Positions 1 to 56,123 of a DNA stretch of 56,123 bases are shown here, in pieces. The first letter of the stretch is position 1; each line of letters begins with the position of its first letter. The position numbers and the translations under genes are program-made. The notes under the pieces are model-generated. The model made no database searches. It was given only the letters and a program-made list of their open reading frames with translations, and was not told the origin of the DNA. The DNA is from Treponema sp. (GTDB taxonomy: Bacteria > Spirochaetota > Spirochaetia > Treponematales > Breznakiellaceae): contig JAIRWM010000176.1 in assembly GCA_031268975.1 (NCBI GenBank), positions 1 to 56,123 of the forward strand, in the 5' to 3' direction.

Positions 1-82
1 TGTTTACCACCTGGCAATAGTTCTTGAAAAATGTGTCGAAATCGGATTCCGCGGCGGGAATCCAATCGTCTCTGTGCGCCAT
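1..82 (-). CDS. N-terminal fragment of an unidentified protein, cut by window edge
   Basis: The minus strand reads ATG at 82 followed by 27 open codons (MAHRDDWIPAAESDFDTFFK...) to the window edge. An AAAGGAG Shine-Dalgarno at 95-89 lies 6 nt before the ATG, which is strong support for a real start. The visible residues are polar, with no signal peptide, so the product is probably cytoplasmic. It is co-oriented with the repeat lipoprotein gene upstream and separated from it by the 21-bp repeat array. Function cannot be stated from this fragment. Confidence 0.7.
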   Translation of the reverse strand, partial: MAHRDDWIPAAESDFDTFFKNYCQVVN

Positions 83-118
83 GATGCGCTCCTTTCCGAG
101 TATGTTTTCAGGCCGGTT

Positions 119-433
119 ATACAACCCGCCGTAAAAGTACGTCCCGTTGCGGCGGAAGTACGTCCCGCCGTGGCGGAAGTATGTCCCGTTGTCGTGGCGG
201 GATGTCCCGCCGCCTTGGCGGGATGTCCCGTTGCCTTGGCGGGATGTCCCGTTGCTTTGGCGGGATGTCCCGTTGCTTTGGCGGTAGGCCCCGCCAAGCT
301 GGAAGTAACCCCCGCCGTCACGGCGGTAGACCCCGCCAAGGCGGAAGTAACCCCCGCCGTCACGGCGGTAGACCCCGCCGTCACGGAAGTAGCACCCGCC
401 GTCCTCGCGGTCGGCTCCGCCAAGGCGGAAGTG
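119..433. repeat. Tandem array of fifteen 21-bp GC-rich palindromic units
   Basis: Fifteen contiguous 21-bp units can be laid end to end from 119 to 433 with no spacers. Typical units are tgtcccgttgctttggcgg(ga) and acccccgccgtcacggcgg(ta). Most carry a CCGCC arm and a GGCGG arm, so single units can fold, and neighbours can pair with one another. Units fall into subtypes ending in ggaagta, ggcggga or ggcggta. Because 21 is a multiple of three, long stretches of several frames on both strands stay open as heptapeptide repeats; I regard these as by-products. The array overlaps the last codons of the repeat lipoprotein ORF and lies before the gene starting at 82. Confidence 0.85.
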
Positions 434-749
434 GCACCGACGCAACGTGCTTCGTCCAGTACCCACTAGTCTGGCCTGTGCCGGTGGGAAATGTGTCGGT
501 CGCCGTATTCGGGTTGTCCCCGGCGTTCAGCGTGTTGTTGCGGTAGAAATAGTTGCCGCTTTTATAATAAAACACCGCGTGGCCGTTTTCGCCTGGGTTA
601 CTGCCGCTGGTGGCGGTGTTGGAGGCGCTCCCCGGTGTGTGGGTGGTGTTGGTGGGGGAATCGCCGTAGATGATCCCGCCGATTTTGCTAAAGCTGCCGG
701 TATCGCCGACAGACACGCCGCCGTCGACGGACACGCCGCCGCCGAAGGC

Positions 750-1290
750 GGCGGTATTGCCGGAGATTTCACCGTATTCCATGGTAAAGCTGCCGTGATT
801 GACATATACGCCGCCGCCGCCCCAGGAGGTGGCGGTATTGCCGGAGATTGTGCCGCCTTTCATGGTAAAGCTGCCGTAGCTGACACGCACGCCGCCACCG
901 AAGAAGGCGGTATTGCCGGAGATTGTGCCGCCTTCCATGGTAAAGACGCCGGCGCCGACAGACACGCCGCCGCCGTCGACGGACTCGCCGCCGCCGGAGG
1001 CGGCGGTATTGCCGGAGATTATGCCGTCTTTCATGATAAAGCTGCTGAAGCCGCCAGAAACAGACACGCCGCGGCCGGTATTGCCGGAGATTTCGCCGCC
1101 TTCCATGGTAAAACTGCCGCTGACAGGCACGCCGCCTTCTATGGTAAAGATGCCGGAGACAGACACGCCGCCGCCGGTATTGCCGGAGATTACGCCGTTT
1201 TTCATGGTAAAGCTGCTGCCGCTGCCAGAGACAGACACGCCGCCGCCGTTGGTGGCGGTATTGCCGGAGATTACGCCGTCTTACATGGTA
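750..1290 (-). repeat. Intragenic minisatellite encoding GxISGNTA units
   Basis: The string ttgccggaga recurs near 757, 837, 917, 1010, 1080, 1177 and 1262, spaced about 72 to 96 bp, each followed by a variant of ccgcctttcatggtaaagctg. These repeats encode the SFTMKxGxISGNTAxxGGGV beta-helix rungs. Their DNA-level similarity should allow unequal recombination that adds, removes or replaces rungs. Confidence 0.8.
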
Positions 1291-1836
1291 AAGCTGCTGC
1301 TGCCGTAGCCGTAGCTGTCGACATACACCCCGCCGCCGGTGGTGCCGGTAGTGGTCGTATTGTTCTGTATCTTCGAGCCGGCCCGCATAAAGAGGATCCC
1401 GCCATTTACCGCTACCAGCGAGGCGTTGTTGTCGCCGCGGCCTTCCAGGGGACTCCGCAGGATAAGGGTTTGACCGGCCCCGGTACGCAGCAGGTTTCCC
1501 GTGGTTCCGACGGGGTCAAGGGAAAGGGTTTTCTCCCCCCGGAGGGATACCGTGACGCCGGTAACGGAACCAAAGGTAGGAGCGGAGTCGCCGTCAAGGG
1601 CGATGTCTCCGGTAAGGGTAATAACATAGTTCTTGTTATCCCCGCCGGCCTTTATGGCGGCAATGGCGATATCCCATCCGGACACGTCGGCGGCCTCGAA
1701 GCTGGTAATGCTGGCCGAGGCGCCAAAGTCTTCGGTGTCTATGTCTATCCAGCCGCCGGCAGAGTTGGAACAGGCCGCAAGAACCGCGAGGAGGAGGAAC
1801 AGTGGTAAAAGGAAAAAACTACTTAGCGCGCGGCTT

Positions 1837-1849
1837 GGGGGGGGGGGGG
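1837..1849. repeat. Homopolymer of 13 G (13 C on the coding strand) in the lipoprotein signal region
   Basis: An uninterrupted run of 13 G lies between the ATG at 1899 and the hydrophobic signal core of the repeat lipoprotein. With 13 bases the start is out of frame with the lipobox and body; 12 (or 15) bases would put them in frame. Runs of this length are classic slipped-strand mispairing sites, and poly-G/C tracts are known to vary in Treponema surface genes. Confidence 0.85.
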
Positions 1850-2078
1850 TACAGGGTGTCTTTTTCCGTACGGTATACGAAACGGCGGATTGTTTCCATG
1901 GCTGGCACGCTCCCTGGTATAGTGGACTTGTCCGGCGTCTGCCGGCGGGAGCCGGGCGGGGCCTGGCTCCATGGGGGTAATTGTACCCCCGCACGCAAGG
2001 ATTTGTCAAGGCAAACTTTCACGAAGATACGGCGCCCGTGCCCTGGGCCAGGCGCGCAAATATGGTACTGGCGGGGCC

Positions 2079-2124
2079 TGTCACCGGGAAGGGCGCAGGC
2101 GTGCCCGCGCCCTTCCCGGTGACA
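2079..2124. repeat. Hairpin, left arm of the inverted repeat
   Basis: An 18-bp perfect stem (2079-2096 with 2107-2124, sequence tgtcaccgggaagggcgc and its complement) encloses a 10-nt loop. There is no T run after it, so it does not look like a simple intrinsic terminator. Confidence 0.85.
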
Positions 2125-2245
2125 CCCGCCTGCGCCGTCCCCCTGTGCGCGCCTGGTATATCCTCCGGGCGCCGCCTCTTTGCCGTATCTGCGGTGCGGG
2201 GGGTGCGCTCTGGGGCGTGTGCCGTTTCCGGTGAGACCCGCCCAG

Positions 2246-2645
2246 CAAACGCATTCGAACTGGTGAGCATGGCACCCCGGTGATGGCAGCATGGCGTAGG
2301 CCCAGCGTTGGCTGCTGTTACGATAAAGGCCAAAGGGCCGCCGCCCGTGCCTCGCCCGGCAAACGCGCGCGAAACATTGAGCGCGTCTCCCGGTAAAGGT
2401 AACACGGCGTAGGCCCGGTGTTGGTCACAGTATCCCGCAAAGGCCGAAGGGCCGCGCAATCGTAACAGTACCTCGCAAAGGCCAAAGGGCGCCCGGTAAC
2501 CGCGCGCGAACCAGTGAGCGCGTTTCTCCAGCAATGGCAGCACGGCGTAGGCCCGGCAATGGCTGCTGTTACGACAAAGGCTGAAAGGCCGCCGCCCGGC
2601 AAACGCGCGCGAACCAGAACGCGCCCACCGTAAACCGGATACCGC
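2246..2645. repeat. Degenerate tandem repeats between the inverted arms
   Basis: About three and a half copies of a roughly 100-140 bp unit begin near 2246, 2360, 2500 and 2603. Each starts with a variant of aacgcgcgcgaacca and contains ggcgtaggcccgg, ctgctgttacga and caaaggc(c/t)gaaagg. Indels between copies disrupt reading frames, which argues against coding. Confidence 0.65.
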
Positions 2646-2702
2646 GAAATGGCGGCGCCCGGAGGATATACCAGGCGCGCACAAAGAAACGGCGAAGGCG
2701 GG

Positions 2703-2748
2703 TGTCAGCAGGAAGGGCGCGGGCCTGCCCGCGCCCTTCCTGCTGACA
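2703..2748. repeat. Hairpin, right arm of the inverted repeat
   Basis: A perfect 22-bp stem (2703-2724 with 2727-2748) has a nominal 2-nt loop. Compared with the left-arm hairpin, the two base changes in one strand of the stem are matched by complementary changes in the other, so pairing is preserved. Confidence 0.85.
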
Positions 2749-2839
2749 GGCCCCGCCAGTATCATACCCGCGCGCCTGGCCCAGGCACGGACGCCGCCTC
2801 TTCGTGCTTACCGGGCGGGCGGCGGAAAACACGCTTTCC

Positions 2840-2868
2840 TTGTTTTTTCCCCGCCGCCCAGGTATATT
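2840..2868 (+). promoter_or_regulatory. Candidate sigma-70-type promoter for hsp20
   Basis: TTGTTT at 2840-2845 and TATATT at 2863-2868 are separated by 17 bp. The -10 matches five of six consensus bases and the -35 three of six. It would give a 5' untranslated region of roughly 105 nt before the hsp20 start, long enough to hold the regulatory hairpin described next. Confidence 0.45.
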
Positions 2869-2947
2869 TACAGTATGGGTTCGCCGTATGGGGGCCCCGC
2901 CGGGCCGCGGGCCGGCATATTCAGTAAAGCGCGTTCCCCAATGGCCG

Positions 2948-2977
2948 GTTTTTCCGGCAGCCGGGAACCGGGAGGAC
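2948..2977 (+). promoter_or_regulatory. Hairpin masking the hsp20 Shine-Dalgarno, candidate RNA thermometer
   Basis: In the transcript, gtttttccgg (2948-2957) can pair with ccgggaggac (2968-2977) over ten base pairs, three of them G-U, enclosing a 10-nt loop. The pairing covers the whole Shine-Dalgarno GGGAGGA (2970-2976), 5 nt before the ATG at 2982. A competing small hairpin, ccgg-ttttt-ccgg (2945-2957), would free it. U-rich strands pairing weakly with the Shine-Dalgarno are the principle of fourU and ROSE-like thermometers found before small heat-shock genes. Folding was judged by eye. Confidence 0.45.
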
Positions 2978-2981
2978 AAGT

Positions 2982-3641
2982 ATGAAAAATCCACGAAGCT
3001 ATCTTGATCTCGGGTCGGTATACGATGAAATTTTTGACGCGGCCCGGCGTTTCAGGGACGAATTCCAGCATAATTTTAACGGTTTTGACCGGGCCGATTT
3101 TGCCCGGCACGGCGATCCGTTTGTCAAATACTGCTTTGACGAAAACACCGATTACTATCCAAACTACTCGTATCCGCCGATGAACGCGTATATGAGCCCC
3201 GACAGGAGCCTTACCTTTGAATTCGCCCTGGCGGGTTTTGACGAGAAAAACATCAGTCTTGTGTTTCAGGGTGATTACATGGTTTTTTCTGCGGCGATTG
3301 TTCCGCCGTCAGGCGGGCAGGGCGTCCCGTCCGCCGCCGAAGCCGGACAGGGCGGCGGGGGCCGATTCAGCGGTGAAGTCGGCGATGGCCGTGAGGTCGG
3401 CGGCGGCGATGAAGGCCGCGCGGAAGCGGGCGGCGGGCCGGAAAATGTACGTTACTTCAAGCGGCGGCTTAAACTCAGGGACATTGAAAAGCAGAAATAC
3501 TATGTGCCGCAGGACAAATACGCCCAGGACGAAGTAAAGGCTGTTTTCAAAAACGGCATACTCAAAGTAACCGTTCCGCCGAAAGACGTGCCCGATCAAA
3601 CCGAAGGGATCCGGATTGAGATTGTGAAGGAAGGTAACTGA
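2982..3641 (+). CDS. Hsp20/alpha-crystallin family small heat-shock protein
   Basis: A 219-residue protein with a split alpha-crystallin domain. The first half is LTFEFALAGFDEKNISLVFQGDYMVFSAAI (about 78-106) and the second is RYFKRRLKLRD...VKAVFKNGILKVTVPPKD (about 157-202). The tail has GIRIEIV, resembling the C-terminal I-x-I/V motif used in oligomer assembly. Small heat-shock proteins act as ATP-independent holdases in the cytoplasm. Residues about 108-155 form a Gly/Ala/Glu-rich low-complexity insert inside the domain, which is unusual and explains the extra length over the usual 140-160. Start is ATG 2982 with GGGAGGA 5 nt upstream. It appears to be transcribed alone or with recO downstream. 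Confidence 0.85.
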   Translation: MKNPRSYLDLGSVYDEIFDAARRFRDEFQHNFNGFDRADFARHGDPFVKYCFDENTDYYPNYSYPPMNAYMSPDRSLTFEFALAGFDEKNISLVFQGDYMVFSAAIVPPSGGQGVPSAAEAGQGGGGRFSGEVGDGREVGGGDEGRAEAGGGPENVRYFKRRLKLRDIEKQKYYVPQDKYAQDEVKAVFKNGILKVTVPPKDVPDQTEGIRIEIVKEGN

Positions 3642-3734
3642 ACCGCTTCCTGCGGCAGGGTTCGCCTTTGCGGAAAAGCTCCCCGCGTTACGGAACGGCT
3701 CGAAGGCGCCGGCCGTTTCGTGGTATCTTTGGGC

Positions 3735-4475
3735 ATGCAGAGGATCTTTTCCTGTTCCGCCCTGGTTTTGAGGGTGCGTTCCGCCGGTGAATCCAACCGG
3801 GAGGCTTCGTTCCTGTGTGCCGAAGAAGGGGTCTTTACCGCCACCCTGTTCGGCGGCCCAAAAAGCAGGCTCCGTTCCCATATTTCTCCGTTTAACTCGG
3901 GTACGCTGTGGTTTTACCGGGATACGTCCAGGGAATTTCGCAAGGTCAACGACTTTGACGTTGTTTCCTGGCGGCCGGGTCTGCGTGAACGGTATGAGCG
4001 TTCCCAGGCCGCCTCCGGCATCGCGGGGATTGTCCTTAACAGCCGGGGCGGGGGCGGGGCCTTTGCCCGGGCCGTGGATCTGGTTTGCGAAAGCCTTGAC
4101 GCTCTTGAAAACGCCGATGAAGCCTGCTGTCAGCGGCTCCTTGTTCTTTTTATGTGGAATTGGGCCGGGGTTTTGGGGCAAAAGCCCGGTCTGGGTTTCT
4201 GTTCATCCTGCGCTTGTGAAGCGGCCGGCGATGAGGTACTATGGTTTGTCCGGGGGGAAGGGCTTCTGTGCGGCAAATGCTTCCACAAAGTCCGCCTGTG
4301 GGCGGCCGCTTCCGGCCGGGAGGCGGGGCTTGCGCTGGGGCCCGGCGCCCGCCGCTGGCTGGGCGCTGTCGAAGGCCGCCCGCCCGGGGCCGTGTCCCGA
4401 ATGAGCCTTGACGCCTCTTCTCTTGCCCAGGCGCGGGAGTTTGTCCGGGCGCTTGTTGGCGATGTCATTTCTTGA
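3735..4475 (+). CDS. recO: DNA repair protein RecO
   Basis: A 246-residue RecO-type protein that loads RecA at gaps by displacing single-strand binding protein. The N-terminal OB-fold region reads MQRIFSCSALVLRVRSAGESNREASFLCAEEGVFTATLFG; the helical region carries a four-cysteine zinc motif (CSSCACEAAGD...LLCGKCFH, around residues 157-185). ATG 3735 fits the family start; a GTG at 3720 in the same frame is an alternative. Neither has a strong Shine-Dalgarno. It follows hsp20 by 93 bp and precedes the deoA-type gene by 21 bp, so co-transcription with the latter is likely. Confidence 0.8.
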   Translation: MQRIFSCSALVLRVRSAGESNREASFLCAEEGVFTATLFGGPKSRLRSHISPFNSGTLWFYRDTSREFRKVNDFDVVSWRPGLRERYERSQAASGIAGIVLNSRGGGGAFARAVDLVCESLDALENADEACCQRLLVLFMWNWAGVLGQKPGLGFCSSCACEAAGDEVLWFVRGEGLLCGKCFHKVRLWAAASGREAGLALGPGARRWLGAVEGRPPGAVSRMSLDASSLAQAREFVRALVGDVIS

Positions 4476-4496
4476 GGCGGATAACACGAGGTAATT

Positions 4497-5852
4497 ATGA
4501 GAGCGGTTGATATTATCGCAAATAAACGGGACGGAAAGGAACTTTCCCGGGAAGAGATACAATTTCTTGTCGACGGATATGTTGCCGGATCCATTCCCGA
4601 TTACCAGGTTTCTTCCTGGGCCATGGCGGTTTATTTTAACGGAATGACGCCTGGGGAAACGGCGGCCCTTACCGGCGCGATGCTCGCGTCGGGGCGGGTG
4701 ATGGATCTTTCCGGCATTCCCGGCCCGCTGGTGGACAAACATTCCACCGGCGGGGTAGGCGACAAGACCAGTCTTATCCTTGCGCCCCTTGCCGCCGCCC
4801 TTGGAATTCGGGATCCGATGATGTCGGGCCGCGCCCTTGGGCATACCGGCGGAACGCTGGACAAGCTTGAATCGATACCGGGCTACAGGACGAATCTTTC
4901 CATAGAAGAATTCCGCGCCTTTTTAAAAAAAGACGGCTTTGCCATGACGGGCCAGACAAAAGACGTTGTTCCCGCGGACAGGCTTCTGTATGCGTTACGT
5001 GATGTAACCGCTACCGTGGAATCCATCCCCCTTATTACCGCCAGTATTCTTTCGAAAAAAGCGGCCGAAGGGGCGGATGCCCTGGTCTTTGATGTAAAGT
5101 ACGGATCGGGGGCGTTTATGAAAGAAGCCACCGAAGGGGAAAAGCTTGCCCGCTCTCTTGTCGCAGCCGGAGAAGCGATGGGAAAAAAGATCATCGCCCT
5201 GCTTACCGATATGGACGAGCCGCTTGGGAACATGGTCGGAAATTTTCTGGAAGTAGAAGAAAGCCTTGACTGCCTTGAAGGCCGGGGGCCGGCCGACCTT
5301 ATGGAGGTAACGCTGGAACTTGCCGCCCGCATGGCCGTGCTGGGAAAAAAGGCCGCCGGCGCCAAAGAAGGCAGGGAACTCTGTGAAGCGTGCCTTGCTT
5401 CGGGAAAACCAAAGGAAAAGTTTCTCGCGAATGTGGCAAGCCAGGGCGGCGACGTGAAAAAGCTTCTTGAGCTGAGGGGAAACTGGCGTTCGCCTTTTAT
5501 GGCGGAAGTGCGTGCCCGCCCTCCCGCCGGGCGCGATGTGTACATTACCAGGATAGACGCATTCAAAGTGGGGCACGCGGCGGTGTCGCTTGGGGTCGGG
5601 CGCGGCCGTATCGAAGATACGGTAAGCCCCACGGCAGGCGTACAGTTCCACAAAAAACGGGGGGACAAGGTGCGCTCCGGCGGCGCTGTTATGACAGTAT
5701 GGGCCGCTTCCGAAGAGGCTCTTGCTGCGGCCCTGCCTTCTCTGGAACAGGCGGTGGAATACGGAACACAGGCGCCGCCTGAAAAAAAACATATCCTGAA
5801 AGAAATTTCATGCGGCCGGGAAAATTCTTCCGGCGGGGGCGGCAGGGCGTAA
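4497..5852 (+). CDS. deoA: Thymidine / pyrimidine-nucleoside phosphorylase
   Basis: A 451-residue member of the nucleoside phosphorylase family II, which releases the base and (deoxy)ribose-1-phosphate from pyrimidine nucleosides for salvage. The phosphate-binding segment DKHSTGGVGDKTSLILAPL (about 79-97) and the family signature SGRALGHTGGTLDKLESIPG (about 105-124) are intact. Length and domain order (small helical domain, large alpha/beta domain, C-terminal lobe) match the family. DeoA (thymidine) and Pdp (thymidine plus uridine) cannot be told apart by eye. Start ATG 4497 has GAGG upstream. The stop overlaps the recJ start by one base (TAATG), which implies translational coupling. Confidence 0.88.
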   Translation: MRAVDIIANKRDGKELSREEIQFLVDGYVAGSIPDYQVSSWAMAVYFNGMTPGETAALTGAMLASGRVMDLSGIPGPLVDKHSTGGVGDKTSLILAPLAAALGIRDPMMSGRALGHTGGTLDKLESIPGYRTNLSIEEFRAFLKKDGFAMTGQTKDVVPADRLLYALRDVTATVESIPLITASILSKKAAEGADALVFDVKYGSGAFMKEATEGEKLARSLVAAGEAMGKKIIALLTDMDEPLGNMVGNFLEVEESLDCLEGRGPADLMEVTLELAARMAVLGKKAAGAKEGRELCEACLASGKPKEKFLANVASQGGDVKKLLELRGNWRSPFMAEVRARPPAGRDVYITRIDAFKVGHAAVSLGVGRGRIEDTVSPTAGVQFHKKRGDKVRSGGAVMTVWAASEEALAAALPSLEQAVEYGTQAPPEKKHILKEISCGRENSSGGGGRA

Positions 5853-8038
5853 TGGACTGGCACAAAACGGAACTTGCGGGAGATTCAGTAAAGGCTTTCG
5901 CGGAGAAATATGGCTGCGATCTTTTAATGGCGTCAATACTGCTCCGCCGGGGCGTTACTTCGGGCAAAGATGTACGCTACTTTCTTGAAAGGGATCTTCG
6001 CCATCTTCATAATCCGTTTGATCTTCCGGGTATGGAAGACGCGGTAGAGCGGATTCTGGCGGCGAAGGAAGAAGGAGAAAAGGTTCTTGTTTTCGGCGAC
6101 CGGGACGTGGACGGCATTACCGGAACAGCCCTGCTGACCGGCTTTCTGCGGGAAGTGGGAATTGACGCGGCCTGGCAGCTTCCGCTGCCGAATGAACCCT
6201 ACGGCCTTTCGGCAAGGGCTGTGGAAGAATTTGCCGCGGACTACGGGACGCTTATCATTACCGTTGACTGCGGCATCTCCAACGCTGAAGAAGCTGCCCG
6301 CGCGGCGGAACTTGGCGTAAGCGTGGTGGTAACGGATCATCACAATCCTCCCGAGGTTCTTCCCGCCGCGGACGCGCTTGTAAATCCCAAACTGCCGGGC
6401 CGGTATCCGTTCAAGTATCTTTGCGGCTGCGCCGTGGCGTACAAGCTTGTTTCGGCCCTGCGCTTTGCCCTGGAGAGCGAAGTGTACGGCCAGGCTATCT
6501 GCCTTCTTAATCTGCGGCCGTCAAACGACGCTTTTGTCATTGAAATCGCCAAAACGCGGAATCTTGCCGTTATCGACACCCTTACCGAAAATGTAGTGCC
6601 GGGCATGGTGGGCATTTCCGACACGAGGCTTCCTTCGTTTCTTTCCGGTCAGCAAATACTCACCTGGGATGCTCCGCTTCAGCAAAAAATGCTTTTTCGG
6701 ATTTTTGGAAACAGTATTGATATGCAGATGATCGATATCGCCCCGGAGGTCTCCAGGGAAATTCCTTCCACCGCGGGTAAAAGTCTTATCCGGCTTAAAG
6801 AACTTTCCCGGATTGGCAGGTACGATGAAAAAGGCGCCGGCGAACTTGACGTGCTGGTGAATCTGTTCGCGAGCTTTGCGCGGAAAAAGCAAAGCCAGGC
6901 GGCGTCCGCCGAAAGCGGGCTTTTTGACCTTCAGCTTGCCGCTCTGGGAACCATTGCGGACATTATGCCCATGAGGGATGAAAACAGGATCCTGGTACGC
7001 TCGGGCCTTGATTCGCTCCGGAAAAAAGCCCGGCCCGGCCTTTCGCAGCTTCTTGCCGCCCTTGATCTGGACGTGCGCCATTTAAGCGCCGAGGACATTT
7101 CCTGGTATCTTACCCCGGTGATCAATTCGGCCGGCCGCATGGGTGAACCGGAAAAAGCCGTGTCCCTGCTGCTTGGCGAAAAGCCCGGCGCGGACCTTGC
7201 CGCGGAAATTGTGGCGATGAACGAAAAGCGCAGACGCCTTGTCGAGGATATTTATTTCCGCGCCGAGCCGGAAGCCGCCAAAAGCCTTGAAGCCTGTTCC
7301 GGCAACATGGCGATTTTTGCCGGAGAAAACATACTTCCGGGGCTTACCGGACTTATCGCAAGCCGCCTTGTGTCGCGTTTTAACGTTCCGTCAATGGTTG
7401 TTTCGTTTACGGACGATACCGCCAAAGGTTCCTTTAGATCCGCCCGGGATTATGATCTGGGTTTTCTTTTAAGCCAGTGCGCGGATCTTTTTCTCCGGTA
7501 CGGCGGACACGACTTTGTCGCGGGGTTCAGCCTGGAACGGAAAAACTGGAACCCCCTGCTTGAACGGCTGGGGATTATCTGCCGCAACATGGAACTAAAG
7601 CAGGAAAACGACAGAGTGTACGAAATTGACGCGGAAATTCCCCTTTCGTATTTGTCAAAGTTTGAGGAACCCGCGAAAGGCTCAGGCAAAAAGGATCTTT
7701 ATGTGCTCCGCCTGGCCGAAGATTTTGAACCTGTCGGGGAACAGAACAGGGCTCCGCTTTTTCTTTCCCGGAAACTTAAAATCAGCAATATACAGCTTAT
7801 GGGAAAAGACGGGCTTAAGCATGTAAAGCTTACGCTTGATACGGGAAAAAATCCGCCCCGCGATCTTCGCTGGGTCGGGCTTTACTGGAACGCGGCGGAC
7901 AAAGTTCGCACCGAGTTTGATACCGGTGATACGGTGGATGTCGTGTATACGCTGAGCCGCAACTGGTTTAACGGAAACGACACCCCCCAAATGAAAATTC
8001 GGGATCTCAAAAGAAGTTCCCCGGAGGAACACGCATGA
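5852..8038 (+). CDS. recJ: RecJ single-strand-specific exonuclease with a large internal insertion
   Basis: A 728-residue DHH-family 5'-3' single-strand DNA exonuclease used in recombination and mismatch repair. Metal-binding motifs are present: GDRDVDG (82-88), TVDCGIS (137-143) and DHH (162-164). So are LAALGTIADIMP (about 362-373), NSAGRMGEPEKA and the DHHA1 motif GGHDFVAGF. About 145 residues (roughly 208-355) separate the CGCAVAYKLVSAL segment from LAALGTIAD, where family members have only a short linker. The insert weakly recalls a DnaQ-type fold. ATG 5852 is preferred over an in-frame upstream start because it sits in the TAATG overlap with deoA. The last four bases overlap the M23 gene (ATGA). 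Confidence 0.88.
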   Translation: MDWHKTELAGDSVKAFAEKYGCDLLMASILLRRGVTSGKDVRYFLERDLRHLHNPFDLPGMEDAVERILAAKEEGEKVLVFGDRDVDGITGTALLTGFLREVGIDAAWQLPLPNEPYGLSARAVEEFAADYGTLIITVDCGISNAEEAARAAELGVSVVVTDHHNPPEVLPAADALVNPKLPGRYPFKYLCGCAVAYKLVSALRFALESEVYGQAICLLNLRPSNDAFVIEIAKTRNLAVIDTLTENVVPGMVGISDTRLPSFLSGQQILTWDAPLQQKMLFRIFGNSIDMQMIDIAPEVSREIPSTAGKSLIRLKELSRIGRYDEKGAGELDVLVNLFASFARKKQSQAASAESGLFDLQLAALGTIADIMPMRDENRILVRSGLDSLRKKARPGLSQLLAALDLDVRHLSAEDISWYLTPVINSAGRMGEPEKAVSLLLGEKPGADLAAEIVAMNEKRRRLVEDIYFRAEPEAAKSLEACSGNMAIFAGENILPGLTGLIASRLVSRFNVPSMVVSFTDDTAKGSFRSARDYDLGFLLSQCADLFLRYGGHDFVAGFSLERKNWNPLLERLGIICRNMELKQENDRVYEIDAEIPLSYLSKFEEPAKGSGKKDLYVLRLAEDFEPVGEQNRAPLFLSRKLKISNIQLMGKDGLKHVKLTLDTGKNPPRDLRWVGLYWNAADKVRTEFDTGDTVDVVYTLSRNWFNGNDTPQMKIRDLKRSSPEEHA

Positions 8039-9069
8039 AAAAATTATGGCTTTTTTCGTGGGTTCTGTTTACCCTTTTTATTCAGATGCAATGCGCGGGG
8101 CAGTCCGCGCCAGACATCGCGTCCGTGGAATCCGCCGCAGCCGCATTCGGGGAATCCGCCGCCGCTGCCGGTGTATCCCTGGCATCCGCTGCGCAGAGGA
8201 CAACCTTTGCCGTCGTTCCCGACACGGTACGCCCCGGCGATCCATTTGCCGTTGCCGTTACCGCGCCCGCCGGAGTCCGGTCCCGCTGGACGGCCCAGCT
8301 TTTCGGGACCGCCGGTAACCGTATCGGGCAGGCGGTGTTTTTCGACCTGCGCGAAGAAAGCTCAAACGGGCCGGTGTGGGCGGCGCTTATGGCCGTGCCG
8401 TCGACAGCAGCGCCGGGCAGGGCAATGGTGCGGATTATCGGGGAAAACGGGGCTGTTTTGGGCGAACCGGCTGTCGTTATAGAAAGCAGGGAATTCAGGA
8501 CAGAAAATCTGCCGTTGACCAATACTATGTCGGATATCCTTACCGTTCCCGATCCGCAAAAAACCCTGGAAAGCCGGCGGCTGGCGGAAATTCTAAACCA
8601 TACCGGCAGCGAAGTATTTTGTACCGGCGGCTTTGTCATGCCGGTAGTTTCCCAGGTACAGACAAGCCGTTTCGGAAACCGCCGGGTATACAGATACCCG
8701 GACGGGCGTACCAGTTCATCGATCCATGCGGGAATTGACTGGCGGGCGCCCGAAGGAACCCCGATCACCGTCTGCGCTCCTGGCAGGGTTGTGTTCGCGG
8801 GGCCGCGGATTGTAACGGGGAATACGGTTATTATTGAACACATGCCGGGGGTGTATTCCCTGTGCTATCATTTGAGCAGAATCGACCTTGCGGAAGGCCG
8901 GATGGTTACATCCGGCGAAAGCCTGGGACTGGCCGGTTCCACGGGTTTTTCCACCGCGTCCCACCTGCACTGGGAAGTCCGGGTAGCCGGGGAAAATACC
9001 GACCCCGAAGCATTCCTTGGCCGTACCATTCTTGACAAAGACGCCATAATGAGTAAACTGAATGAATAA
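8035..9069 (+). CDS. M23 (LytM-type) peptidase, exported
   Basis: A 344-residue protein with an N-terminal signal (MKKLWLFSWVLFTLFIQMQC). A cysteine at about 20 could be a weak spirochaetal lipobox, though QMQC is not typical. An Ala-rich linker precedes an uncharacterised beta-rich region (about 55-150). The C-terminal M23 domain has the zinc ligands H-x3-D in HAGIDWRAPEGTPI and the HLHWEVR motif. M23 enzymes cut peptidoglycan cross-bridges or act as inactive activators of amidases; the key H/D/H residues are present here, so activity is plausible. Location is the periplasm or envelope. It overlaps recJ by 4 bp. Confidence 0.85.
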   Translation: MKKLWLFSWVLFTLFIQMQCAGQSAPDIASVESAAAAFGESAAAAGVSLASAAQRTTFAVVPDTVRPGDPFAVAVTAPAGVRSRWTAQLFGTAGNRIGQAVFFDLREESSNGPVWAALMAVPSTAAPGRAMVRIIGENGAVLGEPAVVIESREFRTENLPLTNTMSDILTVPDPQKTLESRRLAEILNHTGSEVFCTGGFVMPVVSQVQTSRFGNRRVYRYPDGRTSSSIHAGIDWRAPEGTPITVCAPGRVVFAGPRIVTGNTVIIEHMPGVYSLCYHLSRIDLAEGRMVTSGESLGLAGSTGFSTASHLHWEVRVAGENTDPEAFLGRTILDKDAIMSKLNE

Positions 9070-9104
9070 TCCATACTTTTTAACCAAAAGGAGGTGAATC
9101 AAGC

Positions 9105-9308
9105 TTGGCTCATATTGTAGTCGATGAAAACGAAATGTTGGAAAAGGCCATCAAGCGTTTTAAACGCATGGTGGAAAAAGAAGGCATTATCCGCGAATAT
9201 AAAAAACGGGAATACTACGAAAAACCCTCCACCATTCTGAACCGGAAAAAGAAAGCGATTGCCCGTAAATTAATGAAAAAAAGCCGTAAAGGCCGCACGG
9301 AATACTAA
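9105..9308 (+). CDS. rpsU: 30S ribosomal protein S21
   Basis: A 67-residue basic protein ([20 protein letters not shown]... ending [10 protein letters not shown]) with the full S21 pattern, including the Arg/Lys-rich C-terminal helix. S21 sits on the 30S platform near the anti-Shine-Dalgarno. The only suitable start is TTG 9105, preceded by AAAAGGAGGTGA, an almost complete complement of the 16S 3' end, 7 nt upstream. The perfect Shine-Dalgarno probably offsets the weak start codon. Confidence 0.93.
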
Positions 9309-9376
9309 CGAGGGTCAACAACAGGCTGGCGGTTCCGCCGCCGGCCGCACGGTTTGTTGGCCGAGGCGGTTCTAAC

Positions 9377-10474
9377 ATGTCAGATTTTGGAGTGATTCCG
9401 CTTCGTGCGGTTCACAATGTATCCGGAAAAAGCCGATTTCTTCTCACGCTTTTAATAGTCAGCCTTTTCTCCTGCGCATCCGCCCCGGAAAAGTCCGTCC
9501 CGGCTGGAGCCGTGGAAGGCCCCGTATGGCGGCCTGTGCCGGGCGAAAACGGCCCCGCAGAAGGGCTTCTGCTCGCAGAAAAAGTCCGCTCCCGGGGCAT
9601 TGCGGACGCCGCCGGCCCCCGGCTTGAATGGTGGGCGCTCCGGGCGGATTTAACCAACGAAAATATACAGATACGGATCGGCCCTTTGCCGGGAGAAAGC
9701 AGCGCTTTCAAGACCCGGCGGCAGGCGGCGGAAACGGACGACCGGGCGGTTTTGGCGGTAAAGGTTTCACGGTTTGCCGGGGAATACGGATGCGCCGCGG
9801 CGATTAACGCCAATCCTTTCGAGATTTTACGCGGCAAAAGCCAGATGTTTATCAGAGAAGGTGATCCCCAAATACCCGTGGGGCTTGTAGTTTCCGAAGG
9901 TGTTTTGGCGGCCCCTCCCAATCCGCGCTACGACGCGCTGGTGTTTTACGCCGCGGAAAACGGCGCCGTCCTGCCGGGTGAACCCTCCCCCGGCAGCATG
10001 GCTTTGGCGGGCCGGGCGGCGATTGTCAGCCAGGACTTTGCCGGAACCGGCGGCCCGGACGGGCCGGGGTTCTCCACAGGAAACCGGCGCATTGAAAACG
10101 CCGCCGGCGGTTTTTATAAAATACTGGAAGACGGGGAACCTACCGCCCAGGCCCTTTCCCAAAGAGGCGCCGCCCGGCATCCCCGGAGCGCGGCAGGCAT
10201 TTCCGCAGACGGCCGTTATCTGTACCTGCTGGTGATAGACGGCCGGCGGCCCGGCAGCGCCGGCGCCACTGAGCTGGAGACCGCGCTTATCCTCAAAGAA
10301 CTGGGCGCCGCCGAAGCGCTGTGTTTTGACGGGGGCGGTTCCAGCGCCCTGGCGCTGCGGCAGACGAACGGCAGTATCCGCCTGCTCAATAAGCCGGTTC
10401 ACGGCGGAATTCCCGGCCGTGAACGCGCCGTCGCGGTCTGTCTGGGGATAGTTATGCGCTCCGTTACTTATTAG
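9377..10474 (+). CDS. Phosphodiester glycosidase (NAGPA/DUF2233) family lipoprotein
   Basis: A 365-residue predicted lipoprotein. A basic N-region is followed by FLLTLLIVSLFSC, with a lipobox-like LFSC near residue 33. The C-terminal part resembles the NAGPA domain: AAINANPFEI, YLYLLVIDGRRPGSAGATELETA and the hallmark CFDGGGSSALAL. Relatives cleave N-acetylglucosamine phosphodiesters or act on spore or exopolysaccharide substrates; the substrate here is unknown. Start ATG 9377 follows a weak GAGGCGG. The stop codon touches the first copy of a 17-bp direct repeat that opens the accessory island. Confidence 0.78.
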   Translation: MSDFGVIPLRAVHNVSGKSRFLLTLLIVSLFSCASAPEKSVPAGAVEGPVWRPVPGENGPAEGLLLAEKVRSRGIADAAGPRLEWWALRADLTNENIQIRIGPLPGESSAFKTRRQAAETDDRAVLAVKVSRFAGEYGCAAAINANPFEILRGKSQMFIREGDPQIPVGLVVSEGVLAAPPNPRYDALVFYAAENGAVLPGEPSPGSMALAGRAAIVSQDFAGTGGPDGPGFSTGNRRIENAAGGFYKILEDGEPTAQALSQRGAARHPRSAAGISADGRYLYLLVIDGRRPGSAGATELETALILKELGAAEALCFDGGGSSALALRQTNGSIRLLNKPVHGGIPGRERAVAVCLGIVMRSVTY

Positions 10475-10490
10475 ACTTGTTCGACAACCC
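10474..10490. repeat. 17-bp direct repeat, first copy (second copy at 10808-10824)
   Basis: gacttgttcgacaaccc occurs identically at 10474-10490 and 10808-10824, on either side of the transposase remnant. The core resembles the arms of the palindrome at 10894-10923. These may be footprints of a recombination or insertion event, or copies of a dispersed palindromic repeat. Confidence 0.8.
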
Positions 10491-10565
10491 CCGTTAAAGC
10501 ATTGGACCTTACCCCAACTGGTAGATACAAAAATAAGCGGGTAATGCAATGGTAAGGAGAGGAAT

Positions 10566-10888
10566 ATGGGAAAGAAGATGAAAGAACGGCGTGTGTACAC
10601 GAAAGAATTCAAAGCCGAGGCGGTCGCCCTGGCGGAGAGAAGTGGGTGTCGTCGTACCAAAGGTACGCCATCACGTATTTGCGGACTACATCGGGGTGGG
10701 TATACCTTACCGTTGTGCTTGATTTGTTTGACCGGTCCAATCCAACCATAGATTTTTTGAACAAAATTGTTAATGCAATGGGTAAAGAACTGGAAGTAAG
10801 AATAATGGACTTGTTCGACAACCCGGTTGGTTGTCTCACAGGTCCTTGCAATTTCTCGCCTTACGGCTGCGAAATTGCGGTATTTTAG
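10566..10888 (+). pseudogene. Degenerate IS3-like transposase remnant
   Basis: The first ~21 codons (MGKKMKERRVYTKEFKAEAV...) match the start of IS3-family OrfA, a helix-turn-helix protein, with AAGGAGAGG just upstream. After about 10640 the sequence switches to a different frame that reads AITYLRTTSGWVYLTVVLDLFDR, the part of OrfB around its first catalytic Asp. Everything between is missing and the rest of OrfB is not recognisable. This is a deletion scar of an insertion sequence, not a functional transposase. Confidence 0.75.
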
Positions 10889-10893
10889 TGGAA

Positions 10894-10923
10894 GTTGTTC
10901 GATACCTGAAGTTATCGAACAAC
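10894..10923. terminator. Palindrome with downstream T-rich stretch, possible terminator
   Basis: gttgttcgata (10894-10904) and tatcgaacaac (10913-10923) form an 11-bp perfect stem with an 8-nt loop, followed by tatttaatttttta. It could end transcription coming from the left and so insulate the island. It may equally be a member of a dispersed palindrome family, because related tgttcga strings occur in the nearby direct repeats. Confidence 0.5.
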
Positions 10924-10957
10924 CCTATTTAATTTTTTAGTTACAGGGGTATGCAAG

Positions 10958-12112
10958 ATGGAAAATTTAGACAAGGTAACTTCTATCCTTAAAAAACAAG
11001 GAATAACGGTTTGTGTAGTAACGTCACATGAAAACATAGCTTATTTGACCGGTTATGATGTGCCTTTACCAATAGGTTCCGGTGTTGATTTTGCATTAGG
11101 ATTCCCGCAGACTTTTGCAGTATTGGATATTGCCGAAAAGAAAATAAAAATGGTAATACAATCAGGACTTGTGAAACATGTAAAGAAAGATCCTGCGATT
11201 GATTTTTTTACCTATGATATTTTTGATCACTTTAAAGCTTTTAACATTTATACAAATTTTTATAATGCTGTAGATGGGGCATTAAAAAATTGTAGTGCCT
11301 ATAAAGATATGCTTGTTGGGGTCGAAATGAACACCATTCCTAAAATACTTGTAGACAGGATACTGTACGTTTGGACTACTGCAGTTTTCAAGGACGTTTA
11401 TGCAGACCTGTTTGAGTCGAGAAAAGTAAAATCAACTGCTGAGATTGAACTTTTGAGGGAAAGTGCGGTTGCGGCTGATGCTGCACAACAAATTTTAAAT
11501 GAAATTTCAGAATCCTATGGAATGAATGAATTTGAGGTCTGGGCTAAATGCGTAGATGCAGCTTCGCGAATTTGTGGTGCGCCGGCTGTTGTGTCCGGAG
11601 AACTAGAAACAGGAAAACGATGTAATGTTGTAAATTATCCAGGAGGACCAATTGATAAGATTATAGAAAAGGGTGATATGGGGATAATGGATTTTAGCGT
11701 GAGGCTAAACGGTTATTGGTGTGACTGTTGTAATACCGTTGTTTTTGGTACAAAACCTACAAAATATCAACAGCATTTTGCAGATACAACAAAAGCAGGA
11801 TTTGAAGCAGCAGTGAGAACAATAAAACCGGGGGTAAAGTGTAGTGATGTTTATAAAGCGGCAGAAAAGGCGTATGAGCGCTATGGGGAAAAAGTGCCTC
11901 ATTACATCGGACACCAAATTGGCTGTACGGTAAACGAGGATCCTCGTATAGTGCCTTATGACGACACGCTTATTGAAGAAAATATGGCTTTTTCACTGGA
12001 ACCGGGATGCTATGAAGGCGAAGCCGGGGACAGTGGAAGCCGTAACGAAAAGATGGTTTATGTTACAGCTTCAGGGTGTGAAATTTTCAACCAATTTAAA
12101 TGGGGAATGTAG
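10958..12112 (+). CDS. M24-family metallohydrolase (Xaa-Pro aminopeptidase / creatinase-like)
   Basis: A 384-residue two-domain protein with an N-terminal creatinase-like domain and a C-terminal pita-bread fold. All five metal ligands of an active M24 peptidase can be placed: D245 and D256 in MDFSVRLNGYWCD, H319 in HYIGHQIG, E348 in SLEPG and E364 in SRNEKMVYV. It could be a dipeptidase (prolidase, aminopeptidase P) or an amidinohydrolase-type enzyme; the fold alone does not decide. There is no signal peptide, so it is cytoplasmic. It is markedly AT-rich and heads the importer cassette, 70 bp before the binding-protein gene. This suggests that it processes the imported compound. Confidence 0.8.
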   Translation: MENLDKVTSILKKQGITVCVVTSHENIAYLTGYDVPLPIGSGVDFALGFPQTFAVLDIAEKKIKMVIQSGLVKHVKKDPAIDFFTYDIFDHFKAFNIYTNFYNAVDGALKNCSAYKDMLVGVEMNTIPKILVDRILYVWTTAVFKDVYADLFESRKVKSTAEIELLRESAVAADAAQQILNEISESYGMNEFEVWAKCVDAASRICGAPAVVSGELETGKRCNVVNYPGGPIDKIIEKGDMGIMDFSVRLNGYWCDCCNTVVFGTKPTKYQQHFADTTKAGFEAAVRTIKPGVKCSDVYKAAEKAYERYGEKVPHYIGHQIGCTVNEDPRIVPYDDTLIEENMAFSLEPGCYEGEAGDSGSRNEKMVYVTASGCEIFNQFKWGM

Positions 12113-12137
12113 GTTTTTTCCCCTTAAATTTTTTGAT

Positions 12138-12158
12138 ATTTCAGGATTTAACTGAAAT
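12138..12158 (+). promoter_or_regulatory. Weak stem-loop between the M24 gene and the binding-protein gene
   Basis: atttcag (12138-12144) and ctgaaat (12152-12158) form a 7-bp stem with a 7-nt loop, followed by AT-rich sequence and then GGAGG for the next gene. It may be an mRNA processing or partial termination point that sets binding-protein level. Evidence is slight. Confidence 0.3.
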
Positions 12159-12182
12159 AAAATATTTTTTGGAGGAAAAAGC

Positions 12183-13259
12183 ATGAAGAAAAGAATGTTG
12201 TTCGTAATCTTTGGTGTATTTTTAATGGCAAGTGCGGTGTTTGCCGCTCCTGGTCAACAGCAACCGAAAGAACGAAAGCCCGGCGATAAATATAAGATCG
12301 CCCTTTCCAATAATTTCATGGGTAACGATTGGCGCCAGAATATGATCTGGGTTACCAGGCAGGTTATGGCAAAATCGCCCTATAAGGAGAAAGTAGACCT
12401 TACCATCGTTAATACTGACAATAATCCGGAAGCGCAGTCTGCTTCTATCGACGCTATGATTCGTCAGGGATACGATGCTATTGTTATTGACTGCTCGTCT
12501 CCAAGAGGACTTAATCCGGTAATTGACAGGGCGGTTAAAGCCGGGATCGTGGTAGTTACTTTTGACCAGATCGCCGATAACCCCAATTCTTGGAATATTG
12601 AAAGCGACTGGAACTATACTGCCGAAATATCCGCAAAATTTATAGCAGAAGCCTTGGGTGGAAAGGGCAATATTGTTATGGATCGAGGTCTTCCCGGCGC
12701 GCCTGTTTCGTTGACTCTCTACAATGTGGCTATGGATATTTTTAAACAATATCCTGATATTAAGGTTGTAAGTGAATTTGATGGTATGTATGCTGAAGGT
12801 CCCGCAGAACAGGGCGCCGCCGCTGCGATTACCGCTAATTCGAAAATAGACGTTGTGTACAGCCAGGGGTATTGCGCTTCTATCGGTAATGCCTTCCTCA
12901 ATGCCAAAAGGCCTCTCCCTGTTATTACCGGCGGTTCTTATATGAACGACTTGAAGTTTGCTATCGAAAATAACAACCCCTCACTTCACTGGTTTTCCAA
13001 TCTAACCGGCATTGGCGCTATTGCCATTCAAACAGCGATCGACATCCTGGAAGGAAATCCTCCGACAGAAAAGCATATCCTGCTTAAAGACGCCGTATTT
13101 TATTCAACCAGACCCGATCTGGGAAGTAAAATCGGCGTAACCCTTCATCCTGTAAAAGAAGGCTATTTTCCCGACAGGCCACCGAGTTTTGCCTATCCTG
13201 TTTTGCCCTCGGATTTCCCCGTACAGCTTACCATGGATGAAGTTGTGATAAGGCAGTAA
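12183..13259 (+). CDS. Periplasmic substrate-binding protein of an Rbs-type ABC importer
   Basis: A 358-residue secreted protein with a clear signal peptide (MKKRMLFVIFGVFLMASAVFA, cut near AFA-AP) and the type-1 periplasmic fold of the RbsB family: KIALSNNFMGNDWRQNM, DAMIRQGYDAIVIDCSSPRGLNPVIDRAVKAGI, then VVYSQGYCASIGNAFLNA. It binds a sugar or other small polar solute and delivers it to the permease pair encoded downstream. The ligand is unknown; aromatic residues in the N-lobe (W29 of the mature chain region, FMGNDWR) fit a sugar-type pocket. GGAGG lies 7 nt before ATG 12183. A stem-loop follows the gene. Confidence 0.85.
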   Translation: MKKRMLFVIFGVFLMASAVFAAPGQQQPKERKPGDKYKIALSNNFMGNDWRQNMIWVTRQVMAKSPYKEKVDLTIVNTDNNPEAQSASIDAMIRQGYDAIVIDCSSPRGLNPVIDRAVKAGIVVVTFDQIADNPNSWNIESDWNYTAEISAKFIAEALGGKGNIVMDRGLPGAPVSLTLYNVAMDIFKQYPDIKVVSEFDGMYAEGPAEQGAAAAITANSKIDVVYSQGYCASIGNAFLNAKRPLPVITGGSYMNDLKFAIENNNPSLHWFSNLTGIGAIAIQTAIDILEGNPPTEKHILLKDAVFYSTRPDLGSKIGVTLHPVKEGYFPDRPPSFAYPVLPSDFPVQLTMDEVVIRQ

Positions 13260-13289
13260 TAAAAAGTGGAAAGAGAAAACTAACAAAAC

Positions 13290-13321
13290 AACCTGTCTGT
13301 GTGTATTTAATCAGGCAGGTT
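13290..13321 (+). promoter_or_regulatory. Intercistronic stem-loop after the binding-protein gene
   Basis: aacctgtctg (13290-13299) pairs with caggcaggtt (13312-13321) in a 10-bp stem with one G-U pair and a 12-nt loop. It sits between the binding-protein and ATPase genes, where such structures commonly protect the upstream mRNA and lower downstream expression, giving excess binding protein. There is no proper T run, so full termination is unlikely. Confidence 0.5.
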
Positions 13322-13351
13322 GGTTTATATATAATACTTGGAGGAAACGGG

Positions 13352-14890
13352 ATGCCGGATCTGGTAATGAAAGATATTTCCAAATCGTTTGGGGCCGTTA
13401 AAGCCTTAACGAACGCAACCTTTGAGGCAAATTTCGGGGAAGTCCATGCCCTTTTGGGAGAAAACGGAGCCGGAAAGAGTACTTTGATAAAAATACTTAG
13501 TGGTACTCTCCGTCCTGATAGCGGAGAAATAATACTTAACGAAAAAAAACTCACTATAAACAGGCCTGGAGACGCTGTAAAGCTCGGAATTGGGACGGTT
13601 TATCAGGAGTTAAGCCTTGTTCCAAGTTTAACCGTGGCGGACAATATGTTTCTCAATATGGGAGAAACGACTATTTTTCGAACAATAAAGAAAAAGGAAA
13701 ACATCAAAAAAACTGAGGAAATACTTAAAAGATATGAAATTAAGGGGATTAAACCCAGTGATGTAGTTAAAAACCTTTCCTTGCCGTTTCGTCAAATGAT
13801 CGAAATTGCAAAAGTACTTTCCAGGAGACCGGACGTGATTATTATGGATGAAGCCACATCGGCCTTATCCGATGATAAAGTACAATGGCTTCTTGATATT
13901 GCGAAAAGTTACGCTCGGGAAGGGAAAATTATCATTTTTATATCCCATCGTATGGCGGAAGTACGAAGTTGTGATCGTATTACCGTATTCAGGGGAGGCG
14001 TAGACGTTGGCGTTCAAAAAAATAGCGAAACAGACGCCGACGAACTTGTTTCGCTGATGCTGGGAAGGAAAATTTCAAACTATTTCCCGGAAATTACCGA
14101 TCGCACACAGGAAGAAGTTGTACTGGAGTTACAGCAGATAACGTCGGGAAATTTGTTAAAAGATGTGAATTTAACGCTTCAGAAAGGTACGGTTATGGGA
14201 GTAGGCGGGCTTGCCGGACAAGGACAATCCACATTGTTTCAGGTACTAAGCGGCGCGCTTCAGGCCCGGGGTAAAATCATCTTACGGGGAAAACAGGTAC
14301 GGTTCAATAATCCCTACCAAAGCCAAATCGCCGGGGTGGGGCTTATCCCGGAAGATCGGGGCAGCCAGGGACTTATTTTTCCTCAGACCATCAGTGAGAA
14401 CATACAACTTCCGGTATTAGGTAAGATGAAATATATGGGAATTTTTACCGATAACAATCGGTTAAAAAATGTTGTGAAAGATGCTATGACCAGATTCGCA
14501 GTAAAAGCGCCCGGAGCGGATACGGTTGTTACCGAACTTTCAGGGGGAAATCAGCAGAAAGTAGTATTCGCGAAAGCATTGTCTCAGCTTCCTGAACTTA
14601 TCCTAATGTTTGATTGTACCAGAGGTGTAGATGTAGGTACTAAAGTCGAGATCTTCAATATGGTGAGGGAACTTGCAAAAAATGGTCATGCTATTCTCTA
14701 TTATTCCACCGACGTGGAAGAATTGGTGAATATCTGCGATCAGGTATTCGTGATGCATGACGGGAAAATTGCCGCCATGCTTAAAGGGAAGGATATCACC
14801 AAAGAGAATATTATCCTTGCTCTGGTTGGAGAACAGGTTCAAAGTGCAATCGGTAGGGGGCGTAGAAAATGGCAGAAACAGGTACTGTAA
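13352..14890 (+). CDS. Rbs-type sugar ABC transporter ATPase (two nucleotide-binding domains)
   Basis: A 512-residue RbsA/XylG-like protein with two ATPase halves. Half one has Walker A GENGAGKST (about 36-44) and Walker B VIIMDEATSAL, with an unusual signature LSLPFRQM. Half two has a degenerate Walker A (GLAGQGQST) and a canonical signature LSGGNQQKV, the asymmetry normal in this family. ATG 13352 is chosen because GGAGG lies 7 nt upstream and the family start (MPDLVMKDISKSFG) matches. An earlier in-frame start lies inside the stem-loop. The 3' end overlaps the first permease gene by 22 nt. Confidence 0.9.
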   Translation: MPDLVMKDISKSFGAVKALTNATFEANFGEVHALLGENGAGKSTLIKILSGTLRPDSGEIILNEKKLTINRPGDAVKLGIGTVYQELSLVPSLTVADNMFLNMGETTIFRTIKKKENIKKTEEILKRYEIKGIKPSDVVKNLSLPFRQMIEIAKVLSRRPDVIIMDEATSALSDDKVQWLLDIAKSYAREGKIIIFISHRMAEVRSCDRITVFRGGVDVGVQKNSETDADELVSLMLGRKISNYFPEITDRTQEEVVLELQQITSGNLLKDVNLTLQKGTVMGVGGLAGQGQSTLFQVLSGALQARGKIILRGKQVRFNNPYQSQIAGVGLIPEDRGSQGLIFPQTISENIQLPVLGKMKYMGIFTDNNRLKNVVKDAMTRFAVKAPGADTVVTELSGGNQQKVVFAKALSQLPELILMFDCTRGVDVGTKVEIFNMVRELAKNGHAILYYSTDVEELVNICDQVFVMHDGKIAAMLKGKDITKENIILALVGEQVQSAIGRGRRKWQKQVL

Positions 14891-15882
14891 AAACGAATAG
14901 ATTTAAACTCTTTATGAATGAAAACGGCGATCAACTAGTTCCTTATATAATTTTGGTACTGATGATCCTCGTGACCTACATCTCAATGCCCTACGCAAAT
15001 TTGCTCAGTCTTGACTGGCTTGGAATAAAAACGGATCAATCGTTAAGCCTTATTTTGGCGGCGACAGGCCAATCCTTTGTAATGTTGATTCAAGGTGTCG
15101 ATCTTTCTGTAGGCGGGATGATTTCCTTAAGTAACTGTATTTGTGCCAGGTATATGGAACAATTCCTCGGGGGAGGTCCCGGAGGGATTGTTGTTTTGAT
15201 ACTTTTAATGGGGATGCTGGGTTTTGCCTGCGGTACGGTAAACGGTTTCTTTGTTACCCGTTTTAAAATACAGCCATTTGTTGCAACTTTGGCGACTTGG
15301 TCGATATTTAAGGGGCTGGCAATTTTGATATTGCCTACTGATGGTGGTAATCCTCCAAATGCGTTTATCAATTTTGCCCTGGGACGGCCTTTTGGCATTC
15401 CGATGTCTCTGATATTTGTTTTTATCCTGCTTGGTTTTTGGTATTATTTTAAGAACACCCATTTCGGTATGGCTATTTATGCCGTAGGGAGTAACGAGCG
15501 AAGCGCCTATTACAACGGAATCAATGTAGACCGGGTAAAGATGCTGGTTTTTTCCATGTCCGGCATGTTTGCCGCTTTGGCCGGCGTTTTCCGTACCGCT
15601 CAAGTTGCGTCAGGTTCGCCGACCGCGGGAAATGAGTTTATTCTTATCTCTTTTTGCGCCGCGGTTTTAGGCGGTATTAATATCGCCGGTGGCCGGGGAG
15701 GTATATTGGGAACTGTAATAGGAAGCTTTATCATGAGAATGCTTCAGGATGTGCTTCAGTTTGTCGGGCTTTCTACATATTGGACCGCTCTATTCCAGGG
15801 GGTTCTGCTTATCACCGCGGTGACGGTTACCTCAGTCAATATTATCGTTAATCGCAGGCGCAGAATGGAGGTGCGGGCATGA
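14869..15882 (+). CDS. ABC transporter permease, RbsC family (first)
   Basis: A 337-residue integral membrane protein of the branched-chain/ribose permease family, with about eight to ten hydrophobic segments and the family pattern LILAATGQSFVMLIQGVDLSVGGMISLSN near the N-terminus. The C-terminal half has AVLGGINIAGGRGGILGTVIGSFIM. It would pair with the next gene product as a heterodimeric channel. It overlaps the ATPase gene by 22 nt and the second permease by 4 nt, so the three are translationally coupled. Confidence 0.88.
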   Translation: MAETGTVKTNRFKLFMNENGDQLVPYIILVLMILVTYISMPYANLLSLDWLGIKTDQSLSLILAATGQSFVMLIQGVDLSVGGMISLSNCICARYMEQFLGGGPGGIVVLILLMGMLGFACGTVNGFFVTRFKIQPFVATLATWSIFKGLAILILPTDGGNPPNAFINFALGRPFGIPMSLIFVFILLGFWYYFKNTHFGMAIYAVGSNERSAYYNGINVDRVKMLVFSMSGMFAALAGVFRTAQVASGSPTAGNEFILISFCAAVLGGINIAGGRGGILGTVIGSFIMRMLQDVLQFVGLSTYWTALFQGVLLITAVTVTSVNIIVNRRRRMEVRA

Positions 15883-16835
15883 TTGGGATTCATTCGCCTG
15901 TAATTAAAAAATACAAATCGGTAATTTTAAGCTATTTTATCGCCGTTATGATGGTAGTAATCATGAGTATTGTCAGGCCTGAATTTGGCTCATTGGCGAA
16001 TCTAAGAATGCTCTTTATTGACGCTTCAATTCTTGGGATACTCGCTGCGGGGCTTACGCTGGTAATTATGACCGGAGGTATTGATCTTTCCCTGCAATGG
16101 ACTCTTTGTGTGGCGGCCATAGTTTTAACCCTGGTCTGCAGGGGAAATTCCGGTGCGCTTGTGTATGTAGTTCCGCTTATTCTTGCAGGTAGCGCGATAA
16201 CCGGCCTGGTAAATGGGTATGGCGTTGCGTATCTTGAGCTTAATCCAATGATTATGACTTTCGGGATGAATGTTATACTTCAGGGGGGCCTTATCGGCAT
16301 AACTCAGGGTGCGCCGGGCGAATTTAGCCCCGAGATTCTTCACAAACTCGTACTCGGTGACACTCTAGGTTTGCCTAACATGTTTTTTATTTGGCTTGTT
16401 ATTACAATACTTATGACCCTTCTTCTTACCCAGTCTCCTTTCGGAAGACGTCTGTTCGCCATTGGTACAAATGAAACGGTGGCTTACTATTCCGGTGTGA
16501 ATACCCGTTTTACCAAGATGATGTGTTATTGTATTTCCAGCGTAGGCGCGGCGTTAGGAGGTATTCTTATGGTAGGGCGCTTTGGACAATCTTACTTAGG
16601 GATGGGGGATTTTGTTATTTTTCAGGCAATAGCGATAGTAGCTGTTGGAGGTACCTCTTTGGCTGGGGGTAGTGGTAGTTATGTGGGAACCGTTGCAGGA
16701 GCGATTATTATGGTTGTTCTTACTGCACTGTTATCGGCATTTAACATGTCATACAGCCTTCAGCAGGTTGTTTATGGCGCTATCTTAATGTTGGCGGTAA
16801 TTATGTCCCGAAGTAGAATCCGGCAACAAATTTGA
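15879..16835 (+). CDS. ABC transporter permease, RbsC family (second)
   Basis: A 318-residue membrane protein homologous to the preceding permease: SILGILAAGLTLVIMTGGIDLSLQW near the start and AIVAVGGTSLAGGSGSYVGTVAGAIIM near the end. Having two different permease genes rather than one RbsC is typical of many sugar importers in Firmicutes and spirochaetes. It starts inside the preceding stop (ATGA). A weak terminator-like hairpin follows. Confidence 0.88.
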   Translation: MIGIHSPVIKKYKSVILSYFIAVMMVVIMSIVRPEFGSLANLRMLFIDASILGILAAGLTLVIMTGGIDLSLQWTLCVAAIVLTLVCRGNSGALVYVVPLILAGSAITGLVNGYGVAYLELNPMIMTFGMNVILQGGLIGITQGAPGEFSPEILHKLVLGDTLGLPNMFFIWLVITILMTLLLTQSPFGRRLFAIGTNETVAYYSGVNTRFTKMMCYCISSVGAALGGILMVGRFGQSYLGMGDFVIFQAIAIVAVGGTSLAGGSGSYVGTVAGAIIMVVLTALLSAFNMSYSLQQVVYGAILMLAVIMSRSRIRQQI

Positions 16836-16842
16836 TTCCGTC

Positions 16843-16865
16843 CGCGGGTCCATACCGCGCTTTTT
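16843..16865 (+). terminator. Weak terminator-like hairpin after the permease genes
   Basis: cgcgg (16843-16847) pairs with ccgcg (16855-16859) around a 7-nt loop, followed by c and five T. The stem is short, so it probably attenuates rather than stops transcription into the URO-D-like gene 64 bp downstream of the permease stop. Confidence 0.4.
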
Positions 16866-16899
16866 AGGGGGAGCGTCATTTGGAAAAAGGGGTAATGTT

Positions 16900-18033
16900 A
16901 TGATTGAATTTGCCTTGGCGGGAGGCGTCAATTTTAAAGAGGCATTAAAGGTTCATTGTGAATTTTTAAACCGTAGCGGACGGCCGCTCTTGGGATGTAC
17001 CATCGGCGCCTTTGCCCATCATCACCTTCCCAATGTTATCAAGGCCCTGCCGAACGGAATTCTTAAACCTGAAGATATTGACATTGACGCGTTTTTGTTG
17101 GATTGCGAAAACCTTTACGAGGCACATCAAAAACTTGGGGATGATTTTCCCTTTGTTGCCGCGCCTTGTACCTTCATTCCCTGGATGGAAGCTATCCTTG
17201 GCTGCCCTATAAAAGTATCCGGAAATGCTATCTGGGCGGAACACAGTGTTTCTGATATAAAAAATTGGGAAATAACGAAAAGTCTTGATAATAATCCATG
17301 GACCAAAAAGCTTCTTGAACTGACTGATATTTTGGTAGAAAAGTCGGATGGGAGGTTTCCGGTAGCCCTTACGCTGATGCGTGGTCCTGCCGATATCATG
17401 TCGGCGATGCGTGGTGGAAATGTATTTCCCATAGACATGCTTGATGAACCGGAACGGATGCATGATATCGCACAGCAATGCGGGGAAGCCTTTATAAAAA
17501 TTGCAAAATGCCAGCATGAACATATCCCTGATGAAAAATGGGGGTATATGGACGGTGATAAAGGGATGAAAGTCTGGATGCCTTGTAAATACGTATGGAT
17601 ACAAGAAGATGCTATGGCGCTGTTATCTCCCGAAATTTACCGGGAACATTTTTTAAATGTTGATACTCACATTGCCGAAACCTTTGGTCACGCGGCTTTT
17701 CATCTTCATGCTACCGCATTATGGGCTGTCGACGAGTTGTTAAAGATAAAACATCTTGATGTTATCGAATTGAATTATGAAGATGCTTTTTGTGATGCAG
17801 CAGGCGTTTTTGCGGCATGGAAGAAAATCAGGATGAAAAAACCGCTGGTTATATGGGCGCAATATAACAAGGATTTTGACGCCTGGATGAAGCGTTTGTT
17901 AGACGATCTGCCCTTAAACGGGGTTTCTTTACAGATATCCGCGGAAAACTACCTGCAGGCAGTGGAAATAAAAGAGCATTATGCGGCTTTGATGGAAACA
18001 TATCAAAGTAGTCATAAACCGGGCGGAGAATAG
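16900..18033 (+). CDS. URO-D / MtaA-like family protein, possible corrinoid-dependent methyltransferase relative
   Basis: A 377-residue protein with the overall pattern of the uroporphyrinogen decarboxylase superfamily: LPLGCTIGAF-like start, a central LMRGPADIMSAMRGG segment and a C-terminal FHLHATALWAVDELL...IELNYED. The family includes true HemE and MtaA/CmuA-type enzymes that transfer methyl groups using zinc bound by an H-x-C motif. Here the equivalent place reads H268-L-H270-A, so the usual Cys is absent. HemE itself is unlikely given this divergence and the context. It follows the importer and precedes a truncated dehydrogenase, suggesting a catabolic role on the imported compound. Start ATG 16900 has AAAGGGG upstream. 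Function is inferred only at superfamily level. Confidence 0.65.
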   Translation: MIEFALAGGVNFKEALKVHCEFLNRSGRPLLGCTIGAFAHHHLPNVIKALPNGILKPEDIDIDAFLLDCENLYEAHQKLGDDFPFVAAPCTFIPWMEAILGCPIKVSGNAIWAEHSVSDIKNWEITKSLDNNPWTKKLLELTDILVEKSDGRFPVALTLMRGPADIMSAMRGGNVFPIDMLDEPERMHDIAQQCGEAFIKIAKCQHEHIPDEKWGYMDGDKGMKVWMPCKYVWIQEDAMALLSPEIYREHFLNVDTHIAETFGHAAFHLHATALWAVDELLKIKHLDVIELNYEDAFCDAAGVFAAWKKIRMKKPLVIWAQYNKDFDAWMKRLLDDLPLNGVSLQISAENYLQAVEIKEHYAALMETYQSSHKPGGE

Positions 18034-18227
18034 TGACCGGAACAAGCGAAAAAAGAACGGTTCCTCCGGCTTTAACCCTTTTTTCCCTGGAAGGAAAAAC
18101 TGCTCTGGTAACGGGAGCTTCAAGCGGCCTGGGAAAAGAGATGGCTGTCGGCCTTGCGATGGCCGGTGCGGAAGTTATGCTTGTCGCCGGAAAGGAAATG
18201 CTCGCCGGGGGTAACGATGCAGGCTGA
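18033..18227 (+). pseudogene. Truncated short-chain dehydrogenase/reductase, N-terminal piece only
   Basis: A GTG start sharing the last base of the preceding stop opens a 64-codon frame. It contains the Rossmann nucleotide motif of short-chain dehydrogenases (LEGKTALVTGASSGLGKEMA) and then AGAEVMLVA before ending in unrelated residues. The family is usually about 250 residues with a Y-x3-K active site, which is missing. This is the broken edge of a gene that was probably part of the cassette. Confidence 0.75.
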
Positions 18228-18260
18228 GATTCACGGGAGACTTCCGGAGGGTTTTACAAA

Positions 18261-19211
18261 ATGAAAACAGGCAGGAGTTTCTATAAAGACATATCCGCGG
18301 TGAAGGTGGAAACAGAAAGGCTTGCGCTGACGTTCTTGCCGGAACACGGGGGAAAATGCGCCTCCATCAGGGACAAAAAAAGCGGCAGGGAATTTTTGTC
18401 CCAGGCGCCTGGGGAACGCTACAAAAAACTTGTTTATGACGGCGATTACGCCGCCGCTGAGTGCAGCGGATTTGACGATATGTTTCCCGCCGTTGACAGG
18501 TATTATTACGATCGCCACCCGTGGCAGGGCGTTCCGGTTCCCGACCACGGTGAAGTATGCGGTCTTGAGTGGAAATATGAAACCAAAAAGGACGCCCTGC
18601 GAATTTGGACCCACAGCCCCAGATTCGGATATAAATTTGAAAAAACGGTTTCGGAAACAAAAGACGGCATCTCGATAGATTATACGGTTACCAACAATAC
18701 CCAATTTCCCCTTGATTTTGTTTACGCGGCCCACTGCATGGTAGCTGCCGAAACGGGGGGAGTTGTCGTGCTCCCCGGCGTACCCGACGGAGAAAAGGCG
18801 TCGCTGGTTTTTTCCTCAAATGGTAAACGGGGACGATACGGAAGCCCCTTTATCTGGAGCGGGAAAGCAAAAAATATGGTAGTGACCCCGGCGCCCTCGA
18901 AAAAGAAGGACGGTTCCTCCAAAGCCGAGACGTTTAAATTTTTCTTTGACGCGCCCTGTACCGGAGGATGCTGTGAATACCGCTATCCTGACGGCGTTGT
19001 TTTTTCCCTTTCGTATTCGGCGGATAAACTGCCGTATTTGGGGATATGGATTAACTGGCGTGATTTTCACGATTTGTGTAATGTAGCCTTTGAGCCGTCT
19101 TCGGGGACATTCGACAGGCCCGACGTGGCAAGAATGAGGGGGCAGTTCAGTGTTCTCAAGCCGTACGCCAAATATGAATGGAATGTCAACTTTGCCGTAA
19201 GAAACGGCTGA
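18261..19211 (+). CDS. Galactose-mutarotase-fold protein, function unassigned
   Basis: A 316-residue cytoplasmic protein resembling the aldose-1-epimerase superfamily: LALTFLPEHGGKCASIRDKKSGREFL at the start, SGFDDMFPAVDRYYY, then SIDYTVTNNTQFPLDFVYAAHCM. It differs clearly from the true GalM encoded nearby and may be a sugar-isomerase-associated or DUF4432/DUF5107-type protein. GGAGGG precedes ATG 18261. It is GC-rich like the backbone, so it probably marks the first native gene after the AT-rich island. Exact substrate unknown. Confidence 0.6.
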   Translation: MKTGRSFYKDISAVKVETERLALTFLPEHGGKCASIRDKKSGREFLSQAPGERYKKLVYDGDYAAAECSGFDDMFPAVDRYYYDRHPWQGVPVPDHGEVCGLEWKYETKKDALRIWTHSPRFGYKFEKTVSETKDGISIDYTVTNNTQFPLDFVYAAHCMVAAETGGVVVLPGVPDGEKASLVFSSNGKRGRYGSPFIWSGKAKNMVVTPAPSKKKDGSSKAETFKFFFDAPCTGGCCEYRYPDGVVFSLSYSADKLPYLGIWINWRDFHDLCNVAFEPSSGTFDRPDVARMRGQFSVLKPYAKYEWNVNFAVRNG

Positions 19212-19239
19212 TCACCAAACTTCCACGAACAGCCGCCGC

Positions 19240-19710
19240 TCACCCGGAGCGCCACTTCTCAATACGGTCGTATGCCGCGTTAATGCGGGCGGATTTCGCC
19301 GTAGCTTTTTTCAGGTTTCCCGGATGCCCCGCGTGGCGGTCGGGATGGTGTATTTTAAGGAGTTTTTTGTAGGCGGCTTTACATTCTTCCGGCGGCGCGC
19401 CGAAAGCCAGCCCGAGTTCGGCGAAGTCTGCCCGCAAATGTTCCGGGGGGATTTTGCCGCCCGCCGTGTTCCGTCTGCCGGGCTCGGGCCGGCCCTGTCC
19501 GGCGGGGCCGCCGCCCGCTGCGCTCCATTGGCCGGACCGGTCATCGGAGGGGCGCTGTTTTGTTCCCAGCAATTCGTCAAGTTCTTCATAGGCGGCTTCC
19601 AAATCGGGATCCCCGTACCGGGGATCTTCATGGAGGCGGCCGAAAATCCGCCGGTCTTCGCTGTTGATATAACTTTTGAGTACGTCGCCCAGGCGGTCAA
19701 AAATTCCCAT
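19240..19710 (-). CDS. C-terminal J-domain (DnaJ-like) co-chaperone
   Basis: A 156-residue soluble protein. The first ~55 residues (MGIFDRLGDVLKSYI... AAYEELDELLG) are helical, a Gly/Pro/Arg-rich linker follows, and the C-terminal ~65 residues form a J-domain with AYKKLLKIHHPDRHAGHP, including the essential HPD. J-domains stimulate Hsp70 ATPase activity. A J-domain at the C-terminus after a helical region is reminiscent of the soluble part of DjlA/TerB-J proteins, but no membrane helix is seen. ATG 19710 is preferred for the MGIFDRLG start. It is transcribed opposite to both neighbours. Confidence 0.78.
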   Translation of the reverse strand: MGIFDRLGDVLKSYINSEDRRIFGRLHEDPRYGDPDLEAAYEELDELLGTKQRPSDDRSGQWSAAGGGPAGQGRPEPGRRNTAGGKIPPEHLRADFAELGLAFGAPPEECKAAYKKLLKIHHPDRHAGHPGNLKKATAKSARINAAYDRIEKWRSG

Positions 19711-19786
19711 TGGCAAACTATACCACAAGGTCTTTTCATATGCTATTCTTTCGGCAGCAGAACAGGGTACGTGACATGGAGGCGTT

Positions 19787-20848
19787 ATGAATATTTCCGC
19801 GAAATCTTTCGGGACCCTTTCCGACGGCAGGGAAGCGCTGCTTTATACCCTTGAAGCGGGAGACCTCCGCCTTTCCATTTCGGAATTCGGGGCGGCCTGG
19901 ACATCTCTTGTCGTTCCGTCGAGGAGGCGCGGGCCGGCCGATATACTGCTTGGTTTTTCCACGCTGGAAGGGTACATCCACAACGGTCCAAGCATGGGGG
20001 TTACCGTTGGGCGCTTCGCCAACCGTATCGGCGGCGGCGCTTTCAGCCTGGACGGGAAAAAATACAGTCTGTATAAAAATGACGGGGACAACACCCTTCA
20101 CGGGGGAAGGGTCGGTTTCAGCAGACAGCTCTGGAAGGGCGAGCGGTACACAGAAGGAAGCGGCGTCTTTGTCCGGTTTGAGCTTTTCAGTCCCGACGGG
20201 GACGAGGGGTACCCCGGAAATCTCCGGGCGGCGGTAACGTACGGTGTTGACGACTGTAACAGAATCAAGGCGCTGTACGAAGCCCGTGTCGACAAACGTT
20301 GTCCGGTTAACTTTACCAATCATTCATACTTTAATCTGGCGGGAGAAGGCCGGGGGAACATCCTTTCCCATGAACTGAAGCTGTATGCGTCGCATTATCT
20401 TGAGCCGGACGCGGCGTTGATTCCAACCGGCAGGCTGCTGCCTGTCGAGGGAAGCCCGCTTGATTTCAGGTCGCCCCGGCCCATAAGCGGCGGTTACAGC
20501 GCTGTCTGCGGGGGAAAAACCGATGCGACAGGCGCCGGATACGACCACTGTTTTGCCGTTGACGCCCGCGATGCGGGAGGGGAATGTGTTCCCTGCGCGG
20601 AAATCCGGGAGCCTGAAAGCGGGCGGAGCCTGCGCCTTGATACGACCCAGCCGGGGGTACAGTTTTATTCGGGAAATTTTCTTGCCGGGATACCGGGAAA
20701 AGCCGGTTCCGTTTACGCCAAAAACGCCGGGTTTTGCCTGGAAACCCAGCATTTTCCCGATTCTCCGAACAGGAACGAATTTCCCGACGCGATTTTCGGT
20801 CCGGGAAGGGATTACCGGGAAGAATCGGTCTTTTCCCTGGAATTTTGA
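19787..20848 (+). CDS. galM: Aldose 1-epimerase (mutarotase)
   Basis: A 353-residue GalM homologue that interconverts alpha and beta anomers of aldoses in the cytoplasm. The substrate-site signatures are VGRFANRIGGGAFSLDG, NTLHGG, the catalytic-His segment FTNHSYFNLAGEG, and the C-terminal LCLETQHFPDSPNR-type segment (read here as FCLETQHFPDSPNR) carrying the catalytic Glu. Length matches the family. ATG 19787 has GGAGG 5 nt upstream. It starts 76 bp from the divergently encoded J-domain gene. Confidence 0.92.
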   Translation: MNISAKSFGTLSDGREALLYTLEAGDLRLSISEFGAAWTSLVVPSRRRGPADILLGFSTLEGYIHNGPSMGVTVGRFANRIGGGAFSLDGKKYSLYKNDGDNTLHGGRVGFSRQLWKGERYTEGSGVFVRFELFSPDGDEGYPGNLRAAVTYGVDDCNRIKALYEARVDKRCPVNFTNHSYFNLAGEGRGNILSHELKLYASHYLEPDAALIPTGRLLPVEGSPLDFRSPRPISGGYSAVCGGKTDATGAGYDHCFAVDARDAGGECVPCAEIREPESGRSLRLDTTQPGVQFYSGNFLAGIPGKAGSVYAKNAGFCLETQHFPDSPNRNEFPDAIFGPGRDYREESVFSLEF

Positions 20849-20911
20849 GACGATTGAGGTTTTCAAAAAAAAATTCGTTTTGGGAAAAGCGCGGTTTTTT
20901 TCAAAATAAAC

Positions 20912-20940
20912 TTGCGCTTCGGCTTTTTTTTACACATAAT
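20912..20940 (+). promoter_or_regulatory. Candidate promoter of the V-ATPase operon
   Basis: TTGCGC (20912-20917) and CATAAT (20935-20940) have a 17-bp spacer and lie just upstream of the first operon gene. The -10 matches five of six consensus bases and the -35 three of six. Confidence 0.45.
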
Positions 20941-20957
20941 GGGTGTAAGGTGAACCA

Positions 20958-21317
20958 ATGTCGAACCGGGTAAGGCTGTTTTTAACAATGCTTCGGGAGG
21001 AGATAGGGGAAAGTCTCGACAACATTCAATATTTGGCCGATTCCTATGAACGGAAATTAAAGAACGGGGATGTAACAAACTATGTATACAACGAAAATGA
21101 ATCGTTTCTTGCCCAGGAAACGGCGGGGCTGCGCCGTTTCCTGGCGTTCATGGATTCAATATCTCCCGACGTGAAAGAGCCTGAGGATATTGCAATTCTA
21201 ATCGGGAATGTGATAAAAAAGAAAGCGGAAGATTATGAAGATCCCGAAGCTATTTACCTGATTATAAACAAGAAGCTTGAGAAGGTTCTCCGGTATCTCA
21301 GGCTTCAACAAGAGTAA
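20958..21317 (+). CDS. Small conserved-looking helical protein heading the V-ATPase operon
   Basis: A 119-residue protein, acidic and rich in predicted helix (LTMLREEIGESLDNIQYLADSYERKL ... YLIINKKLEKVLRYLRLQ), with no signal peptide or known motif. AAGGTGA sits before ATG 20958. Its position, 77 bp before the subunit E gene and behind the candidate promoter, suggests co-expression with the ATPase. I do not recognise a family, so a link to ATPase assembly is only positional. Confidence 0.65.
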   Translation: MSNRVRLFLTMLREEIGESLDNIQYLADSYERKLKNGDVTNYVYNENESFLAQETAGLRRFLAFMDSISPDVKEPEDIAILIGNVIKKKAEDYEDPEAIYLIINKKLEKVLRYLRLQQE

Positions 21318-21325
21318 CGGGCCGG

Positions 21326-21350
21326 TTTCAAAACCCGGTTGGTTTTGAAA
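21326..21350 (+). promoter_or_regulatory. Intercistronic stem-loop before atpE
   Basis: tttcaaaacc (21326-21335) and ggttttgaaa (21341-21350) form a 10-bp perfect stem with a 5-nt loop. No T run follows. It may be a processing or attenuation element that separates expression of the small protein from the ATPase subunits. Confidence 0.5.
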
Positions 21351-21394
21351 GAACCGCTTCAAGCCGTCTACAGATTATAACCAAAGAGGAGTAT

Positions 21395-22006
21395 ATGGAC
21401 ATCCAACTTCATGAACTGATCGAAAAGATAAAAAAGGACGGTATCAACTCCGCTTCCGAGGAAGCTTCCCTGCTGAAAGCCCAGGCGGAAGCCGAAGCAA
21501 AGCGTATTGTTGATGCCGCGAAAAAAGAAGCCGAGACGATTTTGGCGCGGGCAAAAACCGACGCGGAACGTACCGAGAAAGCGGGTGTCGCCGCGGTTGG
21601 TCAGGCTTCCCGGAATTTGGTGCTGGAATTCAGATCCAAAATACAGGGTCTTTTGGATGCCATTACGGTGAAAGAAGCCGCCGCTTCTTTTGATGAAACT
21701 ACCCTGAAAAATGTGATCCCCGAAATTATAAAAAACTGGGCTTCCAAAGGGGACGATTTGACCGTACTGCTTTCCGGCGGGGATTTAAAAAACGTTGAAT
21801 CCTTTTTACGGGAAAAGCTTTCCGGAGAACTTAAAAAAGGCATTGAATTCAGGCCGGACCGGGGGGTACAGGCGGGTTTCCGCATTGCCAACAAAGATGG
21901 TTCAGCCTATTACGATTTTTCCGCAAAGGCTGTGGCGGAGCTCCTTTCTGCCTACCTTAATCCACGGCTTGCGGAAACCCTTAAAAGCGCCGTAAAAGAA
22001 GGGTAA
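21395..22006 (+). CDS. atpE: V-type ATPase subunit E (peripheral stalk)
   Basis: A 203-residue protein beginning with a long Ala/Glu/Lys helix (EEASLLKAQAEAEAKRIVDAAKKEAETILARAKTDAERTEKAG). This is the coiled coil of the peripheral stalk that pairs with subunit G/H, followed by a globular domain that binds the catalytic head. AGAGGAG precedes ATG 21395. The next gene starts one base after its stop. Confidence 0.85.
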   Translation: MDIQLHELIEKIKKDGINSASEEASLLKAQAEAEAKRIVDAAKKEAETILARAKTDAERTEKAGVAAVGQASRNLVLEFRSKIQGLLDAITVKEAAASFDETTLKNVIPEIIKNWASKGDDLTVLLSGGDLKNVESFLREKLSGELKKGIEFRPDRGVQAGFRIANKDGSAYYDFSAKAVAELLSAYLNPRLAETLKSAVKEG

Positions 22007-22007
22007 G

Positions 22008-22592
22008 GTGGCGTCCTACTATTACCTCGCGTCACAGCTTCCATACCTTGTTTTCGGGCAGGAGCCGCCCTTAAGCGCGGCGGCTTTCAGGCGGCTTGCC
22101 GAAAATTTCCTGAAAGACGAAGACAGGGCCCAAATTGACCGTTGTGTTCTTGCCGTTCCGTCCGAGCCGTTGTCGCTTCTTCCTCCGGCGCCGGGGGAGC
22201 AGAAGCCTCCGAGTTCGGAATTTGTCAAAGGCTGGCTGGAATGGGAACGGGCGCTGCGGCTTAATCTCGCGCGCTTCCGGGCGCCGCGCCTTAAACGCGA
22301 AAGCGCGGCCGACGCTCCGGATTATCCGGCGGACGCGGTACAGGCCGCAAAAACGGCGTCTTCGATGGATTCGCCGCTTGAGGCGGAAATTTTTCTTGAT
22401 AAAGCCCGGTGGGATGCCATTGAAAGGCTCCGGGGTCTTGACGAGGTAGGGTCGAATATGGTTTTTGCGTATCTTCTCAAGCTGCTTCTCATGGAACGGC
22501 GAAGTTCTTTTAAAACAGAGGAAGGCTTTATGGAATATAAAACACTCTACGCTTCCATCGCCGGAAGCGCCGGGCCGGAGGCGTCAAAATGA
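22008..22592 (+). CDS. DUF2764-type protein encoded within the V-ATPase operon
   Basis: A 194-residue protein (ASYYYLASQLPYLVFGQEPPLS...) matching the small family found between atpE and atpA in spirochaetal and related V-ATPase operons. The N-terminal segment YYLASQLP is its usual hallmark. It starts at GTG 22008 immediately after the atpE stop and overlaps atpA by 4 nt. It may take the place of the stalk or central-shaft subunit C/F in these organisms, but no direct motif shows this; the role is inferred from position. Confidence 0.75.
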   Translation: MASYYYLASQLPYLVFGQEPPLSAAAFRRLAENFLKDEDRAQIDRCVLAVPSEPLSLLPPAPGEQKPPSSEFVKGWLEWERALRLNLARFRAPRLKRESAADAPDYPADAVQAAKTASSMDSPLEAEIFLDKARWDAIERLRGLDEVGSNMVFAYLLKLLLMERRSSFKTEEGFMEYKTLYASIAGSAGPEASK

Positions 22593-24349
22593 CCGGGACA
22601 AAGGGAACAGTGGTAGCCGTTAACGGCAATATGGTGAGCGTCCGCTTTGACGGGAATGTTTCAATGAACGAAGTGGGTTATGTCAACATCGCCGGGAAAA
22701 AGCTTAAAAGCGAAGTAATCCGCATTCGGGGCGATATTTCCCAGCTTCAGGTTTTTGAGATAACAAAGGGCATTTCTGTCGGGGATCCGGTGGAATATAC
22801 CGGCGATCTTCTGTCTGTCGAGGTCGGCCCCGGACTTTTGGGTCAGGTGTTTGACGGCCTCCAGAACCCCCTTCCAAAGCTTGCGGAAGAAGCGGGGAAT
22901 TTTCTCGAACGGGGAATTTACCTTGACCCGCTTCCGGCGGACAGCCGCTGGGACTTTACCCCCGCGGTAAAAGCCGGGGATAAAGTCGAAAGGGCCGACA
23001 CTCTGGGAACCGTTCCCGAAGGCGCCTTTACCCACCGGATTATGACGCCGTTTAATTTCTTCGGGGAGTATACGGTTTCCTGGATCAAGGAAGCCGGTTC
23101 GTACACGATACGTGAAAAAATCGCCGAACTCAAAGACGAGAAAGGAAACGCCTTTCCGGTAACCATGAGTTTCCGCTGGCCGGTAAAGCGGCCTATCGAC
23201 TGCTTTGAGGAACGGCTGCGGCCGGAAGAGCCCATGGTTACCAGGGTACGGCTTATCGACACGTTCTTTCCTGTGGCCCGCGGCGGAACATATTGTATCC
23301 CCGGTCCGTTCGGCGCCGGTAAGACAGTGCTTCAGCAGATCACCAGCCGCCATGCCGACGTTGACATTGTCATTCTCGCGGCCTGCGGCGAGCGCGCCGG
23401 CGAAGTTGTGGAGACCCTCAAGGAATTTCCCGAACTGCTTGATCCCAAAACGGGCCGTTCGCTGATGGAACGGACGATCATCATCTGCAATACATCTTCA
23501 ATGCCTGTCGCCGCCCGCGAGGCGTCTGTGTATACCGCCGTTACCCTGGCGGAATATTACCGGCAGATGGGGCTTAACGTCCTGCTTCTGGCGGACTCCA
23601 CCAGCCGCTGGGCCCAGGCCATGCGGGAAATGTCGGGCCGCCTTGAGGAGATCCCCGGGGAAGAGGCCTTTCCCGCGTACCTGGAATCTACCATCGCCAG
23701 TTTCTACGAACGTGCGGGCCTTGTCAGGCTCAAAGACGGCACGCTGGGTTCCGTTACCATCGGCGGCACGGTGAGTCCCGCGGGCGGTAACTTTGAAGAG
23801 CCGGTAACCCAGGCGACGTTGAAAGTTGTCGGCGCGTTCCACGGCCTTTCCCGGGAACGGTCGGACGCGCGCAAATTTCCGGCCATTCATCCGCTGGATT
23901 CCTGGTCAAAGTACCGGGGGATTATTCCGGCGGAAAAAGTCGCCTATGCCCACGGCTTTATGCGCCGGGGCAGCGAAGTGGAACAGATGATGAAAGTAGT
24001 CGGCGAAGAAGGCACCAGCATTGACGATTATATCGTCTATCTCAAGGGCGAGCTTGTGGACTCGGTATATTTTCAGCAAAACTCCTTCGACGCCGTCGAC
24101 GCCGCGGTAAGCCCGGAACGGCAAAAGTATATTTTCTCCAAGCTGCTTGCCATCATGGCGGGTAGTTTTAGTTTTGACGACAAAAACGCGGCGCGGACCT
24201 GGTTTAACCGGCTCCGCCAGAAGTTCCTTGACTTTAACGGTTCCGAATGGAAGAGTGAGCGTTTTGCCGGTTTTGAAAAGGAAATTGACGCCGCCGTCGC
24301 GGAGCGTTCCGGCGGGATCGATCCGGCCGCGGAAAAGTATTTGGCATAG
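22589..24349 (+). CDS. atpA: V-type ATPase catalytic subunit A
   Basis: A 586-residue catalytic subunit. Walker A is GPFGAGKTVLQQ (about residues 238-249), the non-homologous region characteristic of A subunits lies before it, and LLLADSTSRWAQAMREMSGRLEEIPGEEAFPAYL is intact, including the catalytic Glu region. Three A and three B subunits form the soluble head. Depending on driving force, the enzyme pumps ions or makes ATP. The start overlaps the preceding gene by 4 nt; the stop is 9 nt before atpB. Confidence 0.95.
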   Translation: MTGTKGTVVAVNGNMVSVRFDGNVSMNEVGYVNIAGKKLKSEVIRIRGDISQLQVFEITKGISVGDPVEYTGDLLSVEVGPGLLGQVFDGLQNPLPKLAEEAGNFLERGIYLDPLPADSRWDFTPAVKAGDKVERADTLGTVPEGAFTHRIMTPFNFFGEYTVSWIKEAGSYTIREKIAELKDEKGNAFPVTMSFRWPVKRPIDCFEERLRPEEPMVTRVRLIDTFFPVARGGTYCIPGPFGAGKTVLQQITSRHADVDIVILAACGERAGEVVETLKEFPELLDPKTGRSLMERTIIICNTSSMPVAAREASVYTAVTLAEYYRQMGLNVLLLADSTSRWAQAMREMSGRLEEIPGEEAFPAYLESTIASFYERAGLVRLKDGTLGSVTIGGTVSPAGGNFEEPVTQATLKVVGAFHGLSRERSDARKFPAIHPLDSWSKYRGIIPAEKVAYAHGFMRRGSEVEQMMKVVGEEGTSIDDYIVYLKGELVDSVYFQQNSFDAVDAAVSPERQKYIFSKLLAIMAGSFSFDDKNAARTWFNRLRQKFLDFNGSEWKSERFAGFEKEIDAAVAERSGGIDPAAEKYLA

Positions 24350-24358
24350 GTGGTAAGC

Positions 24359-25657
24359 ATGAAAAAGGTGTATAGCAAAATTGAATCCATAACCGGAAGC
24401 GTTATTACCGTCAAGGCCGAAGGGATTTGTTACGGCGATCTTGCCGAGGTAGATACGGCCTTTGGTACCTCCCTGGCGGAAGTAAACCGCCTTGAAGACG
24501 ATACGGTCGCCCTCCAGGTATTTGCCGGAGGCCGCGGCATTTCCACCGGGGACACGGTACGTTTTCTCGGCCATCCCATGGAAGTCTCCTTTTCCGACAA
24601 TCTTATGGGCCGGGTGTTTTCCGGATCCGGAACTCCCCGAGACAACGGGCCGGAGCTCCGCGAAAACCTTATTCCCATAGGCGGACCTTCGGTAAACCCC
24701 GCCCAGCGCATCATCCCCCGCAGGATGATACGAACCGGCATCCCGATGATCGATCTTTTCAACACTCTGGTGGTAAGCCAGAAGCTCCCTATTTTCTCCG
24801 TGTCGGGGGAGCCGTATAACGAGCTTCTGGCCCGTATCGCGATGCAGGCCGAAGTTGACGTTATTATTCTTGGGGGCATGGGCCTTAAATACGACGACTA
24901 TCTGTTTTTCAAGGATACGCTGGAAGAAGGCGGCGCCCTTTCCCGCACGGTAATGTTTGTCCATACCGCCTCCGATCCCACCGTCGAATGCCTTATGATT
25001 CCCGACATGTCCCTGGCCGTGGCCGAGCAGTTTGCCCTCCAGGGGAAGGACGTGCTGGTATTGCTGACCGACATGACAAACTTCGCCGACGCAATGAAGG
25101 AAATTTCGATCATTCAGGAACAGGTTCCGTCCAACCGCGGATACCCCGGCGACCTGTACAGCCAGCTTGCCAGCCGCTACGAAAAAGCGGTCGACTTTGA
25201 CACCGCCGGTTCCATCACAATTCTGGGCGTAACCACAATGCCCGGCGACGACGTAACGCACCCGGTTCCCGACAATACAGGCTACATTACCGAAGGGCAG
25301 TATTACCTTAAAAACGGCCGTATAGAGCCGTTTGGTTCCCTTTCCCGCCTTAAACAGCAGGTCAACGGCAAAACACGGCAGGATCACCGGGCGCTTATGG
25401 ACGGCATGATCAAGCTGTATTCGGCCTATAAAGACACCCTGGAAAAGAAAGCCATGGGCTTCATTATGACCGACTGGGATGGAAAGCTTCTTAAGTACGG
25501 GGAGCGTTTTGAAAAGCAGATGATGGATCTGTCGGTTAACATTCCCCTTGAACAGGCTTTGGATCTGGGCTGGGAAATACTTGCCGATTGTTTCAGTCCG
25601 GAAGAAACCGGGCTCCGTACGGAACTTATCGAAAAGTTCTGGCCGAAAAAAGGATAG
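24359..25657 (+). CDS. atpB: V-type ATPase regulatory subunit B
   Basis: A 432-residue non-catalytic head subunit. It has the B-type sequence [31 protein letters not shown] in place of a full Walker A, and [22 protein letters not shown] 24359 is preferred to an in-frame GTG at 24350 because the family begins [11 protein letters not shown] and AGGTGG lies just before it. It is co-transcribed with atpA and atpD. Confidence 0.93.
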
Positions 25658-25714
25658 AAAACAGCGCGTCGTCCGGAAACTTCGGCATTTCGGATGCGCC
25701 GGCATTGAGGGTAT

Positions 25715-26341
25715 ATGGCGAAAATAAAGCTTACGAAAAATGAGCTGAAAAAACAGAAAGATTCTCTCAAAATGTTTCAACGGTATCTGCCGACGCTGAT
25801 GCTGAAAAAACAGCAGTTACAGGCGGAAATCCGCACGACGGAAATACGGATCAAGGAATTGACCGGTGAAAGAAATCACATTGACCAGGTGTTTAAATCG
25901 TGGATTGCCGTATACGGCGAAAAAGGCGTTTTTACCCCGGACATTCTTGTCATTGAGGATCTGCGTACCGCGGAAGGCAATATAGCCGGCGTTACGATTC
26001 CCATTTTCCAGGGCGCGGATTTTAAAACTGCTTCCTACGATTTGTACCATGCGCCCTTGTGGCTGGATACCGCGGTAGAGCGGATGAAACAGGTACTGCT
26101 GCTCGATTTGGAAGCGCGGACTCTGGAAGAGCAGCGCAGACGGCTTGACAGGGAACTGCGGATAACAACCCAGCGGGTAAACCTGTTTGAAAAAATAAAA
26201 ATCCCCGAGACGAAAGAAAGCATCAAAAAAATCCAGGTGTACCTGGGAGATCAGCAGACCGCCGCCGTCGTCAGGGGAAAAATAGCCAAACGCGGCCTTG
26301 CCCAGGCGGCTCAGAAAACAGCACAGGGAGGCCCGGCATGA
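25715..26341 (+). CDS. atpD: V-type ATPase subunit D (central shaft)
   Basis: A 208-residue protein made of two long helices (KIKLTKNELKKQKDSLKMFQRYLPTLMLKKQQLQAEI at the N-terminus; EEQRRRLDRELRITTQRVNLFEKIKIPETKESIKKIQVYLGDQQ at the C-terminus). This is the rotating shaft that couples head and membrane ring. The RVNLFEK(I)KIPE segment is the family hallmark. Its last four bases overlap atpI. Confidence 0.9.
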   Translation: MAKIKLTKNELKKQKDSLKMFQRYLPTLMLKKQQLQAEIRTTEIRIKELTGERNHIDQVFKSWIAVYGEKGVFTPDILVIEDLRTAEGNIAGVTIPIFQGADFKTASYDLYHAPLWLDTAVERMKQVLLLDLEARTLEEQRRRLDRELRITTQRVNLFEKIKIPETKESIKKIQVYLGDQQTAAVVRGKIAKRGLAQAAQKTAQGGPA

Positions 26342-28293
26342 TTGTCCCCATGGATAAAGTTTCCCTTGTCGTAATGGACAAGGAAAAGCAGGCCGCGCTT
26401 GAAAAACTCAGGGAACTGGGCATACTTCATCTGGAAAAGAAACAGGTTCAATCCGACGTTCTTTCCCGGCTGCTTGAAAAGAAAACCAGGGCCGAGAACG
26501 CCCTTGCCCTGCTCAGATCCTCTGCGTCGATCGAAAAGAAGCGGAAAAAATCCGGGCCTGCCGGCGGAACAGGCGGTGGCGGTGCCGGAACAGGCACCAG
26601 CGGTTCAGGCGGTGCTGAAACAGACGCAGGCGGCGTTGACGCGGTGCTCGCCCTGAACGAGGAAAAGAAAAGCCTCCAGGAACAGCTTTCCGCCCTTGTC
26701 CGGGAGCGCACCCGTGTTGAAAAATGGGGTGATTTTGATCCCGCGGCGTTTACCGTTTTCGCGGAAAAAGGCATTGCCCTTGTTCCCTATGAACTGTCAG
26801 TGCAATCTTATGAAAAGATAGGCGAAGACATCCGGCTTGTCGTTCTTTCACGGACAAAAACCGGGGTCAGGGTCGTCGCCCTTGGCGGGCTTTTCGGCGG
26901 AGCGGCGGGCGGCGAAATACCCGGCGAAACCCCGTTTACGCTGCCGGAAAAGTCCCTGTCGGAAATTGACCGGCAAACGGCGGAAATACGGGGCGGTCTT
27001 GCCGCTCTGGACAAAAAGCTGGCCGGCCTTGTTCCGGCAATTCCGGCCATCACCTGCGAATATGAAAAAATTCTGGAAGACGTGGAATTTGAAACAGCCG
27101 GGGCGGGTATGGACATCCTTGAAGAAAACGCCGGCGAAGGTGAAAACTTTAACGGCCGTACCATTTCCTGGCTTTCCGGCTACATTCCGAGGGAGCGGAT
27201 CGGCGTACTCAAGCGGGGCGCGGTGGAAAACGGCTGGGCTTTTATCGCGGATGAGCCGGGCCCGGACGATCCCGTGCCGACCCTGCTGAAACACAACAGG
27301 TTCGTCAAGCTCCTTAATCCCCTTACCGGTTTTCTTGAAGTGGTTCCCGGATACCACGAGGCCGACATTTCCCTCTGGTTCCTTCTGTTCTTTGTCGTTT
27401 TCTTCGGGATGATATTCGGCGACGCGGGATACGGTGCACTTTTGCTGCTGACGGGTATCGGGGGCTGTATCGCCACCGCGAAAAAAGGCGTTCCCGGCAT
27501 ACTAAAGCTGCTGTGCCTTCTGGCGTTTTCAAACCTTGTGTGGGGAGTGCTTACCTGTTCCTGGTTCGGGATAGGCGTTGAATACATTCCCGGTTTCCTT
27601 AAAAACCTTTCGCTGCCGCTTGTGTCCAATGTTACTTCCGCCGCGTCTGAGTACGGGAAAAAAATTGTTCAGCAGAATCTGATGATTTTTTGTTTTTCCC
27701 TGGCGCTCCTGCAGCTTTCGATAGGGCATATCATCTCGATTTTCAATAACAGATCCCTCAAGATACTGGGAGAACTGGGGAACATCGCCATGCTGGGGGG
27801 CATGTACTTTATCATCCTTGGCCTTATCGCCAGCAACGAATTCCGGCAAATCCCCCTGTTTCCCCAGGCGGTGTATGTTTTTGCCGCGGGATTTATCCTT
27901 AACTTTATATTTATCAACTACGACGGAAGCATAGGCCGTTCCATTCTGGAAAGCCTGAAAAACATTATCTCCGTGGTTTTAGGTATCGCCAACGTGTTTT
28001 CCGACATCATGTCCTATATCCGGCTTTGGGCGGTAGGGCTTGCCGGGGCGGCCATTGCCGATACGGTCGATAAAATGGCCGGGCCCATGCTGGGGCATTT
28101 TATTTTTTTCGCGTTTGGGATACTGCTTTTGGTATTTGGTCATGGTCTTAACATTATGCTGAACGTACTTTCCGTTTTGGTTCACGGGGTCCGGCTTAAC
28201 ACGCTGGAATTTTCCGGTCACGCGGGGGTAACATGGTCGGGTTCCGCGTACAAACCGTTTTCTAAACGCGGTCCGTTAAAACGGACGGCTTAA
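26338..28293 (+). CDS. atpI: V-type ATPase subunit I (membrane stator)
   Basis: A 651-residue two-part protein. The cytoplasmic N-terminal half (about 1-350) has coiled-coil arms and a Gly/Ser/Thr-rich loop around 75-100. The membrane half (about 350-640) has seven to eight helices with the family motif FFGMIFGDAGYGALLLL, and a later helix SYIRLWAVGLAGAAIA that contains the conserved Arg of the ion channel. It holds the ring and forms the two ion half-channels. It overlaps atpD by 4 nt. The Gly-rich loop looks like a lineage-specific insertion. Confidence 0.92.
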   Translation: MIVPMDKVSLVVMDKEKQAALEKLRELGILHLEKKQVQSDVLSRLLEKKTRAENALALLRSSASIEKKRKKSGPAGGTGGGGAGTGTSGSGGAETDAGGVDAVLALNEEKKSLQEQLSALVRERTRVEKWGDFDPAAFTVFAEKGIALVPYELSVQSYEKIGEDIRLVVLSRTKTGVRVVALGGLFGGAAGGEIPGETPFTLPEKSLSEIDRQTAEIRGGLAALDKKLAGLVPAIPAITCEYEKILEDVEFETAGAGMDILEENAGEGENFNGRTISWLSGYIPRERIGVLKRGAVENGWAFIADEPGPDDPVPTLLKHNRFVKLLNPLTGFLEVVPGYHEADISLWFLLFFVVFFGMIFGDAGYGALLLLTGIGGCIATAKKGVPGILKLLCLLAFSNLVWGVLTCSWFGIGVEYIPGFLKNLSLPLVSNVTSAASEYGKKIVQQNLMIFCFSLALLQLSIGHIISIFNNRSLKILGELGNIAMLGGMYFIILGLIASNEFRQIPLFPQAVYVFAAGFILNFIFINYDGSIGRSILESLKNIISVVLGIANVFSDIMSYIRLWAVGLAGAAIADTVDKMAGPMLGHFIFFAFGILLLVFGHGLNIMLNVLSVLVHGVRLNTLEFSGHAGVTWSGSAYKPFSKRGPLKRTA

Positions 28294-28347
28294 ACTTTAA
28301 ATAGAGCCCCGCTGCTTGAGCAGGTGGCTTCCAAACAGGAGAAAGGT

Positions 28348-28785
28348 ATGAATTTAGGCTTAATTGGTGCGGGTATCGTGATGGGTATTTCCGCCGTCGG
28401 ATCGGCGATCGGAATCGGCATTGCCGGACAGGCGGTTATTGGAGCGTGGAAAAAATGCTATATCGCCAACAGGCCCGCGCCCGCGACCCTGCTTGTCTTC
28501 GGCGGAGCTCCCCTGACACAGACCTTCTACGGCTATATTTTGGGGTTCCTCTTTATAAAACCGGCCGCCATAGCGAATCCCGAAAACGGCCTCCTGTATC
28601 TGGGCATCGGCCTCGCTTCGGGGCTTGCCATAGCGTTTTCCGCGATTGCCCAGGGACAGGCGGGCGCGGCCGGCGCCGACGCCACCGGGGAAACCGGCAA
28701 GGGTTTTGCCAACTACATGATGATAGTCGGTATCTGCGAAACCGTTGCTATCTTTGCCATGGTTCTTTCCTTTATCAGCCTGTAG
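28348..28785 (+). CDS. atpK: V-type ATPase rotor-ring proteolipid K
   Basis: A 145-residue, four-helix proteolipid. ATG 28348 is chosen because AGGAGAAAGG lies just upstream; a GTG at 28324 is in frame but adds polar residues. The ion-binding Glu is in GICETVAIF on the last helix, with PLTQTFYGY on helix two and AIAQGQAGAAG on helix three. These place Thr, Gln, Gln and Glu at positions equivalent to the Na+ ligands of the Enterococcus hirae ring. The ispG frame opens within its 3' end. Confidence 0.9.
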   Translation: MNLGLIGAGIVMGISAVGSAIGIGIAGQAVIGAWKKCYIANRPAPATLLVFGGAPLTQTFYGYILGFLFIKPAAIANPENGLLYLGIGLASGLAIAFSAIAQGQAGAAGADATGETGKGFANYMMIVGICETVAIFAMVLSFISL

Positions 28786-29878
28786 AACCGCTACGGTAAC
28801 AATCGGCGGACGCGGCGGGATACGAAAAGTCTGTATCGGCGGGGATAGTTTCATCGCCATACAGACAATGTGGAAAGAAAAGCTTGAGCCCCCGGAAGGG
28901 GAGGCCGGCGCGGCCGTTGTCCGGCGTATCGCGGCCCTTTCCGCGATGGGCTGCGGTATCCTCCGTTTCGCCGTCCCCGACATACAGGCCGCGGAAATCC
29001 TGGGGCGTCTTGCTTCTCTGGTTTCCATGCCCCTTTGCGCGGATATTCATTTCGACTACAAAATAGCTCTCCGCTGTCTTGATTTTCCCATAGCGAAGCT
29101 CCGCCTAAACCCCGGTAATATCGGAAGCAGACGCCGGGTGGAGGCGGTGCTTTCCAAAGCCGCCGAAAAAGGCGTCCCCATACGCATTGGCGTCAACGCG
29201 GGAAGCCTTCCGGCGGCGCTTCGGGCAAAGCTTGAAAGCGGGGCGATAAGCCGCGCCGAGGCCCTGGTTACGGCGGCGCTGGAAGAGGCCGCGATATTCG
29301 AGAATTTCGGCTTTACCGGCTTTGTGGTGTCAATGAAAGCGTCGGGAATTGCCGATACTATAAAGGCAAACAGGCTTTTCAGGCGGAAAAGTGCGGCGCC
29401 CCTCCATATCGGGGTGACGGAAGCCGGTCCCCTTGCGGCCGGAATTGTGCGGAATACCGCCGCGCTGCTGCCGCTTTTGGCGGAAGGCACAGGCGATACC
29501 CTGCGGGTATCCCTTTCCGACACCATGGAAAACGAGGTGATTGCCGGAAGGGAAATTCTCAATGCCGCCGGGGAAGCCGGCTGCCGCCGGGTACGCAAAG
29601 GGGCGCTGATCGTTTCCTGTCCGCTGTGCGGCAGGAACGGCTTTGACACCCACAAGTTTACCGGCCGCTGGATGGAAAGGCTGTACGCACTGGAAAAGCC
29701 GGTAACCATAGCCGTTATGGGCTGCGCAGTGAACGGCCCGGGAGAGGCAAAACACGCGGACCTGGGGATTACCGGGGCGGGAAACAAAGTGCTTGTTTTC
29801 AGGCACGGAAAAGTGATAAGGACTGTTAACTCAGATGAAGCTGACAAGGCTTTTGAAGAAGAGCTTCTTAAACTGTAA
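28745..29878 (+). CDS. ispG: 4-hydroxy-3-methylbut-2-enyl-diphosphate synthase (IspG/GcpE)
   Basis: The MEP-pathway enzyme that converts MEcPP to HMBPP. Family landmarks are VTIGGRGGIRKVCIGGDSFIAIQTM, ADIHFDYKIAL, KLRLNPGNIGS, VSMKAS and the 4Fe-4S ligands in CPLCGRNGFD and GCAVNGPGEAKHADLGI. The start is uncertain: no ATG or GTG lies near the conserved N-terminus. In-frame TTG codons at 28745 and 28754, both inside atpK, give the right length, and the first is used here. The 3' end overlaps the following TPR gene by 44 nt. Confidence 0.88.
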   Translation: MLSLPWFFPLSACRTATVTIGGRGGIRKVCIGGDSFIAIQTMWKEKLEPPEGEAGAAVVRRIAALSAMGCGILRFAVPDIQAAEILGRLASLVSMPLCADIHFDYKIALRCLDFPIAKLRLNPGNIGSRRRVEAVLSKAAEKGVPIRIGVNAGSLPAALRAKLESGAISRAEALVTAALEEAAIFENFGFTGFVVSMKASGIADTIKANRLFRRKSAAPLHIGVTEAGPLAAGIVRNTAALLPLLAEGTGDTLRVSLSDTMENEVIAGREILNAAGEAGCRRVRKGALIVSCPLCGRNGFDTHKFTGRWMERLYALEKPVTIAVMGCAVNGPGEAKHADLGITGAGNKVLVFRHGKVIRTVNSDEADKAFEEELLKL

Positions 29879-31046
29879 AAACCCAAGGCGTTTTTTTGCC
29901 GTGTCCGCGTTTTTGTGCGCGGCCGCCTTTTCCGCCTTTACCCAGAACGCCGAACCGTTTTGGCTTACCCTGGAACAGGGTAAGAAGTTTTTCCGGGAAG
30001 GCGAATACGGAGAGGCACTCAACCGTTTTGAGACTGCCCGCCGGGAAAAGGAAAACAAATACACCCGGCTTGAACGGGATCTTGTCGCCGTTCTTTCACT
30101 GCATGAAGTACGGAAGTTCGGCGATGATTTGGGTCTTGTGGAGATATATATTCAAAAAACATACAGGACGGCCGCCGCCGCCGCCCTTAACGAACTGTAC
30201 TACCGGTTTCCCCGGACAGGCTTGGGAAATTCCGCCCAAAAAGCCCTGGATGTCTTTGAGCGGTTAAAAAAATATCCCGAAGCGGAATACTGGATCGGCG
30301 AAGTGTACCGGCTGGAAGGCGAATACGGCATCGCCCTCGCACAGTACCAGAAAGCCTACGATCAGAGGGATTCTTTTAGCGGCCCCGGATTCGACATTGA
30401 TGTTCTGTATAAAATCGCGGACATACTCAGGCTGCGCGGGGACTATACGGGGATGGAGAAACGGCTTAACGAAATCCTGTCCTCCGATGTCAGTTGGAAC
30501 GAAGAAAGTCTGGCCAGAAGCACAATGGTAAACAGCGTGGTAAACGGCGGCCTGGACAGGTTTTTGGTTTTGTACCGCAGCGAAAAGCCGGCGCTGGAAA
30601 AAGCTCACCGGCTTTTGGGATTTCACTATTACAGCTCAAACCGGCAAAGCCTGGCTGTTCAGCATCTGCTGTTTTCCTTTCTTATCCAGAATACGGTTGT
30701 CATAGAAGCCCTGAAAAAGCAGCGTTACGACTACCGTTTTACCACCCTTGGAACCCTGTTGACCGATATCGGGGAGTCCGGCGGGGATACGCGGCGGGCG
30801 CTTGAACAGTACATGGCGGAATCCGACTATTACCGGGTTCTGTATTATCTGGGCAATTCGTTTTACGGCAACGGCAGAACCGCCGCCGCGCGGGGAATCT
30901 GGAGCTTTCTCGCGGAACGGGGGCCTTCCGCCTGGAGCGGCAGGGCCCGGAATCAGCTTTCCCGGCCGGTGCTTGACGGGGTTACGGTTCCCGCACCCGT
31001 CGAAGGAAACGTTCCCGAGGGGAACGCGGCGGCGGGATATCCGTAA
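29835..31046 (+). CDS. Exported TPR-repeat protein
   Basis: A 403-residue protein with a basic N-region and signal sequence (RRFFAVSAFLCAAAFSAFTQ, cleavage likely near residue 36). Helical repeats of TPR type follow: LEQGKKFFREGEYGEALNRFETARRE, YWIGEVYRLEGEYGIALAQYQKAYDQ and LYYLGNSFYGNGRTAAARGIWSFLAE. It is probably periplasmic and acts in protein-protein contacts. ATG 29835 overlaps ispG by 44 nt, which is long, but the signal peptide depends on this start. It is not assigned to a named family. Confidence 0.75.
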   Translation: MKLTRLLKKSFLNCKNPRRFFAVSAFLCAAAFSAFTQNAEPFWLTLEQGKKFFREGEYGEALNRFETARREKENKYTRLERDLVAVLSLHEVRKFGDDLGLVEIYIQKTYRTAAAAALNELYYRFPRTGLGNSAQKALDVFERLKKYPEAEYWIGEVYRLEGEYGIALAQYQKAYDQRDSFSGPGFDIDVLYKIADILRLRGDYTGMEKRLNEILSSDVSWNEESLARSTMVNSVVNGGLDRFLVLYRSEKPALEKAHRLLGFHYYSSNRQSLAVQHLLFSFLIQNTVVIEALKKQRYDYRFTTLGTLLTDIGESGGDTRRALEQYMAESDYYRVLYYLGNSFYGNGRTAAARGIWSFLAERGPSAWSGRARNQLSRPVLDGVTVPAPVEGNVPEGNAAAGYP

Positions 31047-31048
31047 AG

Positions 31049-31104
31049 CGGCTGTCCGAAAAGCCTGAGTCGTCGGTCTGTTGAAAAACTTGTCCGGACA
31101 GCCG
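31049..31104 (+). terminator. Long-loop inverted repeat after the TPR gene
   Basis: cggctgtccg (31049-31058) and cggacagccg (31095-31104) are perfect 10-bp complements with a 36-nt loop, right after the TPR gene stop. The T run lies 25 nt further on (31129-31137), too far for a classical terminator. It may stabilise the mRNA end or be a dispersed repeat. Confidence 0.4.
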
Positions 31105-31159
31105 GAGTCCCGAACGGCGAATACTTTGTTTTTTTCGCGTTTTCTGTTATCATTTCCCC

Positions 31160-32230
31160 ATGAACAAGATAATCCTTAAAGCCGAAGACCTTGACGGTTT
31201 TTTAACAGAAAGCGACAAGGGCAACCTTGCGAAAATGGACACCCTGTACCGGGAAGCCCTGGCGTGTTTTAACATTCTTTCCACGACACGCCTTGATTCG
31301 GAACGCAGCCGGGAAGAAGCCACGCTTATCCGGCTTTATAACGAAATGGGAAGCCTCATGCAGGATATCTGCAGCGGAGAAAAGGGACTGCAGGTATATT
31401 CGTTCCTTACCCCCCAGGAGAGCCACTCCGAGGCGTCCAGGGTTATCGCCAAGCTTCGGGATCACAGAACGGAAAACATTGAATTTGTGTATTACATTCA
31501 ACGCGCTTACGAAATGCTTTTTAAGCTTGCCTACGGGGGGCTTCCGGCGTCAAACAAAAATTACATGTTTATTCGAACTCCGGTAACCGTGCCTGTTGCC
31601 AATTACGCCGTTCACAAAATAAACAACATGGACGAAAAAATCGAAAACACCGTTATGTGCGTCATGCTGAGGGGGGCGCTTCTTCCGTCGATGATCCTTT
31701 CCAAGGAAATTGAGGAATATTCATCCCACGCTTATGCCACGCCGTTCGCCCTTTTCAAGATAAACCGGGACGACACAAAACACGAAAACGACATGGAATA
31801 TATCCTCGATCTTGACAGGTCGTACTTTAATCTGGAATCCCTTGACGGCAAGGATCTGATTTTTGCCGATCCCATGAACGCCACCGGAGGAAGCCTTGTA
31901 ACGGTTATAAAGTATCTTGCGAGCGAAGGCGTTACGCCCAGGTCCGTGCGGTTTTTCAATGTTATCGCCGCGTTAAAGGGCGCCCTTCGGGTTGTACGGG
32001 CGCTGGAAAACTGCATGGTCTATACGCTCTGGATGGATCCCGTGCTGAACGAACTGGCGTATATTATGCCGGGGCTCGGAGACGCCGGAGACAGAATTAA
32101 CGGAATCGACCATGCCGAGCATCCCCGCAATATCATCCAGCTTATCGCCGACTATGGATCGAACATTGCCCAGCTTTACCGGGCCCAGCTCCGGGAGATA
32201 GAAGATACCGTTCTGGGTAAAAGAAAATGA
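31160..32230 (+). CDS. Uracil phosphoribosyltransferase-like protein with N-terminal extension
   Basis: A 356-residue protein whose C-terminal ~220 residues look like a UPRT domain. It has [12 protein letters not shown] (about 170-181), the PRPP loop [19 protein letters not shown] (about 233-251), [17 protein letters not shown] and a [16 protein letters not shown] tail that resembles the uracil-binding [13 protein letters not shown] makes UMP from uracil and PRPP for salvage. The first ~120 residues are helical and have no counterpart in the normal ~210-residue enzyme. It could be a salvage enzyme with a regulatory domain or a divergent homologue. It overlaps the next gene by 4 nt. Confidence 0.75.
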
Positions 32231-33159
32231 CAAGCCGCGCGTCCGGTGGCCGCCGTTTTTTCAAAGGCCGGATTTTTCTTTTTTTTTCCGGCGTACTTGT
32301 TTTTGTTTTTTCTTCCTGCGTTTCGCTTGCCGTGGCGGAAGATTATTACGCCCTGGGTACGGGGTATTTTGATCTTGGAAAGTACGCGGAAGCGGAAAAA
32401 TGGTTTGAAAAGTCAAAATTCAACGAAAAAACAAAAATGGCATCCATGTATAATTTGGGACGTATTTCGTTTGAGCTTGGCAGTTATGACAAAGCCTTAA
32501 ACTATTTTGAAATTGTGATAAAGGAAGATCCCGAAAACCTTACCGCCCTCAAAGCCGCCGCCTATACCTGCGTAAAAAAAGGCGATGCGGCGGCGGCCCT
32601 TGACTATTACCGGCGCGCGGCGGAACTTGTGCCGGAAAGCGGCGAAGACCGTTACAATTACGCCCTGCTGCTTGACGCCCTGGGAATGTATGCGGAGGCG
32701 GAAACGGCTCTCGGCGCGCCGCGGGACGACGGCAAAACGCTCCTCCTGCTTGCCCGGGTGCGGAAATCGCTTGGAAAGCCGGAAGCCATTGACGCCTACA
32801 GTGCATATTTGGAAAAAACGGACGATCCGGCGGTACGTTTTGAATTCGCCGAAACGCTTGAAGAACAAAAACTGTACGCGCGGGCGCTTGAGCAATATTC
32901 CCGCCTTGCGGAGGCGTCTCCCGATTCCCAGGGAAGTTCCCGGGACGGCGAAAATCCCCCGCCGGAAAAGTCCCTGGTACTGTTCCGCGTCGCCCGCGTA
33001 CTGCTTGCGTCCGATCCGGCTGATGAAAAAGGGCTGGCGGCCCTGGAAGAGGCGGTTAAAAACGGATACGCCGTGAGGGCGGAAATTGACGCCGTGCTTG
33101 AAACGGCCCGCATGCCGGAAGAAAAAAAACAGGAACTGAGAAACCTTTTTAAAACGTAA
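32227..33159 (+). CDS. TPR-repeat lipoprotein
   Basis: A 310-residue lipoprotein candidate. A basic start (RRFFKGR) precedes [16 protein letters not shown], with lipobox FSSC at about 31. At least four TPR-like units follow: [72 protein letters not shown] and [17 protein letters not shown]. Probable envelope scaffold. Its 3' end overlaps the 3' end of the convergent giant outer-membrane gene by 11 bp. Confidence 0.78.
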
Positions 33160-36100
33160 CGGTAAGGGAAGTTCCCAGGCTCAGCATAAACGAAAGGGTG
33201 TTGCCGTATTCGTTCCGGTTTACATTTAATTTGGAAAAGGCGCTCAGCGTAAGCCTGCCAAGAATTCGCACCAAAGACTCATGTCCCAGGATAACCGAAT
33301 ATTCCCCGTAATCCCCGGTTTTGTCGATAACCAGTTCCAGAGATTCCCTTCGCAGCCTTTCGTATTCGCTTTGGGCGAGGGAACTGACGCCCGGAAAATT
33401 TTCCGTGTTTCCCAGCCGTCCCATAATTCCGTCGTAAACGCGGGAAAGAAGCGTACGCTCCGCCGGAACGGTCCAAAGAACGGCAAGGCTTTCAACCCAG
33501 CCGGATGACCCGGTGGTAAGCGTATTTGTTATGCCGAGCTCCGCCCCGGCGGATCCGAAAAAATTAAGATTCTGCTCGGCCTGAAGCCTCCACGCGGGAT
33601 CTTCGTTTTTGGGAAAACTGAAAAGGCCGGAGACCGAATGGCGGAATTCGTCGTTCCGGTAAAAATTGAAAAGAGAATAGGTTCCCATGGAACCAAAAAG
33701 GTTTACGCCGGAAAATCCCATCGTAGAACTGACGGTAAAAACGTCAAGTCTTGTATCAAGGCGCTGTTCCAGGGTTCTGTCGATTCGTGAAGAAAAATTT
33801 ACCGGAATAACAAGCGAAAGCGGATCGTAGCGTTCCGGGAAAAGCAGGTTCAGGGAAAGCAGTTCGTTCCACCGCGTGTTTTCGTTTTTCCCGGCGTACC
33901 CTTCAAGGGTTTTGTCCATGGCGCCATTCAATCCCGGATCAAAAATCGCGTAAACAGGAACGGAAAACCACAGCGGAGAAGAAGCGTAAAGACTGCCGCC
34001 GTATTGTTCAATGTCTTCCCCGACAGCGCCGCCTGTATGACGGATACCGCGCCTGAAATTCCGTTCGCTGCTCAGAACGCCTGAGACCGGTCCCAGTATA
34101 AACGGAAAACTCAGAACGCCCCGTGAAGACGACTGCGTTGAGACAAGCGGAATTGAGACGGAACTGTTTCCTTCAAACGAAATGTTTGCCCCAAGCGGAG
34201 TGCGGTTCAGGTTAAAACCGATTCTGCCCCGGGCGTCCCGGTTCTGTACTCCTCCCGCGATAGTGCCTGAGCTTCCAGAATCAATTACCATTTCGGGAAA
34301 GCTCCGGGCCCAGGTTTCCCCGTAGCCGGAGATCCATGATTCCACGCGGTCTGTTTTTTCAACATACACAAGGTCTCCGCCCAGATAAAAGCCCGGATGT
34401 TCATTTTGTACGGCGTCGACGCCCATGGAAAAATCCCAGGTACGACGGAGTCTTTTTATCTCATAATTGATCGTGGAAGAAAGCCGGGAATGAAGCAGTG
34501 TACCCAGATTGACGGAAAGCCGGTGGTCAAAGTTTTTGTCGTACGGAGCGGTATTAAAGCGCTCGTCTATCGAAAGCGGCCCAAAAGAGCGCGCGACGCT
34601 GTGTCCGGCAGACCAGTAGGAAAGATCATTCGAAACGGTGAAAGACAGATTCCCGGTAACCGCGGTATCGAGAATCGTCACTCCCGCCCGGGAACGGCTC
34701 TGCATCCCGGCAAATGTTTCCGATTCGGCCGCAAACGGATCGCCTGAGACCCCTGTTTCAAGGGCCGCGTTCAGGGAAAGGTTGGAAATTACCGGCAGGT
34801 CTCCCGCCGAAACAACCGCTTCGGGATGTATCCATTCAAACGTTGTCCCGGTGTTCGCCCTGTATGAAGGAGCCGGTTCTTCAAGACAGATTTCATCAAT
34901 GGAAAATGTCCCGTCTGCCAGGGGCGATGAAGATTCTACGTACGCGGCGATATACGCTGTGCCTAAAGCGTCCTCTGTCCCCGTACGGAACACTCCCGGC
35001 CTGTAGTCGAGGAGTGCCCCCGCGGCGGGAACGCCGTCTATCAGCACCTCTTTTTCGCCACCGCCGTAGTGAAGTTCCACTTTTACCCATTCTCCAGGCG
35101 ACGAAAGCGCGGTGTAGGGAATGACCGCTTCCAGGGCGGTTTCGCCGGCGTTTCCCAGCGACGACGGTCCCCGGGCTACGATAAATTTAAAGCTGTCGAA
35201 GGGTGTGGGTATCGCCGGACTTTCCGGTATCCCCTGAGGCGTTTTAAGAAAAAAACTTACGACCCTGTATTGCGAAAGGGAAAGGGCGTTGACCCGCCCG
35301 TCGGCTCCGGCGGCGTCTAAACCTGGCGCGACTTTCCAGCCCACTTTCAGCACATGATTTGCCCCGGTCCGGTGGAGGCGGCTGACGGCGCTGTTATTGA
35401 GGGCCGGATCGCGCACTTCCGCCAGCGAAACATCGGGATCAACGGCGCCGGTTATCGAACCGGAGTCAACGGTGACCGCCCGCCACGAAGCGCCCATGAT
35501 ATAGGGCTTTGCCGCAAGAAGGCGGCCTGAAAGCGGCGCCGGATCGTTGTTGACGATGACAACGCGCATGTGCGTCGCGTTTCTCAGTTTACGGCGATCG
35601 GCGTCGGTAAAGGTGATAAAAACACTGGAATCGTTTACCCAGCCGGAAGGAAGCGCCGGCGGCGGCGAAATATTTTTTTCAACAATCAGGTTTACGTTTT
35701 CAACGGCCCCCGTTTCGGGATCGGCAAGAACGCCGAACTGCGCGGCGACGGTAATATTCGGAGTGGAAGTAGAAAAGTTATAATACCGCAGGGGAATGAC
35801 GACCGCTTTCGCGCGTTCAAGAAGGGCGCCGTCTTCTCCAAGGGGAACTTCAAAGCCCGTCCAGTTTTTTCCGGGCGGAGTGTCCGCATCCAGGTCAAAC
35901 TCCGCGGCGAAAATTTCCCCCGGTTCGTCCAGTGCCGGATACGGGCCCTGTCTGCCCGATACGACCGGCGCGGACCAGTCGATGTTCATAAGCTTTGAAA
36001 CGCCGAAAATATCGGCGTTACGGTAATTCCGGTAAATTAAATCCGCGCGTTTTGAGATAGCCAGGGCGGATGAAAAAATAGGCGTGGGTGGAACGGACGA

Positions 36101-38005
36101 GGCCGGTTCGGAAATAAACGCCCGCGATGTGGAAAGGCCCATCACTATTTCGGAGTTTCCCTCCATGCCGGCCGCGCGGTACAGTCCCGTGGTATCCGGC
36201 TGTTCAAAGCCAAGCCCCAGGGAAACGCCCGCCTTGAGCCGGTCGTAATCCCACGACGCTTTGCCGCCAAAGCCGACCGTACCGGGACTGGCGGCCCCTT
36301 CTTCCGTATAGGTTTCCCCGCTGACATTCCAGCGCAGCCCCAGCGCGGCTTCCCAGCTAAAGGGCTTTTCTTCCGGCCTGTAGACAAGGCCAACCCCGGC
36401 GGCAAAACTTCCCAGACGGCGTTCCTCGCTTCGTTTGAGGTAGCTGACCCGTATCACTTCGTTGAATCCGACCGGGCTTGAAAGCCGTACCGTGCCGCTT
36501 CCCGAATCGTAGCGTATCTGCGGATCCTGTATGCCGCCCCGGTATACCTGTACCGATCCGGGAACGACGTCTGTCCCGATGTTATATTCGCCCGCCGCGC
36601 CATAGTTGGTAAAACGGACGCTTATGTCTTCCGTAAAAGCCTGCTTGCCGGGCAGGTAGATTTCGGGATAGTCCCCGGCAAGCGGCCACATGCTTTCCTG
36701 TGTATTGTACGCGGCGGCGGGGACAAGCTCGAAAATTCCCCGCTGCGAGGCGTCTCCGCTCAAAGTGTACAGGGGAATGTCCATCAACAGAATGCTTTCC
36801 GCCGGGATCATTTCAAAGCCGGAGATGCGTTCTCCCGTTGAGACCTGAACCAGGGCCGCGTCTTCGGCGGCGGCAGACGGGGAACGGTAACGGCTCTGCC
36901 TTTCAAACGGGGAAAATGTTCCCGGCTCGTAGATCACCAGGGCATCGACGCCGTTAATGGAAATGGTTCCGGGCCGCCCGGTCTGGGGGTCGCTGTCCCC
37001 GGGGTTGTTGTCACCGGGCTGGGGATAGTCTTCAAGCCTGACGGCGTTTCTGGTATTGTCAAAATGGTATTGCGTGTCTCCAAGAAAATTGGTGCCGGGT
37101 GTGTAACCGGGAAAGCCGGTGGAGTAATCGCCCATCGCCGTCTGCCAGGGAACGCCGGTTCCATAGCTGACTGCGACCATGCCTGTGGGTTCCCTGGCAA
37201 GTTCCACGACGCCTCTGGTTCCGCCGGCGGCGTATTCGCTGGGGTTGGCAAGCCGCCACCGCCGGCCGCCGCCGGAAAGCGGGCCGTTACTGTCTTCAAG
37301 GTACACAACGGGAACGGAAATGTTTTGTTCGGGCAGCGTAAACGAAAGGCCCCGCATGGGCTTGTCCGGGGAAAGGTTTGAAAAGCTCCGTTCGCGGTTT
37401 CCCACAAAAGTGCGCTCTTCGCGGGCGGCGGCGTCGTAGCGGGCGAGGGTGTGAAACGTAAGATCACCCGAGCCAAAACGGCCGTACGCGCCGAACGAAG
37501 ACTGCGACTCTCCTCCCAGATCAAGGTACGGAAAAACGGGAAAATCAAGGCCGGTATTGCCAACCCCGGCGTACTGTATCGTTTCGCCGGGAAATCCCTG
37601 GTATCCGGCGCGGTAGGTGTTAAGGTTGTAGTCGTCAAGAAAGCTCGCTTCGAGAAACCATTTTTCCCGAATCCACAGGGAAAGGGTAATGTCCGCTTCC
37701 TGGGTAAAAAGCAGGGGAGAATCGCCGGAATCGGGTGCGATGCCCAGCGGCCCCGAAGAAATGCCCCAGTTCGCACTTAACGCGCCTTTCCAAAAACCGT
37801 CTATGATAAGCGACACTTCGGAATCATAAATGTTCATCCGCACAAGTTCCAAATCCGCTTCGTCGGTAACTTCCCGCCGCCGTTTTTCAATGTTTTGGGG
37901 AGTTTCCTGGGCCGCCGAAAGAAAAGGCAGAAAAACGAAGGCGGCAAGGGGAAGAAATTTACAGTTTCTTACGGTACGATGCCGCTTACTTCGCAAAAAC
38001 GCCAT
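33149..38005 (-). CDS. Giant outer-membrane beta-barrel-type protein
   Basis: A 1618-residue exported protein with signal peptide (CKFLPLAAFVFLPFLSAAQ). It is rich in alternating hydrophobic/polar strands with aromatic girdles (FTQEADITLSLWIREKWFLEASFLDDYNLN; FNVIRVSYLKRSEERRLG-like junctions) and ends with [17 protein letters not shown] terminal Phe with alternating residues is typical of outer-membrane barrels. A central region (about 690-1080) looks like lectin/jelly-roll beta-sandwich modules. Motifs such as VQVYRGGIQDPQIRYDSGSGTVRLS recall repeated strands in very large surface proteins such as SprA, but I cannot confirm homology. Start ATG 38005 has no Shine-Dalgarno. Confidence 0.75.
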   Translation of the reverse strand: MAFLRSKRHRTVRNCKFLPLAAFVFLPFLSAAQETPQNIEKRRREVTDEADLELVRMNIYDSEVSLIIDGFWKGALSANWGISSGPLGIAPDSGDSPLLFTQEADITLSLWIREKWFLEASFLDDYNLNTYRAGYQGFPGETIQYAGVGNTGLDFPVFPYLDLGGESQSSFGAYGRFGSGDLTFHTLARYDAAAREERTFVGNRERSFSNLSPDKPMRGLSFTLPEQNISVPVVYLEDSNGPLSGGGRRWRLANPSEYAAGGTRGVVELAREPTGMVAVSYGTGVPWQTAMGDYSTGFPGYTPGTNFLGDTQYHFDNTRNAVRLEDYPQPGDNNPGDSDPQTGRPGTISINGVDALVIYEPGTFSPFERQSRYRSPSAAAEDAALVQVSTGERISGFEMIPAESILLMDIPLYTLSGDASQRGIFELVPAAAYNTQESMWPLAGDYPEIYLPGKQAFTEDISVRFTNYGAAGEYNIGTDVVPGSVQVYRGGIQDPQIRYDSGSGTVRLSSPVGFNEVIRVSYLKRSEERRLGSFAAGVGLVYRPEEKPFSWEAALGLRWNVSGETYTEEGAASPGTVGFGGKASWDYDRLKAGVSLGLGFEQPDTTGLYRAAGMEGNSEIVMGLSTSRAFISEPASSVPPTPIFSSALAISKRADLIYRNYRNADIFGVSKLMNIDWSAPVVSGRQGPYPALDEPGEIFAAEFDLDADTPPGKNWTGFEVPLGEDGALLERAKAVVIPLRYYNFSTSTPNITVAAQFGVLADPETGAVENVNLIVEKNISPPPALPSGWVNDSSVFITFTDADRRKLRNATHMRVVIVNNDPAPLSGRLLAAKPYIMGASWRAVTVDSGSITGAVDPDVSLAEVRDPALNNSAVSRLHRTGANHVLKVGWKVAPGLDAAGADGRVNALSLSQYRVVSFFLKTPQGIPESPAIPTPFDSFKFIVARGPSSLGNAGETALEAVIPYTALSSPGEWVKVELHYGGGEKEVLIDGVPAAGALLDYRPGVFRTGTEDALGTAYIAAYVESSSPLADGTFSIDEICLEEPAPSYRANTGTTFEWIHPEAVVSAGDLPVISNLSLNAALETGVSGDPFAAESETFAGMQSRSRAGVTILDTAVTGNLSFTVSNDLSYWSAGHSVARSFGPLSIDERFNTAPYDKNFDHRLSVNLGTLLHSRLSSTINYEIKRLRRTWDFSMGVDAVQNEHPGFYLGGDLVYVEKTDRVESWISGYGETWARSFPEMVIDSGSSGTIAGGVQNRDARGRIGFNLNRTPLGANISFEGNSSVSIPLVSTQSSSRGVLSFPFILGPVSGVLSSERNFRRGIRHTGGAVGEDIEQYGGSLYASSPLWFSVPVYAIFDPGLNGAMDKTLEGYAGKNENTRWNELLSLNLLFPERYDPLSLVIPVNFSSRIDRTLEQRLDTRLDVFTVSSTMGFSGVNLFGSMGTYSLFNFYRNDEFRHSVSGLFSFPKNEDPAWRLQAEQNLNFFGSAGAELGITNTLTTGSSGWVESLAVLWTVPAERTLLSRVYDGIMGRLGNTENFPGVSSLAQSEYERLRRESLELVIDKTGDYGEYSVILGHESLVRILGRLTLSAFSKLNVNRNEYGNTLSFMLSLGTSLTVTF

Positions 38006-38009
38006 TTCT

Positions 38010-38024
38010 GATATATAGTATATC
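38010..38024. promoter_or_regulatory. Palindromic shared -10 region between divergent genes
   Basis: gatata-tag-tatatc is a palindrome centred in the 25-bp gap between the start codons of the giant outer-membrane gene (minus) and the DUF503 gene (plus). It can supply a -10 on both strands: TATAGT at 38014-38019 on plus, TATACT or TACTAT on minus. On the minus strand TTGATA (38043-38038) lies 17 bp from TACTAT, inside the DUF503 coding sequence. Leaders would be about five bases, and neither gene has a Shine-Dalgarno. Confidence 0.45.
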
Positions 38025-38030
38025 GGGATT

Positions 38031-38318
38031 ATGATAGTATCAATGATTCAAATGATCTTTGAAATGCCCGATATCGGCAGTATCAAGGACAAGCGGCGTA
38101 TTGTTAAATCAATAAAAGACAAGCTGGAACGCCGTTTCCATTTAAGCGCGGCCGAGGTGGATCTTCAGGATTCTCTCCGCTTTTCCCAAATCGGGGGCGC
38201 CCTGGTCTCCAATTCGAAGGTATTTGGGGAAACGGTCTTGAACAAGGCGTTCAAAATGATTGAGAATGAGACGCCGGTACGAATACAGGATGTTAAAATC
38301 CATTCCGAGGAGTTTTAA
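38031..38318 (+). CDS. DUF503 family protein (YlxP-like)
   Basis: A 95-residue ferredoxin-fold-like protein with the family pattern MIVSMIQMIFEMPDIGSIKDKRRIVKSIKDKLERRFHLSAAEV and a following SQIGGALVSN. Members are often linked to ribosome assembly genes (YlxP near rbfA/infB in Bacillus), but the molecular role is unsettled. Start ATG 38031 has no Shine-Dalgarno and may be nearly leaderless. The next gene starts one base after its stop. Confidence 0.85.
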   Translation: MIVSMIQMIFEMPDIGSIKDKRRIVKSIKDKLERRFHLSAAEVDLQDSLRFSQIGGALVSNSKVFGETVLNKAFKMIENETPVRIQDVKIHSEEF

Positions 38319-38319
38319 A

Positions 38320-38949
38320 GTGGGGAAGTCCCTTTTTGCGTTGTGTGCGTGTATTTTGCTGCTTTCTTCCTGCGTGGGCGCGGGTTCCGGCATAACCGTC
38401 CGGAGCGACGGATCGGGAACTCTGGCGCTTGAGTACCGTCTTGCCAAAGACCTTGAATCGCTGGGAAAACTTGACGGGAACGAGCGCTGGCTTCCTGTTC
38501 CGGCCGGCAGGGCGGACCTTGAACGTACGGTAAACCGGGTTCCCGGCCTGGCTCTTGTATCTTTTTCCTCAAAGGAAGACGGGAAAGACATTGTATATTC
38601 CGCCAGGCTGAACTTTAATTCTCCCCGGGCGCTGACAGCTTTTCTTGACGCTTCTCTCGAAGACGTTGAGCTTGACATGGAAAGAAAGCGCTTTGTTTTT
38701 ACTTTTTTGGGCGCGGAAAACCCGGACGGCGGTTTTCGGGATACGGTTGCTTCTTCCTTTTCCGGCTATGAATTTTTCCTTACCCTCTCCATGCCCGCTC
38801 CGGTCTCGGTGCGCTGGCTTGACGAAACCGGAGCGGAAATACAAACGCCGCAAACCTGCCTTTTGAAAGGATCGACGGTTACGTTTACCTCTCCCATGGC
38901 AGATATTGTTTTGCTTGACAGGACTCAAGTCATGGAAATAAGCTGGTAA
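38320..38949 (+). CDS. Lipoprotein of unknown function
   Basis: GTG 38320 gives a compact lipoprotein signal (GKSLFALCACILLLSSC, lipobox LSSC) and has GAGGAG 7 nt upstream, so it is preferred over in-frame ATGs at 38260 and 38290 that overlap DUF503. The mature ~190 residues are beta-rich (ITVRSDGSGTLALEYRLAKDLESLG ... TVTFTSPMADIVLL) without a known motif. It is likely anchored in the envelope and co-transcribed with the next two genes. Confidence 0.72.
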   Translation: MGKSLFALCACILLLSSCVGAGSGITVRSDGSGTLALEYRLAKDLESLGKLDGNERWLPVPAGRADLERTVNRVPGLALVSFSSKEDGKDIVYSARLNFNSPRALTAFLDASLEDVELDMERKRFVFTFLGAENPDGGFRDTVASSFSGYEFFLTLSMPAPVSVRWLDETGAEIQTPQTCLLKGSTVTFTSPMADIVLLDRTQVMEISW

Positions 38950-38957
38950 AAGGATCA

Positions 38958-40127
38958 ATGCCTCCAGAACGGAAAAAAGGAATTTTCGAACTTCCGCTGA
39001 AATTTATCTTCACTGAAGAAGGCTCTTCCATGCTCATCCGCCAAAAGGCGAAATTTACCCGTATAAAAATGGGGGACAATACCGAAGAATACGGCATTCT
39101 CCTTGACAAGGTAACTCCCGCTTCGGTCCAGCGGATGCTTATGGCCGGGTATATTTCCAAAATAGAAGTATCGGGAATAGAAACCGCGGCGAACAGGGCG
39201 GGAGTTATCGATCTTTCCAAACTTATTATTTTCAGCCTGCTTTACGGCCAGTATCACCACGCGTCTCTTGCCGGTATTCTTTCCGCCGAACCGGTAAAAC
39301 GGTGGAACCACACGAATCCTTTTTCCGTCATCGATGAAAAAACACACTTCAAGGAAGGGTCTGTCAGGCAGTATTTAAAAGAGCATGAAACGGAGTTATC
39401 CGAAATAACAAAAGAGCTGCTTGCCCCCCTTAACGACAATATTTCCAGGGACGAAACGTTCCTGGACGATGAAAAACAGATGCAGACAATGATGGCGGAA
39501 AAGCTTCTTTCATTCGCCGATCCCCTGATATGGTTTGTGCTGATTAAATTCAAATCCGGCCCGGATTACTTTTCCCTGCTCCGGGACGTGCGGCTTTGCC
39601 TGGCCGGTTATTTGAAAAAAACAAGGATTGCCGAGTATACGGCGCTGCTTACCATCGAATTGGCGCAGAATATCGAGAATGTCAATATTTTGAAAGAGGC
39701 GCGGGTACTTTACAAAAACAAATATGTCAAGCTGTTCAAAATACTGCGGGAGTCCCGGTTCAGGGTTCCGGTAATAAATCAGCTGCGGCAAAAAAACAAT
39801 CTTATTACCATTTCCTGGAAAATAGGGGGTACAAGCACTTCAATCGGTACGCGCGGAAAACTACAGGTGGTGCTTTACGACAAGGAAATAAATTACCGGG
39901 AAATGCGCGGCAGCTTTGAAGCCACCCATGCGGCCGACATTACAAAAAACAGTTTGACGGAATACTACAACAGGCTGCTTGAAAACGGGAACGATCTTGA
40001 ACTGGGAATGTACTATCTTTCGTATCTTGGGGAAGCCTGCGAAAAAGTCGGGATTAAGTTTGAATCCATGGTAAATCAAATTCCCCTTTCTGACGTAACC
40101 ATGATAACCCTTACATTCGGGATTTAA
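38958..40127 (+). CDS. Unidentified cytoplasmic protein, possibly treponeme-specific
   Basis: A 389-residue protein without signal or membrane segment. It is mixed alpha/beta with a central helical region (TKELLAPLNDNISRDETFLDDEKQMQTMMAEKLLSFADPLIWFVLIKFKSGPDYFSLLRDVR). No catalytic motif was recognised. It starts 8 bp after the lipoprotein stop and ends one base before the next lipoprotein gene, so the three form one unit. Confidence 0.7.
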   Translation: MPPERKKGIFELPLKFIFTEEGSSMLIRQKAKFTRIKMGDNTEEYGILLDKVTPASVQRMLMAGYISKIEVSGIETAANRAGVIDLSKLIIFSLLYGQYHHASLAGILSAEPVKRWNHTNPFSVIDEKTHFKEGSVRQYLKEHETELSEITKELLAPLNDNISRDETFLDDEKQMQTMMAEKLLSFADPLIWFVLIKFKSGPDYFSLLRDVRLCLAGYLKKTRIAEYTALLTIELAQNIENVNILKEARVLYKNKYVKLFKILRESRFRVPVINQLRQKNNLITISWKIGGTSTSIGTRGKLQVVLYDKEINYREMRGSFEATHAADITKNSLTEYYNRLLENGNDLELGMYYLSYLGEACEKVGIKFESMVNQIPLSDVTMITLTFGI

Positions 40128-40128
40128 A

Positions 40129-40821
40129 ATGTTTTTGACGCAGCCTTTTAGTCAGCGTAAAAAGTACCGGGGAACGGCACGGGACCTTGTTTTTTGCCTT
40201 TTCCCCGTCATTTTTTTCTGCGTGTCCTGTTCCCGGGCAAAGCCTGAGATTCTGCGGGGAAACCTTGAACTTGTGTATTACGAAAACGGAGGAACCCCGG
40301 TTGAAAAGTTTTCATTTTTTGTTCTTCCGTCCGACGGTGATGGAATTGAAGACCTGGAAGAGCTGCGGCTTTACCATGACTGGGAAGGCCTTTCCTGGAC
40401 TCTTTCAAGCGGCGATTGGATAGAGCAGACGGTAAACGGACAGATCTGGATAGGGAGCAGGGCAGTCGCGATGGAAGACGGGAGCGGCCTTCCCAGAGGC
40501 CAGTACCGGGCGGAGCTTGTGGACAAGGGAGGGGAAAAAGCGGAAAAATCCCTCACGTTTGACGCTTCCGTAACAAGGCCGTTTCCGCGGTTTTCCATAG
40601 CGGGGAACCGCTACCGCATAGAGTCCGCCTATCCCCGGCACAGCCTTATCGCTTACGACAACGAAGGCGCGTACCTTATTTCCGTCGAGCCGCCGTTTTT
40701 GGAAGGCGACGTAAGCGGTCTTGGGCTTCCCTCCCGGGCCCGGTCCCTGGCATTGTGGGCGCGGGATCCCGAACATTCACTTTCGGCCTTTACCGACGTG
40801 GTTCCCATCGGTGATTATTGA
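40129..40821 (+). CDS. Lipoprotein of unknown function
   Basis: A 230-residue protein with a long basic N-region and hydrophobic core (LVFCLFPVIFFCVSC, lipobox CVSC near residue 34). The mature part is beta-rich with many aromatic and charged residues (GNLELVYYENGGTPVEKFSFFVLPSDGDGIEDLEELRLYHDWEGLSWTLS). No family recognised. It ends 17 bp before trmB. Confidence 0.7.
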   Translation: MFLTQPFSQRKKYRGTARDLVFCLFPVIFFCVSCSRAKPEILRGNLELVYYENGGTPVEKFSFFVLPSDGDGIEDLEELRLYHDWEGLSWTLSSGDWIEQTVNGQIWIGSRAVAMEDGSGLPRGQYRAELVDKGGEKAEKSLTFDASVTRPFPRFSIAGNRYRIESAYPRHSLIAYDNEGAYLISVEPPFLEGDVSGLGLPSRARSLALWARDPEHSLSAFTDVVPIGDY

Positions 40822-40838
40822 CCTGAAATTTTATTTAG

Positions 40839-41513
40839 ATGATGTTTACCCGGCAGATAAAAAGTTTTGTTGTTCGTTCCGGAAGGATGAGCCGCGCCCA
40901 GAGCCGTTCTTACGAATCCGGGAAAGATCAGTTTATCATCCCCTATACGGACGGTTTTATCGAGCCGGGGGATTATTTTGGAAACGAAAATCCTGTAACG
41001 GTTGAAATAGGCTTTGGAATGGGATCGGCGACCGCCGGCATAGCCGAAAAAAACCCGCAAAACAACTACATCGGCATTGAAGTATTCCGCGACGGAATCG
41101 GCAGGCTTCTGTGGGAAATCGGCAGGCGGAATCTCGAAAACATCCGGATAATTGAACACGACGCGGCCGAAGTCCTGGAACACATGATACGCCCCGAAAG
41201 CCTTGCCGCCGTCCATGTTTTTTTTCCGGATCCCTGGCCGAAAAGAAAACACCACAAACGCAGGCTGATAAAGCGGCCGTTTACGGAACTTCTCGCTTCC
41301 CGGCTGGAAAGCGGGGCGTATTTGTACATGGTAACCGACTGGGCGGATTACGGGAATTCCGCCCTGGCGGAACTTTCCGCGACACGCGCACTGGAAAATT
41401 CCGCCGCCGGTTTTGCCCCGCGCCGGGCATGGAGGCCGCTGACGAAATTTGAAAAAAAAGGGCTTGATAAAAATCACCCGATCCGGGAATTATATTTTTA
41501 CAAGAAGGGATAA
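40839..41513 (+). CDS. trmB: tRNA (guanine-N7-)-methyltransferase
   Basis: A 224-residue SAM-dependent enzyme that makes m7G46 in the tRNA variable loop. The SAM motif is VEIGFGMGSATAGIAEKNPQNNYIGIEV (about 54-81), and the family's hallmark VFFPDPWPKRKHHKRRLI (about 127-144) contains the catalytic Asp. The C-terminal TKFEKKGLDKNHPIRELYF is also typical. Two adjacent ATG codons (40839, 40842) are possible starts. The stop is immediately followed by the ligA ATG. Confidence 0.93.
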   Translation: MMFTRQIKSFVVRSGRMSRAQSRSYESGKDQFIIPYTDGFIEPGDYFGNENPVTVEIGFGMGSATAGIAEKNPQNNYIGIEVFRDGIGRLLWEIGRRNLENIRIIEHDAAEVLEHMIRPESLAAVHVFFPDPWPKRKHHKRRLIKRPFTELLASRLESGAYLYMVTDWADYGNSALAELSATRALENSAAGFAPRRAWRPLTKFEKKGLDKNHPIRELYFYKKG

Positions 41514-43445
41514 ATGGAGCAAAGAACAGACAGAATAGCGGCGCTTGAGCGGCTCATTGTTTCGTATCAAAGGTCGTATTACAACGGAGAGGCGGAAATT
41601 TCCGACGCCGAATTTGATCTTTTATGGGATGAGTTAAAATCCCTGCACCCGAAAAGTCCGGTACTTGCCAAAGTCGGAAAAGACGACGGCGGCTTTCCCA
41701 AGGCAAAACACCTTATCCCGATGGGGAGCCAGGAGAAAGCCGCGAACCCGGAGGAATTCCTGCAATGGGCGGAAAAAATATCCGCTCTGGGTGATTTTGG
41801 CGGGTTTGTGGTTCAGTACAAACTTGACGGCGCGAGCCTTGAGCTCCAGTACAAAAACGGCATACTGTTAAAAGCGGTAACAAGGGGGGACGGCGTCACC
41901 GGCGATGAAATTACTTCAAACGCCAGAGCCATGAAGGGAGTAGTGGAAAAACTCAAAGACGATTTTTCCGGCGGCGTCCGGGGAGAAGTGATCATGACCC
42001 ACGATGTGTGGCAAAAAAAATACCGGGACAAGGCAAACTGCCGGAACGCAGCCAACGGCCTTATGCGGCGGAAAGACGGGAAGGGCAGCGAAGACCTTTC
42101 CTTTATAACATACGACGCCTGCGCGCCGGATAACGACGACTTTTTTGTCAATGAAGCCGGTAAAATTTCCTGGCTTGAAAGGCAGGGGTTTGCCGTTATC
42201 CCGCTCGTAGAAACGGCAAACCCCGGCGAAATTATCGCCTACCGTGAAAAGATCGCCTCGGCAAGGGATACGCTTCCTTTCGACATAGACGGGCTTGTGA
42301 TAAAAGACAAAACCACCGATCCGGCGGATCTGCGCAGGGCCCGCCCCGAACGGCAGATCGCCTTCAAGTTCGTTCTGGAGACGGCTTTCAGCGTATTACG
42401 GGATGTGGAATGGAGCGAGTCGGGGGCGACATACACCCCCATCGGGGTGATTGATCCGGTGCGGCTGGCGGGTACGACGGTCCAGCGGGCAAATCTTAAC
42501 AATCCCGACATGATCCGGGCGATGGGCCTTAAAATCGGCAAGGCCGTCTCCGTGGTAAAGCGCGGTGAGATTATCCCCAAAATAGAGGGCCTTGCTCCGG
42601 ACGGGGCGCTTCCCGCGGAACACGAACAGGAGATCGTATTCCCCGATACCTGCGGAACATGCGGAACGGCCCTAGAGGACGGTGGAACACGGCTTTTTTG
42701 CCCAAATCCGGGCTGTCAAAAAAAACTGCATCACCGGCTCGAAAAGTGGGCCGGCGTTCTTGACATACGGGAATTGGGTGATAAGCTTCTGCGCCAGTTG
42801 TTTGACAAAAAACGGGTTATGTCGGTCGCCGCCCTGTACACGCTTACCGCCGAAGAACTGGCGCTCTATGAACGGATGGGAAAACAGTCGGCGGAAAAAG
42901 TGATACGGCACATCATGACGCCGAGGGAAATGTCCCTCGCGGGCTTTGTCGCGGGTTTTGACTTTGAGGGAGTCGGGGAATTGATAATGGAGCGGGTTGC
43001 TTCTTCCGGCTACAATACGCTGGAACGCCTCCGTTCAGCGGCGGTGGAAGACCTTGCCCGGATATGGGGCATCGGAACCATAACCGCGGAAACCATTGTG
43101 CAGGGGCTGCGGGACGCGAAAGAGGACATGGACAATGTGCTGGCTTCGGGCGTTATCTCCATAGCCGCCCCGCCCCGGGAAGAAGATTTGCCCCTCCTGG
43201 GCCTGAGCTTCTGCTTTACCGGAGAACTAAAAACCATGAAGCGGAGCGCCGCGGAAGAAAAAATAAAACTCCTTGGCGCCGCCTTGAAATCATCCGTAGT
43301 GAAAGATTTAAGCTATCTTGTGACAAACGACACCGAATCGGGAACGGCGAAAAACAAAAAAGCCCGGGATCTGGGGATTCCCATCATCGACGAAGATCAG
43401 TTCCGCGCTTTGCTGGAAAAAAGCGGACCGGCGCCGCCGGCCTGA
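41514..43445 (+). CDS. ligA: NAD+-dependent DNA ligase
   Basis: A 643-residue ligase that seals nicks during replication and repair. It shows the Ia domain (SYYNGEAEISDAEFDLLWDEL, about 21-41), the adenylation Lys K103 in YKLDGAS, TRGDGVTGDEITSNAR, the OB-fold GVIDPVRLAGTTVQRANLNN, a four-Cys zinc finger (CGTCGTAL...CPNPGC), helix-hairpin-helix repeats and a C-terminal BRCT domain. It is slightly short, and several adenylation-domain motifs deviate from the usual form: HLIPMGSQEKA for the PMLSL segment, Gln two residues before the catalytic Lys, and NCRNAANGLMRRKDG. The chain is otherwise complete. Confidence 0.93.
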   Translation: MEQRTDRIAALERLIVSYQRSYYNGEAEISDAEFDLLWDELKSLHPKSPVLAKVGKDDGGFPKAKHLIPMGSQEKAANPEEFLQWAEKISALGDFGGFVVQYKLDGASLELQYKNGILLKAVTRGDGVTGDEITSNARAMKGVVEKLKDDFSGGVRGEVIMTHDVWQKKYRDKANCRNAANGLMRRKDGKGSEDLSFITYDACAPDNDDFFVNEAGKISWLERQGFAVIPLVETANPGEIIAYREKIASARDTLPFDIDGLVIKDKTTDPADLRRARPERQIAFKFVLETAFSVLRDVEWSESGATYTPIGVIDPVRLAGTTVQRANLNNPDMIRAMGLKIGKAVSVVKRGEIIPKIEGLAPDGALPAEHEQEIVFPDTCGTCGTALEDGGTRLFCPNPGCQKKLHHRLEKWAGVLDIRELGDKLLRQLFDKKRVMSVAALYTLTAEELALYERMGKQSAEKVIRHIMTPREMSLAGFVAGFDFEGVGELIMERVASSGYNTLERLRSAAVEDLARIWGIGTITAETIVQGLRDAKEDMDNVLASGVISIAAPPREEDLPLLGLSFCFTGELKTMKRSAAEEKIKLLGAALKSSVVKDLSYLVTNDTESGTAKNKKARDLGIPIIDEDQFRALLEKSGPAPPA

Positions 43446-43484
43446 GCCGTCCCGCCCGCGGCTTTTGAGTGGCGGCCAGCCGGC

Positions 43485-44117
43485 CTATTCCATTGCCAGA
43501 AACGCTTCCCTGACGCTTTGAAGCCCGGCCAGTTCCCGGCCGATGGTAGCGCCATAATCGAGGGTTTTTTCCTCGACAATACGGAACGCCTCGTCTTCCC
43601 AGAATTCGACGCGGTCAAGCTTCATAAACCGGAAGCGTTTTTCTCTTGCCTTGAGCGCCCAGTCTTCGGCGTCTTTCCAGTATACAGCGGCGGTGTTAAA
43701 GCAGGTTTCCGCGATATCCAGGCTTTTCAGGTTTTCTTCTTTCCAGGGGGCGTTGTAAAAATAGGCGTTGCGTTTATTCCATTTGTTTGCCAAAAACAAA
43801 TATTGTTCGGTAAGTTTGAGGTTTATATGCATCATAAACAAATATTTGTATTTTTCATACTGTTCCAGCGTTTCCACCGGAGAAAGCGCGTACAGGGCGT
43901 TGGTAAACGGCGCTTTTAGGGCTTTTTCCAGCCAGTAAATGTTTTCCATGGTGTCGTCGGGATATTGGTTATAATGCACGTGGAAAAGTTTGTAAAACTG
44001 TTCCTTGTACATGACATACCAGGAATCAAGGGGAGGCGGGTTTATCAGGGAAAACAGTGCGCACAAAAGTACGCAGGGCAGAATGATACGTCTTTTTTTT
44101 CCGTAGGAGCTGTTCAT
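43485..44117 (-). CDS. Exported or membrane-anchored protein of unknown function, downstream of tmk
   Basis: A 210-residue protein beginning MNSSYGKKRRIILPCVLLCALFSLI, a signal sequence or N-terminal anchor, followed by a long helical region rich in Trp, Tyr and Lys (YVMYKEQFYKLFHVHYNQYPDDTMENIYWLEKALKAP). ATG 44117 overlaps the tmk stop (ATGA) and has AAAGGGA upstream. It resembles an all-helical, TPR-like periplasmic protein, but no family is recognised. Confidence 0.72.
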   Translation of the reverse strand: MNSSYGKKRRIILPCVLLCALFSLINPPPLDSWYVMYKEQFYKLFHVHYNQYPDDTMENIYWLEKALKAPFTNALYALSPVETLEQYEKYKYLFMMHINLKLTEQYLFLANKWNKRNAYFYNAPWKEENLKSLDIAETCFNTAAVYWKDAEDWALKAREKRFRFMKLDRVEFWEDEAFRIVEEKTLDYGATIGRELAGLQSVREAFLAME

Positions 44118-44758
44118 ACCGTTCCCTTTAGTATCGGCATCTCCTTTACCGCGCTCCATACCTCTTCCGCTATATCTTCGGGGAAACGCGCCCCGTCAAG
44201 GATCGCTACCGTGACGCCGTTTTTTTCCCAGACCGGGAGCAGTTTTTTGTAGTTATCCCTGGCTTTTTCCTGGAATTCCCGGTATTCAAACAATTCCCGT
44301 TCCGGCCTTCCTGCGATCCGCCTTATCGCGGTTTCGGTGTCAATGTCCAGGTATATCAGCAGCTCAGGCAGCGGGAACAATTCGTTTAAAATCCGGGGAA
44401 GTTCTTCGCCGCAGTCCACGGCCTGGTACACGAGCGAAGACAGGCTGTACCGGTCGGAAACAACCAGTTCGCCGAGGATCGCGCACCGCCTGACAATGCC
44501 GCCGGAGCCATAGAGGTGTTCCGCCCGGTCCGCGGCGAAAAGACGGGCAATGGTTTCGGGGGCCAGGGAATCCCCGCCCCGTAAAACATGCCGGATAAGC
44601 TTACCCACGGGCCCTTTTGTCGGTTCCGCGGTAGCGTAAAATTTTCCGTCCGGAAGGAGGCCGCCCCGGGCAAAACGGCGGGAAAGCAGCGTCAGCTGGG
44701 TCGTCGTACCGCTGCCGTCACAGCCTTCCAGTACGGCGAAATTGCGTAATATTGACAT
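44114..44758 (-). CDS. tmk: Thymidylate kinase
   Basis: A 214-residue kinase that phosphorylates dTMP to dTDP. The P-loop is EGCDGSGTTTQ (about 11-21), followed by ATAEPT, the DRYSLSSLVYQ motif (about 101-111) and a LIYLDIDTETAIRRIAGR segment near the lid. The P-loop has Cys-Asp where most have Leu/Ile-Asp, and Thr-Thr-Thr-Gln in place of KSTQ/KTTQ, so the usual P-loop Lys is replaced by Thr. No Shine-Dalgarno precedes ATG 44758; an extended -10 lies close by. Confidence 0.85.
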   Translation of the reverse strand: MSILRNFAVLEGCDGSGTTTQLTLLSRRFARGGLLPDGKFYATAEPTKGPVGKLIRHVLRGGDSLAPETIARLFAADRAEHLYGSGGIVRRCAILGELVVSDRYSLSSLVYQAVDCGEELPRILNELFPLPELLIYLDIDTETAIRRIAGRPERELFEYREFQEKARDNYKKLLPVWEKNGVTVAILDGARFPEDIAEEVWSAVKEMPILKGTV

Positions 44759-44764
44759 GATCCG

Positions 44765-44770
44765 GTTATA
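44765..44770 (-). promoter_or_regulatory. Extended -10 promoter directly in front of tmk
   Basis: On the minus strand the sequence TGTGGTATAACCGGATCATG has an extended -10 (TGTG before TATAAC, positions 44770-44765). The expected transcription start would fall at or within a base or two of the tmk ATG, so the mRNA may be leaderless. No good -35 is visible. Confidence 0.35.
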
Positions 44771-44900
44771 CCACAGAACGGGAATAAATGGCTAATGCCG
44801 AATCCGTTCGGAAAATGCCGGATTTTAAAACCGGCTCACCGATATTAGATATGGATGTTTGTGTCCAAAATGGTTATTATTTAAGTGGAAAGGACCCTTA

Positions 44901-47900
44901 TTGGATATCGTTCAATTCAGGCGCCGAATCGCGCTTGAGATCATCATATTTGTGATTTTGCTCTCACTTACCGCTCTTATTGTGAAACCTGTCGAAACCT
45001 GCACGAAGGGGATGATGGATCTTCTGCGGGACAGCCTTATCGGGGAAGCGGAAAAAATTCTGGGCAGAACGATCCGCTACGCTTCGGCAAGCCCCTCAAT
45101 TGTCGGTTCCCTGGATATACGGGATGTTTCCGTTTACGACCCTCTTGGGGAGCCGCTTCTCAATCTGGAGCGGTTCCACGCGGCATATTCGGTACTGGAC
45201 CTGCTTGCCGGGCGGAAAACCGGCGCGCTCCGTCTTGTGCGTATGGATGGGCCCGCGTTTACCTACGACTTTGACAAAGACCGGGATCTCCCGGAGCTTT
45301 TTACCCGGCAGGGAGAAAAGCCGCCTTCGCTTGTCCTGCCGGAAAAGTGTCTGCTTGAACTACGCCGGGGATCGATCCTTGTCAAAAGGGGCGATAGATC
45401 CCTGGCGATTACCGGCCTTTATTTTGACGGCAGGATACAGGATCAGCGGATAGTGTTTGACGGGAACTGGCACACGGAAGCGGTTCTGGCGGGCCTTGCG
45501 GGAAGCCTTAACGCCGTACAGGTCGACGGCGGCCTGTACGGCGACTTTGCCCGCGATTTCAGCGACGGGGATCTGGCGTTAAGCGTTTTGGCCCTCAGGG
45601 GAGATACGTTTGAACTTGGCAATCTGATCTTCGATTTTTCGATCCGGGACAATGTCGCCGTGCTTACCAATTCCGGTGACAGTTCCCTTGGTGTGCTGTT
45701 GGCCTACAATCTGGATACCGGCGCGCTTTCCGGGGAACTGCGTCCGGACAACTTTGTTCCCGGGGAAATCCTCCGGTTTTTCGGAGACTGGAAACGCTAC
45801 GATCCCTGGCTTGCCCTGACGCTGCGGGGAGACGCCTCGTTTTCCACGGAGGGCGCGGAAGGGCCGAATTACCGGTTTGACCTGCGGGGAAACGGGCCGG
45901 GCCTGCCGCTTTTTGAGTTTGCCGGTTCCGGCGGCGGCGAAAAAGTTATCTTCGACCGGCTCCGTCTTGCCGCCGCAGACGGGGCGCTCGAATATTCAGG
46001 CGATCTGCGGTTTAACCCGCCCGCGCCCGAGGGAATTCTTACGTTCGAGAATTTCAGCTTCGCGAAAAACCAGGCGGCCGCCGTCCCCGGCCTTACCGGA
46101 GAACTGCGTTTTATCCGGCAGGGCAATGACGTCGACATATTCGCCGAAAATTTTTCATCCGGGGGGATAACGCTTTCCGCTGTTTCAGGCGGGCTTGACT
46201 GGGAAGAATCGGGCTGTACTTATGGTCTGGAACTGTTTCGCTTTAAAAACATTGAATCATACGAAGATGTACAGAGCAGCTCCATTGTTATTTCCGGTTC
46301 GTATGACAGGGGAGAATCTCCCGGCCCGGAAGCCCAATTACAGGGGAGCGTAGCACTGGACGCTTTTTCTGTGGCGGATATTCTGGCTATGGCAAAGCCG
46401 TTTTATTCCGCGGAACGTATTCCCGAGGTAGTTGAGGAACTTGCCGGAAACATCACCGTTACAACGGAGATTTTCCTCAGCACCGACTTTGAACATATTT
46501 CATATAACGCCCCCCTTTTCGTGGCCGCCTTTGAAAGCCCCGCGGATACCTTTGTGGTCGGTTCCGTTTCCGGTACGGACCGGAGCCTCGAAGTTTCCGG
46601 CGGAAGGGTAAACTGGAAAAACGGCAGCGCGGATATCGCTTTCCAGACGGATTTTTCCGACTCCGGCGACATTTCGTTTTCCGTCCAGACCGGCTACAGG
46701 GATTTTGCCTATTACTTTGAAGGGACATTCTTTGATCACCGGACGCTCACTATCAGGGGGTCTTACGGGATTTCCGTGTATGTCACGGCATCGGAATTTG
46801 GGGGATATTCAGGCTATGTTGACCTGAACGCGGTTCCGATACCGTTCCGGGGACGTACCGGCAGGCTCAGCGTCGACGCCGCCCTGCGCTTCGATTCCCT
46901 TTCCTCCTGGGTGCTGGACATTAACCGGCTGGCGCTCAGTGAAAACGAAAATCCGGCCATTCAATTCACGAACATAGCCGTTTCGGGGACGGCAGACCAG
47001 GACGGCGCCCGCATAGAGCAAATCGTTTACGAAGACAGACTGGGGGAACTTTCAGGCTCGGTTCAGGCGGATTGGGAGCGGGATTTTTCCGCCGTGACAG
47101 GGCATCTTATTCTGCTTGGGGCGGACGAAAGCTGTATTCTTGACGCGGCCTACCGGAACTCCGGCGGCGCGTCCCTTGGGAACGGGAAAACGGGCCGCGC
47201 CGCTTTTGAGGTACGGCTTTCGGGCGTACAACTGGACCGGTTTTTGCAAAGCGGAAGAAACGCCCGCCTTTCGGGAACGGTAGACGGTATCTGGAACAGG
47301 CCGGATTCCTACGAGTTAAACATAAACCTGGAATCTCTGGAAATACCCGGCGGGGCCGTACCGGTTTTCGCGTCGGCCAGGGGGTTTATAAACCAGGATA
47401 TGATCAGCTTTAACGCGGTGGACGCTCAGATTGGGGATGTTGAAGCGCACAGCTCTGTTTTTATCCTTGATCGTTCCCGCTCGATCCTCGACATATCGGC
47501 CGGAATTGAAGGAGAAATTGAAGACTGGAAAGGCGGCCTGGATATGACGCTGCGCGCGTCGCTGTCGCCCAGCGACAGTTGGTTTGGCATCGCTCAGGCG
47601 GCGAACTCTTTTCATGGTTTGCTGGATATTAAAAGCGCCTACCTGGACGAAATGCGCCTTGCCGAACCCTGTTCGTTTGAATTTTCCCGAATCCGGGAAG
47701 ACGATTCCGGGCCGGTCGTGCGGGTTTCAGGCGGGCCCGGAGACATGCTCCGCTTTGAACTGCTCGACGACGGCAGCCTGTATCTGGATATCGCCAATCC
47801 GTCGCCGTTACAGGCGACCATAACGGGGACATGCAAAGACTTCACGCTCGACGTGTACGCGTCGGACATCTACGTCGACATGCCTGTCGTATGGGCGCTG

Positions 47901-49271
47901 CTCCCCACAAAAGACATCTTGTCCTTTACCGGAGGTTTTGTTACCGCCCAAACCGCGATCAGCGGTTCCCTGTTTGACCCGGAGTTTTCCGGAAGCGGCT
48001 GGGGTTCCGGTGTCCGCCTTGAGGTTCCCGACTATTTGGCGGCGGAAATAGGGAGCGTCTCGGGGGCGGTTACGCTGGAAGGGAACGAAATTTCTTTCGG
48101 GCCCCTGGAAGCCGCCTGCGGCGACGGCAAGGGAACGATCTCACTTTCACTGCTCTTTAACCGGTGGGTTCCCAGCTGTTACATCGATATTTTGGTTCAG
48201 CAGCAGGACGCCATACCGTTTTCGTTTAACGTTGCCGGAATTGACGCGTCAGGCGATGTTTCCGGCAACCTGCGTTTTTCCATGGAAAACAGGGAAACGC
48301 TTACCATAACCGGGAACGCCCTCGCGGAAAATACGGTAATGACGCTGGACGCGGAAGAGCTTTCGGCCATCAGGGACGGGCTGGGCGTCATGACCACCGA
48401 TCTCGACGTTGTTATCGATGCCCGGCTTACCGTCGGGAAACGGGTGGAATTTCTGTGGCCGAACGAAAGTCTGCCGGTACTGCGGGCGTACGGGAGTCCC
48501 GGTACCGGTGTCCGGGTTATCGCCGACACGAGGATTCCCCAGTTTGCCCTTGACGGGGATATTTCCCTACAGGGCGGTGAAATTTACTATTTCCAGCGGA
48601 GCTTTTTTATCCGGGAAGGCCGGGTATTTTTCAGCGCCAACGACTCGCAAATGGATCCCCGCATCAGCGCCAGGGCGGAAATTCGGGAACGGAACGACGA
48701 AGGGCCGGTTATCATTTCAATGATCATAGATAACGCCCCGCTCAGTTCTTTTACCCCCCGGTTTGAGTCCAATCCGACCCTTTCCCAACTGGATATTTAC
48801 AGCCTTTTGGGGCAAATTCCCGCGGAAGGCCAAAGCAGCGAGGTCGTGTTCCGCACCCTAACCGAATTTTTAACCCAATTTACCGTAATCCGGGGGGTTG
48901 AACGCCGGATACGGAACATTCTGGGGCTTGATATGTTTACCGTCAGGATACAGGTGCTTCAAAACGCCCTGTTACAGGTAATGAACAACGATCCCGAAGA
49001 ACAAAAGCGTAATGCCATCGGTAACTATCTGGACAATACCGCTGTTTACATGGGTAAATATATCGGTTCCGATCTGTTTATCCAGGCGCAGATTGCCCTG
49101 CGCTACGATCAATACCAGGCGGAAAACGGGGGACTGCGGTTTGAACCCGATATAGGGCTCGATCTCAGGACGCCGCTGGTGGATATCCAGTGGAATATGA
49201 CCCCGAGGCACCCCGAAGATTTGTTTATTACGGATCAGACCTTTTCTTTTGTGTGGCGCTGGTCTTTTTAG
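44901..49271 (+). CDS. tamB: TamB-like (DUF490) inner-membrane-anchored envelope protein
   Basis: A 1456-residue protein with one N-terminal membrane anchor (RRIALEIIIFVILLSLTALIV) and a long repetitive beta-rich body. It ends in the conserved TamB domain (GGEIYYFQRSFFIREGRVFF...LSQLDIYSLLGQIPAEGQ...IGLDLRTPLVDIQWNMTPRHPEDLF) and a terminal FSFVWRWSF. TamB/AsmA-like proteins bridge the periplasm and are linked to phospholipid transport and barrel assembly. The TTG at 44901 with AAGGA 6 nt upstream is preferred to a TTG at 44859, which lacks a Shine-Dalgarno. It lies 56 bp before bamA, the same order as TP0325-TP0326. Confidence 0.85.
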   Translation: MDIVQFRRRIALEIIIFVILLSLTALIVKPVETCTKGMMDLLRDSLIGEAEKILGRTIRYASASPSIVGSLDIRDVSVYDPLGEPLLNLERFHAAYSVLDLLAGRKTGALRLVRMDGPAFTYDFDKDRDLPELFTRQGEKPPSLVLPEKCLLELRRGSILVKRGDRSLAITGLYFDGRIQDQRIVFDGNWHTEAVLAGLAGSLNAVQVDGGLYGDFARDFSDGDLALSVLALRGDTFELGNLIFDFSIRDNVAVLTNSGDSSLGVLLAYNLDTGALSGELRPDNFVPGEILRFFGDWKRYDPWLALTLRGDASFSTEGAEGPNYRFDLRGNGPGLPLFEFAGSGGGEKVIFDRLRLAAADGALEYSGDLRFNPPAPEGILTFENFSFAKNQAAAVPGLTGELRFIRQGNDVDIFAENFSSGGITLSAVSGGLDWEESGCTYGLELFRFKNIESYEDVQSSSIVISGSYDRGESPGPEAQLQGSVALDAFSVADILAMAKPFYSAERIPEVVEELAGNITVTTEIFLSTDFEHISYNAPLFVAAFESPADTFVVGSVSGTDRSLEVSGGRVNWKNGSADIAFQTDFSDSGDISFSVQTGYRDFAYYFEGTFFDHRTLTIRGSYGISVYVTASEFGGYSGYVDLNAVPIPFRGRTGRLSVDAALRFDSLSSWVLDINRLALSENENPAIQFTNIAVSGTADQDGARIEQIVYEDRLGELSGSVQADWERDFSAVTGHLILLGADESCILDAAYRNSGGASLGNGKTGRAAFEVRLSGVQLDRFLQSGRNARLSGTVDGIWNRPDSYELNINLESLEIPGGAVPVFASARGFINQDMISFNAVDAQIGDVEAHSSVFILDRSRSILDISAGIEGEIEDWKGGLDMTLRASLSPSDSWFGIAQAANSFHGLLDIKSAYLDEMRLAEPCSFEFSRIREDDSGPVVRVSGGPGDMLRFELLDDGSLYLDIANPSPLQATITGTCKDFTLDVYASDIYVDMPVVWALLPTKDILSFTGGFVTAQTAISGSLFDPEFSGSGWGSGVRLEVPDYLAAEIGSVSGAVTLEGNEISFGPLEAACGDGKGTISLSLLFNRWVPSCYIDILVQQQDAIPFSFNVAGIDASGDVSGNLRFSMENRETLTITGNALAENTVMTLDAEELSAIRDGLGVMTTDLDVVIDARLTVGKRVEFLWPNESLPVLRAYGSPGTGVRVIADTRIPQFALDGDISLQGGEIYYFQRSFFIREGRVFFSANDSQMDPRISARAEIRERNDEGPVIISMIIDNAPLSSFTPRFESNPTLSQLDIYSLLGQIPAEGQSSEVVFRTLTEFLTQFTVIRGVERRIRNILGLDMFTVRIQVLQNALLQVMNNDPEEQKRNAIGNYLDNTAVYMGKYIGSDLFIQAQIALRYDQYQAENGGLRFEPDIGLDLRTPLVDIQWNMTPRHPEDLFITDQTFSFVWRWSF

Positions 49272-49327
49272 CCATTGTGGACTTTATCAAACGGCTGTTT
49301 TCTGCTAGAATTCGGAGAGAGGTGTGA

Positions 49328-51829
49328 ATGCGTACTTTCTTTGCGGTAGTCTTGCTGGTTTTCACAGGTATATTTTGCTTTTCCCAGACAGGGGACTGGT
49401 ACAGGGGCAAACCCATAAAAGACGTTGTATTTGAAGGCCTGAAACATGTTAGAAACTCGGATCTTGAAAGTACCATAGAGTCCTTCAGGGGCAGAATTTT
49501 TTCCGACGAGCTTTTTTTGGATCTCCAGAGCAGGGTGTATTCCCTCGACCTTTTTTCGACAATAACTCCCACAGCCATTCCGGCGGATCCCCAGGGAAAC
49601 GAAGTCATTATCCAGTTCAGGGTTGTTGAGTTGCCGGTTATCTCCAGAATCGTCTTTGAGGGCAATTTCGTGGTAAAAAGACGGAAGCTTCTGGAAGCCG
49701 TAGCCCTCAAGATCAACGACGTTGCCAACCCGGTGCTTGTTCAGGCCGACGAACAGGCGGTAAAAAACAAATATACCGAAGAAGGGTTCCCCGACGCCAC
49801 GGTCAGATCGGAGATACAGCGGGCCGACAAAGATACGGTCGCCCTGGTGTTCCACATTACCGAGGGAGAACGGACGACGGTGGCCGCCGTTTATTTTGAA
49901 GGCAATTCCGTCTATTCAAGGAACACACTCAGGGGCCGGCTCTCAATGAAGCCCAAAAGCATTGGAAACGACGGTTCTTTCCAGGATGCCAAGCTGCTGG
50001 CGGACAGGGAAGCCATTACCATGTACTATCGTGACCGGGGATACCTGGACGCCGAAGTTATCGACGTCGTGCAGGAACTGGTCAAGGACGAAAACGGCAA
50101 CAACAGCCTTACCATTACGTACCGGATTTACGAAGGGAGAACGTATACGTTTACCGGCATCAGTTTTGAGGGAAACGATATTTTCAGCGATGAAGATCTT
50201 CAAAAACAGGTGCGATCCAAGACCGGCGATTTGGCAAACGCTTCCCGGGTAGAGGCGGATCTTCAGCGGGTTGCCGATTTATACTTCGAAAACGGCTATA
50301 CATTTAACACCATCAACCGGGAAGAACTGCGCAATCCCGACGAAGGAACAATCGCGTTCAGGGTTTCCATTGTTGAACGCGGCAGGGCCCATATCGAAAA
50401 CATCATTATACGGGGAAACGAAAAAACAAAAGATTTCGTAATTTTACGGGAAATACCGCTTGAGCCGGGAGATGTTTTTTCCAAGACAAAAGTAATGGAG
50501 GGAATAGGAAACCTTTACAACCTCCAGTACTTTTCCGCCGTTATCCCCGACACTCCGCCGGGCAGCGAAGACAGCCTGATGGATTTAGTGATTGTCGTAG
50601 AAGAACAGTCGACAACGGAAGTGCAGTTCGGCGTTACATTTTCAGGCTCTTCCGATCCCGACGACTTCCCCATTTCCGGCATATTGAACCTTGTCGACAG
50701 GAATTTTCTCGGGTACGGGAGCCAGCTTTCCGGCGAGTTAACCGCCTCCCCGGCTACGCAGAGCTTGTCTCTCCTTTACTCACAGAGGTGGCTCAAGGAA
50801 ATTCCCCTTTCCTGGGGAGTCGATTTGACGGTCAGCCACGCAAAACGGAATACGGCAATGAACAACGGTATAACCGGCCCCCGGTTTAACGGCGATGAAG
50901 AGTACGCTTACCCCGACGGTTTTAACAGTTACGATGAATACTATTCGGCAAGTAAAATCCCTCCCGACGAATACCTTATGGAATACGAACAATGGTACGC
51001 GTCGCTGGGGCTTTCCTCAACATACCGCTGGTCCACCCCCCTGGGCGTGGTAAGCGCCGGCGGAGGGGTTCGTGCCGGCATCATCAACAACAGCTTTGAC
51101 GATCTGCTCCGTCCGTTTGACCCGGTAATACGGGAGCGGAACGGAAAATGGACGCCCATAAATTCGCTGTGGACCCTTTTCTCCCTGGACAGGCGGAACC
51201 TTATACACGATCCTTCATCGGGATACTACGCGAGCCAGCGTGTCGGCTTTTACGGAATTTTCCCGATTGAGCGGGAACACTATATCAAATCCGACACAAA
51301 GGCGGAGTTCTTTTTGACCCTTCTCAATATTCCCGTTACCGACAAGTGGAGCTTTAGAACCGTACTTGCCCTTCATTCAGGGCTTTCGTTTATTCTGCCC
51401 CAGCTTGGAATGGACGAGCCGGTAGTGGAAGAAACAAACAAGCTTTCGATAGACGGCATGTTTGTCGGGCGGGGCTGGTATGAAGAACGCATCAATTCCC
51501 GCGGTTACGCGCTGTGGGAAAACTGGGCCGAGCTCCGCATCCCCCTGGTCCCGAACCTGCTTGCTTTTGACTGGTTTTTCGACGCCGATGTGGCGAAAAA
51601 AACACCGGAAGATTTTTTCAATAACGTGACCATGGAAGACTGGCGCTTCAGCCTGGGTGGCGGGCTCCGTTTTACCATACCCCAGTTTCCGTTCAGATTT
51701 CTTGTTGCAAAACGGTTTAAAATTGTAAACGGAAACTTACAGTGGCAGGGAGGAAACATGTTTAAAGATCCAAATGACCCTTCTTCCGGTCTTGATTTTC
51801 TTGTTTCCTTTGCGTTAATTACCCGTTAG
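49328..51829 (+). CDS. bamA: Outer-membrane barrel assembly factor BamA (Omp85)
   Basis: An 833-residue protein with signal peptide (FFAVVLLVFTGIFCFSQ), five POTRA domains (about 25-420, each with the G-N-x-hydrophobic turn, such as VVFEGLKHVRNSDLE, IVFEGNFVVKRRKLLE and IIIRGNEKTKDFVILREI) and a C-terminal barrel (about 430-833). The lock region reads RGWYEERINSRGYALWENWAELRIPL. It folds and inserts outer-membrane proteins and is the treponemal TP0326 counterpart. GAGAGG lies before ATG 49328. It is followed 11 bp later by skp. Confidence 0.95.
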   Translation: MRTFFAVVLLVFTGIFCFSQTGDWYRGKPIKDVVFEGLKHVRNSDLESTIESFRGRIFSDELFLDLQSRVYSLDLFSTITPTAIPADPQGNEVIIQFRVVELPVISRIVFEGNFVVKRRKLLEAVALKINDVANPVLVQADEQAVKNKYTEEGFPDATVRSEIQRADKDTVALVFHITEGERTTVAAVYFEGNSVYSRNTLRGRLSMKPKSIGNDGSFQDAKLLADREAITMYYRDRGYLDAEVIDVVQELVKDENGNNSLTITYRIYEGRTYTFTGISFEGNDIFSDEDLQKQVRSKTGDLANASRVEADLQRVADLYFENGYTFNTINREELRNPDEGTIAFRVSIVERGRAHIENIIIRGNEKTKDFVILREIPLEPGDVFSKTKVMEGIGNLYNLQYFSAVIPDTPPGSEDSLMDLVIVVEEQSTTEVQFGVTFSGSSDPDDFPISGILNLVDRNFLGYGSQLSGELTASPATQSLSLLYSQRWLKEIPLSWGVDLTVSHAKRNTAMNNGITGPRFNGDEEYAYPDGFNSYDEYYSASKIPPDEYLMEYEQWYASLGLSSTYRWSTPLGVVSAGGGVRAGIINNSFDDLLRPFDPVIRERNGKWTPINSLWTLFSLDRRNLIHDPSSGYYASQRVGFYGIFPIEREHYIKSDTKAEFFLTLLNIPVTDKWSFRTVLALHSGLSFILPQLGMDEPVVEETNKLSIDGMFVGRGWYEERINSRGYALWENWAELRIPLVPNLLAFDWFFDADVAKKTPEDFFNNVTMEDWRFSLGGGLRFTIPQFPFRFLVAKRFKIVNGNLQWQGGNMFKDPNDPSSGLDFLVSFALITR

Positions 51830-51840
51830 GAGAGAAATGT

Positions 51841-52368
51841 ATGAAACGCGCGGCAATACTTACGTTATTATCGGCGGGGGCCTTTTTTTCGCTTTCCGCC
51901 CAGCAGATCACCCGTTTCGCGGTGGTTGACCTTGTCAAGGTATATTCTGCCTTTTTCAATGAATCCAGGGCTGTCCGGGAATTCAACGAACGCAGCGCCA
52001 GAATACAGAACGAGATCAACCGGCTTAACCAGGAACTGCAGGAAACTAAAAGCAGCCTGGTCAACGCCCAGGCACGGGGCGACCGTGAACAGGCGCTGCG
52101 TCTGGAAAGCGAAGTCAACAAGAAAACGCGGTTTATTCAGGAATATTACCAGACAAACACAGCGGACCTTGAGGCGCAAAAAGCCCGGCTTACCCAGTCG
52201 GACGCTTTTCTTACCCAGATAAACGACGAAGTGCGGATTCTCGCGGAAACCGAAGGCTACAGTATGGTTATCAACAGACAGGAAAGTTCGGGGATACTCT
52301 GGTACAGTCCCAATGTTGACATAACAAATAAGCTTATCGAACAGCTTCGTTCAAAAGCCGGACGATAG
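51841..52368 (+). CDS. skp: OmpH/Skp family periplasmic chaperone
   Basis: A 175-residue secreted protein. A signal peptide (AAILTLLSAGAFFSLSA) precedes the Skp pattern: VVDLVKVYSAFFNESRAVREFNE, a long coiled coil (RIQNEINRLNQELQETKSSLVNAQARGDREQALRLESEVNKK) and the return strand segment YSMVINRQESSGILWYSPNVDITNKLIEQL. Skp shields unfolded outer-membrane proteins on their way to BamA. AGGAGA precedes ATG 51841. Confidence 0.9.
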   Translation: MKRAAILTLLSAGAFFSLSAQQITRFAVVDLVKVYSAFFNESRAVREFNERSARIQNEINRLNQELQETKSSLVNAQARGDREQALRLESEVNKKTRFIQEYYQTNTADLEAQKARLTQSDAFLTQINDEVRILAETEGYSMVINRQESSGILWYSPNVDITNKLIEQLRSKAGR

Positions 52369-52416
52369 GAGAAGCCGATTTCCGTCGCCAGTCCGCGGGG
52401 CGCCCGTGAGAGCCCC

Positions 52417-55095
52417 ATGCTGGAACAGTACCGGCGCATAAAGCGGGGTCACCGGGACAGTGTACTGTTTTTCCGGCTGGGTGATTTTTACGAAATGTTT
52501 TCCGAAGACGCCCTGGAAGTTTCCGCCCTGCTTAACCTTACCTTGACAAGCCGCAACGGACTGCCCATGTGCGGGGTTCCGTACCATTCGGCAAAATCCT
52601 ACATTGCGCGTCTGCTCAGGCACGGAAAAAAAATAGCGGTCTGCGAACAGCTTTCCGAACCGGGAAAGGGCCTTATAGACAGAAAAGTGGTCGAGGTTAT
52701 CACCCCCGGTACCACAATAGAAGAAGACTACCTTGAACACGGTTCTTCCAACTACCTGGCCGCCCTGACATTTTCGGCCGGATTTTATTCCCTTGCGTAT
52801 ATTGATCTTTCCACCGGGGATTTTTTCGCTACGTCTTTTCCTTCCGTGTGGCAGGCCGGCACCGAACTTGAACGGCTTGACATCAGGGAAATAATCGTAA
52901 GCGAATCGCTGCTGGAAGAAAACAGGGAGCTTGAGGCGGCGCTTGGGGAACGGCAGGGCATTGTTGTCAACCGCTGGGCGGACTGGCTTTTTGATCTTGA
53001 CCGGGGAAGGGAAAAGCTTAAACGTCAGTTCGGTACGGCAAGCCTTAAAGGTTTCGGCCTTGAGGACAATTCCCCGGAAATTCTTTCCTCAGGCGCCCTG
53101 CTGGATTATCTGGACGATACGGCGAAAAGCCTTATCCCCCACGTCCATTCGCTTACCGTTTACCGGGACAGCGAATATATGGGCATGGACGAAGCGACCC
53201 AGAGAAACCTTGAACTTGCCCGGAATTTGCGGGACGGATCGGGACGGTTTACCCTGCTTGAAATTCTCGACGAGACAAAAACCTCAATGGGTTCACGGGA
53301 GCTCAAGCGCCGGCTTCTTCATCCGCTCCGCGATCCCCCCGCCGTAAATCTGCGCCTTGATTTTGTGGAACATCTGTACCGGGATCAAAAAATTCTTGCT
53401 TTTTTCAGGGAAATTCTTTCCAAAACCCCGGATCTGGAACGGCTTTGCTCACGGCTTGCCATGGACAAGGCGCACGGCAAAGACCTTGTTTCACTGAAAA
53501 ACGCGCTGGGCGCTCTGGAAAGAATCGGGGAAATTCTTTCGGCCGCGAAAGGACGTTTTCCGTTTGAGTCCGCCGGGGCGAATTTTCTGGAAGCCGGAAA
53601 TTTTGAGGCGGCGGCGGACATACACCGGCTGCTTGAAAAAGGGATATGTGAAAACCCGTCGGTATTTTTAACCGAAGGAAACCTTATCCGGGACGGTTTT
53701 AGTCCGGAACTTGACCGGCTTAAAACGCTCAAGGATTCAGGGCGGCAGATGCTCGAAGACTATCTTGAAGAAGAACGGACGGCCACGGGAATCGCGAGCC
53801 TCAGGATACGCTACAACAGGCTTATCGGTTACTTCTTCGAAGTGACAAAAGTAAACCTTTCCCGGATACCGTCCCATTTTATCCGCCGCCAGGGACTTGC
53901 TTCCGGGGAACGCTTTTCCACGGAACGCCTTGCCCGGCTTGAATCGGACATTAACGGGGCGTCGGATAAAATAATTGAACTTGAAAAAGAACTGTTCCTG
54001 GATATACGGAAAAAAGCAAAGGCCGAACTTTCGCGTTTTTCCCAGGCGGCAAAACTGCTGGCGGAGCTTGATACCGGCCAGTCCCTTGCCTGGGCCGCCA
54101 CCCGCCGGGGCTGGGTACGGCCCGCGGTTGACGGGGAAAACAGGATTCTTTTAAATGAAGGCCGCCACCCCGTCGTGGAAGCCTATCTTCCGTCGGGGGA
54201 ATTTATTCCCAACGCCCTTGCCCTTGACCATAACGGCGTTACGTTCGCGCTTATTACCGGTCCCAATATGGCGGGCAAGTCAACGTATCTCCGTCAGGCC
54301 GCCCTTATGGTGGTTATGGCCCAGATGGGGAGTTTTGTTCCCGCCAGGGAAGCTTTTGTCGGCATAGTGGACAAAATTTTCTGCCGGGTCGGCGCTTCGG
54401 ATAACCTCGCGCGGGGGGAATCCACGTTCCTTGTGGAAATGAATGAAACCGCCCACATACTGAGAACCGCGACAAAAAAAAGTCTTGTAATAATGGACGA
54501 AGTCGGCAGGGGAACGGGAACCAGCGACGGCCTTGCCATAGCCTGGGCTGTCTGCGAGGAACTGCTTAACCGGATAGGATCGCGGACGCTTTTTGCCACC
54601 CATTATCATGAGTTGTCCCTGCTGTCTCATCCCCGGCTTGTTAATCGTTCAATGGACGTGCTTGAAAAAAACGGCAAAATTGTTTTTTTACGGCGGATCA
54701 AAGACGGCCCCGCCGCGGAATCCTACGGTCTGCATGTGGCGGCTCTGGCCGGCCTGCCGGCGGCGGTGCTTGAACGGGCGGGGGAACTGCTGGTAAAAAT
54801 ACGGCAGAGCGAAACGTCGATTCGGGGCACGCTGCCCGGCGCGGAAAATCCCGAAAAACCGCCGCCGCCTGAAAGTCCGCGCCCCGAAGCCGCACGGCGC
54901 CGCGACTCCCTGCTGGAAGCGCTTTCCGCTCTCGATATAAACGCCATAACTCCCCTGGAAGCCCTGAACGATTTACAGGAACTGAAAAAACTCGCGGAAA
55001 CCGGGAAAGTGCCTTCACCCCGCCCTCCGGCCTCTGCCATTCCAAGGCCGCCGCCCCCAAAGGAAAAAGACTTCTCTCCCGGTTTATTCGACTAA
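52417..55095 (+). CDS. mutS: DNA mismatch repair protein MutS
   Basis: An 892-residue mismatch sensor. Domain I has FFRLGDFYEMF with the mismatch-stacking Phe and Glu. Connector, lever and clamp domains follow, and the ATPase domain has Walker A TGPNMAGKST (about 614), Walker B VIMDEVGRGTGTSDG and LFATHYHELS. The C-terminal ~100 residues form a Pro-rich linker ending SPGLFD, which could be a sliding-clamp contact. ATG 52417 lies within a GC-rich leader with no clear Shine-Dalgarno, and the family usually begins about here (MLEQYRRIK). Same neighbourhood as TP0328. Confidence 0.95.
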   Translation: MLEQYRRIKRGHRDSVLFFRLGDFYEMFSEDALEVSALLNLTLTSRNGLPMCGVPYHSAKSYIARLLRHGKKIAVCEQLSEPGKGLIDRKVVEVITPGTTIEEDYLEHGSSNYLAALTFSAGFYSLAYIDLSTGDFFATSFPSVWQAGTELERLDIREIIVSESLLEENRELEAALGERQGIVVNRWADWLFDLDRGREKLKRQFGTASLKGFGLEDNSPEILSSGALLDYLDDTAKSLIPHVHSLTVYRDSEYMGMDEATQRNLELARNLRDGSGRFTLLEILDETKTSMGSRELKRRLLHPLRDPPAVNLRLDFVEHLYRDQKILAFFREILSKTPDLERLCSRLAMDKAHGKDLVSLKNALGALERIGEILSAAKGRFPFESAGANFLEAGNFEAAADIHRLLEKGICENPSVFLTEGNLIRDGFSPELDRLKTLKDSGRQMLEDYLEEERTATGIASLRIRYNRLIGYFFEVTKVNLSRIPSHFIRRQGLASGERFSTERLARLESDINGASDKIIELEKELFLDIRKKAKAELSRFSQAAKLLAELDTGQSLAWAATRRGWVRPAVDGENRILLNEGRHPVVEAYLPSGEFIPNALALDHNGVTFALITGPNMAGKSTYLRQAALMVVMAQMGSFVPAREAFVGIVDKIFCRVGASDNLARGESTFLVEMNETAHILRTATKKSLVIMDEVGRGTGTSDGLAIAWAVCEELLNRIGSRTLFATHYHELSLLSHPRLVNRSMDVLEKNGKIVFLRRIKDGPAAESYGLHVAALAGLPAAVLERAGELLVKIRQSETSIRGTLPGAENPEKPPPPESPRPEAARRRDSLLEALSALDINAITPLEALNDLQELKKLAETGKVPSPRPPASAIPRPPPPKEKDFSPGLFD

Positions 55096-55121
55096 TTTCA
55101 AAAACGATTCCAAAATCCGGT

Positions 55122-55964
55122 ATGTTTAAAACCGTTCCCGCGTTAAAGCGGCGCGGGCTTTTATCCCATCTAAACAGTATGAAAACCTCACTGTGCTCCC
55201 TCGCAGGAAGCAAGGTTCTGGAATTGTTTTTTCCCCAGGGCTGCGCCTGCTGCGGAAAAAGTCTTTTCCATCCGGCGGAAACCTGGCGCGGGATCTGCTT
55301 TTCCTGTGCGGAGCGGCTCTTTGAGGTTTTTTCCGCAGACGGCATAAAACGCTGCTCCGTATGCGGAAAACCGCTTGTCTCCGAACTGGAACGCTGTATG
55401 GCCTGCCGCCGGGGGCCGGAACACAGTTTCGACAGATTATTTTCCGTTTTTCCGTATCAGGGAGACTACCGGAACGTCCTTGCGGCCTATAAATTCGGCG
55501 CCCGCCGGAACGTGGGCCGGTTTTTGGCCGCCTGCCTCATGAAGGCGGCGTCTTCGCCGTTTTGGGGCGCCTGCCTGCCGGACGGAAGGACGCCGCTCCG
55601 GCAGGGCGGAGGCCCGGTCTGGGTTCCGGTTCCCCCAAGGCCGGGAAAAATACGGAAAGCGGGCTGGGATCAGGTTGACCATTTGGCGAAACTGCTTGAA
55701 AAAAACGGCGAAACCGTCTGCCGCTGCCTGAAACGGCTGCGTTCCGGTACCCAGAAAATTCTTGGCAGGGAAGCGCGGAAGAACAACCTGAGGGGAAAAA
55801 TCCTCGTCCGGAAAGAGTACGCCGGGGGCGGAAAAACTACGCCGCCGGAGGTCTTTCTTTTCGATGACGTTTACACTACCGGTTCCACGATGGACGCGTG
55901 CGCGGCGGCGTTAAAAGCGTCGGGAACCGCAGCCGTATGCGGAATTTGCCTTTTCTACGATTGA
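55122..55964 (+). CDS. comF: ComF family phosphoribosyltransferase-like protein
   Basis: A 280-residue ComF-type protein. An N-terminal zinc ribbon carries several CxxC pairs (CACCGK, CFSCAE, CSVCGK, CMACRR, about 40-95). The phosphoribosyltransferase-like domain has YKFGARRNVGRFLAACL, VWVPVPPRPGKIRKAGWDQVDHLAKLL and the PRPP loop VFLFDDVYTTGSTMDACAAAL. Homologues take part in DNA uptake or in processing of stalled replication DNA. ATG 55122 is used; an ATG at 55179 is also possible because the family normally begins shortly before the LELFFPQGCACCG segment. Confidence 0.87.
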   Translation: MFKTVPALKRRGLLSHLNSMKTSLCSLAGSKVLELFFPQGCACCGKSLFHPAETWRGICFSCAERLFEVFSADGIKRCSVCGKPLVSELERCMACRRGPEHSFDRLFSVFPYQGDYRNVLAAYKFGARRNVGRFLAACLMKAASSPFWGACLPDGRTPLRQGGGPVWVPVPPRPGKIRKAGWDQVDHLAKLLEKNGETVCRCLKRLRSGTQKILGREARKNNLRGKILVRKEYAGGGKTTPPEVFLFDDVYTTGSTMDACAAALKASGTAAVCGICLFYD

Positions 55965-56039
55965 CCGGAAGGACGGCTGCCATGCAGGGCGAGCGCATAT
56001 AAAACATATAAAACAACGTGAAAAGGAGCTATAGTTGGC

Positions 56040-56083
56040 ATGGTTTTCTGGGAGGGGAACCATGGGAAACGAAAGAAAACCAT
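56040..56083 (+). promoter_or_regulatory. Inverted repeat spanning the ribosome-binding site and start of the transposase gene
   Basis: atggttttct (56040-56049) pairs with agaaaaccat (56074-56083) over ten perfect base pairs. The loop contains the Shine-Dalgarno GGGAGGGG (56050-56056) and the ATG (56062). If transcription reads in from outside, this structure would hide the start signals, a device several insertion sequences use to silence impinging transcripts. Confidence 0.55.
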
Positions 56084-56123
56084 TAGCGCCGATAATGACC
56101 TATTTCACGGTCATTCAGGATCC
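56062..56123 (+). CDS. N-terminal fragment of an ISAs1-type transposase, cut by window edge
   Basis: Twenty codons (MGNERKPLAPIMTYFTVIQD) are visible before the window ends. The pattern of a short polar start followed by hydrophobic-x-YFTVIQD matches the beginning of the DDE-transposase-associated domain in ISAs1/H-repeat elements, which continues DPR. GGGAGGGG lies 5 nt before the ATG. The left end of the element is probably between the comF stop (55964) and here, perhaps at cagggcgagcgc (55985). The call rests on a short segment. Confidence 0.5.
   Translation, partial: MGNERKPLAPIMTYFTVIQD

Follow-up and report, generated by a model that had tools for sequence, protein, structure and literature searches.

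The opa genes of Neisseria carry a CTCTT repeat in the 5' region that encodes the leader peptide, and slippage of this repeat switches a large set of related surface proteins through the reading frame (PMC3960869). In pilC and nalP, ON/OFF switching, also by frame, comes from genic G/C homopolymers of 9-20 nucleotides (PMC5953494). The best-documented poly-G switches of Treponema pallidum, those of tprE/G/J, tprL and tp0126, act instead on promoter activity (PMC7864442). The locus described here lies in a stretch of 56,123 nucleotides (contig C72, hereafter the window) from a draft Treponema assembly (2.78 Mb, 213 contigs, 93% complete). It resembles opa in carrying a slippage-type tract in a leader-coding 5' region, through which several surface proteins would be switched by frame, and it resembles pilC and nalP in that a poly-C/G tract lies in the reading frame. 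However, opa combines a pentamer repeat with homologous outer membrane protein bodies, whereas here a mononucleotide tract belongs to one cassette that precedes unrelated lipoprotein bodies. The genes also differ from pilC and nalP, and the promoter-leader-tract unit is common to several loci. The proposed mechanism is thus already known from opa and pilC, and what makes this a new variant is one cassette shared by exchangeable bodies, together with the host group.

The likeness to T. pallidum consists of G/C homopolymers at surface-protein genes of a spirochaete. The present tract (1849-1837) is situated in the coding start, some 130 bases past the promoter (2009-1980), and would act there on frame. 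No homopolymer lies in or next to the promoter, where the T. pallidum type of promoter phase variation would have one, and a promoter-tract mechanism was rejected because of this distance. The organisms belong to different families and probably differ in life-style. The T. pallidum framing of the sequence-only reading therefore survives only as an analogy, since the nearest named genomes are mostly uncultured Treponema/Spirochaetaceae metagenome-assembled genomes (MAGs). T. pallidum itself was rejected as the source, given the genome size of about 2.78 Mb and these nearest records. A thymidine-phosphorylase query from the window had its best matches in Treponema/Spirochaetaceae MAGs with k119 contig names. 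Judging by these records and the MAG series to which they belong, the source organism is probably a termite-gut treponeme of the Breznakiellaceae, and it more probably lives as a symbiont than as a pathogen.

The tract and the reading frames of the window gene

A run of exactly 13 G occupies positions 1837-1849 of the forward strand and thus reads as 13 C on the minus strand. This run is too long for chance. The window holds 365 C/G runs of length 4, 78 of length 5, 22 of length 6, none of 7-12 and this one of 13, and Markov models of order 1-5 predict between 0.0002 and 0.03 runs of at least 13 per window. A simple-sequence tract far above chance length, within a reading frame and near its start, is also one feature expected of translational phase variation mediated by simple sequence repeats.

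On the minus strand, an ATG at 1899-1897 opens a leader (1850-1899) that continues with codons METIRRFVYRTEKDTLY; its final codon, TAC, borrows its C from the tract. Translation through the 13 C yields METIRRFVYRTEKDTLYPPPPKPRAK, 26 codons ended by TAG at 1821-1819. Another post-tract frame begins with SRALSSFFLLPLFLLLAVLAAC (1763-1836), a signal-peptide hydrophobic region and lipobox (LAAC) open in the body frame only, and continues through SNSAGG... into ISGNTA-type repeats. In the register that the tract permits, the sequence thus has a charged n-region, a hydrophobic core and a lipobox of the form [LVI][ASTVI][GAS]C, as expected of a lipoprotein. The sequence-only reading is confirmed in its description of the start, the 13 C, the premature stop (26 codons) and the lipoprotein signal in another frame. 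Its phase rule is also correct: leader and body share a frame if the tract length is a multiple of three. Its placing of the tract inside the signal peptide, encoding Pro, is borne out, in the n-region (1837-1849, minus strand).

The segment that follows the tract (1819-1836) acts as a gate, with TAAGTAG at 1825-1819. No ATG, GTG or TTG occurs between the tract and the lipobox. The body frame is open upstream as far as a TTG at 2009, but this codon was discarded as the main start: the corresponding frame has a stop in the cassette copy of contig C57, and the TTG lies within the -35 hexamer TTGACA. The stop in C57 also indicates that the body frame upstream of the tract is not the conserved one.

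At the tract segment, the body frame of the window gene is opened by the tract register alone. The N-terminal part of the mature lipoprotein spans 1284-1762 and is followed by a second lesion: an in-frame TAA (1283-1281) occupies a position that encodes lysine (AAA) in the next repeat. The same frame continues over 381-1280 with FTMxxGxISGNTA repeats, the make-up of a repeat-built surface protein. The body has no match in Pfam, NCBIfam or the PDB, and no relatives were found among named genomes. The earlier expectation that 12 or 15 C would mean ON therefore stands for the frame and fails for the full product, since restoring the frame would still leave a protein cut short at about 200 residues. 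This gene is possibly a family member in decay, and even in the ON state its product may be truncated. A tract-less paralogue of this lipoprotein, 54% identical, is found at C58:11082-13100 (L118), and its repeat region contains one in-frame stop as well. Positions 121-440 of the window, immediately downstream of the lipoprotein gene, contain short, GC-rich tandem repeats (GGCGGGATGTCCCG and similar sequences).

The cassette and its copies in the genome

The leader is part of a 5' cassette that is present in eight copies. Its sigma-70-type promoter (1980-2009, minus strand; TTGACA-18-TACAAT) matches 11 of 12 consensus bases in a promoter scan and is kept in all eight. The 5' untranslated region (1900-1979) contains a conserved CCGGCAGACGCCGG inverted repeat and the ribosome-binding sequence AGGGAG; in the alignment, a near-invariant central stretch surrounds the CCGGC-GCCGG repeat. 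The leader recurs at seven other loci, with the common type MKAFRRFVYRTEK. The 72 bases preceding the tract give a significant DNA match among contigs C72, C57, C30, C52, C124 and C62, and the copies in C50 and C91 were recognised by inspection. Variation over the three codon positions of the leader (9, 6, 9) is without a coding signature. Neither the 58 related genomes searched, two of them from its own genus, nor the viral contigs gave a significant match to the cassette. A dispersed long inverted repeat (GTGACAGGCCCCGCCAG arms) lies upstream of the promoter in the window (2060-2150 and 2690-2770) and likewise upstream of several other cassette copies.

Three copies can be read beyond the tract. 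In the window, the 13 C precede the ISGNTA-repeat lipoprotein, off frame with the leader. In contig C124, a tract of 12 C is followed by an intact, open body frame of 445 residues with GLUG motifs (Pfam PF07581, E=1e-12), also off frame with the leader. This body frame has no ATG, GTG or TTG after its last upstream stop, which sits just before the leader, so that the body would be readable only through the leader. Neither C124 nor the window thus offers an alternative start that bypasses the tract, and in C124 the full-length product is open in a single register after it. C124 is therefore a cleaner case than the window gene; its body is also trailed by short repeats, different from those at window positions 121-440. 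In contig C91, CTCCCCC stands where the tract would be, and the leader continues without a frame break into MKAFRHFLCRKEQVTLYLPHAVSSFFRLSLFLPLALLAALTSC, followed by a GLUG body of about 600 residues. The lipobox is LAAC in the window and C124, and TSC follows a similar core in C91. The in-frame fusion of leader and lipoprotein supports the leader ATG as the start, and this natural in-frame sibling is the best evidence for that start.

The gate segment is common to these three copies (GCGnTAAGTAGTTTTTTCC), with the TAAGTAG stop pair conserved. Its TAA and TAG close both wrong frames within 2-5 codons, and the third frame opens the signal peptide. DNA similarity peaks in this segment, beyond which the window body diverges from both GLUG bodies.

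We consider that the tract probably mediates slipped-strand, frame-based (translational) phase variation. The ON/OFF switch proposed by the sequence-only reading gains strong support from the same cassette before an intact body in C124 and from the in-frame fusion in C91. The conserved TAAGTAG pair, the signal-like N-termini behind tracts of this genome and the many long C/G tracts in family members also speak for it. Against it stand the leader's lack of a coding signature, the missing cassette in the 58 relatives, the weak tract-to-signal-peptide link elsewhere in the family and the second in-frame stop in the window body. That stop also favours the view that the gene is decaying, the frameshifted tract and the TAA being two independent inactivations of a redundant, unselected surface-protein gene. 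The tract-less paralogue likewise carries an in-frame stop, and eight of the nine tracts of at least 11 with an identifiable coding frame are off frame, a proportion that counts against the switch, as drift or miscounting would give it too. However, decay does not predict a 13-C run far above chance, nor its recurrence at the same place; C124, with the same off-frame tract, keeps its body wholly open, C91 is open and in frame, and the promoter, leader and TAAGTAG segment are still conserved between loci. On this evidence decay is an unlikely account of the tract.

A homopolymer miscount, with a true tract in frame and a gene constitutively ON, is less probable still. The genome is a draft of 213 contigs, and related MAGs carry MEGAHIT-style k119 contig names and are probably short-read metagenome assemblies. 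Five cassette copies are cut off by the end of their contig, at the tract or close to it. C57 has 7 C at the contig edge; in C30, C50, C52 and C62 the contig stops about 100 bases or less beyond the leader, where the sequence is G- or GC-rich and of low complexity. We take these ends to mean that the assembly broke down at the tract or close by, and reads across the tracts would accordingly be noisy. Nevertheless, C124 is off frame in its own right, its tract and that of the window would be slippage-prone at whatever exact length, and a miscount concerns the present ON/OFF state rather than the switch. Long homopolymers are known sites of polymerase slippage, and leaky decoding, in which slippage of RNA polymerase or the ribosome would yield some in-frame product at all times, at a low level tuned by the tract with no switch, would suit the open body frame of C124, but it is very improbable as the whole explanation and is compatible with DNA slippage, since both can coexist.

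Poly-C tracts elsewhere in the genome and the family

A pattern search of the whole assembly listed 26 C/G tracts of at least 10, 15 of them of at least 12. Among the nine tracts of at least 12 with usable flanks, four lead into a signal-like N-terminus, against 79 of 4000 random positions (2%), where signal-like is judged by a plain measure of hydrophobicity in place of a signal-peptide predictor; two of these hits carry the cassette in common. A lipobox follows in three of the nine, against 15 of 4000 random positions (0.4%). Tracts at the starts of exported proteins include 21 C before a lipoprotein in contig C103 and 13 C before an exported protein in contig C111. G tracts at C91:19174 and in C196 are associated with apparent solute-binding proteins; the proteins at all four of these tracts were named by eye from the sequence. 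A second set of tract units (16-22 C), with a different leader ending in NSLYRK or NSLYSK, is found in contigs C12, C105 and C161 (L119, L120, L123) and in C103 and C128 (L121, L122); the units of C105 and C161 share MNLPGALPTASTPPKKAPAA.

In other members of the family, the link from tract to signal peptide is weak (4/36 and 1/21), and a family-wide rule that tracts precede signal peptides was dropped for this reason. The number of C/G tracts of at least 12 per genome ranges from 0 to 135 in the family, compared with 0-6 in other families of the order, those at contig ends being possibly artefacts. Six relatives (G012, G015, G003, G009, G005 and G011) have 23-135 such tracts per draft genome. 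In G012, tracts chosen by eye lie in or just before genes for glycosyltransferases of families 1, 2 and 8, polysaccharide pyruvyl transferase and methyltransferase. The relatives' tracts (L180-L219) mostly have TA before the C run, and several continue with TATATGTAGCGTAG-like sequence.

The proposed switch and its significance

Under the phase-variation reading, the tract would be the hypermutable element of a translational switch. Transcription and the sole conserved start codon would come from the fixed promoter and leader, and replication slippage on the C run, which we infer, would alter the tract length. In one of the three registers, the leader would be joined to the lipoprotein signal peptide and the protein exported (ON); in the two others, translation would end at a TAA or TAG no more than 2-5 codons past the tract (OFF). 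The window copy as assembled would be in an OFF register. As the 5' cassette is reused before different surface lipoproteins in one genome, cells would display different combinations of them at the surface, from which they might benefit.

On a wider scale, we lean, with some reservation, towards the view that uncultured termite-gut treponemes (probably Breznakiellaceae), most likely mutualists and not pathogens, have large poly-C phasomes, with up to about 135 tracts of at least 12 per genome; genes for glycosyltransferases, pyruvyl transferase, lipoproteins and exported proteins are among the sites. For the present species, a dedicated promoter-leader-poly-C-signal-peptide cassette copied before different surface lipoproteins would add combinatorial surface switching. 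A literature search found no description of phase variation in termite treponemes; its single match concerned a mycoplasma, and the papers on termite spirochaetes that were consulted do not mention it. The cassette provides a clean comparative design, in which the same promoter, leader and tract precede different bodies and an in-frame, tract-less sibling serves as an internal control. A recent review treats the apparent confinement to pathogens of genomes rich in phase-variable loci as a major open question, with database bias as a possible reason (PMC11868660). If a family of insect-gut spirochaetes bears poly-C tracts by the dozen at surface genes, it would offer a direct test of this question outside disease.
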